A DNA stretch of 64,000 nt. Origin: Streptomyces sp. Y2F8-2. Lineage in GTDB: Bacteria > Actinomycetota > Actinomycetes > Streptomycetales > Streptomycetaceae. The notes under the pieces were generated by a model. That model saw nothing but the letters and a program-made list of their open reading frames with translations. It made no database searches and was not told the DNA's origin. A program made the translations under genes and the position numbers. Where the stretch lies: assembly GCF_014905555.1 (NCBI RefSeq), contig NZ_BNGS01000002.1, positions 248,001-312,000 on the forward strand, in the 5' to 3' direction. Each line of letters starts with the position of its first letter. Positions within the stretch are counted from its first letter, which is position 1. Of the stretch, positions 1-64,000 are shown in pieces.

Positions 1-86
1 GCGGTGAACTCGGCCGCGTCGTCGCGGGTGAAGGGGCGTATGCCCACGCGGGGGCCCTCGGCGAGGTATTCACGGGTGTCGGACAC
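1..86 (-). CDS. N-terminal fragment of a GNAT-family N-acetyltransferase
   Basis: Only the first 28 codons lie in the window; the gene runs off the left edge. It reads from a GTG at 86 as VSDTREYLAEGPRVG followed by IRPFTRDDAAEFT. The IRPFTRDDA pattern (an Arg-Pro strand followed by acidic residues) is the usual first beta strand and helix of GNAT acetyltransferases, which move an acetyl group from acetyl-CoA to an amine. The acetyl-CoA binding motif is outside the window, so the family call rests on this N-terminus alone and no substrate can be named. No convincing ribosome binding site is visible before the GTG. Confidence 0.55.
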   Translation of the reverse strand, partial: MSDTREYLAEGPRVGIRPFTRDDAAEFT

Positions 87-110
87 GGCGACACCGTACG
101 TGATCCGCCG

Positions 111-359
111 TCACCGGCGTCGGCTGACGAGAAGTGCGCCGCACAGTGCCCCGATTACCCCCGTACCGAGCAGCGCCAGCCACAGCGGCATCGTCACCAG
201 CGGCACGAACAGCCGGATCCTGGTGCGCTGGGTGTTCTCGAAGACGAAGACCAGCACGAGCGCGGCCAGCACCAGGACGGCGACCGTGCGCGGTGTGAAG
301 CCCTGCCGCCGGCGTGCCCCGCCGCTCGTCGTGGCTTCGCGGTGGGTCTTCGGGCTCAT
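111..359 (-). CDS. LapA-domain (DUF1049) small membrane protein
   Basis: An 82-residue protein starting at ATG 359 (MSPKTHREATTSGGARRRQG). A basic cytoplasmic N-terminus is followed by a membrane helix (about residues 27-43, VAVLVLAALVLVFVFEN). Then comes a short loop with the family signature ENTQRTRIRLFVPLVTMPLWL, a second helix (about 53-76) and a basic tail SRRR. Two helices, the FVFENTQ turn and the size fit the lipopolysaccharide-assembly protein A domain family, whose role in Gram-positive bacteria is unknown. It lies between a GNAT gene and the last gene of the peptidase operon on the same strand, but the 76-bp gap to that operon makes co-transcription uncertain. A longer reading to 500 exists but has no recognisable extra domain. 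Confidence 0.7.
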   Translation of the reverse strand: MSPKTHREATTSGGARRRQGFTPRTVAVLVLAALVLVFVFENTQRTRIRLFVPLVTMPLWLALLGTGVIGALCGALLVSRRR

Positions 360-435
360 GCGCCCAGGATGGACGGCACGGCGTGACGCCGCCCGCCGGG
401 TGGAGCGGACGGGTGACCCGAGGCGTGCCTCCCCG

Positions 436-1359
436 TCATGCCAGCGCCGGGACCTCCAGCGTGAGCGTCCCGGTGTCCGCGTCCAGTTCCGCGGCCACAC
501 CGAGCGGCATCGTCAGAGCTCCCTCGCCGTGACCGAACCCGAACCGCTCCACGACCGGTATCCCGAGCCCGCCGAGCCGGTCGGTGAGGACGGCACGCAA
601 CAGCTCGTACGGGCCGCACTCCTCCCAGGAGCCGAGCGCGATCCCGGTGACCTCCTCGAGCCGGCCCGAGCGCAGGAGCTGGGTGAGGAGCCGGTCGACG
701 CGGTAGGCCTCCTCGCCGATGTCCTCGAGCAGCAGCAGCCCGCCCGTCTCGCCGGAGCGGGCGTGTGGCGTGCCCAGTTCGGCCGCGATCAGGGCCAGGC
801 ATCCGCCGGAGGTGACGCCGCGGGCGCGGCCGGGCACGAGCGCGGTGCCGGAGGAGGTGATGGTCGTCACGGACTCCGGCTCGAAGAGGGTGGCCCGCAG
901 GTGGTCCTGCGTGCGCGTGTTCTTGAGGAAGCCGGCGGCCGCCACCATCGGCCCGTGCAGCGTCACCAGGCCGAGGCGGGCCGCGAACGCCTCGTGCAGC
1001 GCGGTGATGTCGCTGAAGCCGACCAGCACCTTCGGCCCGGCGGCGCGCAGCGCCTCCCAGTCGAGCAGGTCCATCATGCGCTGCGCCCCGTACCCGCCGC
1101 GGGCGCACAGCACCGCGGACACCTGCGGGTCGCACCAGGCGGCCTGGAAGTCGGCGGCGCGGTCGGCGTCCGTGCCCGCGAGGTAGGGGAACTCGGGGTG
1201 CCGGTCGAGCACGTGCGGGGCCACGACCGGGTCCAGGTCCCAGCCGCGCAGGATGTCGAGACCGGCGGCGAGCCGCTCCTCGATCACGGGCCCGCTGGGC
1301 GCGACGACGGCCACGCGGGCGCCGGGGGCGAGTCTGGGCGGCCTGATCAGGTGGGTCAC
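436..1359 (-). CDS. S66 family LD-carboxypeptidase
   Basis: A 307-residue serine peptidase of the LD-carboxypeptidase/MccF family, which cleaves amide bonds after a D-configured centre, classically the terminal D-Ala of murein tetrapeptides during wall recycling. The expected triad is visible: Ser116 in VGFSDIT, Glu212 in LLLEDIGEEAYR and His277 in GFGHGEGALT. The N-terminal substrate loop CARGGYG sits at 85-91. There is no signal peptide, so it should act in the cytoplasm. The start is GTG 1359, which overlaps the stop of the upstream S9 peptidase gene (GTGA), with GGAG about nine bases before it; this implies translational coupling. It is the last gene of the four-peptidase operon. Family membership is secure; the natural substrate (muropeptide or acylated peptide) is inferred. 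Confidence 0.88.
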   Translation of the reverse strand: MTHLIRPPRLAPGARVAVVAPSGPVIEERLAAGLDILRGWDLDPVVAPHVLDRHPEFPYLAGTDADRAADFQAAWCDPQVSAVLCARGGYGAQRMMDLLDWEALRAAGPKVLVGFSDITALHEAFAARLGLVTLHGPMVAAAGFLKNTRTQDHLRATLFEPESVTTITSSGTALVPGRARGVTSGGCLALIAAELGTPHARSGETGGLLLLEDIGEEAYRVDRLLTQLLRSGRLEEVTGIALGSWEECGPYELLRAVLTDRLGGLGIPVVERFGFGHGEGALTMPLGVAAELDADTGTLTLEVPALA

Positions 1360-3320
1360 TCGGTGAGCTCCAGGGTGGGGATGCCGGGCGGGTTCAGCCC
1401 GAAGACCTGCGCGTACAGGGACAGCTCGGCCTCCAGTGCACGCACCATGGTCTCAGCCCGCCGAAAGCCGTGCCCCTCGCCCTCGAAGGCTAGGTAGGCG
1501 TGCGGGATCCGCCGCCCCCGGAGCCGGGCCAGGAACCGCTCGCACTGCGCGGGCGGGCAGATCGGGTCCTCGAGCCCCTGCAGGAGCAGGAAGGGGACGG
1601 TGATCCGGTCGGCGTGCTCCACGGGCGACCGCTCGGTGTACCGCCCGGGCACCTCGGCATACGGCCCCACCAGCGTCTCAAGGTACTGCGACTCGAAGTC
1701 GTGGGTCCCCCCGGAGCCCCAGCTCGCCAGGTCCAGGACCGGGTAGACGATCGTGCCGCAGGCGTACACGTCGGTCGACGTCAGGGACGCGGCCGCCGTC
1801 CAGCCGCCGGCGCTGCCGCCGCGCACGGCGAGCCGGTTGCGGTCGGCGGTGCCCTCGTCGGCGAGGGCGAGCGCGACGGCCGCGCAGTCCTCGACGTCGA
1901 CGACGCCCCACTGTCCGCGCAGCCGGTCGCGGTACGCGCGTCCGTAACCGGTGGAGCCGCCGTAGTTCACCTCGGCGACGCCGATGCCGCGCGAGGTGAA
2001 GTAGGCGATCTCCAGATCGAGGACGAGGGGGGCGCGGCTGGTCGGCCCGCCGTGCGCCCAGACGACGTACGGCGGCGGTGCGCCCTCGGGCGCGACGCAC
2101 CCGGGGTGGCGCGGCGGATGGATGTGCGCGTGGACCTCGCGGCCTCCGGGTCCGGTGAAGGTGCGGATCCGGGGATCGGGGTAGAAGGCGGGGTCGACGG
2201 GGTCCTCGTGCGCGGCGCCGATCACGCGGGCGTGGCCGGTGGCGGCGTCCAGTTCGACGACCTCGTACGCGGTGCGCGGGCCGGCGCCGACGGCGACGAC
2301 TCGGCTGCCGTGCACGGCGAGCGTGGCGGCGAACTCGGTCCAGGGGCCGGCCACGTCGACGACCTCGCCGCCGACCGGGTCGAGGATCCCGAGCCGGCCC
2401 GCTCCCCTGCCGTGCACCACGGCGATGGTCCCGTCGTCCAGGGGCGCGAACCACTGCAGTCCGACCTTCCACAGCGGCCCGCCGAACTCCTCCTCGCGGG
2501 GGCACAGCGGCGTGCCGTCCCGGTAGAGGTTCCACCAGCCGGTGCGGTCGCTCACGTACAGCAGGGAGCCGTCGGGTGCCCACTCGGCCTGGGCGATGGA
2601 CTCCTCGGGGCCGCCGGCGACCGCACGCGGCTCCCGGAGCGTCCCCTCACCGGTGACCTCGGCGACGAGCAGCTCGGTGCCGTCCCAGGGCATGCGGGGA
2701 TGGTCCCAGGCGAGCCAGGCCGCGCGGCGCCCGTCCGGCGAGAGTCGGGGGCCGGTGACGAACCGGTGGCGCGCGTCGGTGAGTTCGCGGACGCCGTCCC
2801 GGTCCTCGGCCGCCGAGCCGTCCAGCGGTACGGCGACCGGCATCCGCCGCACGTCGGTGGGCCCGTCACCGGTGAACTCCTCCAGCACACACCACACTTC
2901 GCCACGTTCCAGGTGCAGCCGGGGGTCGACCCAGCGCAGTCCGCCGCCCACCGGCGACAGCGGGGTGAGCGGACGCGGTCGGCTGCCCGGCGCCGTGGGC
3001 TCGTAGGCGTACAGCCGCTGGTCCGCGAAGTGCACGAACACCACCAGCGGCCCCTCGGGGCGCATCGCTCCGGCCCAGGGCCGGCCGCCGTACTCCATGA
3101 CCCGGCTGCGCACGTTCCACGGCGGGGGCAGGACCGACACCTCCCGGCCGTCCGTCGTGCGCCTGACCAGGGTGCGCCGGCCGCCCTCGGCGGGGCGGGG
3201 CTCGGTCCACCACGCCTCCTCGCCCACGAAGCCCACCGCCTCCGGCTGCCCGCCGTGCGCGGCGGCGAGCGCCGCGTCGACGGGCGAGGGCCATGCCCCG
3301 TACGGCAGGGTCCGCACCAT
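1356..3320 (-). CDS. S9 prolyl-oligopeptidase-family acyl peptidase
   Basis: 654 residues with the prolyl oligopeptidase layout: an N-terminal beta-propeller (WD/PD40-like strands such as LSPDGRRAAWLAWD and WAPDGSLLYVSD, about residues 40-390) and a C-terminal alpha/beta hydrolase. The triad can be placed at Ser503 (RGGSAGGWT), Asp585 (GLEDPICPP) and His617 (EGEGHGFRR). The oxyanion-side HGGP lies in VWAHGGPTSRAP. There is no signal peptide, so it is a cytoplasmic peptidase that trims short or acylated peptides. ATG 3320 is preceded by GGTGGGGAG. It starts 12 bp after the M20 gene and overlaps the S66 gene by four bases, so the four genes form one transcript. It is often annotated S9 family peptidase or dipeptidyl aminopeptidase; the specificity is not deducible. 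Confidence 0.88.
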   Translation of the reverse strand: MVRTLPYGAWPSPVDAALAAAHGGQPEAVGFVGEEAWWTEPRPAEGGRRTLVRRTTDGREVSVLPPPWNVRSRVMEYGGRPWAGAMRPEGPLVVFVHFADQRLYAYEPTAPGSRPRPLTPLSPVGGGLRWVDPRLHLERGEVWCVLEEFTGDGPTDVRRMPVAVPLDGSAAEDRDGVRELTDARHRFVTGPRLSPDGRRAAWLAWDHPRMPWDGTELLVAEVTGEGTLREPRAVAGGPEESIAQAEWAPDGSLLYVSDRTGWWNLYRDGTPLCPREEEFGGPLWKVGLQWFAPLDDGTIAVVHGRGAGRLGILDPVGGEVVDVAGPWTEFAATLAVHGSRVVAVGAGPRTAYEVVELDAATGHARVIGAAHEDPVDPAFYPDPRIRTFTGPGGREVHAHIHPPRHPGCVAPEGAPPPYVVWAHGGPTSRAPLVLDLEIAYFTSRGIGVAEVNYGGSTGYGRAYRDRLRGQWGVVDVEDCAAVALALADEGTADRNRLAVRGGSAGGWTAAASLTSTDVYACGTIVYPVLDLASWGSGGTHDFESQYLETLVGPYAEVPGRYTERSPVEHADRITVPFLLLQGLEDPICPPAQCERFLARLRGRRIPHAYLAFEGEGHGFRRAETMVRALEAELSLYAQVFGLNPPGIPTLELTE

Positions 3321-3332
3321 CTCCCCACCCCC

Positions 3333-4637
3333 CTAGGCCGTGCGCAGAAAGTGGTCGAGGACGCGGACGCCGAAGTGCAGCGCCTCCACGGGCACGCGTT
3401 CGTCGACGCCGTGGAACATCGCCTGGTAGTCGTAGCCCTCGGGAAGCTTCAGCGGCGTGAACCCGTAGCCGGTGATGCCAAGGCGCGAGAACTGCTTGGC
3501 GTCCGTGCCGCCCGGCATGCAGAAAGGCACGACGTGCCCCTCGGGCGCGAACTCCTCGACGGCGGCCCGCATCCGCGCGAACGTCGGCGAGTCCACGGGC
3601 GCCTGGAGGGCGACCTCCCGGTGGTGGAACTCCCAGTCCACGTCCGGCCCGGTGAGTTCGTCCAGCGTCGTACGGAACTCGTCCTCGGTGCCGGGCAGAT
3701 AGCGTCCGTCGACGTGGGCGACGGCCTCGCCCGGGATCACATTGATCTTGTAACCGGCGCTCAGCATGGTCGGGTTGGTGCTGTTGCGGATCGTCGCCTC
3801 GACGAGCGCGGCGGCCGGGCCGAGCTTCTTCAGCAGGCCGTCCACGTCGTCGAGGTCGGTCTCGAGGCCGTACAGGGCGGCGAGTTCGGTGAGCGCGGCG
3901 CGCACCGTGGGGGTGAGCCGGAGCGGCCATTCGTGGGCGCCGATGCGGGTCACCGCGGCGGCGAGCCTGGTGACCGCGTTGCTGCGGTTGACCTTGGAGC
4001 CGTGGCCCGCCCGGCCGCGCGCGGTCAGCTTCAGCCATCCGGTGCCGCGCTCACCGGCCGCGATCGGGTAGATCTGCCGTCCGTCGCCGTCGTGGAAGGT
4101 GAACGCCCCCGACTCGCTGACGCCTTCCGTGCATCCCTCGAAGAGGTCCGGGTGCCGGTCCGCGAGGAATCCGGAGCCGTCCTCGGCGCTGGCCTCCTCG
4201 TCGGCGGTGAAGGCGATGACGAGGTCGCGCCGGGGCCTGGTGCCCGAGCGCGCCCAGTGCCGTACGACGGCGAGGATCATCGCGTCCATGTTCTTCATGT
4301 CGACCGCGCCCCGGCCCCACACGACGCCGTCGCGCACCTCGCCGGAGAACGGGTGCACGCTCCAGTCCGCAGCCTCGGCGGGCACCACGTCGAGATGGCC
4401 GTGGACGAGCAGGGCGTCGGCGGACGGGTCGGTGCCCTCGATGCGTGCGACGACGTTCGTCCGGCCCGAAGTGCGCTCCAGGAGCACGGGCTCCAGGCCG
4501 GCCTCGGCCAGGCGCTCGGCCGCGTACTCGGCGGCGGGCCGCTCACGGCAGTCGCCGCCGCCGCGGTTGGTGGTGTCGATGCGGATCAGGTCGGACGTGA
4601 ACCGCACGACCTCGTCGAGTGCCTGCCGGTCAGCCAT
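3333..4637 (-). CDS. M20/M25/M40 family metallo-hydrolase
   Basis: 434 residues, the usual size of ArgE/DapE/CPG2-type dinuclear zinc hydrolases that remove terminal residues or acyl groups from peptides. The metal-site signatures appear in order: LLVHGHLDVVP (His and the catalytic Asp two residues on), WGRGAVDMKN (bridging Asp), FTADEEAS (general-base Glu and metal Glu) and a late MFHGVDERVP (metal His). The dimerisation insert is in the middle (ARGRAGHGSKVN). ATG 4637 is preceded by GGAGGAACAGT inside the end of the M55 gene, with which it overlaps by eight bases. Context (M55, S9 and S66 peptidases) points to intracellular peptide turnover rather than arginine or lysine biosynthesis. Confidence 0.88.
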   Translation of the reverse strand: MADRQALDEVVRFTSDLIRIDTTNRGGGDCRERPAAEYAAERLAEAGLEPVLLERTSGRTNVVARIEGTDPSADALLVHGHLDVVPAEAADWSVHPFSGEVRDGVVWGRGAVDMKNMDAMILAVVRHWARSGTRPRRDLVIAFTADEEASAEDGSGFLADRHPDLFEGCTEGVSESGAFTFHDGDGRQIYPIAAGERGTGWLKLTARGRAGHGSKVNRSNAVTRLAAAVTRIGAHEWPLRLTPTVRAALTELAALYGLETDLDDVDGLLKKLGPAAALVEATIRNSTNPTMLSAGYKINVIPGEAVAHVDGRYLPGTEDEFRTTLDELTGPDVDWEFHHREVALQAPVDSPTFARMRAAVEEFAPEGHVVPFCMPGGTDAKQFSRLGITGYGFTPLKLPEGYDYQAMFHGVDERVPVEALHFGVRVLDHFLRTA

Positions 4638-5463
4638 ACTGTTCCTCCACCGCGGCCGAGACGATCGTGGTGACGGCCTTGAACGTCCGGATCCCCTCGT
4701 ACATGGTCGCGCTCGTGTACGCCACCTTCCGCTCGCCGATGCGGTCCACTCCCGGTACTACGGTGGCGCCCATCGCCAGATGCTCGGCGTCGAACTCGAG
4801 CGCGATGGTGAACGGCCCTCGGTGCGCCGGCTCGTGACGCACCGCCAGGGCGGCCGCTTCCTTGGCCGCGGAGCGGATGTCGGCGGCGGTCCTGGCCGGG
4901 GTGCGGCACACCGCCGCGTACCGTGACACATGGTCCTTGACGGCCACCTTGAGCGCCTCGGGCGCGTACCCGAGCGCGTCCTCGCAGGCCACGTCGTCGC
5001 CGGTGACGAGGACGACGGGCACGCCGTACTCGGCGACGACGTGCGCGTTCAGCATGCCCTCGCTGGCGCGGACGTCGTTGAGCCACACGCCCGTGATGGA
5101 GTTGGCGAGGTAGGTGTGCGCCAGCACCCCCTCCATACCGGCCCCCGCGTGGTAGCCGACGAACGCGATGCCGTCCACGTCGCCGTGCTGCACGCCCTCC
5201 ACCATCGAGAGGGACTTGTGCCGCCCGGTGAGCATCTGCGCCCTGTCGTCGAGCTGTTCGAGGAGTAGATTGCGCATGGTCGAGTGCGCCTCGTTGATGA
5301 GCACCTCGTCGGCGCCGCCGTCGAGGAAGCCGAGCACCGCGGCGTTCACGTCGGAGGTGAACATCGACCGGCACCGTTCCCACTGCGGCGTCCCGGGAAT
5401 CACATCGGCCGGCCAGGTCACACCGGTGGCGCCTTCCATGTCGGCGCTGATGAGGATCTTCAT
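4630..5463 (-). CDS. M55 family D-aminopeptidase (DppA-like)
   Basis: 277 residues beginning MKILISADMEGATGV, the diagnostic N-terminus of the DppA family, whose Asp and Glu (DMEG) bind zinc. DppA enzymes release N-terminal D-amino acids from short peptides such as D-Ala-D-Ala and form barrel-like decamers. Further family blocks are NEAHSTMRNL, VGYHAGAG and the pair of glycine-rich turns around VVLVTGDD. The start at 5463 is chosen because GGGAAGG lies six bases upstream and the reading beyond it has no family match. As first gene of the operon it is likely expressed from a promoter in 5464-5994. With an LD-carboxypeptidase in the same operon, a role in recycling D-amino-acid-containing wall peptides is a reasonable inference. 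Confidence 0.9.
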   Translation of the reverse strand: MKILISADMEGATGVTWPADVIPGTPQWERCRSMFTSDVNAAVLGFLDGGADEVLINEAHSTMRNLLLEQLDDRAQMLTGRHKSLSMVEGVQHGDVDGIAFVGYHAGAGMEGVLAHTYLANSITGVWLNDVRASEGMLNAHVVAEYGVPVVLVTGDDVACEDALGYAPEALKVAVKDHVSRYAAVCRTPARTAADIRSAAKEAAALAVRHEPAHRGPFTIALEFDAEHLAMGATVVPGVDRIGERKVAYTSATMYEGIRTFKAVTTIVSAAVEEQYG

Positions 5464-5674
5464 GCCGAACCTTCCCGGCGCTGCTCGGAGGCTTGTCGTC
5501 CGGCTGATGACGGCAGTGTGGTCCGGCGCGCGGCAGTAACGGAGATCTCCATGCTCCGTCACGTTACGCGTCGGGGAGGAAGGGGGCTACGAAAGCGAGA
5601 GGACCGACTGAGCCGTTCGGCGCCCTCGTCCGTGCCCTCGAAGCCTCCGCCCCTGCGGGGACCTCGCGGAGTCG

Positions 5675-5778
5675 ACGGGACCGGTCTGCTCCGATCCCTC
5701 GACGGGCCGGTCTGCTCCGGTCCTCCACGGGACCGGTCTGCTCCGGTCCTCCACGGGACCGGTCTGCTCCGGTCCTCG
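5675..5778. repeat. Tandem repeat, four units of 25-27 bp
   Basis: Units start at 5675, 5702, 5727 and 5753 and read ACGGGACCGGTCTGCTCCGG followed by TCCTCC, with minor changes: the first unit has CCGATCCCTCG and the second lacks one A. They are directly adjacent, without spacers. The segment AACCGGAGCAGG at 5783-5794 is close to the reverse complement of the repeat core, so the transcript could fold units against it. Function unknown; polymerase slippage is the simplest origin. Confidence 0.85.
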
Positions 5779-5931
5779 GCAGAACCGGAGCAGGCCGATC
5801 GCCACGACGAAAAGCGGGCGACCGGCGTGCCCACCACCGTTCGGTCCACGCCGCGAGCACGAGTCCCGGCAACAGGCCCCGCTGCCGCTCGGTCTCCAGG
5901 AACGGTTCGCACGACCCGCACAGTGACCAAT

Positions 5932-5965
5932 GGCGCGTGACCGGTCCCCCGACCGGTCACGCGCC
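5932..5965 (-). terminator. Intrinsic-type terminator after the inositol dehydrogenase operon
   Basis: A perfect 15-bp inverted repeat, GGCGCGTGACCGGTC at 5932-5946 and its complement at 5951-5965, separated by CCCC. It lies 30 bp beyond the stop of the minus-strand gene ending at 5995. No T-run follows, as is usual for Streptomyces terminators. Confidence 0.85.
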
Positions 5966-5994
5966 GACTCGACGATCCCGCGACGCCCGGCCGC

Positions 5995-7014
5995 TCAGCG
6001 GTAGAGCGCCGGACGCTCGATCAGTTGCACCTCCGTGCGGCGCCCCTCCGCCTGCGCGCGCACGCCCGCCTCGCAGACGGCTGCCGCCGCGTAGCCGTCC
6101 CAGACGCTCGGGCCGGTGACCTCGCCGCGCCGGGTGGCGTCGACCCAGGCCTGCACCTCACGGTCGTAGGCCTCGGCGAAGCGCTCCACGAAGTCCGGCG
6201 CGATGGTGCCGCCCCAGCGGCCCGCCATGTTGGTGACCATGGCGTGCCCGTCGCCGATCCGGGCGGTGCCCGACTCGCAGACCACCTCGGCCTGCACCTG
6301 GTAGCCGAAGCCGCAGTTGACGAAGATCTCGACGTCGACGAGCGCGCCGCCGTCGGTCTCGAAGACGACGAACTGCGGGTCCGACAGGCCCTCGGGGACG
6401 TTCCCCGACGGTGCCGGGCGCAGCACCGTCACCGCCGTGATCTCCTGACCGAGCAGCCAGCGGGTGACGTCCATCTCGTGCACGACGGAGTCGTTGATGA
6501 GCATGGCGTCGGTGAAGCCGGGCGGGCTGCCCGCGTTGCGGTGCCGGTTGTGCAGCATCAGCGGCCGGCCGAGCTGGCCGCTGTCCAGCAGCGCCTTCAG
6601 CTTGATGTACTCGGCGTCGTAGCGCCGCATGAAGCCGACCTGGACGCGCCGGTGACCCAGCTTCTGCTCGGCCTGCAGGATCCGCAGCGCGGAGGCCGCG
6701 TCGGGGGTGAGGGGCTTCTCGCACAGCACCGGCAGGTCGTGCTCGAAGGCGGTGAGCAGTGCGGCCTCGTGTGCGGGGCCGGGCGAGGCGATCAGTACGG
6801 CGTCGACGTCGGCGGCGGCCATCGCGGCGGCCGGTTCGGTGTAGGCGGTGCAGCCCTCGACGCCCGCGGCGACGGACTTGGCCCGTTCCGCGTCGACGTC
6901 GACGACGGCGGCCACCCGAGCCCCGCTGATCACCTCGTCGATGCGGCGGACGTGGTCGGCGCCCATCCGCCCGGTTCCGATGACGGCGACTCCGAGCGTT
7001 CCACGCTGAGTCAT
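5995..7014 (-). CDS. iolG: myo-inositol 2-dehydrogenase (Gfo/Idh/MocA family)
   Basis: 339 residues. It oxidises myo-inositol to 2-keto-myo-inositol (scyllo-inosose) with NAD, the first step of inositol catabolism. The Rossmann fold has [11 protein letters not shown] at 11-21 and the family CEKPL at 98-102. The catalytic set of Bacillus subtilis IolG (Lys97, Asp172, His176) has exact spacing counterparts here: Lys100, Asp175 and His179 in [13 protein letters not shown] 7014 has GAAGGGA upstream at a long spacing. It ends the minus-strand arm of the inositol locus, 25 bp after the barrel gene, and is followed by a strong terminator. A related dehydrogenase at 18428 could overlap in substrate, but context makes this one the principal inositol enzyme. 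Confidence 0.9.
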
Positions 7015-7039
7015 GGTGGTTGGTGGTCCCTTCGGAAGG

Positions 7040-7948
7040 TCAGGCGCCGCAGGAGCGGAGGAACTTGCGGGTGCGCACGGCGATGGGCAGCGGCTTGTCC
7101 GGCTCGCAGGGGTACATGTCCTGCTCGACGATGGCGAACAGGTCGACGCCCAGGCCCTGCGCGGCGGCCAGGACCGGCTCCAGCGCCGGCACGCCGGCCG
7201 GGGGCTCGCACATCACACCGCGCTGCACCGCGGGCCCGAACGGCACCCCGTTGCTGACGACGTCGGCGAGGATCTCCGGGTCCACCTGCTTGAGGTGCAG
7301 ATAGCCGATGCGCTCGCCGTAGGTCTCGATCAGCTTGACGCTGTCGCCGCCGCAGTAGGCGTAGTGCCCGGTGTCCAGGCAGAGGTTGACGAGGTCGGAG
7401 TCGGTGGAGTCGAGGAAGCGCGCGACGTGCTCCTCGGTGTCGATGTGGGTGTCGGCGTGCGGGTGGACGACGATGTCGAGGCCGTAGGTCTCCTTGACCT
7501 CGTGGCCGAGCCGCTCCATGCCCTTGGTCAGGTGCGCCCACTGCTCGCCGGTGAGCTCGGAGGGCTCGAGGATCTCGGCGGTCTTGTCGTCCCGCCAGAA
7601 GGAGGGGATGACCACGAGGTGCTTCGCGCCCATGGCCTGGGTGAGGGCCGCGACCTGGCTGACGTGCTCCCAGGTGGACTCCCACACGGACGGTCCGCGG
7701 TGCAGGGAGGTGAAGACCGTGCCGGCCGACACCTTCAGGTTCCGCTTGTTCACCTCGTCGGTGAGCCGTGCCGGGTCGGTGGGCAGGTAGCCGTAGGGGC
7801 CGAGCTCGATCCAGGAGTAGCCGGCCTCGGACACCTCGTCCAGGAAGCGTTCCCAGGGCACCTGCTGCGGGTCGTCGGGGAACCAGACGCCCCAGGAGTC
7901 CGGGGCGGAGCCCACCCGGATGCGGTCCAGGGAGGGGACGGTGGTCAT
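7040..7948 (-). CDS. IolE-like sugar isomerase/dehydratase TIM barrel (probable inosose dehydratase)
   Basis: 302 residues of the AP-endonuclease-2/xylose-isomerase-like barrel superfamily. The N-terminus [18 protein letters not shown] and the following [15 protein letters not shown] resemble the opening of inosose dehydratase IolE. Metal ligands of the superfamily are visible as [17 protein letters not shown] and HLKQVDPE, with a late EQDMYP. In the pathway, inosose dehydratase removes water from 2-keto-inositol to give the diketone used by IolD. It is the only candidate for that step in this locus. ATG 7948 lies one base after the ABC ATPase stop, so the genes are co-transcribed. The alternatives are inosose isomerase IolI or IolH; the assignment to dehydration is inference. 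Confidence 0.72.
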
Positions 7949-7949
7949 G

Positions 7950-8852
7950 TCAGGAGTTCCCTTCGGGTGATGCCGCCACGGGTGCCTGGAGGTCCTCCGC
8001 TTCCGGGAGCCCCTCGACGTCGACGCCGCTGACCTGCGCCAGCTCGTGCTTGAGTGCGGCCAGTTCGGCGCCACCGGCCATGTGGTTGGTGAGTTCCTCG
8101 AGGCTGACCTCGCTGCGCGAGGCCGAGAGTTCGAGGGTGCCCAGGCGCAGCACGCTGAAGTGATCGCCGACCATGTAGGCGTGGTGCGGGTTGTGGGTGA
8201 TGAAGATGACGCCGAGGCCGCGGTCGCGGGCGGCTGCGACGTACTTCAGCACCACTCCGGACTGCTTGACGCCGAGTGCGGCGGTGGGCTCGTCCAGGAT
8301 GAGGACGCGGGCGCCGAAGTAGACGGCGCGGGCGATGGCGACGCACTGGCGCTGACCGCCGGACAGGGTGCCGATGGGCTGCTCGAGGTCGTCCAGGACG
8401 ATGCCCATGTTCCGCAGCTCTTCGTCCGCGGTCTTCTTCATACGGGCGATGTCGAGGCGGCGGAAGGGCCAGGGGCCCTTGGTCATCTCGGAGCCGAGGA
8501 AGAAGTTGCGCCACACCGGCATCAGCGGCACGGTCGCGAGGTCCTGGTAGACGGTGGCGATGCCCTTGTCGAGGGCGTCACGCGGGGTGGTGAACCTCAC
8601 CGGCTCGCCGTCGACGAGGAACTCGCCCTCGGTGTGCTGGTGAAGCCCGGAGACGATCTTGATGAGGGTGGACTTGCCGGCGCCGTTGTCGCCGAGGACG
8701 CAGGTGACCCTGCCGGGGTGGACGGCGAGGTCGACGCCGTGCAGGGCCCGGATGTTGCCGTACGCCTTGCCGGCACCGCGCAGTTCCACGATGGGCGCCC
8801 GGTCCGCCGGGGTGGCCGTGCCGTTGTTCTGGTCGAGGTCAGCGGTCGTCAT
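7950..8852 (-). CDS. Sugar/inositol ABC transporter ATP-binding protein
   Basis: 300 residues with one ABC domain: Walker [10 protein letters not shown], signature LSGGQRQ, Walker [13 protein letters not shown] and the switch His in [14 protein letters not shown]. Most carbohydrate CUT2 importers carry two fused ABC domains; this single-domain type resembles the FrcA (fructose) group and must dimerise. It energises the permease encoded just upstream. ATG 8852 is preserved by GGAGG seven bases upstream; the longer reading to 8888 lacks a ribosome site and would overlap the permease. It lies five bases after the permease stop, within the minus-strand inositol operon, so inositol is the inferred cargo. 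Confidence 0.88.
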
Positions 8853-8857
8853 GGTGG

Positions 8858-9928
8858 TCACCTCCGGGTCGCGGACTTCTGGACCCACAGATTGATGAGC
8901 GTGGCGCCGAGGAGCATCACGCCGAGGAAGGCCTTGAACCAGTCAGGGTTCCAGCCGGCGTAGACGATGCCCTGGCTGACCATGCCGAACATGAAGGCAC
9001 CGAAGACGGGACCGATCGCCGAACCGTAGCCGCCGGTGAGCAGGCAGCCGCCGATGACCGCCGCCGCGATGTAGATCAGCTCCTGGCCGACGCCCTCGCC
9101 GGACTGGACGGTGTTGAAGGCGAACAGCTGGTGCATGCCGACGAACCAGGCGCCGAAGCCGACCAGCATGAACAGCGAGATCTTGGTGAACTTCACCGGC
9201 ACACCGACGGCCCGTGCGCTGTCCTTGTTGCCGCCGACCGCGAAGATCCAGTTGCCGTACTTGGTGCGCAGCAGCACCCAGGTCGCCAGGGCCGCGAAGA
9301 ACAGCCACCACAGGACGGTGATCTTGAACTGGACGCCGCCGACGGTGAAGCTCGACGAGAAGACCGCCTTGGCCTGGTTGAAGCCGTCCATGTCGCTGAT
9401 GTCGTCGGTCGCCACGTTGCCGGTGACGAGCTTGGTGACGGCCAGGTTGATGCCCTGCAGGCCGAGGAAGGTGCCGAGGGTGACCAGGAAGCTGGGCAGT
9501 CCGGTGCGCACCATCATCCAGCCGTTGAACGCGCCGATCGCGAGCGAGACCACGAGGGCGACGACCACGCCGACCCAGACGTTCATCGTGAGCTGGAAGC
9601 TGACCATGCTCGCGGTCAGCGCCGAGGTGATCACCGCGACACCGGCCGAGAGGTCGAACTCGCCGCCGATCATCAGCAGGGCCACGGGCAGCGCCATGAT
9701 CCCGATGGTGGACGACTGGTAGAGGACGGTGGCCATGGCGCTGCCCGTGCGGAAGGTGGGGGCCATGGCGAAGAAGAAGACGAACACGGCGACGGCGCCG
9801 AGGAAGACGCCGACCTCCGGCCGGGCGAGCAGTCGCACCACGAGGGAGCGCTGCGCGGTCCGGCCGTCGCGTTCCTTGGGGCCGGAGGCCGGCGGTGAGG
9901 CCACCGCCGGCACAGCCTGCTGAGTCAT
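8858..9928 (-). CDS. CUT2-type ABC permease for inositol/sugar uptake
   Basis: 356 residues with about eight to ten membrane helices and the RbsC/FrcC-like signatures: [16 protein letters not shown] early in the membrane part, [20 protein letters not shown] and the cytoplasmic coupling segment [16 protein letters not shown]. The glycine-rich [19 protein letters not shown] lies near the end. A hydrophilic N-terminal tail of about 30 residues precedes the first helix. It forms a homodimeric channel served by the neighbouring ATPase and binding lipoprotein. ATG 9928 is four bases after the stop of the binding-protein gene. The cargo is inferred to be myo-inositol from the operon; ribose-like sugars cannot be excluded from sequence. 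Confidence 0.88.
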
Positions 9929-9932
9929 GGGA

Positions 9933-10955
9933 TCACCTCGTGCCGTTGGCGGCGAACGTCGCGATCGTGTCGACGTTGGACTTGTCGACGAAGGCCGGGC
10001 CGGTCAGCACCGGCTGCTCACCGCCGCCGCTGTAGTTGCCGTTGTTCTTGTAGAGCCACAGGGAGTCGATCGCCAGGTAGCCCTGCAGGTAGGGCTGCTG
10101 GTCGACGGCGAACTGGATGTCGCCCTTCTTGATGGCGTTGGTCAGGTCCTTGTTCAAGTCGAACGTGGCGACCTTCGCCTTGCTGCCGGCGTCGGAGACC
10201 GACTGCACGGCGGTCAGTGCGTACGGCGCGCCCAGCGTGGCCACGTAGTCGATGGAGCTGTCCTGCTTGAGCTTCGCGCTGATCGTCGACTTCACGGACG
10301 GCATGTCGGTGCCGTTGACGTACAGGATCTGCGTCTTGCCGGTGAACGTCTTCTTGAGCCCGTCACAGCGCTGGGTGAGACCGACGTTCCCCTGCTCCTG
10401 GATCACGCACACGGTGTTCTTGGCGCCCAGCTCGTTGAGCCGCTTGCCGAACGCCTCGCCCGCGACCGTCTCGTCCTGCCCGAAGAACTCCATCAGGCCC
10501 AGCTTCTTCCAGTCGCTCACACCGGAGTTCAGGCCGACCACGGGTATCTTCGCCTGGGTGGCCTTGCTGATGACGTCCTTCATCGCGTCCGGCTTGGCGA
10601 GGGTGACCGCGATGCCGTCGACCTTCTGGTCGATCGCGTTCTGCACCAGGTTGGCCTGGTTGCCCGCGTTGGGGTCGCTGGAGTAGACGAGCTTGATGTT
10701 GTCCTTGGCCGCCGCAGCCTCGGCTCCCTTGCGGACGATGTCCCAGAAGGTGTCGCCCGGCGCCTGGTGGGTCACCAGCGCTACCGTCATACGAGGAGTG
10801 CTGGCCTTGCCGGCGGAGACGTCGGAGCCGGCGTCCTCCGCCTTCTTCCCGCCCGAGCTGCTGGAGCAGCCGGCGACGAGCAGCGCGGAGGCGGCGGCCA
10901 GCGCGAGGACTGGGGCGACTCTGTGGGAGCGGCGAGGGTGAAACGTGCGGTCCAT
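9933..10955 (-). CDS. Sugar/inositol ABC transporter substrate-binding lipoprotein
   Basis: 340 residues. A lipoprotein signal ends in the lipobox LVAGC (Cys30), so the mature protein is anchored outside the membrane. The rest is a type I periplasmic binding fold of the ribose-binding kind: MTVALVTHQAPGDTFWDIV, NAIDQKVDGIAVTLAKP and VVGLNSG, with TFDLNKDLTNAIKKGDIQFAVDQQP split across the hinge. ATG 10955 has AGGT shortly upstream; the longer frame to 11099 would put charged residues before the signal peptide. First gene of the minus arm, expressed from the divergent inositol promoter region. It delivers substrate to the permease; inositol is inferred from the adjacent complete catabolic pathway. 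Confidence 0.88.
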   Translation of the reverse strand: MDRTFHPRRSHRVAPVLALAAASALLVAGCSSSSGGKKAEDAGSDVSAGKASTPRMTVALVTHQAPGDTFWDIVRKGAEAAAAKDNIKLVYSSDPNAGNQANLVQNAIDQKVDGIAVTLAKPDAMKDVISKATQAKIPVVGLNSGVSDWKKLGLMEFFGQDETVAGEAFGKRLNELGAKNTVCVIQEQGNVGLTQRCDGLKKTFTGKTQILYVNGTDMPSVKSTISAKLKQDSSIDYVATLGAPYALTAVQSVSDAGSKAKVATFDLNKDLTNAIKKGDIQFAVDQQPYLQGYLAIDSLWLYKNNGNYSGGGEQPVLTGPAFVDKSNVDTIATFAANGTR

Positions 10956-11267
10956 CTTTACCTGCACCTCACTGTGCGACCGGGGGAAGGGGAGGATCGG
11001 CGCCGCTCGGGACCCTGGCCGGGGCCCGGACGGACGTCCGGGGTCGTCTGCCGGTGAACCGGCGGTTTCGCTGGCACGGGATACAAACCCCTGTCGCACC
11101 CACCTGTCAATACTTTGTTAAGACATCATTTCAGAAGCAGGTCCGAATGTAAGTACAAAGTCTTGACAGGGACTCCTCCCGCGGCCTACACCTGTGAGGC
11201 ACCCGGAGCCGGATGCCCACCTTCCCGGCGCCCGGTCGCCCGCACCCCCGCATGAGGAGCGTCGCAC
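10956..11267. promoter_or_regulatory. Divergent promoter region of the inositol locus
   Basis: A 312-bp gap between the importer operon (minus) and iolC (plus). It holds a long inverted repeat (11103-11170) whose outer ends each contain TTGACA facing outward, so both divergent promoters appear to share one operator. On the plus strand TTGACA at 11163-11168 is followed 18 bases later by TACACC, a weak -10. On the minus strand TTGACA at 11104-11109 is followed by AT-richer TTTGTATC. No gene is seen in it. Confidence 0.75.
11103..11170. promoter_or_regulatory. Inverted-repeat operator of the inositol regulon
   Basis: Left arm CCTGTCAATACTTTGT (11103-11118) and right arm ACAAAGTCTTGACAGG (11155-11170) are complementary at 15 of 16 positions around a 36-bp AT-rich centre. 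The outward TTGACA boxes lie inside the arms. A regulator bound to the arms would block both -35 regions. The GntR protein encoded at 17614-18417 is the likely ligand-responsive repressor (inference). Confidence 0.7.
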
Positions 11268-12224
11268 ATGCCTGAGCCCGCCGAACATTTCGATCTCATC
11301 ACCATGGGCCGCATCGGGGTCGATCTCTACCCGCTGCAGACCGGTGTGCCGCTCCCCCAGGTCGAGACCTTCGGAAAGTTCCTCGGCGGCTCGGCGGCGA
11401 ACGTCGCGGTGGCCGCGGCGCGTCTCGGCCGCAACACGGCGGTGATCACCCGGACCGGGAACGACCCCTTCGGCACCTATCTGCACCAGCAGTTGAAGGA
11501 GTTCGGCGTCGACGACCGGTTCGTCACACCGGTGGACGCCTACCCGACCCCGATCACCTTCTGCGAGATCTTCCCGCCGGACGACTTCCCCCTGTACTTC
11601 TACCGCCGCCCCAAGGCCCCCGACCTGGAGATCCACACCGACGAGCTGGACTTCTTCGCCATCCGCTCGGCCCGGATCTTCTGGATCACCGGAACCGGCC
11701 TCAGCGAGGAGCCCAGCCGCTCGGCCACGCTCGCCGCCCTCAAGGCCCGCGACAAGGCCGGCATCACGGTGTTCGACCTGGACTGGCGCCCCATGTTCTG
11801 GCAGGACCCCGACACCGCGCGCCCGTACTACCGCGAAGCGCTGCGCCACGCCACCGTGGCCGTCGGCAACCTCGACGAGTGCGAGATCGCCACCGGCGTA
11901 CGCGAACCGCGGGCCTGCGCCGAGGCGCTGCTGGAGGCAGGTGTGGAGCTCGCGGTCGTCAAACAGGGCCCCAAGGGCGTGCTCGCTGTGCACCGCGACG
12001 GGACGACGGCCGAGGTGCCGCCCGTGCCGGTGGAGGTCGTCAACGGACTCGGCGCCGGGGACGCCTTCGGCGGCTCCCTGTGCCACGGGCTGCTCGCCGC
12101 CTGGCCGCTGGAGAAGACCATGCGGTACGCCAACGCGGCCGGTGCGCTCGTCGCCTCCCGCCTCGCCTGCTCCTCCGCGATGCCGACCGAGTCGGAGGTC
12201 GCCGACCTCGTCGCCCGCGGCTGA
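11268..12224 (+). CDS. iolC: 5-dehydro-2-deoxygluconokinase
   Basis: 318 residues of the PfkB/ribokinase fold. It phosphorylates 2-deoxy-5-keto-D-gluconate, the inducing intermediate of the pathway. The N-terminal PfkB signature GGSAANVAVAAARLG is at about 43-57. The C-terminal signature NGLGAGDAFGGS contains the catalytic Asp and the anion hole. The substrate lid region with TFCEIFPPDDFPLYFYRRP is typical of IolC. ATG 11268 follows GAGG (in atgaggagcgtc) at suitable spacing. It opens the plus arm directly downstream of the shared operator, and the next gene starts 61 bp on. Confidence 0.9.
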   Translation: MPEPAEHFDLITMGRIGVDLYPLQTGVPLPQVETFGKFLGGSAANVAVAAARLGRNTAVITRTGNDPFGTYLHQQLKEFGVDDRFVTPVDAYPTPITFCEIFPPDDFPLYFYRRPKAPDLEIHTDELDFFAIRSARIFWITGTGLSEEPSRSATLAALKARDKAGITVFDLDWRPMFWQDPDTARPYYREALRHATVAVGNLDECEIATGVREPRACAEALLEAGVELAVVKQGPKGVLAVHRDGTTAEVPPVPVEVVNGLGAGDAFGGSLCHGLLAAWPLEKTMRYANAAGALVASRLACSSAMPTESEVADLVARG

Positions 12225-12285
12225 CCGCCGCCTCGAGGCCTCTCGCACGCGGCCCCACGGCCGCCACCCCTGAACGGAGCCTGTC

Positions 12286-13164
12286 TTGAGCATCAGCATC
12301 CCCGACCTCGCCACGGTGCGCGCCCGGCGCCCGGAGGCGATCGCCGAGGCCGCCGCCCGCCGTGTCCGCCGCCCGCTCATCGGCGACAGCGGCCGCCTCA
12401 TGATCGTGGCCGCCGACCACCCGGCCCGTGGCGCCCTCGGCGTCGGCGATCGCCACCTGGCCATGGCCAACCGTGCCGACCTGCTGGAGCGCCTGTGCAT
12501 CGCGCTGTCCCGGCCCGGCGTGGACGGGGTGCTGGCCACCGCGGACATCCTGGAGGACCTCCTGCTCCTCGGCGTCCTGGACGACAAGGTCGTGATGGGC
12601 TCCATGAACCGCGGCGGCCTCGCGGGCGCGTCCTTCGAGATGGACGACCGCTTCACCGGGCACCGCGCCGAGGACATCGAACGGCTCCGCTTCGACGCGG
12701 GCAAGCTGTTGCTGCGCATCGACTACGACGACCCGGGCTCCCTGAAGACCCTGGAGTCCACGGCCAGAGCCGTGGACGACATGGCCGCGCGCCGGCTGCC
12801 GCTGTTCATCGAGCCGTTCATATCCCGGCGTGTCGACGGCCGGGTGCGCAACGACCTGAGCGCCGAGGCCGTCACCCGGTCCATCGCCATCGCCTCCGGC
12901 CTCGGCGGCACCTCCGCCTACACCTGGCTGAAACTGCCCGTCACCGACGACCCCGACGACATGGCCGAGGCGCTGGAGGCCTCGACGCTGCCCGCCGTGC
13001 TCCTCGGCGGCGAGGTCGGCAAGGACCAGGAGGGCGCCTACGAGAAGTGGCGCAAGGCGCTGCGCCTGCCCACCGTGCAGGGGATGGTCGTCGGCCGGTC
13101 CCTGCTGTACCCCGCGGAGGGCAGCGTGGAGACCGCGGTGGACACCGCGGTCGGACTGCTGTGA
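12286..13164 (+). CDS. Cgl0158-family (beta/alpha)8-barrel aldolase-like protein
   Basis: 292 residues, resembling class I aldolases of the deoxyribose-phosphate aldolase/LacD kind and the actinobacterial family named after Cgl0158. It starts at TTG 12286, chosen because CGGAG lies eight bases upstream and the next in-frame Met would remove the first barrel strand. Barrel strand motifs include LMIVAADHPARGAL, DGVLATADILEDLL, LLRIDYDD and PLFIEPF, with TVQGMVVGRSLLYP as the phosphate-binding end. The classical IolJ aldolase that splits the DKG phosphate made by IolC is absent from the locus, and this gene sits next to iolC, so it probably supplies that cleavage to dihydroxyacetone phosphate and malonate semialdehyde. 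That role is inference. Confidence 0.75.
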   Translation: MSISIPDLATVRARRPEAIAEAAARRVRRPLIGDSGRLMIVAADHPARGALGVGDRHLAMANRADLLERLCIALSRPGVDGVLATADILEDLLLLGVLDDKVVMGSMNRGGLAGASFEMDDRFTGHRAEDIERLRFDAGKLLLRIDYDDPGSLKTLESTARAVDDMAARRLPLFIEPFISRRVDGRVRNDLSAEAVTRSIAIASGLGGTSAYTWLKLPVTDDPDDMAEALEASTLPAVLLGGEVGKDQEGAYEKWRKALRLPTVQGMVVGRSLLYPAEGSVETAVDTAVGLL

Positions 13165-13195
13165 CACCGCCCCGAGCCCCCCGCCCGAACGCCAC

Positions 13196-13229
13196 GACGC
13201 CATGAACGTCCCGACGCCATGAACGTCCC
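13196..13229. repeat. 17-bp tandem duplication before iolB
   Basis: GACGCCATGAACGTCCC occurs twice back to back (13196-13212, 13213-13229) and a partial third (GAACGCCACGA) follows. It duplicates decoy ATG codons upstream of the iolB start. The real start at 13252 is marked by AAGAAGGG. Confidence 0.9.
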
Positions 13230-13251
13230 GAACGCCACGAAGAAGGGCATC

Positions 13252-14136
13252 ATGACCACCGCGCACCACCTCCCCGCGGGCAGGGCCGCAAGCGGCGCCC
13301 ACGCGGTCGACGTCACCCCCGAGTCGGCCGGCTGGGGCTACTCCAGCCTGAAGGTGCTCGAACTGCCGTCCGGCGGCTGGCACTCCTTCGACACCGGCGA
13401 CAGCGAGTGGATCGTGCTCCCGCTGTCGGGCTCCTGCACCGTCGCCGTGGGCGGTGACACGTTTCGACTGCACGGCCGCGAGAGCGTGTTCAGCGGTGTC
13501 AGCGACTTCGCGTACGTGCCGCGCGACGCCCAGGTCTCGATCGCGTCCCGCGACGGCGGCCGCTTCGCGCTCACCGGTGCCCGCTGCGAGCGCCGGCTGC
13601 CCGCCCGCTACGCGCCCGCCTCCTCCGTCCCGGTCGAGCTGCGCGGCACCGGCAACTGCTCCCGCCAGGTCAACAACTTCGGCGCGGCCGGCGTGTTCGA
13701 GTGCGACAAGCTGATCGCCGTCGAGGTGATCACGCCGGGCGGCAACTGGTCGTCCTTCCCGCCGCACAAGCACGACGAGCACCGGCCCGGCGAGGAGTCC
13801 GAGCTGGAGGAGATCTACTACTTCGAGTTCGCCGCCCACGAGGGCACACCCGGACTCGGCTACCAGCGGGTCTCCCCCTCCGGCCACGGCACCGGCACGG
13901 ACGTGCTGGCGGAGGTGCGCGACGGTGACGTCGTGCTCATCCCGGACGGCTGGCACGGACCGTCCATGGCCGTACCCGGCCACGACATGTACTACCTCAA
14001 CGTCATGGCGGGCCCCGACCCCGGCCGCGCCTGGCTGATCTGCGACCACCCCGACCACGCGTGGATCCGCGACACCTGGCCGGCCCAGCCGGTCGACCCC
14101 CGTCTCCCCCTCTACACGGCACCGGAGAAGCCCTGA
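13252..14136 (+). CDS. iolB: 5-deoxy-glucuronate isomerase
   Basis: 294 residues of the bicupin IolB family, which converts 5-deoxy-glucuronate to 2-deoxy-5-keto-gluconate. The C-terminal cupin carries the metal ligands in FPPHKHDEHRPGEESELEEIYYFEF (two His and a Glu) and the later His of IPDGWHGPSMAVPGHDMYYLNVMAG. The N-terminal cupin (about 20-130) lacks them, as in the family. ATG 13252 is chosen over an upstream Met at 13219 because AAGAAGGG precedes it and the upstream stretch is a duplicated spacer. The stop shares one base with the iolD start (TGATG), so translation is coupled. Confidence 0.92.
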   Translation: MTTAHHLPAGRAASGAHAVDVTPESAGWGYSSLKVLELPSGGWHSFDTGDSEWIVLPLSGSCTVAVGGDTFRLHGRESVFSGVSDFAYVPRDAQVSIASRDGGRFALTGARCERRLPARYAPASSVPVELRGTGNCSRQVNNFGAAGVFECDKLIAVEVITPGGNWSSFPPHKHDEHRPGEESELEEIYYFEFAAHEGTPGLGYQRVSPSGHGTGTDVLAEVRDGDVVLIPDGWHGPSMAVPGHDMYYLNVMAGPDPGRAWLICDHPDHAWIRDTWPAQPVDPRLPLYTAPEKP

Positions 14137-16010
14137 TGAGCAGCACTACCCGCCGTCTGACCGTCGCCCAGGCGCTGGTGCGGTTCCTGTCCGCGCAGTA
14201 CACCGAGCGCGACGGCGTACGTCACCGCCTGATCGCCGGCACCTGGGGCATCTTCGGCCACGGCAACGTCGCCGGCATCGGCCAGGCGCTGCTCGAGGCC
14301 GGCGAGGGCACCATGCCCTTCCACCAGGGCCGCAACGAACAGGCCATGGTGCACGCCGCCGTGGGCTACGCCCGCCAGCTCAACCGGCTCTCCGCGCAGG
14401 CGGTCACCACCTCCATCGGCCCGGGCGCCACCAACCTGGTCACCGGCGCCGCGCTGGCCACGATCAACCGCCTGCCGGTGCTGCTGCTGCCCGGCGACTA
14501 CTTCGCCACCCGCGCCGCCGACCCGCTGCTCCAGCAGCTGGAGCACCCGGTGGAGGCCGATGTGTCGGTCAACGACACGCTGCGCCCGGTCTCCCGCTAC
14601 TTCGACCGGATCACCCGCCCGGAGATGCTGATCCCGTCCGCGCTGAACGCCATGCGGATCCTCGCCGACCCGGCGGAGACCGGCGCGGTCACCCTGGCCA
14701 TGCCGCAGGACGTGCAGGCGGAAGGCTTCGACTGGCCGGAGGAGTTCTTCGCCGAGCGCGTGTGGCACGTACGCCGCCCGGCCCCCGACCCGTCGGAGCT
14801 GGCGGAGGCGGTGCGCGCGATCCGTGAAGCCGAGCGCCCGCTGATCGTGGCGGGCGGCGGCGTCCACCACAGCGAGGCCGAGGAAGCCCTCAGGGCGCTG
14901 GTCGCCGCGACCGGCATCCCGGTCGCCTCCACCCAGGCCGGCAAGGGCTCACTGCGCCACGACCACCCCGCCGACCTGGGCGGGATCGGCCACACCGGCA
15001 CGGCGGTCTGCGACGACATCGCCCGCACCGCCGATCTGGTCATCGGCGTGGGCACCCGCTACAGCGACTTCACCACCGCGTCGAACACGCTGTTCCAGAA
15101 CCCCGGTGTGCGGTTCGTGAACCTCAACATCACGGCCTTCGACGCCCACAAGCTCTCGGCCCTCACCCTGGTCGCGGACGCCCGGGCGGGCCTCACCGCG
15201 CTCGCCGAGGGCCTGGCAGGCCACCGGGTGAGCGAGGCGTACGAGGCCGAGTACCGGGCGGGCAAGGAGCGCTGGGAGCAGGTCGTCGAGGCGGCCTACC
15301 GGGCGGACGACGAGAGCTCCGTGCCGACCCAGACCCAGGTCCTCGGTGCCCTGGATGCGGTCGTGGGCGACGACGACGTGGTGATCAACGCGGCCGGCTC
15401 GCTCCCCGGCGACCTGCACAAGCTGTGGCGGGCCCGCTCGCCGCGCCAGTACCACCTGGAGTACGGCTACTCCTGCATGGGCTACGAGATCCCGGCCGGC
15501 ATCGGCGTCCAGCAGGCCGCGCCCGGCACGGCGGTGTGGTCGCTCGTCGGCGACGGCACCTACCTGATGATGCCGACGGAGATCGTCACCGCGGTCCAGG
15601 AGGGCCTGCCGGTCAACCTGGTCCTGATCCAGAACCACGGCTACGCCTCCATCGGTGGCCTGTCGGAGGAGACCGGCGGCGAGCGGTTCGGCACCGCCTA
15701 CCGCTACCGGGCCGCCGACGGCACCTTCACCGGGGCCCCGCTCCCGGTGGACCTGGCCGCCAACGCCGCCAGCCTCGGCATGGACGTGCTGCGCGCCAAG
15801 ACCGTACGGGAACTGCGCGACGCGCTGGCCGCGGCGCGCGCCTCCGACCGGCCGACCTGCGTGTACGTCGAGACCGACCCGACGCCCACCGCTCCGCCCG
15901 CCGAGGCCTGGTGGGACGTGCCGGTCGCCGAGGTCGCCACCCGCGAGGCCGCCGTGTCCGCCCGCGAGCGCTACGACCGGCACGCCGCCGACCGCCGACG
16001 CCACCTCTGA
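14136..16010 (+). CDS. iolD: 3D-(3,5/4)-trihydroxycyclohexane-1,2-dione hydrolase
   Basis: 624 residues of the thiamine diphosphate enzyme superfamily. It opens the ring of the diketone to 5-deoxy-glucuronate. The cofactor-activating Glu is in GRNEQAMVHAAVGYAR (N-terminal PYR domain). A central Rossmann-like domain spans about 215-360. The C-terminal PP domain has the diphosphate/Mg motif GDGTYLMMPTEIV ending with NHGYASIGG. ATG 14136 overlaps the iolB stop and has GGAGAAG upstream. Length and motifs match IolD rather than acetolactate synthase, and the position between iolB and iolA supports it. Confidence 0.93.
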   Translation: MSSTTRRLTVAQALVRFLSAQYTERDGVRHRLIAGTWGIFGHGNVAGIGQALLEAGEGTMPFHQGRNEQAMVHAAVGYARQLNRLSAQAVTTSIGPGATNLVTGAALATINRLPVLLLPGDYFATRAADPLLQQLEHPVEADVSVNDTLRPVSRYFDRITRPEMLIPSALNAMRILADPAETGAVTLAMPQDVQAEGFDWPEEFFAERVWHVRRPAPDPSELAEAVRAIREAERPLIVAGGGVHHSEAEEALRALVAATGIPVASTQAGKGSLRHDHPADLGGIGHTGTAVCDDIARTADLVIGVGTRYSDFTTASNTLFQNPGVRFVNLNITAFDAHKLSALTLVADARAGLTALAEGLAGHRVSEAYEAEYRAGKERWEQVVEAAYRADDESSVPTQTQVLGALDAVVGDDDVVINAAGSLPGDLHKLWRARSPRQYHLEYGYSCMGYEIPAGIGVQQAAPGTAVWSLVGDGTYLMMPTEIVTAVQEGLPVNLVLIQNHGYASIGGLSEETGGERFGTAYRYRAADGTFTGAPLPVDLAANAASLGMDVLRAKTVRELRDALAAARASDRPTCVYVETDPTPTAPPAEAWWDVPVAEVATREAAVSARERYDRHAADRRRHL

Positions 16011-16043
16011 CTCCCCGCTGAACGAAAGGTCCCACACCGCACC

Positions 16044-17537
16044 ATGAAGACCATCACCCACTGGATCGGCGGCAAGCCCGTCGAGGGCACCTCGGGGCGC
16101 TTCGGCCCGGTCTACAACCCGGCCACCGGCGCCCAGGAGAAGCAGATCGCGTTCGCCACGGTCGATGAGGTCGACGCCGCGGTCGCCACCGCCAAGGCCG
16201 CGTTCGAGAGCTGGGGACAGAGCTCGCTCGCCAAGCGCACGGCGATCCTCTTCAAGTTCCGCGAGCTGCTGGACGCGCACCGCGACGAGGTCGCCGAGTT
16301 GATCACCGCGGAGCACGGCAAGGTCCACTCCGACGCGCTCGGCGAGGTCGCGCGCGGCATGGAGATCGTGGAGCTGGCCTGCGGCATCTCCGAGAAGCTG
16401 AAGGGCGAGCTGTCCACCCAGGTCTCCACCCGGGTCGACGTCGCCTCGATCCGCCAGCCGCTCGGCGTGGTCGCCGGCATCACGCCGTTCAACTTCCCGG
16501 CGATGGTCCCGATGTGGATGTTCCCGATCGCCATCGCGACCGGCAACACCTTCGTGCTCAAGCCGAGCGAGAAGGACCCGTCGGCCTCCTACCGCCTCGC
16601 CGAGCTGCTCGCCGAGGCGGGCCTGCCGGACGGCGTGTTCAACATCGTCCAGGGCGACAAGGTGGCCGTCGACCGGCTCCTGGAGCACCCGGACGTCGCC
16701 GCGGTCTCGTTCGTCGGCTCCACCCCGATCGCCAAGTACATCCAGCTCAAGGCGGTCGAGCACGACAAGCGCGTGCAGGCCCTCGGCGGCGCCAAGAACC
16801 ACATGCTGGTCCTGCCGGACGCCGACCTGGACTTCGCCGCCGACCAGGCGATCAACGCGGCGTACGGCTCGGCGGGCGAGCGCTGCATGGCCGTGTCCGT
16901 GGTCGTGGCGGTGGGCGACACCGGTGACGAGCTGGTGGCGAAGATCGCCGAGCGCGCGAAGAACCTGCGCATCGGCCCCGGCAACGACCCGGCCTCGGAG
17001 ATGGGACCGCTGATCACGCGCGAGCACCGCGACAAGGTGGCGTCGTATGTGACGAGCGCGGCTGAGCAGGGCGCCGAGGTCGTGGTCGACGGCACGGGCT
17101 ACTCGGTCGAGGGCCACGAGAACGGCTTCTTCATCGGTGTCTCGCTGCTCGACAAGGTGCCGGCGACGGCGGACGCGTACAAGGACGAGATCTTCGGCCC
17201 CGTCCTGTGCGTGGTGCGTGCGGAGACGTACGACGACGCGATCAAGCTGGTCAACAGCTCCCGCTGGGGCAACGGCACCGCGATCTTCACCCGGGACGGC
17301 GGCGCGGCCCGCCGCTTCCAGCTTGAGGTGCAGGCGGGCATGGTCGGCGTCAATGTGCCGATCCCGGTGCCCGTCGGCTACCACTCCTTCGGAGGCTGGA
17401 AGGACTCGCTCTTCGGCGACCTCCACATCTACGGCAATGACGGCGTCGCCTTCTACACCCAGGGCAAGGTGATCACCACGCGCTGGCCCGACCCGGCCGA
17501 CGGCGGCATCAACCTCGGGTTCCCCAGCAACTCCTGA
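16044..17537 (+). CDS. iolA: CoA-acylating (methyl)malonate-semialdehyde dehydrogenase
   Basis: 497 residues of the aldehyde dehydrogenase superfamily (MmsA/IolA group). It converts malonate semialdehyde, the last inositol intermediate, to acetyl-CoA with loss of CO2 and reduction of NAD; the same enzyme handles methylmalonate semialdehyde from valine. Catalytic Cys281 is in SAGERCMAVS and the oxyanion Asn in ITPFNFPAM. The position of the general-base Glu in hydrolytic ALDHs reads ALGGAKNH, lacking Glu, as expected for a CoA-dependent enzyme. GAAAGG lies 17 bases before ATG 16044. A strong hairpin just after the stop ends the plus-arm transcript. Confidence 0.93.
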   Translation: MKTITHWIGGKPVEGTSGRFGPVYNPATGAQEKQIAFATVDEVDAAVATAKAAFESWGQSSLAKRTAILFKFRELLDAHRDEVAELITAEHGKVHSDALGEVARGMEIVELACGISEKLKGELSTQVSTRVDVASIRQPLGVVAGITPFNFPAMVPMWMFPIAIATGNTFVLKPSEKDPSASYRLAELLAEAGLPDGVFNIVQGDKVAVDRLLEHPDVAAVSFVGSTPIAKYIQLKAVEHDKRVQALGGAKNHMLVLPDADLDFAADQAINAAYGSAGERCMAVSVVVAVGDTGDELVAKIAERAKNLRIGPGNDPASEMGPLITREHRDKVASYVTSAAEQGAEVVVDGTGYSVEGHENGFFIGVSLLDKVPATADAYKDEIFGPVLCVVRAETYDDAIKLVNSSRWGNGTAIFTRDGGAARRFQLEVQAGMVGVNVPIPVPVGYHSFGGWKDSLFGDLHIYGNDGVAFYTQGKVITTRWPDPADGGINLGFPSNS

Positions 17538-17539
17538 TG

Positions 17540-17596
17540 AGAGCGGCGGCCGGTGCGGGAGCGGGCGTGTGGCCTCCCGCACCGGCCGCGCTCTCC
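17540..17596 (+). terminator. Terminator after iolA
   Basis: A long GC hairpin: left arm from 17540 (GAGAGCGGCGGCCGGTGCGG then GA), loop 17562-17575, and right arm TCCCGCACCGGCCGCGCTCTC at 17576-17596, with one bulged position. It begins three bases after the iolA stop. Confidence 0.85.
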
Positions 17597-17599
17597 CTG

Positions 17600-17624
17600 A
17601 TTGTCAGGACAAGATGATGACAAG
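17600..17624. promoter_or_regulatory. Probable autoregulatory operator at the GntR gene start
   Basis: TTGTC (17601-17605) and GACAA (17619-17623) form an inverted pair, with an inner TGTCAGGACA palindrome at 17602-17611. The ATG pair of the regulator (17614, 17617) lies inside it. The half sites match the TTGTC/GACAA elements at 11103-11170 and 19644-19664. Confidence 0.5.
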
Positions 17625-18417
17625 TGTTCCGGTCAACCAGTCGGCCGCATATTCTCCCCCTGTGACCCCTTCCACGCCCGACGCCCTCGATTTCGCCCTG
17701 GACCGCAGCAGCCCGGTCCCGCTCTACTACCAGCTGGCGCAACAGCTGGAGGCGGCGATCGAGCACGGGGTGCTGGGCCCGGGCAGCCTGCTGGGCAACG
17801 AGATCGAGCTCGCCGGGCGGCTCGGCCTGTCCCGGCCCACGGTGCGCCAGGCCATCCAGTCGCTGGTCGACAAGGGCCTGCTGGTCCGCCGCCGGGGCGT
17901 GGGCACACAGGTGGTGCACAGCCAGGTCAAGCGCCCCCTGGAGCTGAGCAGCCTCTACGACGACCTGGAGTCCGCGGGACAGAAGCCGGCGACCCAGGTG
18001 CTGCGCAACGAGGTGGTGCGGGCATCCGCCGAGGTCGCGGCCGCGCTGGGGATCGCCGAGGGCGGCGAGGTGCACCACCTGGAGCGCCTGCGACTCGCCC
18101 ACGGGGAGCCGATGGCGTTCCTGTCCAACTACGTGCCGGCGGGCCTGCTGGACCTCGACACCGAACGGCTCCAGGCCACGGGCCTGTACCGGATGCTGCG
18201 GGGCGTCGGCATCACCCTGCACAGCGCCCGGCAGACCGTCGGCGCCCGCTGCGCCACCGCCGAGGAGGCCGAGCGGCTGGGCGAACCGGAGGGCGCGGCC
18301 CTGCTGACCATGCAGCGCACGGCGTACGACGACACCGGCCGCGCCGTCGAGTACGGCACCCACATCTACCGCGCCTCGCGCTACTCCTTCGACTTCCAGC
18401 TGCTGGTGCGGCCCTGA
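17614..18417 (+). CDS. GntR/HutC-family transcriptional regulator (candidate inositol repressor)
   Basis: 267 residues. The N-terminal winged helix-turn-helix spans about 30-98: YYQLAQQLEAAIEHGVLGPG, LGLSRPTVRQAIQSLVDKGL and RRRGVGTQV. The C-terminal UTRA ligand-binding domain covers about 110-265 and ends in HIYRASRYSFDFQLLV. HutC-type regulators usually repress the adjacent catabolic operon and are released by a pathway sugar or its phosphate. ATG 17614 or 17617 is used, with AGGA just upstream. A separate terminator before it means its own transcript. No other regulator lies within the inositol locus, so it is the best candidate for inositol control; the effector is unknown. Confidence 0.85.
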   Translation: MMTSVPVNQSAAYSPPVTPSTPDALDFALDRSSPVPLYYQLAQQLEAAIEHGVLGPGSLLGNEIELAGRLGLSRPTVRQAIQSLVDKGLLVRRRGVGTQVVHSQVKRPLELSSLYDDLESAGQKPATQVLRNEVVRASAEVAAALGIAEGGEVHHLERLRLAHGEPMAFLSNYVPAGLLDLDTERLQATGLYRMLRGVGITLHSARQTVGARCATAEEAERLGEPEGAALLTMQRTAYDDTGRAVEYGTHIYRASRYSFDFQLLVRP

Positions 18418-18427
18418 CCGGCCGGGC

Positions 18428-19582
18428 TCACGCCAGGTCCACCCAGCCGCGCCGCTCGGCCGAGCGGCTCATGGCGTCCAGGGCGGCGGCGCTGTGCACG
18501 GCGTCCTCGAGGGTCGGGCCGTGGGCGGTGCCTTCCGCGACGGAGCGCAGGAAGTGGTACGCCTCGATGACCTTGAGGTCGTCGTAGCCCATGCCGTTGG
18601 CCGAGCCGGGCTGGAAGGCGCCGTACTCGCCGTGCCCGGGGCCGACGTAGAGGGTGCTGACGGGCTGGTCCTGGTAGGCCGTACCGCGGCTGACGCCGAG
18701 TTCGCCCATGCGGCGGAAGTCCCAGAAGAGGGCGCCCTTGGTGCCGTGGACCTCGAAGCCGTAGTTGTTCTGTTCCCCGACCGAGACCCGGCTCGCCTCC
18801 AGGACGCCGCGGGCGCCGGAGGCGAAGCGCAGCAGGCAGCCCACGTAGTCCTCGTTCTCCACGGGGCCCGGCTCGCCGCCGGTCGCTCGGGTGTGGCCGG
18901 CGGTGGCTCCGGTGGGGCGGGCGCGTTCGGGGATGAAGACGGCCGTGTCGGCGGCCAGTGACTCGATCTCGCCGAGCAGGAAGCGCGCCAGGTCCACGCC
19001 GTGCGAGGCGAGGTCGCCGAGGACTCCGCTGCCACCGCGCTCCCGCTCGTACCGCCAGGTGAGGGCGCCCTCGGGGTGGGCGGCGTAGTCGCTGAAGAGG
19101 CGGATGCGGACGTGGGTCACGGTGCCGATCTCACCGGAGGCGATCAGTTCGCGGGCGGTGGCGACAGCGGGCGCGCCCCGGTAGTTGAAGCCGACCGTGC
19201 CCTGCACACCGGCCTTGGCGACGGCGCCCGCGACCGCGCGGGCGTCCTCGGCGGTCAGGCCGACCGGCTTCTCGATCCAGATGTGCTTGCCCGCCTCGGC
19301 CATGGCGACGCCGATCTCGCGGTGCAGGAAGTTCGGGGCGGCGATGCTCACCGCCCGCACCCGTGGATCGGCGGCGATCTCACGCCAGTCGCGGACCGCG
19401 GCGGCGAAGCCGTACTGAGCGGCGGCCTCCTCCGCCCGGCCTGGAACTTCGTCGGCGACGGCGACCAGTTCGGGGCGCAGGGGCAGCTGCGGGAAGTGGT
19501 GCGGCAGGCGGACGTACGCCTGGGTGTGCACCCGCCCCATCCAGCCGAATCCCACGACGGCGACGCCGAGCGTACTCACCAT
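18428..19582 (-). CDS. Gfo/Idh/MocA family oxidoreductase
   Basis: 384 residues. The Rossmann domain begins VAVVGFGWMGRVHTQAYVRL, with the family IEKPVGL near residue 100 and the C-terminal oxidoreductase domain with GDLASHGVDLARFLLG (candidate catalytic Asp/His). The size and a DDLKVIEAYHFLRSVAEG tail fit the larger sugar/inositol dehydrogenases of this family. ATG 19582 (or GTG 19579) has GAGGGG upstream. It is transcribed away from the LacI gene and converges with the GntR gene 10 bp away. The promoter reads TTGACA, 17 bases, CAGTGT, with a LacI-type operator at 19596-19607 downstream of the -10, so it should be repressed by the neighbour. Substrate (scyllo-inositol or another sugar) is not determinable. 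Confidence 0.82.
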   Translation of the reverse strand: MVSTLGVAVVGFGWMGRVHTQAYVRLPHHFPQLPLRPELVAVADEVPGRAEEAAAQYGFAAAVRDWREIAADPRVRAVSIAAPNFLHREIGVAMAEAGKHIWIEKPVGLTAEDARAVAGAVAKAGVQGTVGFNYRGAPAVATARELIASGEIGTVTHVRIRLFSDYAAHPEGALTWRYERERGGSGVLGDLASHGVDLARFLLGEIESLAADTAVFIPERARPTGATAGHTRATGGEPGPVENEDYVGCLLRFASGARGVLEASRVSVGEQNNYGFEVHGTKGALFWDFRRMGELGVSRGTAYQDQPVSTLYVGPGHGEYGAFQPGSANGMGYDDLKVIEAYHFLRSVAEGTAHGPTLEDAVHSAAALDAMSRSAERRGWVDLA

Positions 19583-19595
19583 GACTGCCCCTCTT

Positions 19596-19607
19596 TGGAC
19601 CGTTCCA
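19596..19607. promoter_or_regulatory. LacI-type operator, dehydrogenase side
   Basis: TGGACCGTTCCA, with TGGA and TCCA as outer palindromic quarters. It lies between the dehydrogenase promoter and its start codon. It is the exact reverse complement of the site at 19678-19689. Confidence 0.7.
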
Positions 19608-19643
19608 GAACGTGCGCGGCCCACACTGGAGGGCAGGACCCCA

Positions 19644-19664
19644 CTTGTCAATCCCTTTGACAAG
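19644..19664. promoter_or_regulatory. TTGTCAA/TTGACAA inverted repeat with outward -35 boxes
   Basis: CTTGTCAA and TTGACAAG are perfect inverted 8-mers around TCCCT. Read on the minus strand it gives TTGACA followed after 17 bases by CAGTGT, a good promoter for the dehydrogenase gene. The same element type occurs at the inositol divergent promoter, so the GntR protein might also act here. Confidence 0.6.
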
Positions 19665-19677
19665 CGCGTCCACCGTA

Positions 19678-19689
19678 TGGAACGGTCCA
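19678..19689. promoter_or_regulatory. LacI-type operator, regulator side
   Basis: TGGAACGGTCCA, ending three bases before the ATG of the LacI gene. Its position over the start region would repress the regulator's own expression. Confidence 0.7.
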
Positions 19690-19692
19690 GAC

Positions 19693-20694
19693 ATGAGACC
19701 GCCGACGATCCGCGATGTGGCCGAACGGGCCGGAGTGTCGAAGTCGCTGGTCTCCCTGGTGCTGCGCGGTTCCGACCAGGTGCGCCCGGAGAAGCGGCGG
19801 GCGGTGCTGGCCGCCGTCGAGGAGCTGGGGTACCGGCCCAACGCCGCCGCACGCAGCCTCAGCGAGCGCCGCACCCGCACGGTCGGCGTCCTGCTCAACG
19901 ACATGCGCAACCCCTGGTTCGTGGAGCTTCTCGACGGCTTGAACTCCCGGCTGCACGACGCCGGTCTGCGCATGCTGCTGGCCGACGGCCACCTCAACCG
20001 GCGCCTCGGCGAGGACCTGACCCGCACCTTCACGGACCTGCGGGTCGACGGACTGATCGCCGTCGGCACCCTGCCGCCCTCCGAGGCACTGCGCCAGGCC
20101 GCCGCCCGGGTCCCCACCGTCGTCGCCGGGGCCCGCGAGCCGGAACTGCCCGCCGTCGACATCGTCGCGAACGACGACGAGCACGGCGCCCGCCTCGCCA
20201 CCGAGCACCTCATCGGTCTCGGCCACCGTCGCATCGCCCACATCGCCGGGCAGGGAGTGGTCGGCGCACTGCGCCGACGCAGTTTCGAGACCGTGATGCG
20301 GGAGCACGGCCTCGAGGACTCGGCCATCGTGGAACAGGGCGACCTCACGGAGGAGGGCGGCTACCGGGCCGCGGTCCGCCTGCTCAGCGCCCGCCCACGG
20401 CCCACGGCCGTCTTCGCATTCAACGACATCGCCTGTGTCGGCGCCCTCTCGGCGGCGGAGGAGCTGGGGCTGCGGGTGCCACGCGACCTGTCCCTCGTCG
20501 GCTACGACAACACGTACCTCTCGCGCCTGCGGCACCTGTGGCTCACCACGGTGGACAACGGCAGCCACGACGTGGGCCGCCGCGCCGCCGGGCGCCTCCT
20601 GGAGCGCATCGCCGACCCTGCCCGCCCGGCGGAACTCGTCCTGACGACACCGGCGCTGGAGGTGAGGGGGACGACGAGCGGGCCATCGTCCTGA
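19693..20694 (+). CDS. LacI-family transcriptional regulator
   Basis: 333 residues. The N-terminal helix-turn-helix and hinge are textbook: PTIRDVAERAGVSKSLVSLV and YRPNAAARSLSERRTRTVGVLL. The ribose-binding-like effector domain runs from about 62 to the end (LLNDMRNPWFVELLDG, DGLIAVGTLP, GYDNTYLSRLRHLWLTTVDN). These proteins usually bind a sugar or sugar acid and repress the adjacent operon. ATG 19693 lies immediately after one of two mirror-image operators; no Shine-Dalgarno is evident, so the transcript may have a very short leader. Autoregulation and control of the divergent dehydrogenase gene are inferred. Confidence 0.9.
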   Translation: MRPPTIRDVAERAGVSKSLVSLVLRGSDQVRPEKRRAVLAAVEELGYRPNAAARSLSERRTRTVGVLLNDMRNPWFVELLDGLNSRLHDAGLRMLLADGHLNRRLGEDLTRTFTDLRVDGLIAVGTLPPSEALRQAAARVPTVVAGAREPELPAVDIVANDDEHGARLATEHLIGLGHRRIAHIAGQGVVGALRRRSFETVMREHGLEDSAIVEQGDLTEEGGYRAAVRLLSARPRPTAVFAFNDIACVGALSAAEELGLRVPRDLSLVGYDNTYLSRLRHLWLTTVDNGSHDVGRRAAGRLLERIADPARPAELVLTTPALEVRGTTSGPSS

Positions 20695-20722
20695 CACATG
20701 GCTTGCGGACCGCGGCGGCCGG

Positions 20723-23173
20723 TCAGCGTCGCGCAGCGCGCGGCAGCGTCAGTTCGAACCAGACCGTCTTTCCCGCGCTCGTCCGGCTGGTCCCCCACTC
20801 GCGGGCCAGCGTGCTCACCACGCGCAGGCCGCGACCGGACTCGTCACCGGGTCCGGCGCTGAGCAGCGTGGGCAGGGTGTGGTCGTCGTCGTCCACCTCG
20901 CACAGCAGGGTGTCGCCGCGCACGAGCCGCAGTTCGACGGGGCGGCCGTGGGAGTGCCGTACGGCGTTGGTGACCAGTTCGCTGACCATCGACTCGGCGT
21001 TGTGGGCGAGCGCGTCGAGCCCCCACTCGTGGAGCTGTTCACGGACCACCGCGCGGGCCCGGCCCACCTCGACGGGGTCCAGGGAGAACCGCCATACGGC
21101 GACGTCCTCGGGTCCGATGCCGGCCAGCCGGGCCATGAGCAGCGCCACGTCGTCCTTGCGGCCGCCGCACGTGTTGAGGGCACGGATGATCGTGTCGCAG
21201 GCGTCGTCCATGGAGGCCGCCGGGTGCGCGGCGGACTCGCACAGCGTGGCGAGCCCGACACCGATGTCCTCGCCGCGCACCTCGACCAGTCCGTCGGTGC
21301 ACATCACCAGCCGGTCGCCGGGCGACACCGGCACCCGTACCGACTCGAACGGCACCCCGCCGACGCCGATCGGCGCACCCGTGGGCAGGTCGAGCAGTTC
21401 ACTGCGCCCGTCCTCCGCGCGGACGATCACCGGTGGGATGTGGCCGGCGTTGGCCAGGTGCAGTTCGCTTGCGATCGGGTCGTAGACGGCGTACAGGCAG
21501 GTCGCGAGGTAGGTGTCGCCGAGCCGCTGGGCGAGGTCGTCGAGGTTGCGCAGCAGTTGGGCGGGCGGCAGGTCGAGCGCGGCCATGGTCTGCACGGCCG
21601 TACGCAACTGGCCCATCATGGCTGCGGAGTTGAGCCCGTGGCCCATGACGTCGCCGACGACGAGGGCGGTGCGGGCGCCGGGCAGTTTCACGGAGTCGAA
21701 CCAGTCGCCGCCGACGCGTCCGAGCAGGGTGCCCGGCAGGTAGCGGGTGGCGATGTCGCAGCCCGTCATGCGCGGTGCGATGTGCGGCAGCATGCTGTCC
21801 TGGAGGGTCTCCGCGACGTTCTCCTGGTACGTGTACATGCGCGCGTTGTCCAGCACGAGGGCCGCACGGGCGGCGAGTTCGGCACCCGTGACACGGTCCA
21901 TGTCGTTGAACTCGGGACGCTCCGGATGGCGCATCAGCGCCATGAAACCGAGGACCACCTGGCGTGCTTTCAGGGGCACGATCAGCATGGAACGGTGAGT
22001 GATGAGGGGCCGGATGTCACGCTTGTCGAACTGGGAGGCGATGGCGTGCCCCATCTCCTCGCTGATGCGCGGGATGACGACGGGCTCTCCGGTGGTCATG
22101 CACTGGAAGAAGGGCGTCTGAGCCGGGAACGGCATGGCCTCGCCGACCGGCACGACGTCTTCCCAGCGGCCCGGCTCGTCGGTGTGTTCGAGGGCGACCC
22201 GGTGCCACATGGTGGTGGTGTCGGGCACGCCGTCGGGGAACCCCTCGCCGGCGACGACCTGTTCGCGCAGATACGTGCAGGCCACGTCCGTGAACCGGGG
22301 CACCACGGCCTTGCTGACCTCGATGATGGTCTGCGCCAGGTCGAGGGAGGTGCCGATCTTGCCGCTGACCTCGTTGAGGAACTCCAGCCGCTCGCGCACC
22401 GCGGCGTACTCGAGGTCCTCGCCCTCGTCCTGAACGTCCTGCGGCACCGGCCGCCCGGCCGCCACGGCGCGCGCCGCCCGCTCCCGGCGCGCCCTGCGCT
22501 CCGCGCGCCGGGGCACGCCCCAGTCAGGGGTTACGGGCACCCGGTCGTTCTGGCTGAACTCCAGGATCGGATAGCCCAGTTCGAGGACCTGCGAGACGAT
22601 GCGGGCGCTGTCGCCCACGCTCATGCTGGGCAGGATCTCCGGCAGCCTGCGGGCGAGTTCCTCCGCGCCGGGGAAGTCGGTGTGCAGGGCGAAACCGGGC
22701 GCGATGCGCTCGACCGCCATGCCGTCGTCCTGGTGATGCAGCGCGCCCGCGTCTGCGGCCAGCACCAGCAGCCGTTCCGGGCCCGGACCCACCAGGGGGT
22801 ACGCCCACCACAGCACGTCCACGCGCTCGGTGTCGGGCACGGAGAGCCGGGCGCGCCCCGCGGCCGGGTACGACAGCCGCCCGTCGAGCGAGGACTCCAG
22901 GCCGGGGCCGAGTCCGTCGTACGCCACGTAGGCCCCGTAGGGCCCGGTGTCCTCGCCTCCGGGCAGGGCGCCGGAGACGGGCAGCAGATCGACGGCGGGC
23001 CGGCCGAGCGCGTCCTCCCTGGGGATGCCGAACAACCTTCGCGCACCCCGGCTCCAGTGCGAGACCAGCCCCTCGCGGTCCACCACGATCACGGCCAGCG
23101 GGATACGGCCGGCCGTGGCGTACTCCACCGCGCCGTGCCCGGCCGAGGCGCCCGTCTCGGTGCCATGGTCCAT
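20723..23173 (-). CDS. SpoIIE-family PP2C phosphatase with PAS, GAF and ATP-binding domains
   Basis: 816 residues. In order: a PAS domain (about 18-130, IPLAVIVVDREGLVSHWSRGARRLFG), a linker with another sensor-like segment, a GAF domain (about 255-430), a PP2C/SpoIIE serine phosphatase (about 450-660: GDWFDSVKL, VGDVMGHGLNSAAMMGQLR and LVMCTDGLVEVRGEDI carry the metal Asp residues) and a C-terminal HATPase of the anti-sigma type (NAESMVSELVTNAVRHSHGR, GRGLRVVSTLAREWG). Such proteins dephosphorylate anti-anti-sigma factors while the HATPase may act as kinase, tuning stress sigma factors. No membrane helix is seen. ATG 23173 follows GGAGAAAGGG. Monocistronic, convergent with the LacI gene (28-bp gap). 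The partner sigma system is not in the window. Confidence 0.9.
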   Translation of the reverse strand: MDHGTETGASAGHGAVEYATAGRIPLAVIVVDREGLVSHWSRGARRLFGIPREDALGRPAVDLLPVSGALPGGEDTGPYGAYVAYDGLGPGLESSLDGRLSYPAAGRARLSVPDTERVDVLWWAYPLVGPGPERLLVLAADAGALHHQDDGMAVERIAPGFALHTDFPGAEELARRLPEILPSMSVGDSARIVSQVLELGYPILEFSQNDRVPVTPDWGVPRRAERRARRERAARAVAAGRPVPQDVQDEGEDLEYAAVRERLEFLNEVSGKIGTSLDLAQTIIEVSKAVVPRFTDVACTYLREQVVAGEGFPDGVPDTTTMWHRVALEHTDEPGRWEDVVPVGEAMPFPAQTPFFQCMTTGEPVVIPRISEEMGHAIASQFDKRDIRPLITHRSMLIVPLKARQVVLGFMALMRHPERPEFNDMDRVTGAELAARAALVLDNARMYTYQENVAETLQDSMLPHIAPRMTGCDIATRYLPGTLLGRVGGDWFDSVKLPGARTALVVGDVMGHGLNSAAMMGQLRTAVQTMAALDLPPAQLLRNLDDLAQRLGDTYLATCLYAVYDPIASELHLANAGHIPPVIVRAEDGRSELLDLPTGAPIGVGGVPFESVRVPVSPGDRLVMCTDGLVEVRGEDIGVGLATLCESAAHPAASMDDACDTIIRALNTCGGRKDDVALLMARLAGIGPEDVAVWRFSLDPVEVGRARAVVREQLHEWGLDALAHNAESMVSELVTNAVRHSHGRPVELRLVRGDTLLCEVDDDDHTLPTLLSAGPGDESGRGLRVVSTLAREWGTSRTSAGKTVWFELTLPRAARR

Positions 23174-23389
23174 GGCCCAGGCCCTTTCTCCGCGCTTGCA
23201 AGATCTGTGCCGCCACCAACACGGTAGGGCCCCGACTGGTTGGGATGTGCAGCATTACGCGAATTGGTCCCATGGGGGCGCGGAGGCGCGCCTGAAGGGG
23301 CGCGGAGCGGTGGCATTCTGCGCTCCGCCGCGCCGGCGCGACCAGCCACGAACAGCCCGCGGCCGACAGACCTGTGAGCCGCCGGCCCC

Positions 23390-25795
23390 TCAGTCCTCAT
23401 GCCCCAACTGCAGGTCTCGCTCGGTCCGACCGCCCCCGGCGACCTGCAACACCGTGGCCACCGGCGGGTACCCGGCCGCGATCACCGTGTACTCCCCCGA
23501 CGACAGATCGACGAATCGATAGGTCCCGTCGGCCCCGGTGGTCAGCGTGTCGACGACGTTGCCCGCGGCGTCCAGCAGTGTCACCCGCGCGTCCTCGACC
23601 GGCCGTCCGTCCCCCGCACGGACAGTGCCCCGCAGCACCGCGCCGCCCGCGAGTTCGACGTCCTGTCGGGTCTCGCGCGAGGCTTGCACGGTGACGGGGA
23701 GCGCGGCCGGGCGGAATGCGGGGGCGCTGGCGGCGAGGGTGTACTCACCGGCCACCAACTCGGTGATGACGTAGCTTCCCTCGCGCCCGCTGCGGGTGGT
23801 CGCGACCACCTCTCCGTGCACGTTGGTGAGCGTGACGGCGGCGTCGCGCACCGGGGTGCCGTCGGCCGTGACCACGCTGCCCGCCAGCCGGCCCGCGCCG
23901 CCGAGCACGACGTCCAGTTCGACCGGCCGCTCCCCGACGGTCACCGAGACGGCCTGCGGCTGGTGGCCGCCGGCCGCGGCGATGAGGACGTAGGACCCGG
24001 AGCCGGGTGTGGACAGCGCGTACCGCCCGTCCTCGCCGCTCGCGCCCCGCCCGATCTGCACGCCCGCGACGTCGATGAGGGTGAGCGCCGCGCGGGGGAC
24101 GACGGTGCCGTCGGGGTGCTGGACCGTGCCGCACACGGGCACGCCGGCGGCGTACGGCGCGCGCGCCTGCGGGACCTGGGCGGAGGGCGGGCAGTCGGCT
24201 GGGGCGTTGTGGGACACCAGTGGTTTCTCCTTGAGGAAGAAGGCGATGAGCAGGCCGAGGACGATGACCGGGACGAGGTAGAGAAAGATCCGCGGCATGG
24301 CCTCGGCGTACGCCTCGATGTACACGTTCCGCAGCGTCGGCGGCAGTGCGTGGACGAGTTGCGGCGTGATGGACTCGGGGTCGGGCAGACGGGCGCCCGC
24401 GCTCGCCGGGAGGCGTTCGCGCAGGGCGTCCGAGAGCCGGTGGGCGAACAGGGTCCCGAAGACGGCGGCGCCGACGCTGCCGCCGATCTGCCGGAAGTAG
24501 TTGTTGGCGCTGGTCGCGGTGCCGAGGTCGGCCGGGCGGACGGAGTTCTGCACGGCGAGGATCAGCACCGGCATCACCAAGCCGATACCTGCGCCGAGGA
24601 CGGCCATCCAGACGCTGTACTCCAGCCGGGGCGTGTCCACGTCGAGCCTGGACAGCAGCCACATGCCGATCGCGGCGAGGACGCTGCCGAGGAGCGGGAA
24701 GGCTTTGTAGCGGCCGGTGTGGCTGATGAGCTGGCCGCTGATGATCGAGGCGCCGACGATTCCGGCCATCATCGGCAGCATCAGCAGCCCGGACTCGGTG
24801 GCGCTCGCCCCGTCGACCATCTGCAGGAAGGTGGGCAGGTAGCTGGCGGCGCCGAACAGGGCGACGCCGATGACGAGACCCACGAGGGCGGTGACGTTGA
24901 AGACGGGGTCCCTCAGCAGCCGCAGCGGGATGAGGGGTTCGACGGCGAACCGCTCGACGACCAGGAAGAGGACGCACCCGAGGGCCGCACCCGCGCCGAG
25001 GCCCAGGATGACCCGCGAGCCCCAGGCGTACTCGGTGCCGCCCCAACTGGTCAGCAGCACCAGGCAGGTCGACGTCGCGGCCAGCAGCAGGGTGCCGAGG
25101 ACGTCGAGGCGGGCCTTGACGGTGGGTCTCGGCAGTTTCAGCACGGCCGTGACGACGGCGAAGGTGACCAGGCCGAAGGGCACGTTGACGTAGAAGCACC
25201 AGCGCCACGAGAGATGGTCCGTGAAGTAGCCGCCCAGCAGGGGCCCGGCGACGGAGGCGAGACCGAAGGCGGCGCCGATGATGCCCATGTAGCGGCCGCG
25301 TTCGCGGGGCGGGACGATGTCCGCGATGATCGCCTGCACACCGATCATGAGGCCGCCGGCGCCGATGCCCTGGATCGCGCGGAAGGCGATCAGCTGGTCC
25401 ATGGTCGACGCCCGGCCTGCGAGCGCCGAGCCGACGACGAAGACGCCGATCGCGAACTGGAAGACGCCCTTGCGGCCGAAGAGGTCACCGCACTTGCCGT
25501 AGACCGGAAGGCCGACGGTGGAGGTCAGCAGGTAGGCGGTGATCGCCCAGGACATCCGGTCCAGGCCGTGCAGCTCGCCGACGACCTTGGGGAGCGCGGT
25601 GGCCACGATCATCTGGTCGAGGGCGGCGAGCAGCAGTGCGAGCATGAGCCCGACGAACACCAGCCGGATCCGGCGGGGGCCGAGCTCCACGGGCGGTTCG
25701 GGCGGCTCGACGCCGACCGGCTCCCTGTGCGCGTCCGGGACCACGGACAGCACGGCCCGCTCGTCGTCCACGTCCACCGCAGTCGTCCCGCCCAC
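23390..25795 (-). CDS. DHA2-type MFS exporter fused to three carboxypeptidase-regulatory-like domains
   Basis: 801 residues. Residues about 45-535 form a 14-helix EmrB/QacA-type drug exporter ([20 protein letters not shown], motif [12 protein letters not shown], motif C near [16 protein letters not shown]). After the last helix a hydrophilic tail of about 260 residues holds three beta-sandwich repeats of the carboxypeptidase-regulatory/Cna-B-like type: [40 protein letters not shown] and [20 protein letters not shown]. Each is followed by a GxYxL/Y(V/R)-type strand. GTG 25795 is chosen because GAGGGGAGC precedes it. The tail should face the cytoplasm if both termini are inside, as usual for 14-helix MFS; its role is unknown. 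The cargo is not known. Confidence 0.85.
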
Positions 25796-26093
25796 CTGGC
25801 GCTCCCCTCGTCGCGTCCGCGCCGCCCATTTCTCGCATTGCGCGACAACAAGGATCAAGCGCGACGAGTCGCCCGTGAAACGGGCCGCGGAAGGTATGCG
25901 CCGGTCGGAGCGCTACGGCGCACCACCGCGCCCCGGGGAAAACCACTCGAAACGGTGAGCGCGAGAATCAGCCCGTCGACTGACGGCGCGCGCCCCGGGG
26001 AGCGGAACACCAGTTCCGAGCCCCCGGAGCGCACAGGGAGTCATGGCGGTGCGAACGGGCTCCCGCCGCTCGCGCCCGATGCCGTACGCCCCG
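25796..26093. other. 298-bp spacer before the MFS gene
   Basis: No gene is supported. Near the MFS start is a comparatively AT-rich stretch (25830-25860) with TTGCGCGACAA and, 20 bases away, AAGCGCGACGA, which could belong to an operator, but no symmetrical site is convincing. Nothing else was recognised. Confidence 0.5.
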
Positions 26094-26537
26094 TCACTTC
26101 TCCACGTCGGCGGCGAGCTTCGCGAGGATCGCGTCGTAGATCCGGGCGAGGCCCTTGGGCGCGAAGGTCTTCTCGAAGAAGCCGCCGATGCCGCCGGCAC
26201 CCTTCCAGGTCGTGGTCACGACGACCCGGGACCTGCCCTCGCCGGCCGGGGTGACCCGCCAGGTGGTGACCATGGAGGAGTTGCGGTCCTTCTCGACGAG
26301 TTCGCCGTCGGTCGGCTCGCTGACCTCCAGCAGGCAGTCACGGACGCGCTTGCTGGTGGCCTGGAGCTTCCAGTGCACGAGGGTGCCCTCGCCGTCGCCG
26401 CCCTCGCGCACCTCGTACTCGCTGAACTGCTCGGGCAGCAGCCGCGCGCGGGTGCCGCTGTAGTCGGCGAGCGCGTCGAACACCGTCTCCGCGTCCGCCG
26501 CGATGGTCCGCTCCGTGGTGGCCTCGACCTGCGCCAT
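26094..26537 (-). CDS. SRPBCC (START-like) family protein
   Basis: 147 residues starting MAQVEATTERTIAADAETVFDALADYSGTRARLLPEQFSEYEV, the standard opening of polyketide-cyclase/START-like helix-grip proteins. The closing helix follows FEKTFAPKGLARIYDAILAKL. The fold forms a hydrophobic pocket for lipids or polyketides, often of unknown ligand. ATG 26537 is preceded by GAGGAAGG. It is transcribed with the alpha/beta hydrolase gene upstream (44-bp gap), so the two may act together. No catalytic residues can be pointed to. Confidence 0.85.
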   Translation of the reverse strand: MAQVEATTERTIAADAETVFDALADYSGTRARLLPEQFSEYEVREGGDGEGTLVHWKLQATSKRVRDCLLEVSEPTDGELVEKDRNSSMVTTWRVTPAGEGRSRVVVTTTWKGAGGIGGFFEKTFAPKGLARIYDAILAKLAADVEK

Positions 26538-26581
26538 GACCTTCCTCTTCCTGTACGTGTGATGGGGTGTGCGCCATCCCA

Positions 26582-27508
26582 TCACACCCGGGGCGTCGCC
26601 CCGGACCGCACCCGTGCCGTCAACTGCCGCTCATCCTCTGCGGACACCGACAGGCGCTCTTCGAAGAACGCGAGCGCGCGCAGGTGGTACGCGCGCGCCG
26701 CCCAGCCCAGGCTGATGTTGTGGCCCGCCGCAGGCTGGCGTTCGACGCGGACCACCGGCGCCGCCGTGAGGCGCGCGGTGAGGTCGGCGAGGTCCCGTTC
26801 TCCGTGCAGCCACCACGCCTCGTGCTCGGCGAAGGTCAGCCTCACCGGGATCCGGACCCGCGGCGCCAGGTCCTCGAACAGCGCGGGCCAGTGGGCGACT
26901 TCGGCGGCCTCACGGGCCGGCATGGGTGCGATGAGCGAGCCGATCGAGCGGATCGTCCCCGGCGGATACAGCCACAGGGGACCCCAGTTGCGCCCCCGGT
27001 GCGCGCCGCGCCCGATCTCGAGCAGTTCGGCGGGCTCGACGCCGTAGCGGTGGCCGCAGCCGGATACGTCCAGTGCGAGCAGCCCGTCGGCGCGCGCGGC
27101 CGTCACGAGGGCGAGTTTGCCGCCGTAGGAGTGCGCGAGCAGGAAGAAGCCCGCTCCGGTGGCGTGCCGCGCCGCGAACGCCTCCAGGGCGGCCTGGAGC
27201 ACCTCGGCCTGCTCGGCGAGGGTCTGCCCGTCGGGCAGCCGGCCGGCGGACAGCCCGTAGCCGGGCCGGTCCACCGCGAGCACCGTGAAGCCGAGGCGCG
27301 CTCCGAGGGTGAGGAGGGACAGGTCGGGGTGGGCCTGCCCGTCGAAGTAGCCCGCCGTCATGCCGCCGCCGTGCAGGGCGACCACGGTGGCGCGCGGCGC
27401 GCCGTCCGGCACCTCGGCGAGCAGGCAGGACAGCGTGATGCCCGCGGCTTCCAGGGTGAGATGACGTACGCCCTCGGAGGGGCTCCCCGGCGGTCTCGAC
27501 TGCTGCAT
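26582..27508 (-). CDS. Alpha/beta-fold hydrolase
   Basis: 308 residues. Signatures are the oxyanion HGGGMTAGYFDGQ, the nucleophile elbow LLAHSYGGKLAL (Ser) and a late QPAAGHNISLG with the probable catalytic His. A strand-turn VDRPGYGLSAG and a cap region with many Trp and Pro residues (RNWGPLWLYPPGTI) follow. It is cytoplasmic, without a signal peptide. ATG 27508 follows CAGAGGG. It is divergent from the LexA-boxed radical SAM gene with about 200 bp between, and upstream of the SRPBCC gene. Esterase, lipase and peptidase activity are all possible. Confidence 0.82.
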   Translation of the reverse strand: MQQSRPPGSPSEGVRHLTLEAAGITLSCLLAEVPDGAPRATVVALHGGGMTAGYFDGQAHPDLSLLTLGARLGFTVLAVDRPGYGLSAGRLPDGQTLAEQAEVLQAALEAFAARHATGAGFFLLAHSYGGKLALVTAARADGLLALDVSGCGHRYGVEPAELLEIGRGAHRGRNWGPLWLYPPGTIRSIGSLIAPMPAREAAEVAHWPALFEDLAPRVRIPVRLTFAEHEAWWLHGERDLADLTARLTAAPVVRVERQPAAGHNISLGWAARAYHLRALAFFEERLSVSAEDERQLTARVRSGATPRV

Positions 27509-27659
27509 CCCTCTGTTATGACGCAGACAGGGCCGCGGGGGTGAGGGGCGCGCCGACATGGCACGCGCCGACGCGCGACTGCCCGCCCCGGAAAGCCGCA
27601 GGTCGGGGGCGACCTTCCCTTAATTCGAACCTGCGACCGAATCCACATCGCGATCAAGG

Positions 27660-27671
27660 GAACGTGTGTTC
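27660..27671. promoter_or_regulatory. LexA-type SOS box before the radical SAM gene
   Basis: GAACGTGTGTTC matches the Gram-positive/actinobacterial LexA pattern GAAC-N4-GTTC exactly. It overlaps the promoter: TATTCT at 27672-27677 is a good -10, so LexA bound at the box would sit between -35 and -10. A much weaker GAACCTGCGACC lies at 27627-27638. Confidence 0.7.
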
Positions 27672-27705
27672 TATTCTGTGGCGCAGTGCTATCGAGGAGG
27701 CGCCC

Positions 27706-28752
27706 ATGCGCTGGGATCATCTGGCCGAGAACCCCGCCGCGGCCCGGGGCGCCGCGCTGTTCGACGCCGACGCGGTGACCACCCGCACCTTCGACACCCC
27801 GGAATTCCGCGGCATCACCTTCCACGAGGTGCGGGGGCGTTCGATCGTGAACCGGGTGCCGGGCGCCTCCCGCATGCCCTTCGAGTGGACGGTCAACCCC
27901 TACCGGGGGTGCACACACGCGTGCGTGTACTGCTTCGCCCGCAAGACGCACAGCTACCTCGACCTCGACACGGGGCTCGGCTTCGACACCCAGATCGTGG
28001 TGAAGGTCAACGCCCCCGAACTGCTGCGCGCCCACCTCGGCTCCCCCCGCTGGCGCGGCGAGCACATCGCGATGGGAACCAACGTCGACTGCTACCAGCG
28101 GGCCGAGGGCCGCTACCGGTTGATGCCGGGCATCATCGCGGCACTACGCGACCACGCGAACCCCTTCTCCATCCTCACCAAGGGCACCCTGATCCTGCGC
28201 GACCTCGACCTGCTGAAGCAGGCCGCCGAGGTCACCGACGTCGGCATCTCCGTCTCCGTCGGCTTCACCGACCAGGAGCTGTGGCGCACCGTCGAACCGG
28301 GCACCCCCGCCCCGGAGCGCCGGCTGGACGTCGTGCGCACGCTCGGCGAGCACGGCATCGGCTGCGGTGTCCTGATGGCCCCCGTGATCCCCTTCCTCAG
28401 CGACCACCCGGCCCAGCTCCGCGCCACCGTACGGGCGATCGCCGCCTCCGGGGCGACCTCGGTGACCCCGCTGGTGCTGCATCTGCGTCCGGGCGCGCGC
28501 GAATGGTTCATGGCCTGGCTGGAGCGCCGGCATCCGTACCTCGTACGCCGTTACGAACGGCTGTACGCGGACGGCGCCTACGCCCCGAAGTGGTACCAGC
28601 GCCGGATCACCGGCCAGGTGCACGAACTGGCCCAGGAGTACGGCATCGGCCCGACGCGCCCCGGGATGCCACGCAGGATCCGCCGATCCGAGCCCGAACC
28701 CGTCGCGGCGGAACCCACGGCGACCGGACCGACACAGCTCTCGCTCCTGTGA
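27706..28752 (+). CDS. Rv2578c-family radical SAM protein (SplB-related)
   Basis: 348 residues. The radical SAM cluster motif is CTHACVYC (Cys69, Cys73, Cys76) in NPYRGCTHACVYCFARKTH, the opening seen in the spore-photoproduct-lyase-like COG1533 group. Further family blocks are ELLRAHLGSPRWRGEHIAMGTNVDCYQ, PFSILTKGTLILRD and VGISVSVGFTD. The C-terminus ends QLSLL (344-348) after a Pro/Glu-rich linker; that pentapeptide resembles the bacterial beta-clamp binding motif QL(S/D)LF. ATG 27706 has GGAGG at perfect spacing. A LexA-type box lies in the promoter, so induction by DNA damage is expected. A role in DNA lesion repair at the replication clamp is an inference; no substrate is known. Confidence 0.85.
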   Translation: MRWDHLAENPAAARGAALFDADAVTTRTFDTPEFRGITFHEVRGRSIVNRVPGASRMPFEWTVNPYRGCTHACVYCFARKTHSYLDLDTGLGFDTQIVVKVNAPELLRAHLGSPRWRGEHIAMGTNVDCYQRAEGRYRLMPGIIAALRDHANPFSILTKGTLILRDLDLLKQAAEVTDVGISVSVGFTDQELWRTVEPGTPAPERRLDVVRTLGEHGIGCGVLMAPVIPFLSDHPAQLRATVRAIAASGATSVTPLVLHLRPGAREWFMAWLERRHPYLVRRYERLYADGAYAPKWYQRRITGQVHELAQEYGIGPTRPGMPRRIRRSEPEPVAAEPTATGPTQLSLL

Positions 28753-28772
28753 GCGACGCGGATACGAGCGGC
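28711..28772 (+). repeat. 3' end of the radical SAM gene, duplicated at 32598-32659
   Basis: Sixty-two bases covering the last 13 codons, the stop and 20 bases beyond match 32598-32659 at all but about ten positions, same orientation. Shared blocks include TCGCTCCTGTGA and ATACGAGCGGC. The other copy encodes PTVTGPLQLSLL and stop, against PTATGPTQLSLL here. Confidence 0.8.
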
Positions 28773-29321
28773 CCCTGTGGGTGCAGTGAGGCCGGCCACA
28801 CCCAAGAGCGCTTTGTCGAGCTCACGTGGATCGACCAGCGCACCCTTCAGCGCATCGAGCGCGACGCGAGCGACCCCGGTGAGGCCACCTGCTCCACATC
28901 TTGACGCCCTCGGGATGCGCGTCTCCGTCCTCGTCGACTCGGGAAATCCCACCCGTCCACCACTGGCGAAGCGAACGGGCGGGGCCGTATACGGGAGCGC
29001 CATCGGCGAGCGTGGACCACCGGCGTGCCGATGTGACCCGGCTTGTGCGCATCGATCGTGCGGGCCTCAGCCGACGTGAACCCGGCCCGGGCGAGCAGAC
29101 GTTCCCAGACGGCCGGCCGGTAGCAAGACGATGGTCTCGATCACCCTGCGAGGCCAAGGGCTCCTCCGCGCCGGGATGCGCAGAGGATCGAGACGGCCGT
29201 CTGCTCGCGGTCATCCGAGAACCTGACCCGAACTTGCGGGTCACCGTGCCCGCTTGACCTGCGCGGACCCGTGGGCCAGCTCTCCTCGAGCAGGCGTGCG
29301 CAGCGTCCGTATGCTCCGCGC
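28773..29321. other. Spacer with degenerate sequence after the radical SAM gene
   Basis: About 550 bp without an intact gene. On the minus strand a fragment (28960-29125) reads like the end of a methyltransferase. The rest shows no ribosome binding site linked to an open frame. Next to the TPR gene, TATGCT at 29310-29315, seven bases before ATG 29322, could be the -10 of a near-leaderless promoter. Confidence 0.55.
28960..29125 (-). pseudogene. C-terminal remnant resembling a SAM-dependent methyltransferase
   Basis: In one minus-strand frame the translation runs AVWERLLARAGFTSAEARTI then DAHKPGHIGTPVVHARR. A Trp followed by LL-x-x-AGF is the usual start of the last helix and strand of small-molecule methyltransferases. 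Upstream the frame is closed by a stop (TGA near 29140), downstream it dissolves into Arg-rich sequence, and there is no start or ribosome site. It is best read as a decayed fragment; the family is a guess from this short stretch. Confidence 0.3.
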
Positions 29322-30158
29322 ATGAAATTCTTCCGGCCGCGCGGCCGAATCGACGCCGGGCAGAGGACGAGATCGCCCTTGGCACCGGTCATGGCCCTGT
29401 ACGAAGCCGGGCGCTATGCCGAGGCGGAGGCCGAGGCCCGCGCCGTGGCCGCGGCCCGATCCCGGCCGCGCGACGACCCGCACGCGCCGCTGGCGCTGAG
29501 CATCGCCGCTCTCGCGGCGAGCGGCCAGGGCCACCACGCCGAGGCCCTCGCCACATACGACGCAGTTCTGCCGGTCTTCGGCAGGGTCTTCGGCGCCGAA
29601 CACCCGCTGACCCTGAAACTGCGCTCGGACCGCGCCCAGACGGCGCTGAGCGCGCTTGACCAGCACGCCGAATGCGAGGCAGAGTGCGCGGCCGTTGCCC
29701 GGGCCGCGACCCGCGGCACGGGGCCGGAGATGCCGCTCATAGCGGCGGCCGCCCAGAACGGACTGATCTACGCCCTCAACGCACAGGGCCGCCACCCGGA
29801 GGCTGAAGCGCTCGCCCGCGAGGCGCTCACCGCCCCTCGCATACCGGACCGGTTCACCCTGGTCCTGCGGCTCGGCCTGGCCCGCAGCCTCAACGGGCAG
29901 GCCCGCCACGAGGAGGCTCTCGCCGAGGCGGAGCGCGCCGACGAGCTGCATCGCAGCCTGCCCGAGGGGCAGCGCCGGCCGGAAACCGGCGCCGTCGAAC
30001 TGGCCGCGGCCACCGCCCTCCTGGGGCTGGGGCGCGGTACCGAGGCCCGCACCCGGGCCGCGGCTGCGCACGACGCCTGCCTGGCCGCCTTCGGCCGGGA
30101 CCACCGCCGCACCGCGGAGGCGCGAGCGCTGCTCGACCGCATCATCAACGGCGCTTGA
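29322..30158 (+). CDS. Tetratricopeptide-repeat protein
   Basis: 278 residues rich in Ala and Arg with repeated helix pairs of TPR type: ALYEAGRYAEAEAEARAVAA, LAASGQGHHAEALATYDAVLP, YALNAQGRHPEAEALAREAL, RSLNGQARHEEALAEAERADEL and LLGLGRGTEARTRAAAAHDA, each with the small-residue/Gly-(K/R/H)-x-x-EA pattern. The last resembles the kinesin-light-chain-like Fxxc TPRs that follow GxxH(P/R)x(T) as in FGAEHPLTLKL and FGRDHRRTAEA. Cytoplasmic, no signal peptide. A protein-binding scaffold; partner unknown. ATG 29322 fits the first repeat and lies just after a possible -10, suggesting a short leader. Part of the accessory segment 28773-32597. Confidence 0.78.
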   Translation: MKFFRPRGRIDAGQRTRSPLAPVMALYEAGRYAEAEAEARAVAAARSRPRDDPHAPLALSIAALAASGQGHHAEALATYDAVLPVFGRVFGAEHPLTLKLRSDRAQTALSALDQHAECEAECAAVARAATRGTGPEMPLIAAAAQNGLIYALNAQGRHPEAEALAREALTAPRIPDRFTLVLRLGLARSLNGQARHEEALAEAERADELHRSLPEGQRRPETGAVELAAATALLGLGRGTEARTRAAAAHDACLAAFGRDHRRTAEARALLDRIINGA

Positions 30159-30359
30159 CCGAACGCGCCACGCCGGCTCAGACGGAGCTGGGGGCGCGTT
30201 GGTAGGCGCCGCGGTCAGCGTCCGCCAGGTGTGCCAAGCACACAGTGTGGCCAGGGACATGGAGGCCACGGCAACCGAGCGGATCGGTGTCCGAAGGGTG
30301 CGCGCGCCACCCACGAGCAGATGACGGCGACGGTGGCCCTGGCGAGTTTTTCGGGGCCT

Positions 30360-30387
30360 GTTCCCGGCGCCGTGTGGCGCCGGGAAC
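30360..30387 (-). terminator. Terminator after the secreted 504-aa protein gene
   Basis: Perfect 12-bp inverted repeat GTTCCCGGCGCC / GGCGCCGGGAAC with a 4-base loop, 24 bp past the minus-strand stop. It could also stop the convergent TPR transcript. The remaining sequence 30159-30359 holds nothing recognised. Confidence 0.75.
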
Positions 30388-30410
30388 GGGCCCGTACGAC
30401 GTGCGTCACG

Positions 30411-31925
30411 TCAGTGCAGGTTCTGCACCGCCGGGTCGGTGAAGCCGACGGCGAAGACCGTGCGCAGGGACGAGGTCGTCGAGCCGTTGTAGCCGTAGCA
30501 GGCGTCCAGCGTGCTCGTCGGCGTGTGCTCGTCGTACCTCGGGTCGCTCGGGCTGTAGCAGATGCCCTCGGTCAGCCCCCACAGCTCGTCGACCTGGGTC
30601 GCGTCGAGCTTCGGCCAGTAGCTCAGGGCCTGCGGCGGCCCGGCCGCCCAGTTGCCGCCGGCCGCGCAGGTCGTCCCGGCCCGGGTGTCGCCGATCCACG
30701 TGTGGGAGTACACGCCGGGCTGGGTGCCGCAGCCCTTGTGGAAGGCGAAGTTCAGCACGCCCTGGTCGTCGGTCCAGGTCATGCCGCCCTGCAGGCCCCG
30801 GTAGCGGGAGGCCGCGTAGGCGTCCTGGATGACGGTCTTGCCACTGGACATGTTGAGCAGCCCCGGGTAGGTCGAGGAGCTCGTCGGGTTGAGCTGGTAG
30901 CGCACCACGCGGCCGCCGTCGACGCCGCCGTACCACTCGCCGGTGACCAGCTTGTACGGGCTGCCGCCGGTCTTGTCGAGGGAGAGCCAGGAGTAGCAGA
31001 GGTGGTCGGGGTCAAGGGTGCCGGCGTTCGCGTCGGAGTCGCACGCGGTGGGTGTGCCCGACTGCTGGTAGTAGTGCACCTCGGGCAGCACGTACGGGTA
31101 GCCGCACGCGCTGGAGCGGCCGCCGTTGATGCCGTAGGTGCTGACGCCGGAGCCGTAGTCGTCGACCTTGGCGAGCTTGTTGATGTCGAACACCCGGATG
31201 CCGTGTGCGGTGTCCGTGACGTAGATGTAGTTCGAGTACCAGACGATGCCACCGCCATGGCCCGTGACGAACTTGAAGTTCGACGCGCTCGACGAGGTGC
31301 TGGTCGGCTCGGCGAGCAGGACGTGGCGGTACTTGCCGGTGTCGCGGTCGATGAAGGTGAGCTTCAGCAGGTTGTCCGTCTTGCAGCCGCTGGAGGTCTC
31401 CCCGGACAGCGTCTCGTAGTGCCAGGAGACCGCGGCGACGTGGTCTCCCTGGATCGCTCCGTCGCTGCCGTCGGCCGTACCGGTGGTGCTCAGGCCCTGC
31501 GGGTACCAGTGCTGGGTGGTGTCGTCGCCGTGCGCCGACGACCAGCACCAGGCGACCTTGGTGGTCACCGGCGGCAGCGCCTTGGTCTCGTTGCCCGAGC
31601 AGGTTCGCATCGAGCGCAGGTTCAGCCAGGAGTCGGTGGCACCCGACGAGTTCGTGGTGTAGTTCGTGGTGATGACGTCCGTCAGACTGGCGTGGTCCGT
31701 CAGGTAGTTGTTGTAGAGGTTGTTCGTCGCAGCGACGTAACTGGTGTCCGTCATCTTGAACTGGTCGCCGCTGAGCGTCAGCTGCGTCACCGTGGGTGTG
31801 TCCGCCGCCGTCGCGGGCTGTCCCGCCAGCCCGGCGAACAGGGCGGCCGCGGCCGCGACCACGGCCAGCCGCCTGAATCTTCCTATGGGCGCCACGCGCA
31901 CCTTCCATGAAGCGAACCGAGGCAT
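30411..31925 (-). CDS. Secreted protein of unknown function
   Basis: 504 residues with a long actinobacterial signal peptide (RFRRLAVVAAAAALFAGLAG, likely cleaved after QPATAA near residue 41). The mature part is rich in Thr, Ser, Gly, Tyr and Trp with about ten Cys, and contains propeller-like segments: SNYIYVTDTAHGIRVFDINKL, LCYSWLSLDKTGG and GDHVAAVSWHYETL. It may be a beta-propeller but no catalytic motif is recognised. ATG 31925 has only a weak purine stretch upstream. It is divergent from the small secreted-protein gene at 32125 with 199 bp between, so the two may be co-regulated. Homologues in Streptomyces are, as far as I know, annotated hypothetical. Confidence 0.7.
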   Translation of the reverse strand: MPRFASWKVRVAPIGRFRRLAVVAAAAALFAGLAGQPATAADTPTVTQLTLSGDQFKMTDTSYVAATNNLYNNYLTDHASLTDVITTNYTTNSSGATDSWLNLRSMRTCSGNETKALPPVTTKVAWCWSSAHGDDTTQHWYPQGLSTTGTADGSDGAIQGDHVAAVSWHYETLSGETSSGCKTDNLLKLTFIDRDTGKYRHVLLAEPTSTSSSASNFKFVTGHGGGIVWYSNYIYVTDTAHGIRVFDINKLAKVDDYGSGVSTYGINGGRSSACGYPYVLPEVHYYQQSGTPTACDSDANAGTLDPDHLCYSWLSLDKTGGSPYKLVTGEWYGGVDGGRVVRYQLNPTSSSTYPGLLNMSSGKTVIQDAYAASRYRGLQGGMTWTDDQGVLNFAFHKGCGTQPGVYSHTWIGDTRAGTTCAAGGNWAAGPPQALSYWPKLDATQVDELWGLTEGICYSPSDPRYDEHTPTSTLDACYGYNGSTTSSLRTVFAVGFTDPAVQNLH

Positions 31926-32124
31926 GTCTCGTCTGGGGCATGCCAACCTGCAGAGCGCATAGAGCATAGGCGAGGCGTGCGGAAGAGCACGGCACGCAGG
32001 GGGCGTTCGACCCGGAATCGGTGGTGGGCCACGGGGCCCCCGGTATGGCCTGTTTGACACTCGTTGCACTCACATCACTTCCCCTATACCTCGTCATGAC
32101 CAATGACCAGAAGGGGGAACACTC

Positions 32125-32508
32125 ATGAAATCGATCAATACGACTGGAAGAGTCGGCAGGATCCGCGCGGCGACGGCCGCACTGGCGGCGACGGGCGCAC
32201 TGTTGGCGGGCGGAACCGTCACAGCTCGGGCAGCGGATCAGAGCGCCACAGCGACCTGCTCCTACCCCTACGTCTGCTTCATCAAGAACGGAACCGTCAT
32301 CGGCCGGTTCAAGGACGTGACGTCGGGCTGGCAGGCCCTGCCGTCGAAGCCGAGTGCACCGCTCAGCGTGGTGAACACCCGGCACGACGACGTGGCGTAC
32401 ATCCGCTGGGTGGGCGGCACCACCGCGTGCCTCCCGCCGCAGAGCACGTTCAGCGTCTCCGGCGGACAGCTCGACGCCGTGCGCATTTCCAGCTCGGCGA
32501 CCTGCTGA
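32125..32508 (+). CDS. Small secreted Cys-containing protein
   Basis: 127 residues. The signal peptide (RIRAATAALAATGALLAGG, cleavage near TARA-AD) leaves a mature protein of about 88 residues with four Cys (CSYPYVC, TACLP and the C-terminal Cys), suggesting two disulfides. The mature part has alternating beta-like segments (CFIKNGTVIGRFKDVTSGWQ, DDVAYIRWVGG). Size, secretion and disulfides recall peptidase-inhibitor-like proteins of Streptomyces, but no specific family is recognised. AGGGGGAAC upstream of ATG 32125 is a strong ribosome site, and a good terminator follows. Confidence 0.72.
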   Translation: MKSINTTGRVGRIRAATAALAATGALLAGGTVTARAADQSATATCSYPYVCFIKNGTVIGRFKDVTSGWQALPSKPSAPLSVVNTRHDDVAYIRWVGGTTACLPPQSTFSVSGGQLDAVRISSSATC

Positions 32509-32519
32509 CGGACGTGGGG

Positions 32520-32547
32520 CCCAGGGCAGCATGCCGTCTGCCCTGGG
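32520..32547 (+). terminator. Terminator after the small secreted-protein gene
   Basis: CCCAGGGCAG (32520-32529) pairs perfectly with CTGCCCTGGG (32538-32547) around an 8-base loop, followed by TCCTT; 12 bp after the stop codon. Confidence 0.85.
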
Positions 32548-32597
32548 TCCTTGGCGGTCGGGTGAGCTGCCGGGTCGGCCCGAGCCTGTGCCGGGGG

Positions 32598-32659
32598 GAC
32601 CCCACGGTGACCGGCCCGCTGCAGCTGTCGCTCCTGTGATCGACGCGCATACGAGCGGC
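32598..32659 (+). pseudogene. Duplicated 3'-end fragment of the radical SAM gene
   Basis: Reads GDPTVTGPLQLSLL and stop, then continues to match the sequence downstream of the intact gene's stop for another 20 bases (compare 28711-28772). Nothing upstream of 32598 resembles the gene, so this is a bare 3' end. Because the similarity crosses the stop codon, it reflects DNA duplication or replaced flanks, not convergent protein tails. Confidence 0.7.
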
Positions 32660-32780
32660 TTGCACGGCCCAATCGGGTCAACCGCAGCCTGAACAGCGCT
32701 CTTCCGGACGGTCTTTCCGAGACGATGCGGCGAGGACCCGGCACTCGCGGTCCGAACCCCTCCGTCCTGGGAGGTCCGAC

Positions 32781-34370
32781 ATGACACACCGCGCAGCCGT
32801 GCTGTGCGGCGCCGCCCTGGTGGTGGCCGGGATGCTCACCACGGTCCCGGCCGACGCGAGCACACCGCGCACCACGGACACCGCACCGGCGGCGCCCCTC
32901 ACCTGGAAGAAGTGCGGCACCACCAAGTATCCGACGCTCCAGTGCGCGACCGTCACGGTGCCGCTGGACCACGCCACCCCGCGCGGACAGCAGATCACAC
33001 TGGCGCTGTCCCGCGTTCCGCACACCGCGAAGACGTATCAGGGACCGCTGCTGGTCAACCCCGGCGGGCCCGGAGGCAGCGGTCTGACCCTCGCCGGATA
33101 CGTCGCCTCCTCGCTGCCCAAGACGGTGGCGGCGCAGTACGACGTCATCGGCTTCGACCCGCGGGGCGTGGGAAAGAGCAAGCCGGCCCTGAACTGCACG
33201 CCCGGCTACTTCACCCCGGTCCGCCCGGACGCGATTCCCCTCACCCCTTCCCGGGAGAAGGTGAACCTGGCCCGCGTCGCCTCCTTCGCCCGTGCGTGCG
33301 CCACCAAGTACGCGGACGTGCTGCCGTACATGGACACGGTGAGCACCGCGCGCGACCTGGACGCGATCCGGCAGGCCCTGGGGGCCGAGAAGATCAGCTA
33401 CTTCGGCTACTCGTACGGGACCTACCTGGGCGCCGTCTACGCGAAGCTCTTCCCCCAGCGGGTGCGCCGTCTGGTGCTCGACTCCATTGTCGACCCCGAG
33501 GGGGTGTGGTACGAGAACAACATCCGGCAGGACTACGCCTTCAACGACCGTCACCGGGCGTTCCTGGCGTGGGTGGCGCGACACGACGCGGTGTACGGGC
33601 TCGGCACCGATCCGGTCGTCGTCGAGGTCAAGTGGAAGGCGATGCGGGCGGCGCTGGCCTTGAATCCGGCCGAGAAGAAGGTGGGTGCCTCGGAGTTGGA
33701 GGACACCTTCATGCCGGGCGGCTACTACAACGGCTACTGGCCGCACCTCGCCGAGGCGTTCGCGGCCTATGTGAACGACAAGGACCCCCGTCCGCTGGTC
33801 GAGGCGTACAAACGCTTCGGCGCGGTCAACGCCTCCGGGGACAACAACTACTCCGTCTACGCCGCGGTGCAGTGCCGTGACGCCTCCTGGCCGCGCGACT
33901 GGTCGCGGTGGGGCGCGGACACATGGGCGGTGTACGCCAAGGCGCCGTTCATGACCTGGAGCAACGCCTGGTACAACGCGCCGTGCGCGTTCTGGCCGAC
34001 GGGATCGCTGCGGCCGGTGGACGTGTCCAACGACACGCTGCCGCCGGCGCTGCTGTTCCAGGCGACCGACGACGCCGCGACGCCGTACCAGGGCGGGATG
34101 ACGGTGCATCACCTGCTGCACGACTCCAGCCTGGTGGTCGAACAGGGCGGCGGCAACCACGGCGTCACCCTGAGCGGGAACGCCTGCCTCGACAGATATC
34201 TGGCGGCTTACCTCGCCGACGGTACGGTGCCGCGCGGCACCGGCGACATCGACGCGGTGTGCCAGAAGCTCCCCGATCCCAAGCCGCTGACCGGCAAGTC
34301 CGCGTTCCCGGAGGCGTCCGGCGCGGGGCACGGTTCGACGCTGCACGGGCTGCTGGGCTTCCGCGGCTGA
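32781..34370 (+). CDS. Secreted S33-family tripeptidyl aminopeptidase-like hydrolase
   Basis: 529 residues. The signal peptide (AVLCGAALVVAGMLTTVPADA) may be of the Sec type. The alpha/beta hydrolase has the oxyanion loop NPGGPGGSG (94-101), the nucleophile Ser211 in YFGYSYGTYLG, and a TAP-like C-terminal domain with LLFQATDDAATPYQGG (catalytic Asp) and QGGGNHGVTLSGNACLDRYLAAYLADG (catalytic His). This is the architecture of Streptomyces Tap/SlpD/SlpE exported aminopeptidases that remove tripeptides from extracellular proteins. ATG 32781 has GGGAGG upstream. It appears monocistronic and lies just outside the accessory segment 28773-32597. Confidence 0.88.
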   Translation: MTHRAAVLCGAALVVAGMLTTVPADASTPRTTDTAPAAPLTWKKCGTTKYPTLQCATVTVPLDHATPRGQQITLALSRVPHTAKTYQGPLLVNPGGPGGSGLTLAGYVASSLPKTVAAQYDVIGFDPRGVGKSKPALNCTPGYFTPVRPDAIPLTPSREKVNLARVASFARACATKYADVLPYMDTVSTARDLDAIRQALGAEKISYFGYSYGTYLGAVYAKLFPQRVRRLVLDSIVDPEGVWYENNIRQDYAFNDRHRAFLAWVARHDAVYGLGTDPVVVEVKWKAMRAALALNPAEKKVGASELEDTFMPGGYYNGYWPHLAEAFAAYVNDKDPRPLVEAYKRFGAVNASGDNNYSVYAAVQCRDASWPRDWSRWGADTWAVYAKAPFMTWSNAWYNAPCAFWPTGSLRPVDVSNDTLPPALLFQATDDAATPYQGGMTVHHLLHDSSLVVEQGGGNHGVTLSGNACLDRYLAAYLADGTVPRGTGDIDAVCQKLPDPKPLTGKSAFPEASGAGHGSTLHGLLGFRG

Positions 34371-34441
34371 GCGGCCGGGGGGACGGCGCCCGTCGGGGAC
34401 GTCGAAGGTCACTGTCACACCCGTGGTCCACCATGGGACCC

Positions 34442-34855
34442 ATGAGCGAGCTGACCAGGATTCCCGCCCCCGACGGGGTCGCCCCCGCGGCCCCCTACTC
34501 CCACGTCGTCATGGGCACCGGCCGCTTCGTCGCGATCTCCGGCCAACTCGCCCTGGACGAGGGCGGCAAGCCCGTCGGCGAGGGCGACCCGGCGGCACAG
34601 GCCCGGCAGGTGTTCGAGAACCTGCGCCGCTGCCTGGCGGCCGCCGGAGCCACCTTCGACGACGTCGTCAAACTCACCTGTTTCGTCACCGACATGGCGT
34701 ACATGCCTGCGATCCGCGAGGCCCGCGCCGCGCACATACCCGACGACCGGCTGCCCGCGTCGTCGGCGGTGCAGGTGGCGGCCCTGGTGCGCCCGGAGTT
34801 CCTGATGGAGATCGAGGCGTACGCGATCGTGCCGGATCGATCCGTGGCTCGGTGA
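34442..34855 (+). CDS. RidA family protein
   Basis: 137 residues of the YjgF/YER057c/UK114 fold, trimeric enzymes that hydrolyse reactive enamine/imine intermediates made by PLP enzymes. Family blocks visible: APYSHVVMGTGRFVAISGQLALD, AAQARQVFENLRRCLAAAGATFDDVVKLTCFVTDM and RLPASSAVQVAALVRPEFLMEIEAYAI. The Arg of ALVRPE is a plausible counterpart of the active-site Arg of RidA, but subfamily cannot be settled by eye. ATG 34442 follows GGGACC; an ATG two codons upstream is possible. It lies 71 bp after the S33 gene and converges with the HEAT-repeat gene. Confidence 0.88.
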   Translation: MSELTRIPAPDGVAPAAPYSHVVMGTGRFVAISGQLALDEGGKPVGEGDPAAQARQVFENLRRCLAAAGATFDDVVKLTCFVTDMAYMPAIREARAAHIPDDRLPASSAVQVAALVRPEFLMEIEAYAIVPDRSVAR

Positions 34856-34868
34856 TCCCGCGCGGTGG

Positions 34869-35444
34869 TCACCGCCCGCCGGGGATGCGGGCCAGTGCGC
34901 GGACCGCCGCCTCCGCCAGGGCCGGATGGGCGAGCGCCTCGTTCAGAACGGGCCTGGCGCGGGGGTCGCCGAGTGCGCCCAGCCCCTCCACACAGGCGAG
35001 CGCCACCTTGCGGTAGGGATCGTGCGGGTGGAGCCGGCGCTGCAACGTGGTGATCAGCGCGGGCACGGCCTCGGGGGCGCCCAGTTCGACGAGCAGGCGT
35101 ACGGGGTGGAGGGCGTAGGCGACGCGCAGCTCGTTGGTGGCGAGGGCGGCCGCCGCGCGGGCGGTGCGCGGGTCGCCGAGCCGGGCCAGGGCGTGGGCAG
35201 CCGAGGCGCAACGCTGCGGGTCGCGGTGGTTGAGCAGCAGGACCAGCGTCTCGAAGGACCGCCGGTCGCCCGCGACGCCGAGCCGGAAGGCGGCCAGTTC
35301 CCGGGCCCACAACGGCTGCCCCGGCTCGGTCAGCACGGCGGCCAGCTCGTCCTGATCACCGGTCGCCACCAGCCGCTCGCAGGCCGGGGACCCGCCGCTC
35401 TCGGCCCGCACACGCTCCGTGAGTGATCGCAACGCTTCGTCCAT
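34869..35444 (-). CDS. HEAT-repeat protein
   Basis: 191 residues of alpha-helical repeats: ELAAFRLGVAGDRRSFETLVLLL, SAAHALARLGDPRTARAAAALA, PVRLLVELGAPEAVPALITTLQ, KVALACVEGLGALGDPRARPVLNEAL and a final AAVRALARIP. Each has the Leu-Gly-Asp/Pro turn typical of PBS-lyase-type HEAT repeats. No enzymatic motif. Likely a small adaptor. It converges with the RidA gene (13-bp gap) and is divergent from the ethylmalonyl-CoA region. Confidence 0.8.
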   Translation of the reverse strand: MDEALRSLTERVRAESGGSPACERLVATGDQDELAAVLTEPGQPLWARELAAFRLGVAGDRRSFETLVLLLNHRDPQRCASAAHALARLGDPRTARAAAALATNELRVAYALHPVRLLVELGAPEAVPALITTLQRRLHPHDPYRKVALACVEGLGALGDPRARPVLNEALAHPALAEAAVRALARIPGGR

Positions 35445-35808
35445 GCTCCCGAGCCTAGGGGCGCGGCCGGGGCGGCGGGACCCAGATCACAAACCTGAGG
35501 GCTGGCGCGCTCGTTACCCGCGGGTTAAGCTCAGACGAGCGAGTTACCCACTCGCGAGACTCGCGGCGGCCTGGTGACGCAGCCGTCGTGAGTGCTGGTC
35601 GGTTCGGTACATCACGTACCTCAGTACGACCCGGCTCCGGGACAGGGCCGGTCGGTATCGCCGTTGGCGGGCGTGTGCACGTCCGTGACACGGCTCCGGG
35701 CGTGTGCGCTCGTCAGCCCGGCAAGCACCCGCACTCTCCGCCCTGCGGTGCGCCCTCGGCGCACCCAGGCGCGCTCCCTCAGTCGTCACCCTCATCTGGA
35801 GTCCCGCG
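35445..35808. promoter_or_regulatory. Promoter and leader region of the 3-hydroxybutyryl-CoA dehydrogenase gene
   Basis: 364 bp without a gene. Contains the palindrome ACCCGCGGGT at 35516-35525, extended with TTA on the left and TTAA on the right, a second GTTACCC at 35543-35549, and an inverted repeat GGTAC-ATCAC-GTACC at 35606-35620. The TTAC/GTAA character is common in operators of TetR-type fatty-acid regulators. The start codon at 35809 is served by CTGGAG. No clear -35/-10 was fixed. Confidence 0.55.
35514..35528. promoter_or_regulatory. Palindromic operator candidate
   Basis: TTACCCGCGGGTTAA: a perfect 10-bp core with near-symmetrical TTA/TAA flanks. It is a candidate binding site for the TetR protein encoded at 37751-38563 (inference). 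Confidence 0.45.
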
Positions 35809-37614
35809 ATGGCCACTCCCTTCTCCGACACCCCCCTGTCCCCGCTCAAGACCGTTGCCGTCGTCGGCCTCGGCACCATGGGCACCGGCATCGCCGAGGT
35901 GCTCACCCGGGCCGGCCGCGAGGTCGTCGGCATCGACATCGACGAGGCCGCAGCCTCGAAGGCCGTCGCCACCCTGGAGACCGCCACCGCCCGCGCCGTC
36001 AGCCGCGGCCGCATGACCGAGCGGGAACGCGAGGACGCCCTCACCCGCTTCCGCACCTTCACCGACCTGCGGGCCGCCGCCGACGCCGACCTGGTGATCG
36101 AGGTGGTCCCGGAGTCGTACGAGATCAAGCAGCAGGTCATCCGCGCCCTCGACGACATCGTGCGCCCGGACACCATCCTCGCCACCGGCACCAACGCCCT
36201 CTCCGTGACCCGGCTCGCCGCCGACTCGGCCCGCCCCGAGCGCGTCCTCGGGCTGCACTTCTTCAACCCGGCCCCGGCGATGCGGCTGGTGGAGATCGTC
36301 TCGTCCGTGCTGACCGCGCCCGCGGTCGTCACCGCGGTCACCAACCTCGCCCTCGACCTCGGCAAGGAGCCCGTCGCGGTGGGCGACCGGCCCGGTTTCG
36401 TCGCCGACGGCCTGCTGTTCGGCTACCTGAACCAGGCTGCCGCGATGTACGAGTCCAAGTACGCCTCGCGCGAGGACATCGACGCCGCGATGAAGCTGGG
36501 CTGCGGGCTGCCCATGGGCCCGCTCGCCCTGCTCGACCTGATCGGCATCGACACCGCCCGCACGGTCCTGGAGGCCATGTACGCCGCCTCCCACGACCGT
36601 CTGCACGCGCCCGCGCCGATCCTCAAGCAGCTCAGCGAGGCGGGCCTGACCGGCCGCAAGGCCGGACGCGGCTTCTACACCTACGAGGCGCCGAACAGCC
36701 CGGTCGTCGTCCGGGACGCGCTGACCCCGCTGGAGGGCGACTCACTCGTCCCGGGTCGCACGGTGCGCTCGGTCGGTGTCGCGGGCTCTGGCACCATGGC
36801 GTCCGGGATCGCCGAGGTCTTCGCCAAGGCCGGGTACGAGGTCGTGCTCGCGGCCCGCACCGAGGAGAAGGCCCAGGCCGCGAAGGCCCGCATCGGCAAG
36901 TCGCTGGCGCGCTCGGTCGACAAGGGCCGGATGACCACGGAGGCGGCCGCGCAGACGCTGGACCGGATCCGGCCGACGGGCTCCTACGACGACTTCGCGG
37001 ACGTCGACCTGGCCCTGGAGGCCGTCGCCGAGGACCTGGAGGTCAAGCGGCAGCTGTTCGCCACGTTCGACAAGGTCTGCAAGCCGGGCGCGATCCTCGC
37101 CACCACCACCTCCTCGCTGCCCGTCGTCGCCTGCGCCCGCGCCACCTCGCGCCCGCAGGACGTGATCGGCATGCACTTCTTCAACCCGGCGCCGGCCATG
37201 AAGCTGGTCGAGGTCGTCCGCACGGTGCTGACGGCGGAAGACGTCCACGCGACAGTGCGCGCGCTGTGCGGCTCGATCAGGAAGCACCCCGTCGACTGCG
37301 GCGACCGCGCCGGATTCATCGTCAACGCGCTGCTGTTCCCGTATCTGAACAACGCCGTGAAGATGGTGCAGGAGCACTACGCGTCCCTCGACGACATCGA
37401 CGCGGCGATGAAGCTGGGCGGCGGCTATCCGATGGGCCCGTTCGAACTGCTGGACGTGGTCGGACTGGACGTCTCGCTCGCCATCGAGAAGGTGCTGCAC
37501 CGGGAGTTCCGCGACCCCGGCCTGGCCCCCGCGCCGCTTCTGGAACACCTGGTGGCCGCGGGCTGCCTCGGCCGCAAGACCGGCCGCGGCTTCCGCGAAT
37601 ATGCCAAGCGCTGA
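35809..37614 (+). CDS. 3-hydroxyacyl-CoA dehydrogenase, tandem-domain (3-hydroxybutyryl-CoA dehydrogenase)
   Basis: 601 residues made of two full 3-hydroxyacyl-CoA dehydrogenase units (about 14-300 and 318-600). Each has an NAD-binding Rossmann fold (VVGLGTMGTGIAEV; VAGSGTMASGIAEV), the catalytic-His block (GLHFFNPAPAMRLVEIV; GMHFFNPAPAMKLVEVV) and a C-terminal helical domain (DAAMKLGCGLPMGPLALLDLIG; DAAMKLGGGYPMGPFELLDVVG). In the second unit the last glycine of GxGxxG is Ala. It interconverts acetoacetyl-CoA/3-hydroxybutyryl-CoA, feeding crotonyl-CoA to Ccr encoded downstream. ATG 35809 follows CTGGAG. In S. coelicolor a similar gene adjoins ccr, from memory. Whether both halves are active is not visible. 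Confidence 0.85.
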   Translation: MATPFSDTPLSPLKTVAVVGLGTMGTGIAEVLTRAGREVVGIDIDEAAASKAVATLETATARAVSRGRMTEREREDALTRFRTFTDLRAAADADLVIEVVPESYEIKQQVIRALDDIVRPDTILATGTNALSVTRLAADSARPERVLGLHFFNPAPAMRLVEIVSSVLTAPAVVTAVTNLALDLGKEPVAVGDRPGFVADGLLFGYLNQAAAMYESKYASREDIDAAMKLGCGLPMGPLALLDLIGIDTARTVLEAMYAASHDRLHAPAPILKQLSEAGLTGRKAGRGFYTYEAPNSPVVVRDALTPLEGDSLVPGRTVRSVGVAGSGTMASGIAEVFAKAGYEVVLAARTEEKAQAAKARIGKSLARSVDKGRMTTEAAAQTLDRIRPTGSYDDFADVDLALEAVAEDLEVKRQLFATFDKVCKPGAILATTTSSLPVVACARATSRPQDVIGMHFFNPAPAMKLVEVVRTVLTAEDVHATVRALCGSIRKHPVDCGDRAGFIVNALLFPYLNNAVKMVQEHYASLDDIDAAMKLGGGYPMGPFELLDVVGLDVSLAIEKVLHREFRDPGLAPAPLLEHLVAAGCLGRKTGRGFREYAKR

Positions 37615-37750
37615 CCGGCGCGGCGACCGGCTCCACGGCGGCGCCGACTGGGGCGGACTGCTCGACCCGACCGGTCACCCCCCGCCCGCGCGGGGCGGGG
37701 GGAACCCGGGGCATGCGCACCATCCTGCGCAGATGCAGTACGTTCGGGTC

Positions 37751-38563
37751 ATGTCCCAGCCCGCCAAGTCCTCACGTACACCAGCTACGCCCGACGCGCC
37801 GGAGAGTGCCGCAGGCTCTCGCGCCGCCGCCCAGCGGCTCAAGATGCGCCGGGAACTGGCGGCCGCGGCGATGGAGCTGTTCGCCACCAAGGGGTACGAA
37901 GCGACCACCGTCGACGAGATCGCGGCAGCCGCGGGGGTCGCCCGGCGCACCTTCTTCCGCCACTTCCGCTCCAAGGAAGAGGCGATCTTCCCGGACCACG
38001 ACGACACCCTGATCCGGGCGGAGGCGGTGCTCAACGCCGCGCCCGCGCACGAGCACCCGCTCGACACCGTGTGCCGCGGCATCAAGGAAGTCATGAAGAT
38101 GTACGCGGCCCGGCCGGAGATCTCCGTGCAGCGCTACAAGCTGACGCGCGAGGTGCCGACGCTGCGCGAGGCGGAGATCGCCTCGGTCGCCCGCTACGAG
38201 CGCCTCTTCACCCGCTACCTCCTCGGCCACTTCGACGAGCACGCGCACGACGACGACGCGAACGACGACCCGCTGCTCGCCGAGGTCGCCGCCTCAGCGG
38301 TGGTCACCGCGCACAACCACGTCCTGCGGCGCTGGCTGCGGGCGGGCGGCCAGGGAGACGTGGAGGCGCAGCTGGACCACGCCTTCGCAATCGTCCGCAA
38401 GACGTTCGGAACGGGGATCGGGGCCGGGCGGGACACCGCGCCCCGGACGGCGAAGGCCTCGGCGACCACGCACGGGGAGGTGTTGGTCACGGTGGCCAGG
38501 ACGGACGCGCCCCTGGACGAGGTCATGCGCACCATCGAGCAGGCGCTCAAGGAGCGCTCGTAA
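37751..38563 (+). CDS. TetR-family transcriptional regulator
   Basis: 270 residues. The DNA-binding domain is at about 28-75: RRELAAAAMELFATKGYEATTVDEIAAAAGVARRTFFRHFRSKEEA-type sequence with helix-turn-helix TTVDEIAAAAGVARRTFFRH. The ligand domain follows (IKEVMKMYAARPEISVQRYK, HNHVLRRWLRAGG). The C-terminal 50 residues look disordered. ATG 37751 is chosen; an in-frame ATG at 37733 (MQYVRV) is the alternative. Lying between the dehydrogenase gene and ccr on the same strand, it is the natural candidate to control the ethylmalonyl-CoA genes, possibly with an acyl-CoA as ligand. Confidence 0.87.
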   Translation: MSQPAKSSRTPATPDAPESAAGSRAAAQRLKMRRELAAAAMELFATKGYEATTVDEIAAAAGVARRTFFRHFRSKEEAIFPDHDDTLIRAEAVLNAAPAHEHPLDTVCRGIKEVMKMYAARPEISVQRYKLTREVPTLREAEIASVARYERLFTRYLLGHFDEHAHDDDANDDPLLAEVAASAVVTAHNHVLRRWLRAGGQGDVEAQLDHAFAIVRKTFGTGIGAGRDTAPRTAKASATTHGEVLVTVARTDAPLDEVMRTIEQALKERS

Positions 38564-38769
38564 CCCCAGCCCGGTCCATGGGTCGGCCGCGGCGCCCGAC
38601 CGCGACGCCGGCCGCGGCGCGGGGAACGGCTCGGAGCGCAGCGGGCCACCGGCTCCGGGTCCGCTCCCCCGGTCACCGTCTGCACCACCGGGCGCCCTGT
38701 CGCCAAGAGGGCCCGGCACGTCGTGCCCTGCGGTGGACGTCAGGAGCCACTGGGCACGCGCCCATCCAC

Positions 38770-38977
38770 TCCTTCTCCTTCCCGTCCCGCGGGCTGCCCC
38801 CCAGACCCCGGCAGTCCGCCTGGCGGCCTCGTCCTCGAACTGCGGGGCCCGGCCCCTGGGCTGCGTCCGGGCCGGGCCCCGCAAGCGGCGCACGGGCACG
38901 CAGTCCCCTCCGGGGCCCGGGGAGGCGCCGGCGATCCCAGCAGGCCCGGCTGCCTGGCCTGCTGGCCTGCTGGCCTG
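38770..38977. repeat. Interspersed GC-rich intergenic element, degenerate copy, with CTGGCCTG triplication
   Basis: Shares ordered words with 47290-47500: CTTCCCGTCCC, GGGCTGCCCCCCAGACCCC against GGGCTGCCGCCCCCAGACCCC, GGCCTCGTCCTC, and GCACGGGCACGCAGTCCCC against GCACGGGACGCAGTCCCC. It ends with three tandem CTGGCCTG units at 38954-38977. Such elements are frequent between Streptomyces genes. Confidence 0.7.
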
Positions 38978-39029
38978 CCTGCTGCCTTCTGTGACAAGGG
39001 CCTCCGCAGCGTCTACTCAGCGGTAGCTT

Positions 39030-39058
39030 TGATCGATCATCGCTCATTTGTTACGTAA
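39030..39058. promoter_or_regulatory. Two palindromes in the ccr promoter region
   Basis: TGATCGATCA (39030-39039) and TTACGTAA (39051-39058) lie in the AT-richest part of the gap. TTACGTAA resembles the TTAC/GTAA halves near 35514, so the same TetR regulator may bind both regions. Confidence 0.4.
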
Positions 39059-39348
39059 AGATTTCATCTGAGTGGACTTTCTGGCACCCAGTGCCTTGCG
39101 AGGTGACACGGGGTGCCATACGGTGATGGTGTCCGGGCGGCCGGCGTGCAGAGACCTTTCGTACGCCGGCTGTCCCCGCAAGCCCTTCGGCGAGCGCGCC
39201 CGGACGCCTGCGTCACAGGCAACTTCCGCGCCACAAAGCGCTGCCCAGCACCACCTCCGCCGAACCGACGGCACCCCTCTCACCAACAGCAGCACACCGA
39301 CGTAACCCTCAGCGTCTCCCCTCAAGACGCCATTCGCCGGAGGCAACC

Positions 39349-40686
39349 GTGAAGGACATCCTGGACGCCATTCAGTCGGGGACCGCCACGTCCGCCGACT
39401 TCGCCGCCCTCCCCCTCCCCGAGTCCTACCGCGCGGTCACCGTGCACAAGGACGAGACGGAGATGTTCGCGGGCATGCCCACCCGCGACAAGGACCCCCG
39501 CAAGTCACTGCACGTGGACGAGGTCCCGCTGCCCGAGCTCGGCCCGGGCGAGGCCCTGGTGGCCGTCATGGCCTCCTCGGTCAACTACAACTCGGTGTGG
39601 ACCTCGATCTTCGAGCCCCTGTCGACGTTCGGCTTCCTCGAGCGCTACGGCAAGCTCTCGCCGCTGACCAAGCGGCACGACCTGCCGTACCACATCATCG
39701 GCTCCGACCTCGCGGGCGTCGTCCTGCGCACCGGCCCCGGCGTGAACGCCTGGAAGCCCGGTGACGAGGTCGTCGCGCACTGCCTGAGCGTCGAGCTGGA
39801 GTCGCCCGACGGGCACGACGACACCATGCTCGACCCCGAGCAGCGCATCTGGGGCTTCGAGACGAACTTCGGCGGTCTGGCAGAGATCGCCCTGGTCAAG
39901 TCCAACCAGCTGATGCCGAAGCCGGACCACCTGAGCTGGGAGGAGGCCGCGGCCCCGGGCCTGGTGAACTCCACCGCCTACCGGCAGCTGGTCTCCCGCA
40001 ACGGCGCCCAGATGAAGCAGGGCGACAACGTCCTGATCTGGGGCGCGAGCGGCGGCCTCGGCTCGTACGCCACGCAGTTCGCGCTCGCGGGCGGCGCCAC
40101 CCCGATCTGCGTCGTCTCCTCGCCGCAGAAGGCGGAGATCTGCCGCAAGATGGGCGCCGAGCTGATCATCGACCGCAACGCCGAGGACTACCGGTTCTGG
40201 AAGGACGAGAACACCCAGGACCCCAAGGAGTGGAAGCGCTTCGGCAAGCGCATCCGTGAGCTGACCGGCGGCGAGGACGTCGACATCGTCTTCGAGCACC
40301 CCGGCCGCGAGACCTTCGGCGCCTCGGTGTACGTCACCCGCAAGGGCGGCACGATCGTCACCTGCGCCTCCACGTCCGGCTACATGCACCAGTACGACAA
40401 CCGCTACCTGTGGATGTCGCTGAAGCGCATCGTCGGCTCGCACTTCGCGAACTACCGTGAGGCGTACGAGGCCAACCGGCTCATCGCCAAGGGCAAGATC
40501 CACCCGACGCTGTCGAAGGTGTACTCCCTGGAGGACACCGGTCAGGCCGCCTACGACGTGCACCGCAACCTCCACCAGGGCAAGGTCGGCGTCCTGTGCC
40601 TGGCGCCCGAGGAGGGCCTGGGCGTGCGCGACCACGAGATGCGCGCCAAGCACATCGACGCCATCAACCGCTTCCGGAACGTCTGA
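39349..40686 (+). CDS. ccr: Crotonyl-CoA carboxylase/reductase
   Basis: 445 residues of the zinc-less medium-chain dehydrogenase/reductase family. It reductively carboxylates crotonyl-CoA with NADPH and CO2 to ethylmalonyl-CoA. The four residues that bind CO2 in the well-studied Kitasatospora enzyme (Asn81, Phe170, Glu171, His365) fall at identical numbers here: Asn81 in SSVNYNS, Phe170-Glu171 in WGFETNFGG and His365 in VGSHFANY. This makes carboxylase activity, not simple reduction, likely. The NADPH fold has WGASGGLGSYA. GTG 39349 follows GGAGGC. First gene of a five-gene operon; the mutase gene starts 17 bp after its stop. Confidence 0.96.
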   Translation: MKDILDAIQSGTATSADFAALPLPESYRAVTVHKDETEMFAGMPTRDKDPRKSLHVDEVPLPELGPGEALVAVMASSVNYNSVWTSIFEPLSTFGFLERYGKLSPLTKRHDLPYHIIGSDLAGVVLRTGPGVNAWKPGDEVVAHCLSVELESPDGHDDTMLDPEQRIWGFETNFGGLAEIALVKSNQLMPKPDHLSWEEAAAPGLVNSTAYRQLVSRNGAQMKQGDNVLIWGASGGLGSYATQFALAGGATPICVVSSPQKAEICRKMGAELIIDRNAEDYRFWKDENTQDPKEWKRFGKRIRELTGGEDVDIVFEHPGRETFGASVYVTRKGGTIVTCASTSGYMHQYDNRYLWMSLKRIVGSHFANYREAYEANRLIAKGKIHPTLSKVYSLEDTGQAAYDVHRNLHQGKVGVLCLAPEEGLGVRDHEMRAKHIDAINRFRNV

Positions 40687-40703
40687 GGCGACGGAGGTCA
40701 CAG

Positions 40704-42806
40704 ATGACTGAGCGTCAGCCCTCCGGGACGGGGAGGGAGACCGCGCCTGCGACCACGGGCGTGGAGCGCCCTCTGCCGCAGGCGCAAAAAGAAAGGGACC
40801 GGCCGTGGCTCATGCGGACCTACGCCGGTCACTCCACGGCCGAGGCGTCCAACGAGCTGTACCGGCGCAACCTCGCCAAGGGGCAGACGGGTCTGTCGGT
40901 GGCGTTCGACCTGCCGACGCAGACCGGCTACGACCCCGACCACATCCTCGCCCGCGGCGAGGTCGGCCGGGTCGGGGTTCCCGTCTCGCACCTCGGTGAC
41001 ATGCGCCGGCTGTTCCAGGACATCCCCCTGGAGCAGATGAACACCTCGATGACCATCAACGCCACGGCCATGTGGCTGCTGGCGCTCTACCAGGTCGTCG
41101 CGGAGGAGCAGGGCGCGGACATCACCAAGCTCCAGGGGACGACCCAGAACGACATCGTCAAGGAGTACCTGTCCCGCGGGACGCACGTCTTCCCGCCGGG
41201 ACCGTCCCTCCGCCTGACGACGGACATGATCGCGTACACGGTCTCCCACATCCCGAAGTGGAACCCGATCAACATCTGCAGCTACCACCTGCAGGAGGCG
41301 GGCGCCACGCCGGTCCAGGAGATCGCGTACGCGATGTCCACCGCGATCGCCGTCCTCGACGCGGTGCGCGACAGCGGTCAGGTGCCGCAGGAGCGCATGG
41401 GCGACGTCGTCGGCCGTATCTCCTTCTTCGTGAACGCGGGCGTCCGCTTCATCGAGGAGATGTGCAAGATGCGGGCGTTCGGCCGCATCTGGGACAGGAT
41501 CACGCGCGAGCGGTACGGCATCGAGAACCCCAAGCACCGCCGCTTCCGCTACGGCGTCCAGGTCAACTCGCTCGGACTGACCGAGGCGCAGCCGGAGAAC
41601 AACGTCCAGCGGATCGTGCTGGAGATGCTGGCCGTCACCCTCTCCAAGGACGCACGCGCGCGTGCCGTGCAGCTTCCCGCCTGGAACGAGGCGCTGGGCC
41701 TGCCCCGCCCCTGGGACCAGCAGTGGTCGCTGCGCATCCAGCAGGTGCTGGCGTACGAGAGCGACCTGCTGGAGTACGACGACATCTTCGAGGGCTCGAA
41801 GGTGATCGAGGCGAAGGTGGACGAGCTGGTCGAGGCGGCGCTCGCCGAGATCGAGCACATCCAGGAGATGGGCGGCGCGATGGCGGCCGTCGAGTCCGGT
41901 TACCTCAAGTCGCAGCTGGTCGCCTCGCACGCGGCACGCAGGGCCCGTATCGAGTCGGGCCAGGAGAAGATCGTCGGCGTCAACATATTCGAGGGGACCG
42001 AGCCGAACCCGCTGACGGCCGACCTGGACACCGCGATCCAGACGGTCGACCCGGCGGTGGAGGCCCGCGTCATCGAGTCCCTCCAGCGCTGGCGCGACAC
42101 CCGCTACCAGCCGCCCTTCAACCACCCGCGCCCCTGCAAGGCGCTGGAGCGGCTGAAGGAGGCCGCCAAGGGCACCGAGAACCTCATGGAGGCCACCCTG
42201 GAGTGCGCCCGCGCCGGGGTCACGACCGGCGAGTGGGCCGGGGCCCTGCGCGAGGTGTTCGGCGAGTTCCGCGCCCCGACCGGCGTGTCGTCCGCGCCCG
42301 TCGCGGTGGCTCCCGAGGAGGGCACCAAGCTGGCGGAGGTCCGCCGCAGGGTGGACGCCACCGCCCGCGACCTGGGCGTCGGCAAGCTCCGCTTCCTGGT
42401 GGGCAAGCCGGGCCTGGACGGTCACTCCAACGGCGCCGAGCAGATCGCCGTGCGGGCCCGTGACGCCGGGTTCGAGGTGGTCTACCAGGGCATCCGGCTC
42501 ACCCCCGAGCAGATCGTGGACGCGGCCCTCGCCGAGGACGTGCACGCGGTCGGCCTGTCCATCCTGTCCGGATCGCACGCCCAGCTGGTGCCCGACGTGC
42601 TGGAGCGGCTGCGCGAGGCCGGCGCGGCCGACATCCCGGTGATCGCCGGCGGGATCATCCCGAACGGCGACGCCGAGCAGCTCAGGGCCGCTGGAGTGGC
42701 CGCGGTCTTCACCCCGAAGGACTTCGACATCACCGGGATCATCGGCCGTATCGTCGACGAGATCCGGAAAGCGAACAAGCTCGACCCCCTGGAGGTCCCC
42801 GCATGA
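40704..42806 (+). CDS. meaA: Ethylmalonyl-CoA mutase (B12-dependent)
   Basis: 700 residues. The N-terminal TIM barrel of the methylmalonyl-CoA mutase family spans about 30-540: RPWLMRTYAGHSTAEASN, GLSVAFDLPTQTGYDPDH, QMNTSMTINATAMWLLALY and SYHLQEAGATPVQEIAY. The C-terminal B12 domain begins VGKLRFLVGKPGLDGHSNGAEQIA, where DGHSNG is the DxHxxG motif supplying the lower cobalt His. Barrel and B12 domain on one chain plus the ccr neighbour identify the ethylmalonyl-CoA mutase (MeaA/Ecm), converting ethylmalonyl-CoA to methylsuccinyl-CoA. ATG 40704 has GGAGG eight bases upstream. It overlaps the lyase gene by four bases. Confidence 0.93.
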   Translation: MTERQPSGTGRETAPATTGVERPLPQAQKERDRPWLMRTYAGHSTAEASNELYRRNLAKGQTGLSVAFDLPTQTGYDPDHILARGEVGRVGVPVSHLGDMRRLFQDIPLEQMNTSMTINATAMWLLALYQVVAEEQGADITKLQGTTQNDIVKEYLSRGTHVFPPGPSLRLTTDMIAYTVSHIPKWNPINICSYHLQEAGATPVQEIAYAMSTAIAVLDAVRDSGQVPQERMGDVVGRISFFVNAGVRFIEEMCKMRAFGRIWDRITRERYGIENPKHRRFRYGVQVNSLGLTEAQPENNVQRIVLEMLAVTLSKDARARAVQLPAWNEALGLPRPWDQQWSLRIQQVLAYESDLLEYDDIFEGSKVIEAKVDELVEAALAEIEHIQEMGGAMAAVESGYLKSQLVASHAARRARIESGQEKIVGVNIFEGTEPNPLTADLDTAIQTVDPAVEARVIESLQRWRDTRYQPPFNHPRPCKALERLKEAAKGTENLMEATLECARAGVTTGEWAGALREVFGEFRAPTGVSSAPVAVAPEEGTKLAEVRRRVDATARDLGVGKLRFLVGKPGLDGHSNGAEQIAVRARDAGFEVVYQGIRLTPEQIVDAALAEDVHAVGLSILSGSHAQLVPDVLERLREAGAADIPVIAGGIIPNGDAEQLRAAGVAAVFTPKDFDITGIIGRIVDEIRKANKLDPLEVPA

Positions 42807-43777
42807 CCACGCCCGCCCCGCAGGTCAACCGCCTTCGTCCGCGGCGCTCCTGCCTGGCCGTACCGGGCTCGAACCCCCGCTTCCTGGAGAAGGCGCAGGG
42901 CCTCCCCGCGGACCAGGTGTTCCTGGACCTGGAGGACGCGTGCGCGCCGCTCGCCAAGCCGGAGGCGCGGCACACCATCGTCAAGTTCCTCAACGAGGGC
43001 GACTGGACGGGTAAGACCAGGGTGGTCCGGGTCAACGACTGGACGACCGAGTGGACGTACCGTGACGTCGTGACCGTGGTCGAGGGCGCGGGGCCCAACC
43101 TCGACTGCATCATGCTGCCGAAGGTGCAGAACGCCGAGCAGGTCGTCGCCCTTGACCTGCTGCTGACGCAGATCGAGAAGACGATGGGCTTCGAGGTCGG
43201 CCGCATCGGCATCGAGGCGCAGATCGAGAACGCCCAGGGCCTCAACAACGTCAACGCGATCGCGCAGGCCTCCCCGCGTATCGAGACCATCATCTTCGGC
43301 CCGGCCGACTTCATGGCGTCGATCAACATGAAGTCGCTGGTCGTGGGCGAGCAGCCGCCCGGCTACCCGGCGGACGCCTACCACTACATCCTGATGAAGA
43401 TCCTGATGGCCGCCCGCGCCAACAACCTCCAGGCGATCGACGGCCCCTACCTCCAGATCCGCAACGTCGACGGCTTCCGTGAGGTCGCCGGCCGCGCCGC
43501 CGCACTCGGCTTCGACGGCAAGTGGGTGCTCCACCCGGGTCAGGTGGACGCCGCCAACGAGGTGTTCTCGCCGTCCCAGGAGGACTACGACCACGCCGAG
43601 CTGATCCTGGACGCGTACGAGTACTACACGTCGGAGGCGGGCGGCAAGAAGGGCTCCGCGATGCTCGGCGACGAGATGATCGACGAGGCCAGCCGCAAGA
43701 TGGCCCTGGTCGTCGCGGGCAAGGGACGCGCCGCCGGCATGCAGCGCACCAGCAAGTTCGAGATTCCGGAGGCGTGA
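42803..43777 (+). CDS. HpcH/HpaI-family lyase, probable L-malyl-CoA/beta-methylmalyl-CoA lyase
   Basis: 324 residues of the citrate-lyase-beta/malyl-CoA-lyase family (Mg-dependent C-C cleavage). Signatures: RSCLAVPGSNPRFLEKA, VFLDLEDACAPLAKPEAR (metal Glu/Asp), IMLPKVQNAEQV, GIEAQIENAQGLNNVNAIA (metal Glu) and IIFGPADFMASINM (metal Asp), then KWVLHPGQVDAANEVFSPS. In the pathway it splits methylmalyl-CoA into glyoxylate and propionyl-CoA and can handle malyl-CoA. ATG 42803 overlaps the mutase stop (ATGA). Downstream the hydratase start is nine bases from a GTGA overlap, so expression is tightly coupled. Confidence 0.88.
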   Translation: MTTPAPQVNRLRPRRSCLAVPGSNPRFLEKAQGLPADQVFLDLEDACAPLAKPEARHTIVKFLNEGDWTGKTRVVRVNDWTTEWTYRDVVTVVEGAGPNLDCIMLPKVQNAEQVVALDLLLTQIEKTMGFEVGRIGIEAQIENAQGLNNVNAIAQASPRIETIIFGPADFMASINMKSLVVGEQPPGYPADAYHYILMKILMAARANNLQAIDGPYLQIRNVDGFREVAGRAAALGFDGKWVLHPGQVDAANEVFSPSQEDYDHAELILDAYEYYTSEAGGKKGSAMLGDEMIDEASRKMALVVAGKGRAAGMQRTSKFEIPEA

Positions 43778-43782
43778 GCGGC

Positions 43783-44310
43783 ATGCAGTTCGGACGGACC
43801 TACGAGGAGTTCGAGGTCGGGGCGACGTACAAGCACTGGCCGGGCAAGACGGTCACGGAGTACGACGACCACCTGTTCTGTCTCCTCACCATGAACCACC
43901 ACCCGCTCCACATGGACACGAACTATGCGGAGAAGACGACGGACTTCGGCAGGAACGTCGTCGTGGGCAACTACATCTACTCGCTGCTGCTCGGCATGTC
44001 CGTCCCGGACATCTCCGGCAAGGCGATCGCCAACCTGGAGATCGAGTCCCTCAAGCACGTGGCGCCGACCTTCCACGGCGACACGATCTACGGGGAGACG
44101 ACCGTGCTCGACAAGTGGCCCTCGAAGTCGAAGAACGACCGCGGCATCGTGCACGTCGAGACCAAGGGCTACAAGCAGGACGGCACCCTCGTGTGCGTGT
44201 TCCGCCGCAAGGTGATGGTGCCGACCGAGACGTACCTCAAGGAGCGCGGCGGCGAGCAGCCGGGCCGCCCGGAACTGCTGGACATTTCAAAGCGTGAGCA
44301 GGAGAAGTAG
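43783..44310 (+). CDS. MaoC-family dehydratase, probable mesaconyl-CoA hydratase
   Basis: 175 residues with one hot-dog domain. The MaoC hydratase motif is CLLTMNHHPLHMDTNYAEKTTDFG (catalytic Asp/His area), followed by VVVGNYIYSLLLGMSV and the strand HVAPTFHGDTIYGETTVLDK. It should hydrate mesaconyl-C1-CoA to methylmalyl-CoA before the lyase step. Mesaconyl-CoA hydratases from proteobacteria are about twice this length with two hot-dog units, so this form would need to dimerise to build the site. ATG 43783 is used (GGAGG 10 bases upstream); GTG 43774 is too close to the Shine-Dalgarno. Function is inferred from the operon. Confidence 0.82.
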   Translation: MQFGRTYEEFEVGATYKHWPGKTVTEYDDHLFCLLTMNHHPLHMDTNYAEKTTDFGRNVVVGNYIYSLLLGMSVPDISGKAIANLEIESLKHVAPTFHGDTIYGETTVLDKWPSKSKNDRGIVHVETKGYKQDGTLVCVFRRKVMVPTETYLKERGGEQPGRPELLDISKREQEK

Positions 44311-44313
44311 GCC

Positions 44314-45519
44314 ATGACCCGACTCGCCCAGACCGCCGGTCTGACGGACGTCCAGCAGGAGATCATCTCCACCGTCCGGGACTTTGTCGACAAAGAGATC
44401 ATCCCGGTCGCGACCGAGCTGGAGCACCGCGACGAGTACCCGCAGCAGATCGTCGACGGCCTCAAGGAGCTGGGGCTGTTCGGTCTGATGATCCCCGAGG
44501 AGTACGGGGGTCTGGGCGAGTCGCTCCTGACCTACGCGCTGTGCGTGGAGGAGATCGCCCGCGGCTGGATGTCGGTGTCCGGCATCATCAACACGCACTT
44601 CATCGTGGCGTACATGCTCAAGCAGCACGGCACGCAGGAGCAGAAGGACTACTTCCTGCCGAAGATGGCGCTCGGCGAGATCCGGGGCGCCTTCTCCATG
44701 TCGGAGCCGGGGCTGGGCTCCGATGTGTCCGCGATCACGTCGAAGGCGGTGAAGGACGGCGACGAGTACGTCCTGACCGGCCAGAAGATGTGGCTGACCA
44801 ACGGCGGCACCTCCTCGCTCGTCGCCGTCCTCGTGCGAAGTGACGAAGGACACCCCGAGGGAACCGCGCCCCACAAGTCGATGACGACCTTCCTGGTGGA
44901 GAAGGAGCCCGGCTTCGGCGAGGTCCGCCCCGGCCTCACCATCCCCGGGAAGATCGACAAGATGGGCTACAAGGGGGTCGACACCACCGAGCTCATCATG
45001 GACGGCCTGCGGATTCCGGCCAATCGGGTGCTCGGCGGGGTCACCGGCCGGGGCTTCTACCAGATGATGGACGGCGTCGAGGTCGGCCGGGTGAACGTCG
45101 CGGCCCGTGGCTGCGGGGTCGCTCAGCGTGCCTTCGAGCTCGGCGTGTCGTACGCCCAGCAGCGGCACACCTTCGGCAAGCCGATCGCCCAGCACCAGGC
45201 CATCCAGTTCAAACTGGCGGAAATGGCCACCAAGGTCGAGGCGGCGCATGCCATGATGGTGAACGCGGCACGCAAAAAGGACTCCGGTGAACGAAACGAC
45301 CTCGAGGCAGGGATGGCGAAGTACCTCGCCTCCGAGTACTGCAAGGAGGTCGTGGAGGACGCCTTCCGGATCCACGGCGGCTACGGCTTCTCCAAGGAGT
45401 ACGAGATCGAGCGCCTCTACCGCGAGGCCCCGATGCTGCTGATCGGTGAAGGTACCGCCGAAATCCAGAAAATGATCATCGGTCGCCGACTGCTCGAAGA
45501 GTATCGACTCCAGGGTTAG
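44314..45519 (+). CDS. Acyl-CoA dehydrogenase, probable methylsuccinyl-CoA dehydrogenase
   Basis: 401 residues of canonical acyl-CoA dehydrogenase form: N-terminal helices, FAD-contacting FSMSEPGLGSDVSAITSKA and YVLTGQKMWLTNGG, middle beta domain, and C-terminal helices with RHTFGKPIAQHQAIQFKLAEM and RIHGGYGFSKEYEIERLYREA. The catalytic Glu is in MLLIGEGTAEIQ, aligned with IYEGT of medium-chain enzymes. As the last gene of the ethylmalonyl-CoA operon it should oxidise (2S)-methylsuccinyl-CoA to mesaconyl-CoA. The proteobacterial Mcd has an extra N-terminal region that is missing here. ATG 44314 is four bases after the hydratase stop. Confidence 0.86.
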   Translation: MTRLAQTAGLTDVQQEIISTVRDFVDKEIIPVATELEHRDEYPQQIVDGLKELGLFGLMIPEEYGGLGESLLTYALCVEEIARGWMSVSGIINTHFIVAYMLKQHGTQEQKDYFLPKMALGEIRGAFSMSEPGLGSDVSAITSKAVKDGDEYVLTGQKMWLTNGGTSSLVAVLVRSDEGHPEGTAPHKSMTTFLVEKEPGFGEVRPGLTIPGKIDKMGYKGVDTTELIMDGLRIPANRVLGGVTGRGFYQMMDGVEVGRVNVAARGCGVAQRAFELGVSYAQQRHTFGKPIAQHQAIQFKLAEMATKVEAAHAMMVNAARKKDSGERNDLEAGMAKYLASEYCKEVVEDAFRIHGGYGFSKEYEIERLYREAPMLLIGEGTAEIQKMIIGRRLLEEYRLQG

Positions 45520-45529
45520 ATATGCCGAT

Positions 45530-45566
45530 ACGGGGTGTTTTCTTCGCGAAGAAGATCACACCCCGT
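45530..45566 (+). terminator. Terminator closing the ethylmalonyl-CoA operon
   Basis: ACGGGGTGT (45530-45538) pairs with ACACCCCGT (45558-45566); inside lies the palindrome TTCTTCGCGAAGAA (45540-45553), giving a two-storey hairpin 10 bp after the stop. Confidence 0.8.
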
Positions 45567-45690
45567 CAACACTCTTCGGCCGTCGACTCGGCCTTCTGGC
45601 TTGCCCAGTTGTGGTCCGCGACCGGTACGATCGGCCGGAAAGCCGCCGTCCCCCGTTGAAGCGCGGCATCACTCGCTACGAAGGTCATCC

Positions 45691-46338
45691 ATGCCCCACA
45701 GCCAAACCTCTGCACCACGCGGCCGGGTCCGCCTCGCGCGCGGAGCATCGCCGTGGCTTCTCCCGACCGTTGCCACCGCAGCCCTCAGCCTGGCCCGCGC
45801 GCGCCGCTCCGGCGCCGCGAAGGCCGTGGCCGTGCCCGCCACCGCACTCGCGGCGGGCATGCTGTGGTTCTTCCGCGACCCGGAGCGCGAGATCACCCAG
45901 GGCCGGGTCATCTCGCCCGCCGACGGTGTGGTGCAGAGCATCATGCCGTGGAAGGACGGCCGCACCCGCGTCGCGATCTTCATGAGCCCCCTGAACGTCC
46001 ACGTCAACCGTGCGCCGCTGGCCGGCACGGTGACGTCGGTCGAGCACATTCCGGGCGGTTTCGTTCCCGCTTTCAACAAGGAGAGCGAGAACAACGAGCG
46101 CGTCGTCTGGCACTTCGACACCGAACTCGGTGACATCGAGATGATCCAGATCGCCGGCGCGGTGGCCCGCCGCATCGTCCCCTACGTCCCCCAGGGCACG
46201 AAGGTGGAGCAGGGCGACCGTATCGGCCTGATCCGTTTCGGCTCGCGTGTCGACATCTACCTCCCCGAGGGTGTCGAGATCGCGGTGGAGGTCGGCCAGA
46301 AGACCGTGGCTGGGGTGACGCGCCTTGACCGTGATTGA
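45691..46338 (+). CDS. psd: Phosphatidylserine decarboxylase (short type)
   Basis: 215 residues, the short pyruvoyl-dependent form. It converts phosphatidylserine to phosphatidylethanolamine at the membrane. A hydrophobic segment at about 27-60 (AVAVPATALAAGMLWFF) precedes ISPADGVVQSI and VAIFMSPLNVHVNRAP with the conserved Asp and His. The self-cleavage site is Gly-Ser in LIRFGSRVDIYLP, whose Ser becomes the pyruvoyl group. ATG 45691 gives this family length. It overlaps pssA by 14 bases, so substrate supplier and consumer are made together. Confidence 0.93.
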   Translation: MPHSQTSAPRGRVRLARGASPWLLPTVATAALSLARARRSGAAKAVAVPATALAAGMLWFFRDPEREITQGRVISPADGVVQSIMPWKDGRTRVAIFMSPLNVHVNRAPLAGTVTSVEHIPGGFVPAFNKESENNERVVWHFDTELGDIEMIQIAGAVARRIVPYVPQGTKVEQGDRIGLIRFGSRVDIYLPEGVEIAVEVGQKTVAGVTRLDRD

Positions 46339-47182
46339 TCCCGATACCCAGTCCGGCTGGGTGCCGGAGGCCGCCGAGGTGGACGACGAGGAGGAGATGC
46401 CTCTCTCGCTCCGCCTCTCAATAGCGGACACGCTCACCCTCGGCAACGCCACGTGCGGGTTCATGGCGGTGTACTTCACCACCACCGGCATCCTCATCCC
46501 GCACCTGACGGGCAACGACGAGTCGGCGGGCATGGCGCGGCACAGCGCGGCCACGGCGGTCATCCTGATGCTGTGCGCGGCGGTCTTCGACCTGTTCGAC
46601 GGCCTGGTGGCGAGGAAGCTGCGGTCGTCGCCGATGGGCGCCGAGCTGGACAACCTCTCGGACCTGATCAGCTTCGGCCTGGCGCCGGCGTACTTCGTGC
46701 TGGTCTACGGCATGGTGGCGGACGACGCGCACCAGAGGGTGGCGGCGGTCGGTGCGATCGTGGTGCTGCTGGCGGTGGTGCTCCGCCTTGCGCGCTTCTC
46801 GTGCGTGACGATGAAGGACGGGATGTTCCAGGGGATGCCGTCGCCGTTCGGCGCGCTGACGGTCGTCTCGATCGTCCTGCTGGAGCTGCCGTTCTTCGCC
46901 ACGCTGCTGGCGATCCTGGGGACGGCGTGGCTGATGGTGAGCCGGGTGGAGTACCCGAAGCCGCGGGGTCGGCTCGCGGTGGCGATGCTGTCGTGGATCG
47001 TCCTGTCGATGGGGCTGCTGGCGGCGTGGGCCTTCGACGCGCCGAGCGGTCAGCTGCTGCTTCAGACGGGCTGCGCGCTGCAGCTGGTCATGGGCGCGGT
47101 GATCCCGCTGTTCGCCACGGCTCGCCGGGTGAACAACTTCCGTGGCAATCGCCGGGAGGCGCGGGCGGCGCAGTTGCCGTAG
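46325..47182 (+). CDS. pssA: CDP-diacylglycerol-serine O-phosphatidyltransferase
   Basis: 285 residues with about six to eight membrane helices. The CDP-alcohol phosphatidyltransferase motif reads DGLVARKLRSSPMGAELDNLSD (shown in two parts: DGLVAR then G..D..D), with seven rather than the consensus eight residues between AR and G. It makes phosphatidylserine from CDP-diacylglycerol and serine, feeding Psd. The start is TTG 46325 or GTG 46331, both inside psd, so translation is coupled. An acidic cytoplasmic N-terminus (EAAEVDDEEEMPLS) precedes the first helix. Followed by a strong terminator. Confidence 0.92.
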   Translation: MTVIDPDTQSGWVPEAAEVDDEEEMPLSLRLSIADTLTLGNATCGFMAVYFTTTGILIPHLTGNDESAGMARHSAATAVILMLCAAVFDLFDGLVARKLRSSPMGAELDNLSDLISFGLAPAYFVLVYGMVADDAHQRVAAVGAIVVLLAVVLRLARFSCVTMKDGMFQGMPSPFGALTVVSIVLLELPFFATLLAILGTAWLMVSRVEYPKPRGRLAVAMLSWIVLSMGLLAAWAFDAPSGQLLLQTGCALQLVMGAVIPLFATARRVNNFRGNRREARAAQLP

Positions 47183-47212
47183 CGCGCGACGCTGCGCTGT
47201 GCTGCGCTTCGG

Positions 47213-47250
47213 CGGAGGGCCCCGAACCGGGTTGGGTTCGGGGCCCTCCG
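47213..47250 (+). terminator. Terminator after pssA
   Basis: Perfect 16-bp stem CGGAGGGCCCCGAACC / GGTTCGGGGCCCTCCG with loop GGGTTG, followed by CTTTG. Confidence 0.92.
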
Positions 47251-47358
47251 CTTTGCCCGGGGCGCACGTGGGGTTGTCTCGCCCCCGCCGCCCCTACCCT
47301 TCCCGTCCCTGGGGGCTGCCGCCCCCAGACCCCCGCTTCGGCCTTGACGGCCTCGTCC

Positions 47359-47402
47359 TCAAACGCCGGACGGGCTGAGAATTCAGCCCCTCCGGCGTTT
47401 GA
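47359..47402. terminator. Bidirectional terminator hairpin of the interspersed element
   Basis: Arms 47359-47378 (TCAAACGCCGGACGGGCTGA) and 47383-47402 pair at 19 of 20 positions around GAAT. The 5' side starts TCAAA and the 3' side ends TTTGA, so it can end transcripts from both convergent genes. This hairpin is a recurrent unit between Streptomyces genes, from memory. Confidence 0.88.
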
Positions 47403-47483
47403 GGAGCGGGGGCCCGGGGGCTGGCCCCCGGATGGGGTCTGGGGCGAAGCCCCAGCGGGATGCGGGGGCGGAGCCCGGCGAGG

Positions 47484-47691
47484 GGTGCAGGGGACGCAGT
47501 CCCGGCCGCGGCCCGAGGCAGGAGGCCCCGCCAGCGGTGCACGGGACGCAGTCCCCGCCGGGGCCCGAGGCAGGAGGCCCCGCCAGCGGTGCACGGGACG
47601 CAGTCCCCGCCGGGGCCCGAGGCCGGAGGCCCCGCCAGCGGTGCACGGGACGCAGTCCCCGCCGGGGCCCGGGGGCGGAGGCCCTGGTGGG
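47484..47691. repeat. Four tandem 52-bp repeats
   Basis: Units start at 47484, 47536, 47588 and 47640. Consensus begins GGTGCACGGGACGCAGTCCC and continues CGCCGGGGCCCGAGGCAGG then AGGCCCCGCCAGC. Units two and three are nearly identical, the first and fourth diverged. Each unit contains GGGAC-GCA-GTCCC, a small hairpin. Confidence 0.92.
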
Positions 47692-47756
47692 GTTGAAGGG
47701 GCGGAGTCCCTGGAGGTGGGACGGGTAGGGGCGGCGGGGGCGAAACCCGCTCCGGC

Positions 47757-48917
47757 TCAGCCCAGGTGGTCCCGCGCGATCCGTTCCGCCACCCGCTCCA
47801 GGATGGGCCCCGCGTCCGCGATGCACCGCGCCACGTCCGGCTCCGCCTCCGTCAGCGGGTAGGCCCGCCCGATGCCCGCCCTCTTCAGCGCCTCCGGCGG
47901 CAGGGCCAGGCGGCCGCAGACCGCCACGACCTCCTTGCCCGCCGCGCGCGCCGCCGCCGCGACCCCGGCCGGGGCCTTCCCGTGCAGCGTCTGCTCGTCC
48001 AGCGAGCCCTCGCCCGTGATCACCAGCGAGGCCCGCTCGAGCGCCGGTGCGAAGCCCAGGACGTCCAGCATCACCTCGATGCCGGGGCGGAACCGCGCCC
48101 CGAGGAGCAGGGCCCCGTACCCGATGCCGCCCGCGGCCCCGGCCCCCGGCGCCACCGCGTACTCCGCGGCCCGCGCCCCGATCGCCTCCTCCAGCACCTT
48201 CGCGCAGTGCGCGAGCGCCGCGTCCAGCGTCTCCACGTCGTCCGGCGAAGCCCCCTTCTGCGGTCCGTACACCGCCGGGGCGCCCTTCGGCCCCGTCAGC
48301 GGGTTGTCCACATCGCTCGCGAGGATCAGGTCGACCGAGGCCAGCCGCGGGTCCAGGCCCGACAGGTCGGCACGGGCCAGCTCCGCCAGTCCCCCGCCCC
48401 CGGGCGCCACCGGCTCCCCCTCCGCGTCCAGGAACCGCGCCCCGAGCGCGGTCAGCATCCCCGCGCCCCCGTCCGTCGTCGCGCTCCCGCCGACCCCGAA
48501 CACGATCGTCCGCGCCCCCGCGTCCAGCGCGGCCCGCAGCAGCTCACCGGACCCGTACGTCGACGCCGTCAGCGGCGCGAAGACCCCGGCGGGCAGCCGC
48601 TGCAGCCCGCTCGCCTCCGCCATCTCCACGACCGCCGTGTCGCCGCGCAGCGCGAACGCCGCCGTCACCTCGTGCCCGAGCGGCCCCGCGACCCGCACCT
48701 CACGTCGTTCGAACCCGGCCGCGACCGCCGCGGCCACCGTCCCGTCGCCCCCGTCGGCCACGGGCAGCGCCTCCACCTCGAGGTCCGGCACGACTCTGCG
48801 CAGCCCCGTGGCCACCCGCTCCGCGACCTGGACGGCCGTCAGCGACCCCTTGAACTTGTCCGCGGCGATGAGCACCCGCCGTGCCGTTCGCGTGTCGTTC
48901 ACTGCAGCGTCCGCCAC
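47757..48917 (-). CDS. Glycerate kinase (type I)
   Basis: 386 residues of the GlxK/GarK family, which phosphorylates D-glycerate to 2- or 3-phosphoglycerate. Signatures: VLIAADKFKGSLTAVQVAERVATGL, LPVADGGDGTVAAA, IVFGVGGSATTDGGAGMLTALGARF, LILASDVDNPLTGPKGAPAVYGPQKGAS and LVITGEGSLDEQTLHGKAPAGVA. GTG 48917 is chosen because GAGGGG lies seven bases upstream. It could route glyoxylate or glycerate carbon into glycolysis, which would suit a neighbour that releases glyoxylate in the ethylmalonyl-CoA pathway, though the two are not co-transcribed. Confidence 0.9.
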   Translation of the reverse strand: MADAAVNDTRTARRVLIAADKFKGSLTAVQVAERVATGLRRVVPDLEVEALPVADGGDGTVAAAVAAGFERREVRVAGPLGHEVTAAFALRGDTAVVEMAEASGLQRLPAGVFAPLTASTYGSGELLRAALDAGARTIVFGVGGSATTDGGAGMLTALGARFLDAEGEPVAPGGGGLAELARADLSGLDPRLASVDLILASDVDNPLTGPKGAPAVYGPQKGASPDDVETLDAALAHCAKVLEEAIGARAAEYAVAPGAGAAGGIGYGALLLGARFRPGIEVMLDVLGFAPALERASLVITGEGSLDEQTLHGKAPAGVAAAARAAGKEVVAVCGRLALPPEALKRAGIGRAYPLTEAEPDVARCIADAGPILERVAERIARDHLG

Positions 48918-49071
48918 CTGCAATCCCCTCGCTCTCCGGGCCCCGCGCACATCGAACACGGCAGGGCAGTCGCGCCGCTGTGACCCTAACCGCACCGCAC
49001 CTGCGCCGTCATGCCCCGTCCGGCCCCCGGAATCCGCGCGAGCGCCCCGGGAATCGGGTAGACCTTCAGCC

Positions 49072-50151
49072 ATGACCGCCATGACCCCTGTGGGCACCGA
49101 TCTCGCGGACCGCGTCCTCGGCGGCTGGCTGGGCCGGATCGCCGGCAACATGCTCGGCAAGCCGGTCGAGCGGGGCGATGTGTGGACGCGGGAGCGCATC
49201 GACCGCTATCTGCGGCAGGCCTCGGCGCTGCCGCTCACCGACTACCTGCCCGAGCCCGCCACCGAGAGCGACGCCTTCGACCTGCGCCCCGAGTGGCGTC
49301 AGTGCGTGCGCGGCCGCATCCACGGCAGCTGCCGCGACGACGACGTCGACTACGCCCTCCTGGGCCTGGACCTGCTGGAGACGCACGGCTTCGGCTTCAG
49401 CACCGAGCAGGTCGGCGACCAGTGGCTGCTCAGGCTGCCGTATCTGCAGACGTTCACGGCCGAGCGGGCCGCCTACCGCAATCTCGCGGGCGGCCTCAAA
49501 CCCCCGCTGACGGCCACCTACGACAACCCCTACCAGGAGTGGATCGGCGCCCTGATCCGCGCCGACGTCTACGGCTGGACCTGCCCGGGCGTCCCGCGCC
49601 GCGCCGCCTCGCTGGCCCGCCGGGACGCGGTCCTGTCCCACACCGGGAACGGGGTGTACGGGGCGATGTGGGCGGCCGCGCTGATCTCGGCGGCGTTCAC
49701 CGCGCCCACCGTCCGGCACGCGCTCGACACCGCGCTGACGGTGATCCCCGCGAGCAGCCGCCTCGCCCGCACCGTACGCCGGGTGATCTCGCTCCACGAG
49801 ACCCGGCTGAGCTGGGAGGAGACGCTGGACGCGGTCTCGGAGGAGACCGCCGGGCTCGGCTGGATCCACACCGTTCCGAACGCGGGTGTCATCACGGCCG
49901 GGCTGTTGTACGGCGACGGCGACTTCACCCGCACGATCGCGCTGACCGTGCGCGGCGGCCTGGACACCGACTCCAACGGCGCGACCGCAGGCTCGGTCGC
50001 GGGCGTCCTCGCCGGCGCGGAAGCGATCCCCGCGCGGTGGAAGGACCCCCTGGAGGACACGGTCCACAGCGCCGTCTTCGGCTTCGACGGTGTCCGCATC
50101 AGCGAGCTGGCGGAACGGACCCTGCGGCTCGCGGAAGCCGAGGCGGCCTGA
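49072..50151 (+). CDS. ADP-ribosylglycohydrolase family protein
   Basis: 359 residues of the DraG/ARH fold, Mg-dependent enzymes that remove ADP-ribose from proteins or nucleotides. Blocks: ADRVLGGWLGRIAGNMLGKPVE, RDDDVDYALLGLDLLE (metal Asp cluster), IRADVYGWTCPG, SHTGNGVYGAMWAAALIS and the final GLDTDSNGATAGSVAGVLAGAE with the second Asp set. The longer insert between the first and last metal motifs resembles the group of bacterial ARH proteins with unknown targets. ATG 49072 (or ATG 49081) is taken; no strong ribosome site is seen, so the leader may be short. Divergent from the glycerate kinase gene by 154 bp. Confidence 0.85.
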   Translation: MTAMTPVGTDLADRVLGGWLGRIAGNMLGKPVERGDVWTRERIDRYLRQASALPLTDYLPEPATESDAFDLRPEWRQCVRGRIHGSCRDDDVDYALLGLDLLETHGFGFSTEQVGDQWLLRLPYLQTFTAERAAYRNLAGGLKPPLTATYDNPYQEWIGALIRADVYGWTCPGVPRRAASLARRDAVLSHTGNGVYGAMWAAALISAAFTAPTVRHALDTALTVIPASSRLARTVRRVISLHETRLSWEETLDAVSEETAGLGWIHTVPNAGVITAGLLYGDGDFTRTIALTVRGGLDTDSNGATAGSVAGVLAGAEAIPARWKDPLEDTVHSAVFGFDGVRISELAERTLRLAEAEAA

Positions 50152-50290
50152 GCGAGCCGGAGCCCGTCCGAAAAATGTTCGACTTCCGCGCGACGGACGG
50201 CCCCTACCTCCCCGTAGAGCAGACGAAGGCACCACCCGTACCGCCCCGCACCACCGCCCTTCGTCCGACTCGCGAACCCTCGAGGTACTT

Positions 50291-52108
50291 GTGGCTCTCT
50301 TCTCCGTGCTCCGTCGTCACCGCCACCCGCGGTCGCGGTGGTCTGTCACCGTGGGGTTGATGGCTCTCGTGGCCGGCGCCCTGCCCGGTGTGTCGGCCGA
50401 CGCCGCCACTCCAGCCGCCGGATCGGTCACCGACACCGCGCCCACCACCACATGGAGCGGCGGACCCTTCGCCGTCCCGAACGTCTCCGGCACCACGGGC
50501 ACCGTCAGCTGCGGCGACCCGCAGCTGTGCGACGACTACGCGCTGAAGGTGACGGTGCCCACCGGCTACGACACCGGTCACAGCCTGCGCATCGACGTCA
50601 AGTGGCCCGACAGCGCCGCCGACTTCGACCTGTACGTCCTCGACCCGAACGGTCACGTCGTGGCCGCCTCGGCCTCCAGCAGCGACCCCGAGACCGTGCT
50701 GCTCCCGGCGGTGACGGCGTCGTACACCGTGCGCGTGGTGCCGTACGCACCGCTCGGCGACAGCTTCACCGGCACCGCGAGCCTGGTCACCGACCCGGCC
50801 GATCCGCCGCCGAGTACGGCGACCCCGCCGACGTACGCCGACTCCTCGGCACCGGACGGCATCGCGGACGCGCACAACGCCGGTGAACCCTCGATCGGTG
50901 TGGACCGCGCGACCGGGGCCGCGATGTTCCAGGCCTACACCTCGACACTCAAGGTCACCTACGACGGCGCGGGCACCGCCACCTGGCAGGACAAGAGCGC
51001 CGACGCGGCGGACGGCTGCCCCCAGGGCAGCCTCACCAGCCTCGACCCGATCCTGTTCACCGACCCGGCCACCCATCGCACCTTCGAGTCGCAGCTCGCC
51101 GGGAAGACCGCCCTGACCTGCTACACCGACGACGACGGCGAGACGTGGACACCGACGGGCGGCTCCGGCATCAACTCCGGGGTGGACCACCAGACCATCG
51201 GCGGCGGACCCTTCGCCGCGGGCGGTCCCGGCGCGCTCACGTCGTACCCCGACGCCGTCTACTACTGCTCCCAGGACATCGCCGACGCCTCCTGCGCGGT
51301 CAGCCGGGACGGCGGTCTGACGTACGGGCCGGCCGTCCCGATGTACTCACTGCTGGACTGCGGCGGACTGCACGGACACGTGAAGGTCGCCCCGGACGGC
51401 ACGGTCTACGTGCCCAACAAGGGCTGCGGCGGCAACCAGGCCGTGGCCGTGTCCGAGGACAACGGGCTGACGTGGACCGTCCGCAAGAACCCCTCCAGCA
51501 CCCCCGGTGACTCCGACCCGAGCGTGGGGGTCGGCGCCGGCGGGACCGTCTACATGGGCTACCAGAACAGCGACGGCACCGCGCGGATCGCCGTCAGCCA
51601 CGACAAGGGCAGGACGTGGCTGTACGACCAGAACGTCGGCGCGGCCCTCGGCATCAAGAACATCGTCTTCCCGGCCGTGACCGCGGGTGACGACAACCGC
51701 GCCGCCTTCGCCTTCCTCGGCACCACGACCGGGGGGAACTACCAGGACTCCGCCGGCTTCAAGGGCGTCTGGCACCTGTACGTGGCCACCACCTATGACG
51801 GCGGCCGGTCCTGGGTCACCGCCGACGCCACCCCCACCGACCCGGTCCAGAAGGGGTCCATCTGCACCGGCGGCACCACCTGCGGCCAGGACCGCAACCT
51901 CCTGGACTTCATCGACGTCACCCTCGACGCCCAGGGCCGCGTCCTCGTCGCCTACGCCGACGGCTGCACCGGCGCCTGCGCCACCGGGGGCGCGCAGAAC
52001 TACGACGCGCTGGCCTCCATCGCCCGCCAGTCCTCCGGCAACACGCTGTACGGCGTGTACGACGCCGTGGTCGCCGGCAAGCACAAGAAGACCAAGGGAG
52101 GCCGATAA
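50291..52108 (+). CDS. Secreted Asp-box (BNR/sialidase-like) beta-propeller protein
   Basis: 605 residues. The signal peptide (SVTVGLMALVAGALPGVSADA) is followed by a beta-sandwich domain resembling the bacterial pre-peptidase C-terminal type (about 50-160: LRIDVKWPDSAADFDLYVLDPNG). A propeller with five Asp-boxes follows: TDDDGETW, SRDGGLTY, SEDNGLTW, SHDKGRTW and TYDGGRSW. Several Cys pairs suggest disulfides. The Arg triad of true sialidases was not identified, so enzyme activity is open. GTG 50291 follows GAGGT. The downstream lipoprotein gene begins right after its TAA, so they form an operon. Confidence 0.78.
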   Translation: MALFSVLRRHRHPRSRWSVTVGLMALVAGALPGVSADAATPAAGSVTDTAPTTTWSGGPFAVPNVSGTTGTVSCGDPQLCDDYALKVTVPTGYDTGHSLRIDVKWPDSAADFDLYVLDPNGHVVAASASSSDPETVLLPAVTASYTVRVVPYAPLGDSFTGTASLVTDPADPPPSTATPPTYADSSAPDGIADAHNAGEPSIGVDRATGAAMFQAYTSTLKVTYDGAGTATWQDKSADAADGCPQGSLTSLDPILFTDPATHRTFESQLAGKTALTCYTDDDGETWTPTGGSGINSGVDHQTIGGGPFAAGGPGALTSYPDAVYYCSQDIADASCAVSRDGGLTYGPAVPMYSLLDCGGLHGHVKVAPDGTVYVPNKGCGGNQAVAVSEDNGLTWTVRKNPSSTPGDSDPSVGVGAGGTVYMGYQNSDGTARIAVSHDKGRTWLYDQNVGAALGIKNIVFPAVTAGDDNRAAFAFLGTTTGGNYQDSAGFKGVWHLYVATTYDGGRSWVTADATPTDPVQKGSICTGGTTCGQDRNLLDFIDVTLDAQGRVLVAYADGCTGACATGGAQNYDALASIARQSSGNTLYGVYDAVVAGKHKKTKGGR

Positions 52109-52573
52109 GTGAAGCCGTTCCCGCCCACCGCCGCGCTGGCCGGCTGCGTCCTCGCTCTGGCGGCCGTCACCGGCTGCTCGGCTGCGAGTGAGCCATCAGA
52201 GCGGCCGGCCGTGGAGGCAGCCGCCGCATCGGCGCCCGGCGGCTGCCCCACCGCCGCCTCACTTCCGCTGCCCAAGGAGTTTCCCGCCGACCTGCCGGTG
52301 CCCGAGGGCGCGGTCGTGACCTCGGTGGAGCACCGCACCGGCGACCGGCTGGTCGTGTCCACCGTCGTCCGCGGCGGTTTCGACTCCGCACTCACCTTCC
52401 TGCAGAAGCGGCTCCCCAAGGCGGGATACGCGCTGAAGGAGGGCGAGGTGGAGGAGGACGACGCCGAGTCGAACTTCTCCTCCCGGACGGTGGAGGGCCG
52501 CTGGACTCTTCGGACGATGCCCGACTGTGCGGGAGGTGTGTACCTGACGTACCTGACGTCCGCCGTCTCCTGA
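52109..52573 (+). CDS. Putative lipoprotein
   Basis: 154 residues. Lipobox LAAVTGC places Cys23 as the lipid-modified residue, so it is anchored on the outer membrane face. The mature domain (about 55-154) contains LPKEFPADLPVPEGAVVTSVEHRTGDRLVVSTVVRGG and a final pair of Cys-containing strands (GRWTLRTMPDCAGGVYLTYL). No family was recognised. GTG 52109 immediately follows the TAA of the Asp-box protein gene, so translation is coupled and the two probably function together at the cell surface. Confidence 0.8.
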   Translation: MKPFPPTAALAGCVLALAAVTGCSAASEPSERPAVEAAAASAPGGCPTAASLPLPKEFPADLPVPEGAVVTSVEHRTGDRLVVSTVVRGGFDSALTFLQKRLPKAGYALKEGEVEEDDAESNFSSRTVEGRWTLRTMPDCAGGVYLTYLTSAVS

Positions 52574-52597
52574 CCGGGCAGTGGTTACCCTTCCTGG

Positions 52598-53089
52598 ATG
52601 ACGACTCCGGACTTCGCCGCGTACATCGCCTCCCTCCCCCGTGTCCTGTCGGGCGCGGCCGCCCTCTTCCGCGACGCGGGGGGCCGGGTGCTGCTCGTCG
52701 AGCCCAACTACCGTGAGGGCTGGGCGCTCCCGGGCGGCACGATCGAGTCGGACGACGGCGAGACCCCGCGTCAGGGTGCACGCCGGGAGACGCTGGAGGA
52801 GATCGGTCTCGACCGCGAGCTGGGCCGGCTGCTCGCGGTCGACTGGGTGCACGGGACGGGACGCCCGCCCCTGGTCGCCTACCTGTACGACGGCGGGGTC
52901 CTCGGCGAGGACGACCTCAAGGCGATCCGGCTGCAGGAGGAGGAGCTGCTGTCCTGGCGCCTGGTGCCCCGCGAGGAGCTCACCGACTACCTGCCGGGCG
53001 CCCTCGGCCGCCGCGTGCTCGCCGCCCTCGACGTGCTGGCGGACGGCGCGGGCACGGCGGAGCTGGAGAACGGCCACCGGGTCGGCTGA
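52598..53089 (+). CDS. NUDIX hydrolase
   Basis: 163 residues. The Nudix box runs from GGTIESDDGETPRQGARRETL to EEIGL; the core E-x7-REUxEExGU is intact, but there are seven rather than five residues between the first Gly and Glu. It hydrolyses a nucleoside diphosphate linked to another group; the substrate is unknown. The family's N-terminal strand AAALFRDAGGRVLLVEPNYREGW is present. ATG 52598 is 24 bp after the lipoprotein stop, possibly the third gene of that operon. Confidence 0.9.
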   Translation: MTTPDFAAYIASLPRVLSGAAALFRDAGGRVLLVEPNYREGWALPGGTIESDDGETPRQGARRETLEEIGLDRELGRLLAVDWVHGTGRPPLVAYLYDGGVLGEDDLKAIRLQEEELLSWRLVPREELTDYLPGALGRRVLAALDVLADGAGTAELENGHRVG

Positions 53090-53234
53090 CCCGGCCCGAG
53101 CACAGACAGGGACATATTCATATAAAGATCACATTAAAGGATGATCCACCAAAAATAATGGCGTGTCCTACTTTCTGCTGATCTGCTCGACATTACGCTC
53201 CCGCTGGTGATCACCAACGTGGAGAGGAAATGCC
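53090..53234. promoter_or_regulatory. AT-rich upstream region of the haloperoxidase-like gene
   Basis: Positions 53105-53165 are unusually AT-rich for this genome (CATATTCATATAAAGATCAC, then ATTAAAGGATGATCC and AAAAATAATGG). A ribosome site GAGAGG lies before the start. The low-GC block is a plausible promoter, and it also hints at foreign origin for the following gene. No definite operator was found. Confidence 0.55.
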
Positions 53235-54704
53235 GTGCCCCTTGATCCCGAGCACAGTCAGCGATCGGCGGCGAAGTCCGAGCCCGCGCGCTTGAAGTCC
53301 CCTGTCGGCAGGCGCCTGGGACGGCTGGGGACCGCCGTCGTGACCGGGTGCCTGCTCGCCGGGCTGAGCCCGGTGGCCGCCGGCGCACAGCCCGCGGCCA
53401 CCGCGGCGCAGAACCATGACGACGACCCGACGCGGTACTGGGACAGCGTCCTGCTGCAGACCTTCCGTGACGCCCGGGGCATGGACGCCTCACCGGGAAG
53501 GCTCACCCGGGCCGCCGCGATGGTGCACGCGGCGATCTACAACGCGGAGAGCGCTTACCAGTACACGTACGGAACCATGAGGTACCAGCCGTACCTCAAC
53601 CGGCCGCTCAGGTATGCGGATGGGCCGCGGCGGCGTCCGGACGAGGAGGAGCGGCTGATCGACCGCACGGCGTACCGGATGATCTCGCAGCTCTTCCCGG
53701 GCGACCAGGCCTACATCGACGCCCGGTTCACCGCCCGGACCGGCTCCGCGCCCGGCTCGTTCGACGTGCTCGACCGCCTTGTGGTCGACCCGGTGGTGAG
53801 GCAGATCGACGAAGCCCGCGCAGGCGACGGCTCGGAGAACACAGCGGTCTACAACGGCGACACCACCACGCCCGGAGCCTGGCGACCGACCGGTGGCAGC
53901 TGCCGGCAGGCGAGCGACGCGGTCACCCCCTACTGGGGCATGGTCAGGCCGTTCGTGCTCCGGCGGGGCTCGCAGTTCCGGCCTGCCGCCCTGGGTGCCA
54001 CCTACGCCGATGTGCTGGCCCGCCCGGACTACCCGGCGCAGGTCGAGGAGGTACGACGGCTCGGTGCCGTGGACTCCACCGAGCGCACCCCCGACCAGAC
54101 GGCCGCCGCCTGGTTCTGGGCCAACGACCTGGACGGCACCTACAAACCCCCGGGCCAGCTGCTCGAGCTGACCGGGATCGTCGCCGGAAAGCTCCGGCTC
54201 GGCACGTACGAGACCAGCCGCTTGTACGCGCTGGTGTCGCTGGCGATGGCGGATGCCATGATCGCGGTGTGGGACACCAAGTACGACACCCCGATCAGGC
54301 TGTGGCGGCCGGTGACCGCGATCCACGCCCTGGGTGGCGCGAACACGACCTGGCAGCCTCTCAGCGCCGACCGCTCGGGGGCGCCGTTCACGCCGTGCTT
54401 CCCCTCCTGGACGTCCGGGCACGCCGGCCTCGCGGCTGCGTGGGCGGGAGCCATGCGGCACTTCTTCGGCCGTGACAACGTCTCGTTCACCGCGCACACC
54501 GAGGACCCGCACGCACTCACGGTGAACCGCTCGTTCACCGGCTTCGGCCAGGCCGCCCGGGAGGAGGCGCTGAGCCGGCTCTGGCTGGGAGTGCACTACC
54601 GCTGGGACCTCACCGACGGGCTGGCGGTAGGTAGCGATGTCGCCGACTACCTGGTCACCCACACGATGCTGCCGACGAGCCCCGGCCGTCCGCCACGACG
54701 GTGA
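53235..54704 (+). CDS. Vanadium-dependent haloperoxidase-like PAP2 phosphatase, secreted
   Basis: 489 residues. The N-terminus has a basic region with Arg-Arg and a hydrophobic stretch (GTAVVTGCLLAGLSPVAAGAQ), a probable signal peptide. The three PAP2/vanadate motifs are present: Lys349 and Arg358-Pro359 (KYDTPIRLWRPVTAI), Ser394-Gly395-His396 in PSWTSGHAGLAAAW, and Arg448 with His454 (SRLWLGVHYRWD). The Arg-to-His spacing equals that of Curvularia chloroperoxidase, but the first motif has K-x8-RP instead of K-x6-RP. It may bind vanadate or act as an acid phosphatase; halogenation cannot be deduced. GTG 53235 follows GAGAGG. It stands alone after an AT-rich gap. Confidence 0.85.
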   Translation: MPLDPEHSQRSAAKSEPARLKSPVGRRLGRLGTAVVTGCLLAGLSPVAAGAQPAATAAQNHDDDPTRYWDSVLLQTFRDARGMDASPGRLTRAAAMVHAAIYNAESAYQYTYGTMRYQPYLNRPLRYADGPRRRPDEEERLIDRTAYRMISQLFPGDQAYIDARFTARTGSAPGSFDVLDRLVVDPVVRQIDEARAGDGSENTAVYNGDTTTPGAWRPTGGSCRQASDAVTPYWGMVRPFVLRRGSQFRPAALGATYADVLARPDYPAQVEEVRRLGAVDSTERTPDQTAAAWFWANDLDGTYKPPGQLLELTGIVAGKLRLGTYETSRLYALVSLAMADAMIAVWDTKYDTPIRLWRPVTAIHALGGANTTWQPLSADRSGAPFTPCFPSWTSGHAGLAAAWAGAMRHFFGRDNVSFTAHTEDPHALTVNRSFTGFGQAAREEALSRLWLGVHYRWDLTDGLAVGSDVADYLVTHTMLPTSPGRPPRR

Positions 54705-54780
54705 GCGGCACACACCCCTCTGCGCGAGAGCTTCGGATATCCGTTCGTCCGGAGCGGGTGGGCGCCCTACTCTCGGGTCC

Positions 54781-55527
54781 ATGGACAAGCCCCTCGTCGC
54801 CGTCCTCAGCGGCGCCGGTATCTCCACAGACTCCGGTATCCCCGACTACCGCGGACCGAACGGGCTGTGGCGACGGGACCCCGAGGCCGAGAAGCTCGTG
54901 ACGTACCAGTACTACATGGGCGATCCGGAGATCCGGCGGCGCTCGTGGCGGATGCGGCGGCAGAACCAGGCCCTGAACGCCGAGCCGAACGCCGCGCACC
55001 GGGCCGTGGCCGAGCTGGAGCGGTCCGGGGTGCCCGTGCGGGTGATCACGCAGAACGTGGACGGGCTGCACCAACTCGCCGGGATGCCCGCCCGCAAGGT
55101 GCTCGAACTGCACGGCACCGCCCGCAGCGTGGTCTGCACGCGGTGCCGCGCACGCGGCCCGATGGAGGACGCGCTGGCCCGGCTCGACGCCGGGGAGGAC
55201 GACCCGCCGTGCCTGGAGTGCGGCGGGATCCTGAAGTCGGCGACCGTGATGTTCGGTGAGCGGCTGGACCCGGAGGTGCTGGGCGAGGCCGTCGCGATCA
55301 CCAAGGCGTGCACGGTGTTCATCGCGGTCGGCAGCAGCCTCCAGGTGGAACCCGCCGCCGGCCTCGCGGGCCTGGCCGCCGACCACGGCGCACGGCTGAT
55401 CATCGTCAACGCCGAGCCGACGCCGTACGACGACCGCGCCGACGAGGTCATCCGCGAGCCGATCGGCACCGCGCTCCCCAAGCTGCTGGGCTTGTTCAGT
55501 GAACAGTGGGGCGCCGCTCCGGAGTGA
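54781..55527 (+). CDS. NAD-dependent protein deacylase (sirtuin)
   Basis: 248 residues. NAD pocket: LSGAGISTDSGIPDYRGPNGLW (10-30). Catalytic His111 lies in LELHGTARS, QNVDGLHQLAG at 91-101. A Zn ribbon is formed by Cys119, Cys122, Cys144 and Cys147. The late NAD elements are GSSLQVEPAAGLAGLA and IIVNAEPTPYDD. It removes acyl groups from lysine and yields O-acetyl-ADP-ribose and nicotinamide. The last residues FSEQWGAAPE are encoded where the opposite strand carries the end of the NHL protein gene (32-bp tail overlap). A second copy of the 3' end lies at 58575-58746 ending ALLHRLREG, suggesting the present C-terminus was rebuilt when 55498-58574 entered. Confidence 0.92.
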   Translation: MDKPLVAVLSGAGISTDSGIPDYRGPNGLWRRDPEAEKLVTYQYYMGDPEIRRRSWRMRRQNQALNAEPNAAHRAVAELERSGVPVRVITQNVDGLHQLAGMPARKVLELHGTARSVVCTRCRARGPMEDALARLDAGEDDPPCLECGGILKSATVMFGERLDPEVLGEAVAITKACTVFIAVGSSLQVEPAAGLAGLAADHGARLIIVNAEPTPYDDRADEVIREPIGTALPKLLGLFSEQWGAAPE

Positions 55528-57610
55528 GGCTGCCGAGGGTGCCCCCCGGCTGCACCGTGGAGGGGTCGGTGCCGGTCTGCTCGCCGGTGGGCGGATCGGC
55601 TGCCGTGATCCGGTTGGTGCAGGGGGTGGGGGTTGCCGAGGAGGGTCGCGTCGGGACGGGGGTCAGGGGTGTGCAGACCGGGGTGGCGAGTCCGATGAGT
55701 TCCACCAGCCCTGTGCCGCCGGTGGGTGGGAGGATGTGCGACCAGTTGTTGGCCAGCCAGACGTTGCCGGACTGATCGATCTGCACTGCGGTGAGGTGCT
55801 GGATCGCCTTGTTCTTGAAGCCCTGCGGGGGTGACAGGATGGTGCCGGTGGTGCTGCCGGGCGGACAGGCACTGGTGGTGGCGCCGCACAGCGTCCACAC
55901 CCCCGGGGTGAGGAAGCCGGCGACCCACACCCGGTCGGATCCGTCGACGGCCACCGACCAGGGAAGAGTCGTCTCGGGCAGTTTGTACACGCCTGCGACG
56001 CTCCCGTTCGGCGCGAGTTGGGTGACCGCGTTGCTCAAGTAGCTGTTGAGCCAGGCGTTGTTCTTGGAGTCGATGGCGATGCCCAGGGGCCACTTGAATG
56101 AGCCGCTCTCGATGGGCGAGTTCGCCGTGGGCTTGAAGTCAGGCCCGATCACGGTGACGCTGCCGCCGAACTTGCCGATGAGAGGCGCCAGGGGGGTGTT
56201 CACGAGCTGGGCGCCGCCGAGGCCGGCATTGCTGACCCAGGCCCGCCCGAAGCCGTCGATCTGAACGGCGAAGGGATGGTTGAGTCCGCCGCCGGTGACC
56301 TTGATCGCCTTGGACGGGTCACCGTGCGGGTAGACGACCACGTCGCCCAGGCCAGGGGCGGTTGCCAGGCCGTAGTTGTTCGCGATCCACACATTGCCCC
56401 GCTGGTCCACCGCGATTCCCTGCGGGTGGACGAGACCGCCGTTCCTCCAGCCCTCGGGAGGCGACAGCGGTGTGCCGGTGGCCGAGTAATGCGCCACCGA
56501 GTTGCCCCCATAGCTGCTCATCCAGACGGTGCCGTCGGGGGCGACGGCGGCACCCCAGTCACCGCCCTTCATGCCGCCCCCTTGGATCGGGCTGCCCAGG
56601 ATCGGGCGACCCGTTGGGTCGAGCACGCTGACATAGGGGCTCGCCTTCCGGGTGCCGGGCAGCCAGTTGTTGGACGTCCAGACGTTGCCCTTGGCGTCGA
56701 AGGCGATGCGACCGGGGGCGTACAGGTCGGGCTGGGTGTAACGCAGCGCGAGTATCCAGGCCGTGGGCGGCGCGGTGAGCGCCGGGGCGTAGTGGTTCGA
56801 GGTACGCGCCAGGTCGTAGAGCCCCGCCGGGGACAGTGTGGGGTTGCGGACCAGGTTCAGCACCGCCTGTGCGGTGTCCCGGGGAGCAATGCCGCCGGGG
56901 GGTGTCGCCAGCCGGAGCAGGCTCTCGCACCGCGTCGTGTCCGACACGCAGAGGGAGACCAGGTTGGCGAGCGTGTTGAGAGTGGCGAGGGTTTCGTTGG
57001 TGGTGCCGTTGTCGGCGTCCGTGACCACCCCGCCGGGCTTGCCGGTGACCGGGTCGACGAGGTTGAACGTTGTCGCCGCGGCGTTCTGCAGCCCTGGGCT
57101 TGGCCCGTCGATACCGTGTGGCCCGGTGAACTGGGCCAGGGCGTAGGTGGCGGCGACGGTGGTGAGTTCGTTGACCCGTACCTGGCTCGCCGTCCGTGCG
57201 GGAGCCCCGCCGCCCTCCCCGACCGCTACCACGGAGCGCAGTCGCAGTCGCCGGGCATCGGCCGGTGTGGCCTCCACGTACAGCACCCCGGCAGCGGGCC
57301 GAGCGTACGGGATCTCGAAGGAACCGGCGGCGTCGGTCGTCGCACGGCCCAACTCCCTGACCCCTGAGCGGGAGCCGGCGAAGAGTGTGACCTGGGCGCC
57401 CTGAAGCGGCTTGCCCGCGCCTGTGACGGTGCCGTGCAGCGGGCCGGACCCGGCACTCGGCGCCGCTGCCGGGACGTTCGCCGCGCCCAGAACCATGGCC
57501 GCCGAGGCTGCTGCAGCGGCAGAAGCCCACAGCGCCTGCCCCTTCCTCCTTCGTCTCCGGAAGCGAGCAGCGGACGCCGACCTGCGGACGGACATGCCAG
57601 AAGAGCTCAT
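55496..57610 (-). CDS. Secreted seven-bladed NHL/SMP-30-like beta-propeller protein
   Basis: 704 residues. A very basic N-terminus (RFRRRRRKG) and hydrophobic stretch form a signal peptide. A carboxypeptidase-regulatory-like domain follows (about 55-115, LHGTVTGAGKPLQGAQVTLF), then a helical region (about 130-260). A propeller with seven recurring strands ends in VW/AW: DAKGNVWTSN, APDGTVWMSS, DQRGNVWIAN, DGFGRAWVSN, DSKNNAWLNS, DGSDRVWVAG and DQSGNVWLAN. Resemblance to Vgb-type lyase propellers is structural only. The tail is Pro/Thr-rich. ATG 57610 is taken (AAAGG upstream); GTG 57628 is possible. Two 22-bp direct repeats precede it. It forms most of the second accessory segment and ends inside the sirtuin gene on the other strand. 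Confidence 0.8.
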   Translation of the reverse strand: MSSSGMSVRRSASAARFRRRRRKGQALWASAAAAASAAMVLGAANVPAAAPSAGSGPLHGTVTGAGKPLQGAQVTLFAGSRSGVRELGRATTDAAGSFEIPYARPAAGVLYVEATPADARRLRLRSVVAVGEGGGAPARTASQVRVNELTTVAATYALAQFTGPHGIDGPSPGLQNAAATTFNLVDPVTGKPGGVVTDADNGTTNETLATLNTLANLVSLCVSDTTRCESLLRLATPPGGIAPRDTAQAVLNLVRNPTLSPAGLYDLARTSNHYAPALTAPPTAWILALRYTQPDLYAPGRIAFDAKGNVWTSNNWLPGTRKASPYVSVLDPTGRPILGSPIQGGGMKGGDWGAAVAPDGTVWMSSYGGNSVAHYSATGTPLSPPEGWRNGGLVHPQGIAVDQRGNVWIANNYGLATAPGLGDVVVYPHGDPSKAIKVTGGGLNHPFAVQIDGFGRAWVSNAGLGGAQLVNTPLAPLIGKFGGSVTVIGPDFKPTANSPIESGSFKWPLGIAIDSKNNAWLNSYLSNAVTQLAPNGSVAGVYKLPETTLPWSVAVDGSDRVWVAGFLTPGVWTLCGATTSACPPGSTTGTILSPPQGFKNKAIQHLTAVQIDQSGNVWLANNWSHILPPTGGTGLVELIGLATPVCTPLTPVPTRPSSATPTPCTNRITAADPPTGEQTGTDPSTVQPGGTLGSLTPERRPTVH

Positions 57611-57624
57611 CGCTGGTGAACCTT

Positions 57625-57668
57625 TCACTGGAGTGGTCGGCTCGGGTCACTGGAGTGGTCGGCTCGGG
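57625..57668. repeat. Two tandem 22-bp repeats before the NHL gene
   Basis: TCACTGGAGTGGTCGGCTCG then GG occurs at 57625-57646 and 57647-57668, exactly adjacent and just upstream of the start region on the minus strand. CACTGGAGTG within it has inverted ends. Could be an operator pair or a recent slippage duplication. Confidence 0.85.
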
Positions 57669-57793
57669 CGGCCGGGCGAGGGGCATGGCCACGTCCGCGA
57701 AGCTCCTCCCGAGGCCGCCTTCAAGGCCGGCCCTCCGCCACCTTCCGAGGCGGGCGCGGACACGTCGGGTACGGGGCGGGCCCACCGCTGCGG

Positions 57794-58276
57794 CTACCCG
57801 GCTGCGGTTTTCCCGGCCCTCGGAAGTGTGCGGTCGACCTCTGGCACCCTGAGAGCGAACCAGCCGACTCTGAGCCCGAACAGCCAGACCACACCGAGGT
57901 ACAGTCCCTGGCCGACCTGGCGCATCTCGTCGCGTACCCCGCGGGCGACAAGGGACATTCTGGAGTAGTCGATGACGATGCACTCCTGCTCGTCCATCAG
58001 GCTCGGCCCCTTGTAGACCTGGGCCACGACGGCGAGCACATCGAACGGGGTCATCCGGTTACTCAGATAGCCCTCGGCGACGAAGACCTTGCCTCGCCAC
58101 ACGGCCGTGCGCACCAGCCAGGCGAGGGGACGTGCGAGCCAACTGCCTCCCCACCGCACGATGCCGGTGCCCTGCAACGGACCCTTGGGAATGTCACCCG
58201 CCGGGCTCGCACCGAACACTTCCACGAGGCGGTCGTCACCCGCGTCGAGCAGATCACTCTCAGTGAGTGCCACCAT
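57794..58276 (-). CDS. Conserved hypothetical protein
   Basis: 160 residues starting MVALTESDLLDAGDDRLVEVFG. No catalytic motif was recognised. The block ECIVIDYSRMSLVARGVRDEM then RQVGQGLYLGVVWLF looks like the conserved core of a small lipocalin-like or GxWxG/DUF4334-type family: IVRWGGSWLARP, WRGKVFVAEGYLSNRM and a DYS-x4-VARGVRDE strand pair leading to GLYLG. ATG 58276 has GAGGAGG six bases upstream, a strong site. It is transcribed toward the NHL gene 184 bp away. It belongs to the second accessory segment. Confidence 0.7.
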   Translation of the reverse strand: MVALTESDLLDAGDDRLVEVFGASPAGDIPKGPLQGTGIVRWGGSWLARPLAWLVRTAVWRGKVFVAEGYLSNRMTPFDVLAVVAQVYKGPSLMDEQECIVIDYSRMSLVARGVRDEMRQVGQGLYLGVVWLFGLRVGWFALRVPEVDRTLPRAGKTAAG

Positions 58277-58574
58277 GATCCTCCTCGCGGTTGCAAGAAC
58301 CGATGTGTGTGCCGAACCGTGCCGCATGCCCCAGGCGTGAAGCCGGTGTTCGTGCGGCGCAGGCTGCGGTGCACAGGTCCGGGTGAGGTCACGACAAGGC
58401 CGAGCCCGAGTCGGGATGCCGGTGGGCGACCCCACCGAGCTCTACGCCCACACACCGTGGGTTCGCTATACGAGCTTGGACGCAGTCGGCTGCGCACCAC
58501 CATCGCTGCTAGGCCAACGGGGGTAGCGGATCTGCCGACGCCCTCGGCGTCCCGGCTGCAAGCAGGATGTGTCA
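58277..58574. other. 298-bp spacer between the hypothetical gene and the sirtuin fragment
   Basis: No gene supported. It should include the promoter for the hypothetical protein. TGCCGACGCCCTCGGCGTCCC near 58533-58552 contains a short GACGCC/GGCGTC inverted repeat. Similarity to the sirtuin gene starts abruptly at 58575. Confidence 0.5.
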
Positions 58575-58746
58575 CCTCCAGGCCCAGCCCGCCGCCGCCC
58601 TCGCCGGCCTGGCCGCCGACCACGGCGCCCGGCTGGTCATCGTCAACGCCGAGCCGACGCCGTACGACGACCGGGCCGACGAGGTCGTACGGGAGCCGAT
58701 CGGCACCGCGCTGCCCGCTCTGCTGCACCGTCTCCGGGAGGGGTAG
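58575..58746 (+). pseudogene. Sirtuin 3'-end fragment (duplicate of 55338-55495)
   Basis: Reads LQAQPAAALAGLAADHGARL, VIVNAEPTPYDDRADEV, VREPIGTALPALLHRLREG and TAG, matching sirtuin residues from about 187 on. Bases match 55338-55491 at roughly 88 percent, with a 36-bp identical block around AACGCCGAGCCGACGCCGTA. The match starts at CCTCCAGG in both copies. The catalytic part is missing, so it cannot be functional. Located seven bases before the end of ogt on the other strand. Confidence 0.9.
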
Positions 58747-58752
58747 GCAGCC

Positions 58753-59235
58753 CTAGAACAACGCCGATCCCCGTTCGAACTCCAGCAGTCGGCGCTTGCG
58801 GTCCAGTCCGCCGCCGTAGCCCGTCAGGCCGCCGCTCGCACCGATGACCCGGTGGCAGGGGACGATGATGCCGATGGGGTTCCTGCCGTTGGCCAGGCCC
58901 ACCGCGCGGGAGGCACCGGGCTTGCCGAGGGCGTCGGCCAGTTGGCCGTAGGAGCGCGTCTCGCCGTAGGGGATGCGGCGCAGCTGCTCCCAGACGCCGC
59001 GCTGGAACGGGGTGCCGTTCAGGCGCAGTTCGAGGGTGAACTCCTTCAAGTCGCCCGCGAAGTAGGCCTCCAGCTGCTCCTCCGCCTCGGCGAAGGCGCC
59101 CTCCCCCCGCTCTCCGAAGGTCTCCTCCGATGGGCGATGGCGCTGGTCGGTCATGTAGAGGCCGCACAGGACGCCGTCGTCGGCGACCAGGGTGAGGGGG
59201 CCGTAGGGGCTGTCGATGATCGTGTGCTGCTTCAC
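58753..59235 (-). CDS. ogt: Methylated-DNA-protein-cysteine S-methyltransferase
   Basis: 160 residues. Suicide repair protein that removes alkyl groups from O6 of guanine. Acceptor Cys127 in IIVPCHRVIGASG. The helix-turn-helix with SYGQLADALGKPGASRAVGLANGRNP carries the Arg finger. The N-terminal RNase-H-like domain occupies residues 1-75. ATG 59235 is nine bases after the Ada-AlkA gene stop on the same strand, so the two are one adaptive-response-like operon. Confidence 0.95.
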   Translation of the reverse strand: MKQHTIIDSPYGPLTLVADDGVLCGLYMTDQRHRPSEETFGERGEGAFAEAEEQLEAYFAGDLKEFTLELRLNGTPFQRGVWEQLRRIPYGETRSYGQLADALGKPGASRAVGLANGRNPIGIIVPCHRVIGASGGLTGYGGGLDRKRRLLEFERGSALF

Positions 59236-59244
59236 TGTGTGTCC

Positions 59245-60711
59245 TTATACCGGAAGGAAGTTGATCGGGTGGCTGTCCGTCGCCCACAGGTACTGGACCG
59301 CGTACGCCCGCCACGGCCGCCAGGCCGCCGCGCGTGCGGTGAGTGCCGCCGGGGTCGACGGCAGGCCGAGTTCCTGCGCGGCGCGCCTGATGCCGAGGTC
59401 GGTGGGCAGGAAGGCGTCGGGGTCGCCGAGGGCGCGCATGGCGATCACGTCGACCGTCCAGGGGCCGAAGCCGGGGAGTGCGAGCAGCCGGGCGCGGGTT
59501 TCCTCCCAGTCGCTCTCGACGCCCAGGTGGATGGATCGCTCGGCGAGTTGACGGACGAGGGTCGTGAAGGTCGTCCGGCGGGTGCGGGGCATCGCCAGCG
59601 ACTCGGGGTCGAGTGCGGCGAGGGCCTCCGGCGCCGGGAAGAGGTGGGTGAGGCCGCCTTCGGGGTCCTCGACGGCCTCGCCGTGCGCGGTGACCAGGCG
59701 GGCCGCGTGGGTGCGTGCGGCCGCCGTGGAGACCTGCTGGCCGAGGACGGCCCGCAGGGCGAACTCGGCCTCGTCGACGGTGCGCGGCACCCGGCGGCCG
59801 GGGGCCTTGTCGACGAGGGGTGCCAGCACCGGGTCCGTGCGCAGCTGGTCGTCGACGGCGACCGGGTCGGCGTCCAGGTCGAGCATGCGGCGGCAGCGGC
59901 TGATGGCGACGGCCAGGTCGCGCATGTCGCTGAGGCTGAGGCGGCAGGCGATGTGGTCGGGCCGCGGGTTCAGCGCCACGATGCCGTGTCCGTACGGCAG
60001 CCGGAGCGTGCGCCGGTACGCGCCCTCGCGCCACTCCTCCACGCCGGGTACGGCGGTGGCGGCGAGGTGGCCGAAGAGGTTGTCGGGATTGAGCGGGGCG
60101 CGGAACGGCAGCCTGAGGCTGAGGACGCCCGGTGCGGCCACCGTCCGCCGGGGCAGACGGGCGCGCAGCTCGCTCGGGGAGAGCGCGAAGACCTCGCGGA
60201 CGGTGTCGTTGAAGGTGCGGATCGAGGAGAACCCGGCCGCGAACGCGATGTCCGCCATCGGCAGCCCGGTCGTCTCGATGAGCAGCCGGGCGGTCTGGGC
60301 GCGCTGCGCCCGGGCGAGCGCGAGCGGGCCGGCGCCGAGCTCGGCGAGGAGCTGGCGCTCGATCTGGCGGGTGCTGTAGCCGAGGCGGGCGGCGAGGCCG
60401 GGCACGCCCTCGCGGTCCACGACGCCGTCGCCGATCAGCCGCATGGCGCGGGCGACGAGGTCGGCGCGCTGGTTCCACTCGGGGGATCCGGGGCTGGTGT
60501 CCGGGCGGCACCGCTTGCAGGCCCGGAACCCGGCCTGCTGGCAGGCGGCGGCGCTCGGGTAGAACGTCATGTTCTCCGGTTTGGGCGGTACCGCCGGGCA
60601 GCTGGGGCGGCAGTAGATCCGCGTGGTCAGGACCGCTGTGTAGAACCAGCCGTCGAAGCGCGCGTCCTTGGACTGGACGGCGCGCACACAGCGCTCCCGG
60701 TCGGTGTGCAT
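59245..60711 (-). CDS. Ada N-domain/AraC HTH fused to AlkA DNA-3-methyladenine glycosylase
   Basis: 488 residues. (1) Ada methyl-phosphotriester zinc domain with Cys34, Cys38, Cys65 and Cys68 (YCRPSCPA; ACKRC). (2) AraC-type HTH (about 80-180: LAARLGYSTRQIERQLLAELG, AFAAGFSSIRTFNDTVREVFALSPSELR). (3) AlkA N-terminal domain. (4) HhH-GPD glycosylase with LPGFGPWTVDVIAMRALGD and catalytic Asp in AFLPTDLGIRRA. It should sense methylated phosphotriesters, activate its own operon and excise alkylated bases. The start is set at ATG 60711; ATG 60723 is an in-frame alternative. Together with the downstream ogt it splits Ada function over two polypeptides. Confidence 0.92.
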   Translation of the reverse strand: MHTDRERCVRAVQSKDARFDGWFYTAVLTTRIYCRPSCPAVPPKPENMTFYPSAAACQQAGFRACKRCRPDTSPGSPEWNQRADLVARAMRLIGDGVVDREGVPGLAARLGYSTRQIERQLLAELGAGPLALARAQRAQTARLLIETTGLPMADIAFAAGFSSIRTFNDTVREVFALSPSELRARLPRRTVAAPGVLSLRLPFRAPLNPDNLFGHLAATAVPGVEEWREGAYRRTLRLPYGHGIVALNPRPDHIACRLSLSDMRDLAVAISRCRRMLDLDADPVAVDDQLRTDPVLAPLVDKAPGRRVPRTVDEAEFALRAVLGQQVSTAAARTHAARLVTAHGEAVEDPEGGLTHLFPAPEALAALDPESLAMPRTRRTTFTTLVRQLAERSIHLGVESDWEETRARLLALPGFGPWTVDVIAMRALGDPDAFLPTDLGIRRAAQELGLPSTPAALTARAAAWRPWRAYAVQYLWATDSHPINFLPV

Positions 60712-60886
60712 CGCGTTCCGCATGCCTCAAGCATCGGGCACCGCAGTGCGCCGGGCTGGCGGAAATCCGACATGTGGTTGGAGCGACCTGCCGTTACCCC
60801 GATCGCCGGTGCCGTTGCTGCCGCCGCTGCCGCTTCCGCGATCGTGTCGAGGCCGCCCCGCAGAGCGCCGGCAGGAGGCTTTTGTG

Positions 60887-63232
60887 TCAGTGGGGGCGCT
60901 CGGGGTGGCGTCCGGGCGGCTGCGAAGGCTGCGGCAAGGGGGGCGAAGGTTTCACCGGACGGGTCTGCGCGGCGTCGCCGGCCACGGTCAGCGGCTCCCC
61001 GTAGTGCCTGATCCGGACCGATTCCCCCTTCACGAGCGTGTACGTGGCCCGGGAGTCGGTGATCTCCACCCGGAGGCACTGGCCGCGAACGTGGACCGAG
61101 AAGGCCAGCCGACTGAGACTGTCGGGCAGCCGGGGCGCGAAGTACAGGGTTCCGGAGTGGTGGCGCATGCCGCCGAAGCCGGCGACCAGCGCGATCCAGG
61201 AGCCCGCCAGGGCCGCGATGTGGAGGCCGTCGCGGGTGTTGTTCTCCAGGTCGTCCAAGTCCATCAGCGCCGCCTCGCCGAGGTAGTCGTAGGCCAGGCG
61301 CAGGTGGCCGACCTCGGCTGCGATGACGGCCTGCACGCTCGCCGACAAGGAGGAGTCACGGACGGTGAGCGGTTCGTAGTAGGCGAAGTTCCGTGCCTTC
61401 TCGCCCTCGTCGAAGGCGTCGCCGCGCAGGTACATCGCCAGCACGAGGTCCGCCTGTTTGACCACCTGCTTCCGGTAGAGCTGGAGGTACGGGTGGTGCA
61501 GCAGCAGCGGGTAGTCCTCCGGCCGGGTGCGGGAGAAGTCCCAGATCTGGTGGCGGGTGAAGTCCGCGGACTGCTCGTGGATGCCGAGGGCGCTGTTGTA
61601 GGGGACGGTCATCGCCTTGGCGGCGGTGCGCCATGCGGCCGTCTCGTCCTCGGTCACGCCGAGCGCGGCGGCCTGCTCGGGGTGGCGTTCGGCGGCATCG
61701 GCGGCGGCACGCAGGTTCTCCTGGGCCATGAGATTGGTGTAGGTGTTGTCGTCCGCGACCGCGCTGTACTCGTCGGGGCCGGTGACGCCGTCGATGTGGA
61801 AGCCGCCCTGGGAGTCGTGGTGACCGAGGGAGCGCCACAACCGGGCGGTCTCCACCAGGAGTTCCACACCGGTGTCTCGTTCGAAGTCCTCGTCGCCGGA
61901 GACCGAGACGTAGCGCAGGACGGCATGGGCGATGTCGGCGTTGATGTGGAAGGCCGCGGCGCCGGCCGGCCAGTAACCGGAACATTCCGCGCCGTCGATG
62001 GTGCGCCATGGGAAGGCCGCCCCCTCGAGGCCCAGTTGCCGGGCGCGGGCGCGGGCCGCGGGCAGGGTGTCCTGGCGCCAGCGCAGCGCCGCGGTGACGC
62101 TGCGCGGGTGGGCGAAGATGAGCACCGGCAGAACGTAGGTCTCCGTGTCCCAGAAGGCATGCCCGTCATAGCCGGAACCCGTCAGGCCCTTGGCGGGGAT
62201 GGCCCGCTGCTCGGCCCGGGCGGCGGCCTGCAGCACATGGAAGAGCGCGAAGCGGACGGCCTGCTGGATCTCCGCGTCGCCGTCGACCTCCACGTCGGCG
62301 TGGGCCCAGAAGTCGTCCAGCACGGCGCGCTGCTCGTCGGCCAGGCCGTGCCAGCCCGTGCTGCGCGCCTCGGCGAGCGCGGCCTCCGCCTGGTCCCTCA
62401 GGGACGGCAGTGAGCGCAGCGAGGACCAGGCGTAGGAGACCAACTTCTCCAGGCGGAGTTTCTCGCCCGGTCTGAGGTCGGCGATGACGGTGAACCGGGC
62501 GACGTCGTGCGCGCTCTCTCCGGCCGTCTGCGTGGATGCCGGCCCTTGCACGAGGTGGTCGGCGGCGGCCGCGACCCGCAGTCCGCTGCGCTCGGTGCGG
62601 TGGATCAGGCGCAGCCGGGCCCCTTCGGCGTGGTGCTCCTCGGGCCGTAGCGGGGATTCCAGGGCGGCGGCGACCCGCGGATCGTCGCTGGGCTGCGGCA
62701 TCGGCTCATTGGCGACGAGTTCGGACTGGATGACGACGCGCACCTCGTCGTCCAGCGGCTCCACCTCGTAGGCGATCGCGGCCACGGCCCGGTGGGTGAA
62801 GGACACCAGGCGGGTGGAGCGTACGCGGACGGCCTTTCCCACCGGCGAGACCCACTCGCAGACGCGGTGCAGTACGCCGGCCCGCAGATCGAGGACCCGT
62901 TCGTGCGAGAGGAGACGCCCGTAGCGCAGGTCGACCTGCTCGTCGTCGACGAGGAGGCGGATGAGCTTGCCGTCGGTGACGTTGATGACCGTCTGGCCGG
63001 ACTCCGGGAAGCCGTATCCGGCCTCGGCGTAGGGCAGCGGGTGCACTTCGTGGACGCCGTTGAGGTAGCAGCCGGGCAGACCGTGCGGCTCCCCCTCCTC
63101 GAGGTTGCCTCGCCAGCCGATGTGTCCGTTGGACAGGGCGAAGACCGATTCGCTCTGTGCCAGGACGTCCAGGTCGAGCCCGCTCTCGCGGATGCACCAG
63201 GGATCGGTCCCATAAGCGGGATGGGTGATCAC
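60887..63232 (-). CDS. Glycoside hydrolase family 65 protein (disaccharide phosphorylase or hydrolase)
   Basis: 781 residues with GH65 order: N-terminal beta-sandwich (about 1-270, SVFALSNGHIGWRGNLEEGEPHGLPGCYLNGVHE), linker, (alpha/alpha)6 barrel with KGLTGSGYDGHAFWDTETYVLP, FPWRT, the general-acid Glu in IDGVTGPDEYSAVADDNTYTN and HKQ-type substrate motif RKQVVKQADLVLAMY, then a C-terminal sandwich. Members phosphorolyse or hydrolyse maltose, trehalose or kojibiose. No beta-phosphoglucomutase gene lies beside it, which is often the case for phosphorylase pairs, so hydrolase remains possible. GTG 63232 follows GGAGGG. Confidence 0.9.
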   Translation of the reverse strand: MITHPAYGTDPWCIRESGLDLDVLAQSESVFALSNGHIGWRGNLEEGEPHGLPGCYLNGVHEVHPLPYAEAGYGFPESGQTVINVTDGKLIRLLVDDEQVDLRYGRLLSHERVLDLRAGVLHRVCEWVSPVGKAVRVRSTRLVSFTHRAVAAIAYEVEPLDDEVRVVIQSELVANEPMPQPSDDPRVAAALESPLRPEEHHAEGARLRLIHRTERSGLRVAAAADHLVQGPASTQTAGESAHDVARFTVIADLRPGEKLRLEKLVSYAWSSLRSLPSLRDQAEAALAEARSTGWHGLADEQRAVLDDFWAHADVEVDGDAEIQQAVRFALFHVLQAAARAEQRAIPAKGLTGSGYDGHAFWDTETYVLPVLIFAHPRSVTAALRWRQDTLPAARARARQLGLEGAAFPWRTIDGAECSGYWPAGAAAFHINADIAHAVLRYVSVSGDEDFERDTGVELLVETARLWRSLGHHDSQGGFHIDGVTGPDEYSAVADDNTYTNLMAQENLRAAADAAERHPEQAAALGVTEDETAAWRTAAKAMTVPYNSALGIHEQSADFTRHQIWDFSRTRPEDYPLLLHHPYLQLYRKQVVKQADLVLAMYLRGDAFDEGEKARNFAYYEPLTVRDSSLSASVQAVIAAEVGHLRLAYDYLGEAALMDLDDLENNTRDGLHIAALAGSWIALVAGFGGMRHHSGTLYFAPRLPDSLSRLAFSVHVRGQCLRVEITDSRATYTLVKGESVRIRHYGEPLTVAGDAAQTRPVKPSPPLPQPSQPPGRHPERPH

Positions 63233-63371
63233 GGTGCACCCTCCGAGGGATGTGTCCGGAATGCCTCGTATGCCATGCTTTCTATCTGCCCGCTCAGGAG
63301 TCACTCCATCCCCAAGGGCCCCGGAAAGGACAGCGCGGCCTCGACGGGGCTCGCCCGGAACGAGCGGTCGA

Positions 63372-63881
63372 TCAGGGGAGCTGCGCCGCGAACGCCTCGT
63401 ACGCCCGCTCGTCGAAGAGGACGAACCTGACCTGCTCGACGGCCGTCTTCGTGGCCCTGACCGTCTCCACCGCGATGCGGGCGGCGTCGTCGATCGGCCA
63501 CCCGTAGATGCCGGCGGACACGGCGGGGAACGCCACCGTGCGTGCGCCGAGTTCGTCGGCGACGCGCAGCGACTCCCGGTAGCAGGAGGCCAGCAGCTCC
63601 GACCGGTCCTCCTGGGGGTTGAAGCGGGGACCGACCGTGTGGATCACCCAGCGTGCGTCCAGTTCGCCCGCCGTGGTGGCGACCGCCTTGCCCGTGGCCA
63701 GTCCCTTGCCGTACCTCGAGGCGCGCAGTGCGCGGCACTCCTCGAGGATCGCGGGGCCACCCCGCCGGTGGATCGCGCCGTCCACCCCTCCCCCGCCGAG
63801 CAGCGACGAATTGGCCGCGTTGACGATCGCGTCGGCGCTCTGCCGGGTGATGTCGCCCTTGACCAGCGTGATGGCGGTCAT
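63372..63881 (-). CDS. O-acetyl-ADP-ribose deacetylase (macrodomain protein)
   Basis: 169 residues, a single macrodomain of the MacroD/YmdB type. Signatures: [39 protein letters not shown] with the Asn and Asp that position the distal ribose, [10 protein letters not shown] and [22 protein letters not shown]. It cleaves O-acetyl-ADP-ribose or ADP-ribosyl-glutamate. ATG 63881 overlaps the stop of the upstream oxidoreductase gene by four bases, so the two are coupled. The window also encodes a sirtuin whose product is O-acetyl-ADP-ribose. Confidence 0.93.
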
Positions 63882-64000
63882 CGCTGCCTCAGCCTCCGCC
63901 AGACCGCCTTCGCCGCGTTGTGTCCCGACATGCCGTGCACGCCCGGGCCCGGCGGGGTGGCCGAGGAGCAGATGAAGACGGCCGGGTGCGGGGTGCTGTA
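63878..64000 (-). CDS. C-terminal fragment of a NAD(P)/FAD-dependent oxidoreductase (phytoene-desaturase-like)
   Basis: The last 40 residues only; the gene continues beyond the right edge. [20 protein letters not shown] then [16 protein letters not shown] is the final FAD-binding motif of the CrtI/amine-oxidase-like family ([13 protein letters not shown] with preceding CSSATPPG). Its start and substrate domain lie outside. It overlaps the macrodomain gene start by four bases. Confidence 0.7.

Follow-up and report, generated by a model that had tools for sequence, protein, structure and literature searches.

An Rv2578c-family radical SAM gene of Streptomyces with a conserved LexA box and a clamp-type C-terminal peptide

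Published SOS regulons repeatedly contain a gene that is left unexplained as a 'radical SAM' or 'photolyase' entry, and the locus described here raises the question of what its product might do after DNA damage and where it might act. The gene lies in a stretch of 64,000 nucleotides from Streptomyces sp. Y2F8-2 (contig NZ_BNGS01000002.1, positions 248,001 to 312,000 of the forward strand), hereafter called the window, within a genome of 8.57 Mb that carries a single copy of dnaN. An initial annotation had read the product as a damage-induced, clamp-recruited radical SAM repair enzyme, with a LexA box in front of the gene and a clamp-type peptide at the end of the protein. Rv2578c itself is linked to LexA in M. 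tuberculosis.

SOS control of the radical SAM gene is not new, since it has already been published (PMC9380542, PMC7739468). The Streptomyces radical SAM protein vnz_31145 has a fold change of 19.97 in mitomycin C RNA-seq and a value of 1.31 in LexA ChIP (PMC9380542). SVEN_6313, located at 6.89 Mb, is listed in PMC12924846 (Table 1) as the Rv2578c-family member of S. venezuelae, and SCO6481 is given in that paper as the orthologue in S. coelicolor. Judging from position and annotation, vnz_31145 and SVEN_6313 are likely the same gene, and hence the orthologue of ours, which does not amount to proof. The core Gram-positive SOS regulon includes a radical SAM protein (PMC7739468), the SOS networks of Bacteroidetes include splB (PMC8565304), and the recA-dependent genes of M. 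tuberculosis include a 'DNA repair photolyase' (PMC8151990). Loss of the orthologue had no clear fitness effect in PMC12924846, which terms the link to repair speculative; the words 'SOS', 'LexA' and 'mitomycin' are absent from its main text. Our literature search for the radical SAM, SplB or Rv2578c family together with the sliding clamp found no description of a clamp tail.

Gene product, orthologue sample and LexA box

The window sequence translates from the ATG at 27706 to a stop codon at 28750–28752, giving a product of 348 residues whose nearest records are from Streptomyces. The product belongs to the Rv2578c family, with 525.9 bits against NF038135 (cut-off 430), and to the radical SAM superfamily, with 48.1 bits against PF04055 (gathering score 29.5), while its 237.2 bits against the PA0069 family model NF033668 remain below the cut-off of 360. 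The cysteines 69, 73 and 76, already pointed out in the initial annotation together with the likeness to Rv2578c, are the only invariant ones both in an alignment of 33 sequences from the family and in a broader one of 31 relatives. Ten further residues (D128, Y130, Q131, E134, T158, K159, R165, D166, E197 and R206, in window numbering) are invariant or at least 90% conserved across the 31 aligned sequences and may be regarded as active-site candidates on that basis. The features of the locus are collected in Table 1.

Table 1. Features of the radical SAM locus and of the adjoining insert (window coordinates)
Feature	Position	Strand	Remarks
LexA/SOS box GAACGTGTGTTC	27660..27671	+	exact palindromic core; conserved in orthologues
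Putative -10 element TATTCT	27672..27677	+	sequence reading; directly adjoins the LexA box
Putative ribosome-binding site GAGGAGG	27694..27700	+	sequence reading; ATG 5 nt downstream
Rv2578c-family radical SAM protein, 348 aa	27706..28752	+	matches to NF038135 and Pfam Radical_SAM
CxxxCxxC [4Fe-4S]/SAM motif, Cys69, Cys73, Cys76	27910..27933	+	invariant in both alignments
Flexible Pro/Glu/Arg/Ala linker, about residues 318–343	28657..28734	+	low identity, variable length
C-terminal clamp-type peptide QLSLL	28735..28749	+	residues 344–348; conserved in orthologues
66-nt direct repeat, 85%	28707–28772 and 32594–32659		flanks the insert of about 3.8 kb; spans last codons and stop
TPR protein, insert cargo	29271–30158		
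551-aa frame, insert cargo	30411–32069	minus	no Pfam match
127-aa frame, insert cargo	32125–32508		no Pfam match

A search of 296 genomes of the class gave a match at E ≤ 1e-40 in 130, with 119 over the cut-off. The orthologues were drawn from 30 loci of this search, 80 Streptomyces loci and 80 further chosen stretches, and after extraction the set held 186 orthologues in 17 families, with four paralogues from family f17 kept separate. As 106 of the 186 are from Streptomyces, the source genome's own locus (L029) included, the rows are not independent. One protein is present twice (L021 and L108); without the duplicate, the tail and box counts given below become 157/185 and 153/184. An extra stretch of the size of an intein is found within the barrel at L006, L020, L024 and other loci of families f19, f37, f36 and f9; such stretches are common among the orthologues from outside Streptomyces, and NF038136 is the model for intein-bearing members.

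The exact GAAC-N4-GTTC box reported initially is confirmed as GAACGTGTGTTC, 46 nt upstream of the ATG. The TATTCT hexamer reported with it is also present, but it adjoins the box and does not overlap it as had been stated; a sigma-70 scan called no consensus pair at this position. The pattern occurs 104 times genome-wide, against 27 sites for a control pattern, and twice in the window (shuffle mean, 0.45). Since 8 of 100 shuffles reach at least two window sites, chance counts alone are weak evidence for the box, and conservation was used instead. The other match in the window lies at 26005–26016 and reads GAACACCAGTTC.

The box at 27660 is significant because it is conserved across orthologues. 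In the region from -150 to +30 of the gene start (starts assigned in this analysis), the exact pattern was found in 154 of 185 actinobacterial orthologues, one of the 186 loci being left out for want of upstream DNA, whereas dinucleotide shuffles gave a mean of 0.56 and a maximum of 3 (50 shuffles). The exact box is present in 92/106 Streptomyces loci and in 62/79 loci elsewhere, and a box with at least seven of the eight core bases in 180/185, with at least one such member in each of the 17 sampled families; the conservation that the initial annotation had asked about is thereby established. Its position is steady, at about -46 in Streptomyces and, for the majority of loci from other families, between -21 and -23. 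Among the 92 Streptomyces sequences, which were picked for the exact box, GATCAAG on its 5' side and TATTCTG on its 3' side are conserved, and GAGGAGG is present in the upstream consensus. As positive controls, the source genome's own lexA and recA genes carry the boxes TCGAACGTGTGTTTGG and TCGAACATCCATTCTT, respectively, the former with a spacer identical to that of GAACGTGTGTTC; both agree with the S. venezuelae lexA-2 and recA boxes listed in PMC9380542. The box given for vnz_31145 in the same paper, TCGACCGTTCGCTC, differs from the conserved one and was found at none of 263 loci. By its conserved upstream box, the gene satisfies the sequence criterion for membership of the LexA/SOS regulon.

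C-terminal peptide and an insert at the 3' end

The C-terminus of the window protein reads ...EPEPVAAEPTATGPTQLSLL, so that QLSLL occupies residues 344–348 behind a linker rich in Pro, Glu and Arg, much as had been annotated. The pattern Q-x-x-L-[FLIMV] occurs within the last 10 residues of 158/186 orthologues. Shuffling the last 35 residues gave a mean of 0.6 and a maximum of 4 (200 shuffles), shuffling the last 12 a mean of 5.1 and a maximum of 12, and the pattern occurs in 4 of the 2755 remaining frames, 150 aa or longer, of the same loci, non-coding frames among them. This strict tail is found in 103/106 Streptomyces proteins and 55/80 from other families, with at least one case in 12 of the 17 families, that is, 11 besides Streptomyces. 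When only [LM][FLIMVY] is required among the four terminal residues, 70/80 proteins from outside Streptomyces qualify versus 46/1187 background frames, although one of the 70, L170 (RHRLVA), can hardly be called a tail. Many of the 28 proteins that miss the strict pattern have degenerate ends such as PALTLF, DPSALF, PADRLF or QLALPGFG; in family f36, the Gln is absent from 9 of 12 members and ..LF alone remains. No recognizable tail peptide is seen in L158, L169 and L170, and the one at the end of L084 is altered.

Among the 106 Streptomyces proteins, pairwise identity reaches 98% for Gln at -5, 96% for Leu at -4 and 94% for Leu at -2, whereas position -3 is Thr or Ser and position -1 is Leu, Ile or Met, with one exception each. 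Pairs with the same tail residue use differing codons in about 44–63% of cases, and the linker positions -30 to -9 show only 10–30% pairwise identity (gaps not counted). Since the residues are kept while synonymous codons vary and the linker diverges, selection holds the peptide at the protein level, and the tail is thus maintained beyond neutral expectation, as the initial annotation had proposed to check. The variants found outside Streptomyces are QDALF, QPTLF or ..LF, and QLTLI and QLRLI are also among the changes seen; the bacterial clamp consensus, of the QL(S/D)LF type, accommodates these as well as QLSLL. Measured against this consensus, the sequence data support a clamp-type peptide under selection. 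The pentapeptide is followed by one to five residues in seven orthologues (e.g., QLSLFDQHPR and QQALFEPPA) and, in L020, by seven residues beyond QGTLF (QGTLFDPSATAT).

The four f17 paralogues (L187–L190), which fall below the family cut-off, all carry TCGAATGCGTGTTCTA, with seven of the eight core bases, at varying distance from their assigned starts, and they have an RQL[AT]LV tail.

About 3.8 kb separate the radical SAM gene from the next region matched in Streptomyces relatives, and this segment is unmatched in 80/80 of them. In 76 of the 80, the first match beyond 32500 is delayed by at most about 400 bp relative to an insert-free arrangement; 12 of these 76 have it 230 bp or more too early, so that more is missing there. 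Both copies of the direct repeat that flanks the segment read QLSLL-stop, and the pattern QL[ST]L[LIMF]-stop occurs just twice in the genome, in the radical SAM gene and at 32622–32639. Chance was rejected as the origin of the latter match, given its position within the repeat of the gene's 3' end. It looks as if the insert integrated at the 3' end of the gene, at an att-like site, and restored that end with QLSLL kept. The attB of the Samy phage is reported within the same gene (PMC12924846). Pfam revealed no integrase in the three insert frames scanned, and no downstream repeat of this type was seen in 189 loci tested, the flanks being limited and our own short locus included. As for the wider neighbourhood, the 52 largest frames flanking 26 loci were scanned, some of these frames being surely non-coding; no repair theme emerged among the 25 Pfam families listed out of 77. 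The RecF/RecN/SMC N-terminal domain was matched in two cases, alongside ABC transporter matches in three.

Relatives beyond Actinobacteria

Twenty-one plasmid-borne relatives were taken in. Ten belong to the PA0069 type, nine from Alphaproteobacteria and one from Aeromonas; all seven of these ten that were scanned exceed the NF033668 cut-off, and L250–L252 were assigned by alignment alone. The PA0069 members found include L245 from Sinorhizobium meliloti. Their termini follow Q-x-x-[LM]-[FL] in 10/10 cases and the strict pattern in 9/10 (QLSLF, QLRLL, QLSLL twice, QLTMF, QGELF, QLRLF twice, QLTLF and QYSLF). The alphaproteobacterial LexA box is GTTC-N7-GTTC, and it is found upstream of seven of the nine alphaproteobacterial genes (shuffle mean, 0.11; maximum, 2; 300 shuffles). 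The single Aeromonas gene carries a gamma-type box, CTGTATATATAAACAG (shuffle rate, 0.005), so that eight of the ten PA0069-type relatives have a LexA box of their own class. The Paracoccus protein is 41% identical over 252 residues and aligns only to residues 29–277 of the window protein, so that the barrel is common to both and the region after it is not; the end peptide nevertheless recurs.

Two actinobacterial plasmid members end in QEPLF (Arthrobacter) and QESLF (Tsukamurella); no GAAC-N4-GTTC was found in the scanned stretch before either match. A relative from Gemmatirosa ends in QLSLGI. Of the distant COG1533-type relatives, seven were read to the end and one has the strict motif, the clostridial Roseburia protein L253 (QQSLFD, with one residue beyond it); L259 was excluded for an early stop. 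The Clostridia Acetoanaerobium (EQLSFF) and Monoglobus (EQLGF) have near-motif ends (L254 and L247), and L255–L258, from Bacilli and Bacteroidota, have no clamp-type tail. On a Runella plasmid (L258, 1453–3567), the coding region of the distant radical SAM relative runs into the start of a gene for a UvrD-type helicase. A search for viral relatives returned one edge-cut locus with the 33-sequence family alignment and none with the Shinella protein. Among phage relatives, L264 was read to its end and has no tail, L249 runs off its contig, and L265, encoded on an unverified human-faecal phage scaffold, ends in the clamp-like QMSLFE.

Proposed function and comparison with known systems

We consider it probable that the gene encodes a radical SAM enzyme that is induced in the SOS response, recruited by the sliding clamp and active on damaged DNA, with clamp binding, DNA substrate and chemistry all inferred. 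The conserved box and tail lend support to the reading first given in the initial annotation, and so does their recurrence in PA0069-type Proteobacteria with other LexA boxes. The annotation's own condition for refutation at sequence level, orthologues without the tail or the LexA box, was checked and not fulfilled. According to this model, LexA bound to the box would block the promoter until DNA damage led to RecA-driven cleavage of LexA and released it. The product would be a radical SAM barrel with a [4Fe-4S] cluster on the cysteine triad and a flexible tail ending in a clamp-binding QLSLL, and through this peptide the enzyme would bind DnaN where replication has stalled or left gaps. There, a 5'-deoxyadenosyl radical may attack a damaged base or nucleotide, direct reversal being the most likely outcome, as far as can be inferred.

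That box and tail are due to chance or to mere common ancestry is hardly credible. The predominance of Streptomyces in the sample and the abundance of the box pattern in the genome leave some room for it, but the tail codons vary while the residues hold, strict tails occur in the 11 other families counted above, boxes with at least seven core bases in all 16 non-Streptomyces families, and Proteobacteria combine the tail with other LexA boxes. It is quite unlikely that the terminal peptide serves as a degron, or as a ligand of a protease or PDZ-type partner, that limits or places the SOS product. Most members do have a hydrophobic C-terminus at the very end and SOS proteins are often short-lived, yet such a role would not account for the near-identical Gln at -5, nor for the substitutions QDALF, QPTLF and QLRLI, which resemble clamp motifs and are of the kind also seen in NucS; and the eight members in which the peptide is not strictly terminal speak against a C-terminal degron.

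A further alternative keeps the SOS control and lets the clamp merely position the enzyme near replication, its substrate being a nucleotide, RNA or protein and not DNA. Radical SAM chemistry is broad enough for this and the flanking frames lack a repair theme; moreover, an AlphaFold2 model (41 Streptomyces sequences), too poor to be used (mean pLDDT, 53.9), gave no PDB match at E ≤ 0.001, and its first matches include PFL-activating enzyme, lipoyl synthase, transaldolase and viperin. We nevertheless regard it as unlikely: damage control and a clamp-type peptide are paired in Actinobacteria and in Proteobacteria, and SplB-like radical SAM genes belong to SOS networks in further groups as well (PMC8565304, PMC3765255, PMC7739468). 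That the protein is a true spore photoproduct lyase (SPL) seems very unlikely. SPL chains make up all five solved relatives found by a profile search of the PDB, but only weakly (best E, 0.068), and the four NCBIfam matches of the window protein up to E 0.01 include no SPL model; the 'SplB-like' label of the initial annotation expresses a resemblance only. SPL requires a further Cys, outside the cluster motif, as hydrogen donor; the absence of any invariant Cys beyond the triad in the 33- and 31-sequence alignments argues against this mechanism. Members also occur in Arthrobacter and Tsukamurella, which make no endospores. The gene is annotated as SplB in some strains, and yet identity to SPL is reported as 17.6%, with an RMSD over 4 Å (PMC12924846). 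As judged from its sequence, the window protein is not a spore photoproduct lyase.

If the SOS-induced, clamp-recruited repair enzyme is the right reading, the conserved peptide would place its work at the replication clamp and would link radical chemistry with replication-coupled repair. Deleting the last five codons would separate recruitment from catalysis, and the function of a family spread over Actinobacteria, with kin in Proteobacteria, becomes directly testable in laboratory strains of Streptomyces. It is also possible, though we put this forward only tentatively, that Rv2578c and PA0069 proteins, together with certain clostridial kin, belong to one class of SOS-induced, clamp-tethered radical SAM enzymes which spans phyla and directly reverses, at replication sites, a DNA lesion other than the spore photoproduct, which would be a general repair pathway not yet described.

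Among known systems, the Rv2578c family is the closest: the window product is a member, with a full-length match over the cut-off, and the SOS box is common to the sampled members; the 317 positions of the NF038135 model stop before the linker and tail. The PA0069 family shares a homologous barrel, a terminal clamp-type peptide and LexA boxes of its own class, and differs in the region between barrel and tail and in a family threshold that the window protein does not reach. SplB has in common with it the radical SAM barrel, the CxxxCxxC motif and an assumed role in DNA repair, but the window protein has neither an SPL family match nor a further invariant Cys. Tails of comparable sequence are found in other proteins. 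Of 30 Y-family polymerase matches, five carry QLSLG, LQLSLD, QLLLG or HQLTF within the last 45 residues and the other 25 none. NucS ends in ..LF in 15/15 proteins from 15 of the sampled genomes (one weak second match, below the cut-off, was excluded), and its tails vary in the same way as those of the radical SAM proteins (EYRLF, NPTLF and ELTLF). The clamp motif of Streptomyces NucS is KLRLF, and its activity is stimulated by the clamp (PMC11109965). The actinobacterial EndoMS/NucS is an unrelated nuclease that cleaves mismatches without radical chemistry (PMC11109965), but it offers the parallel of a DNA repair enzyme with an equally degenerate C-terminal clamp motif.
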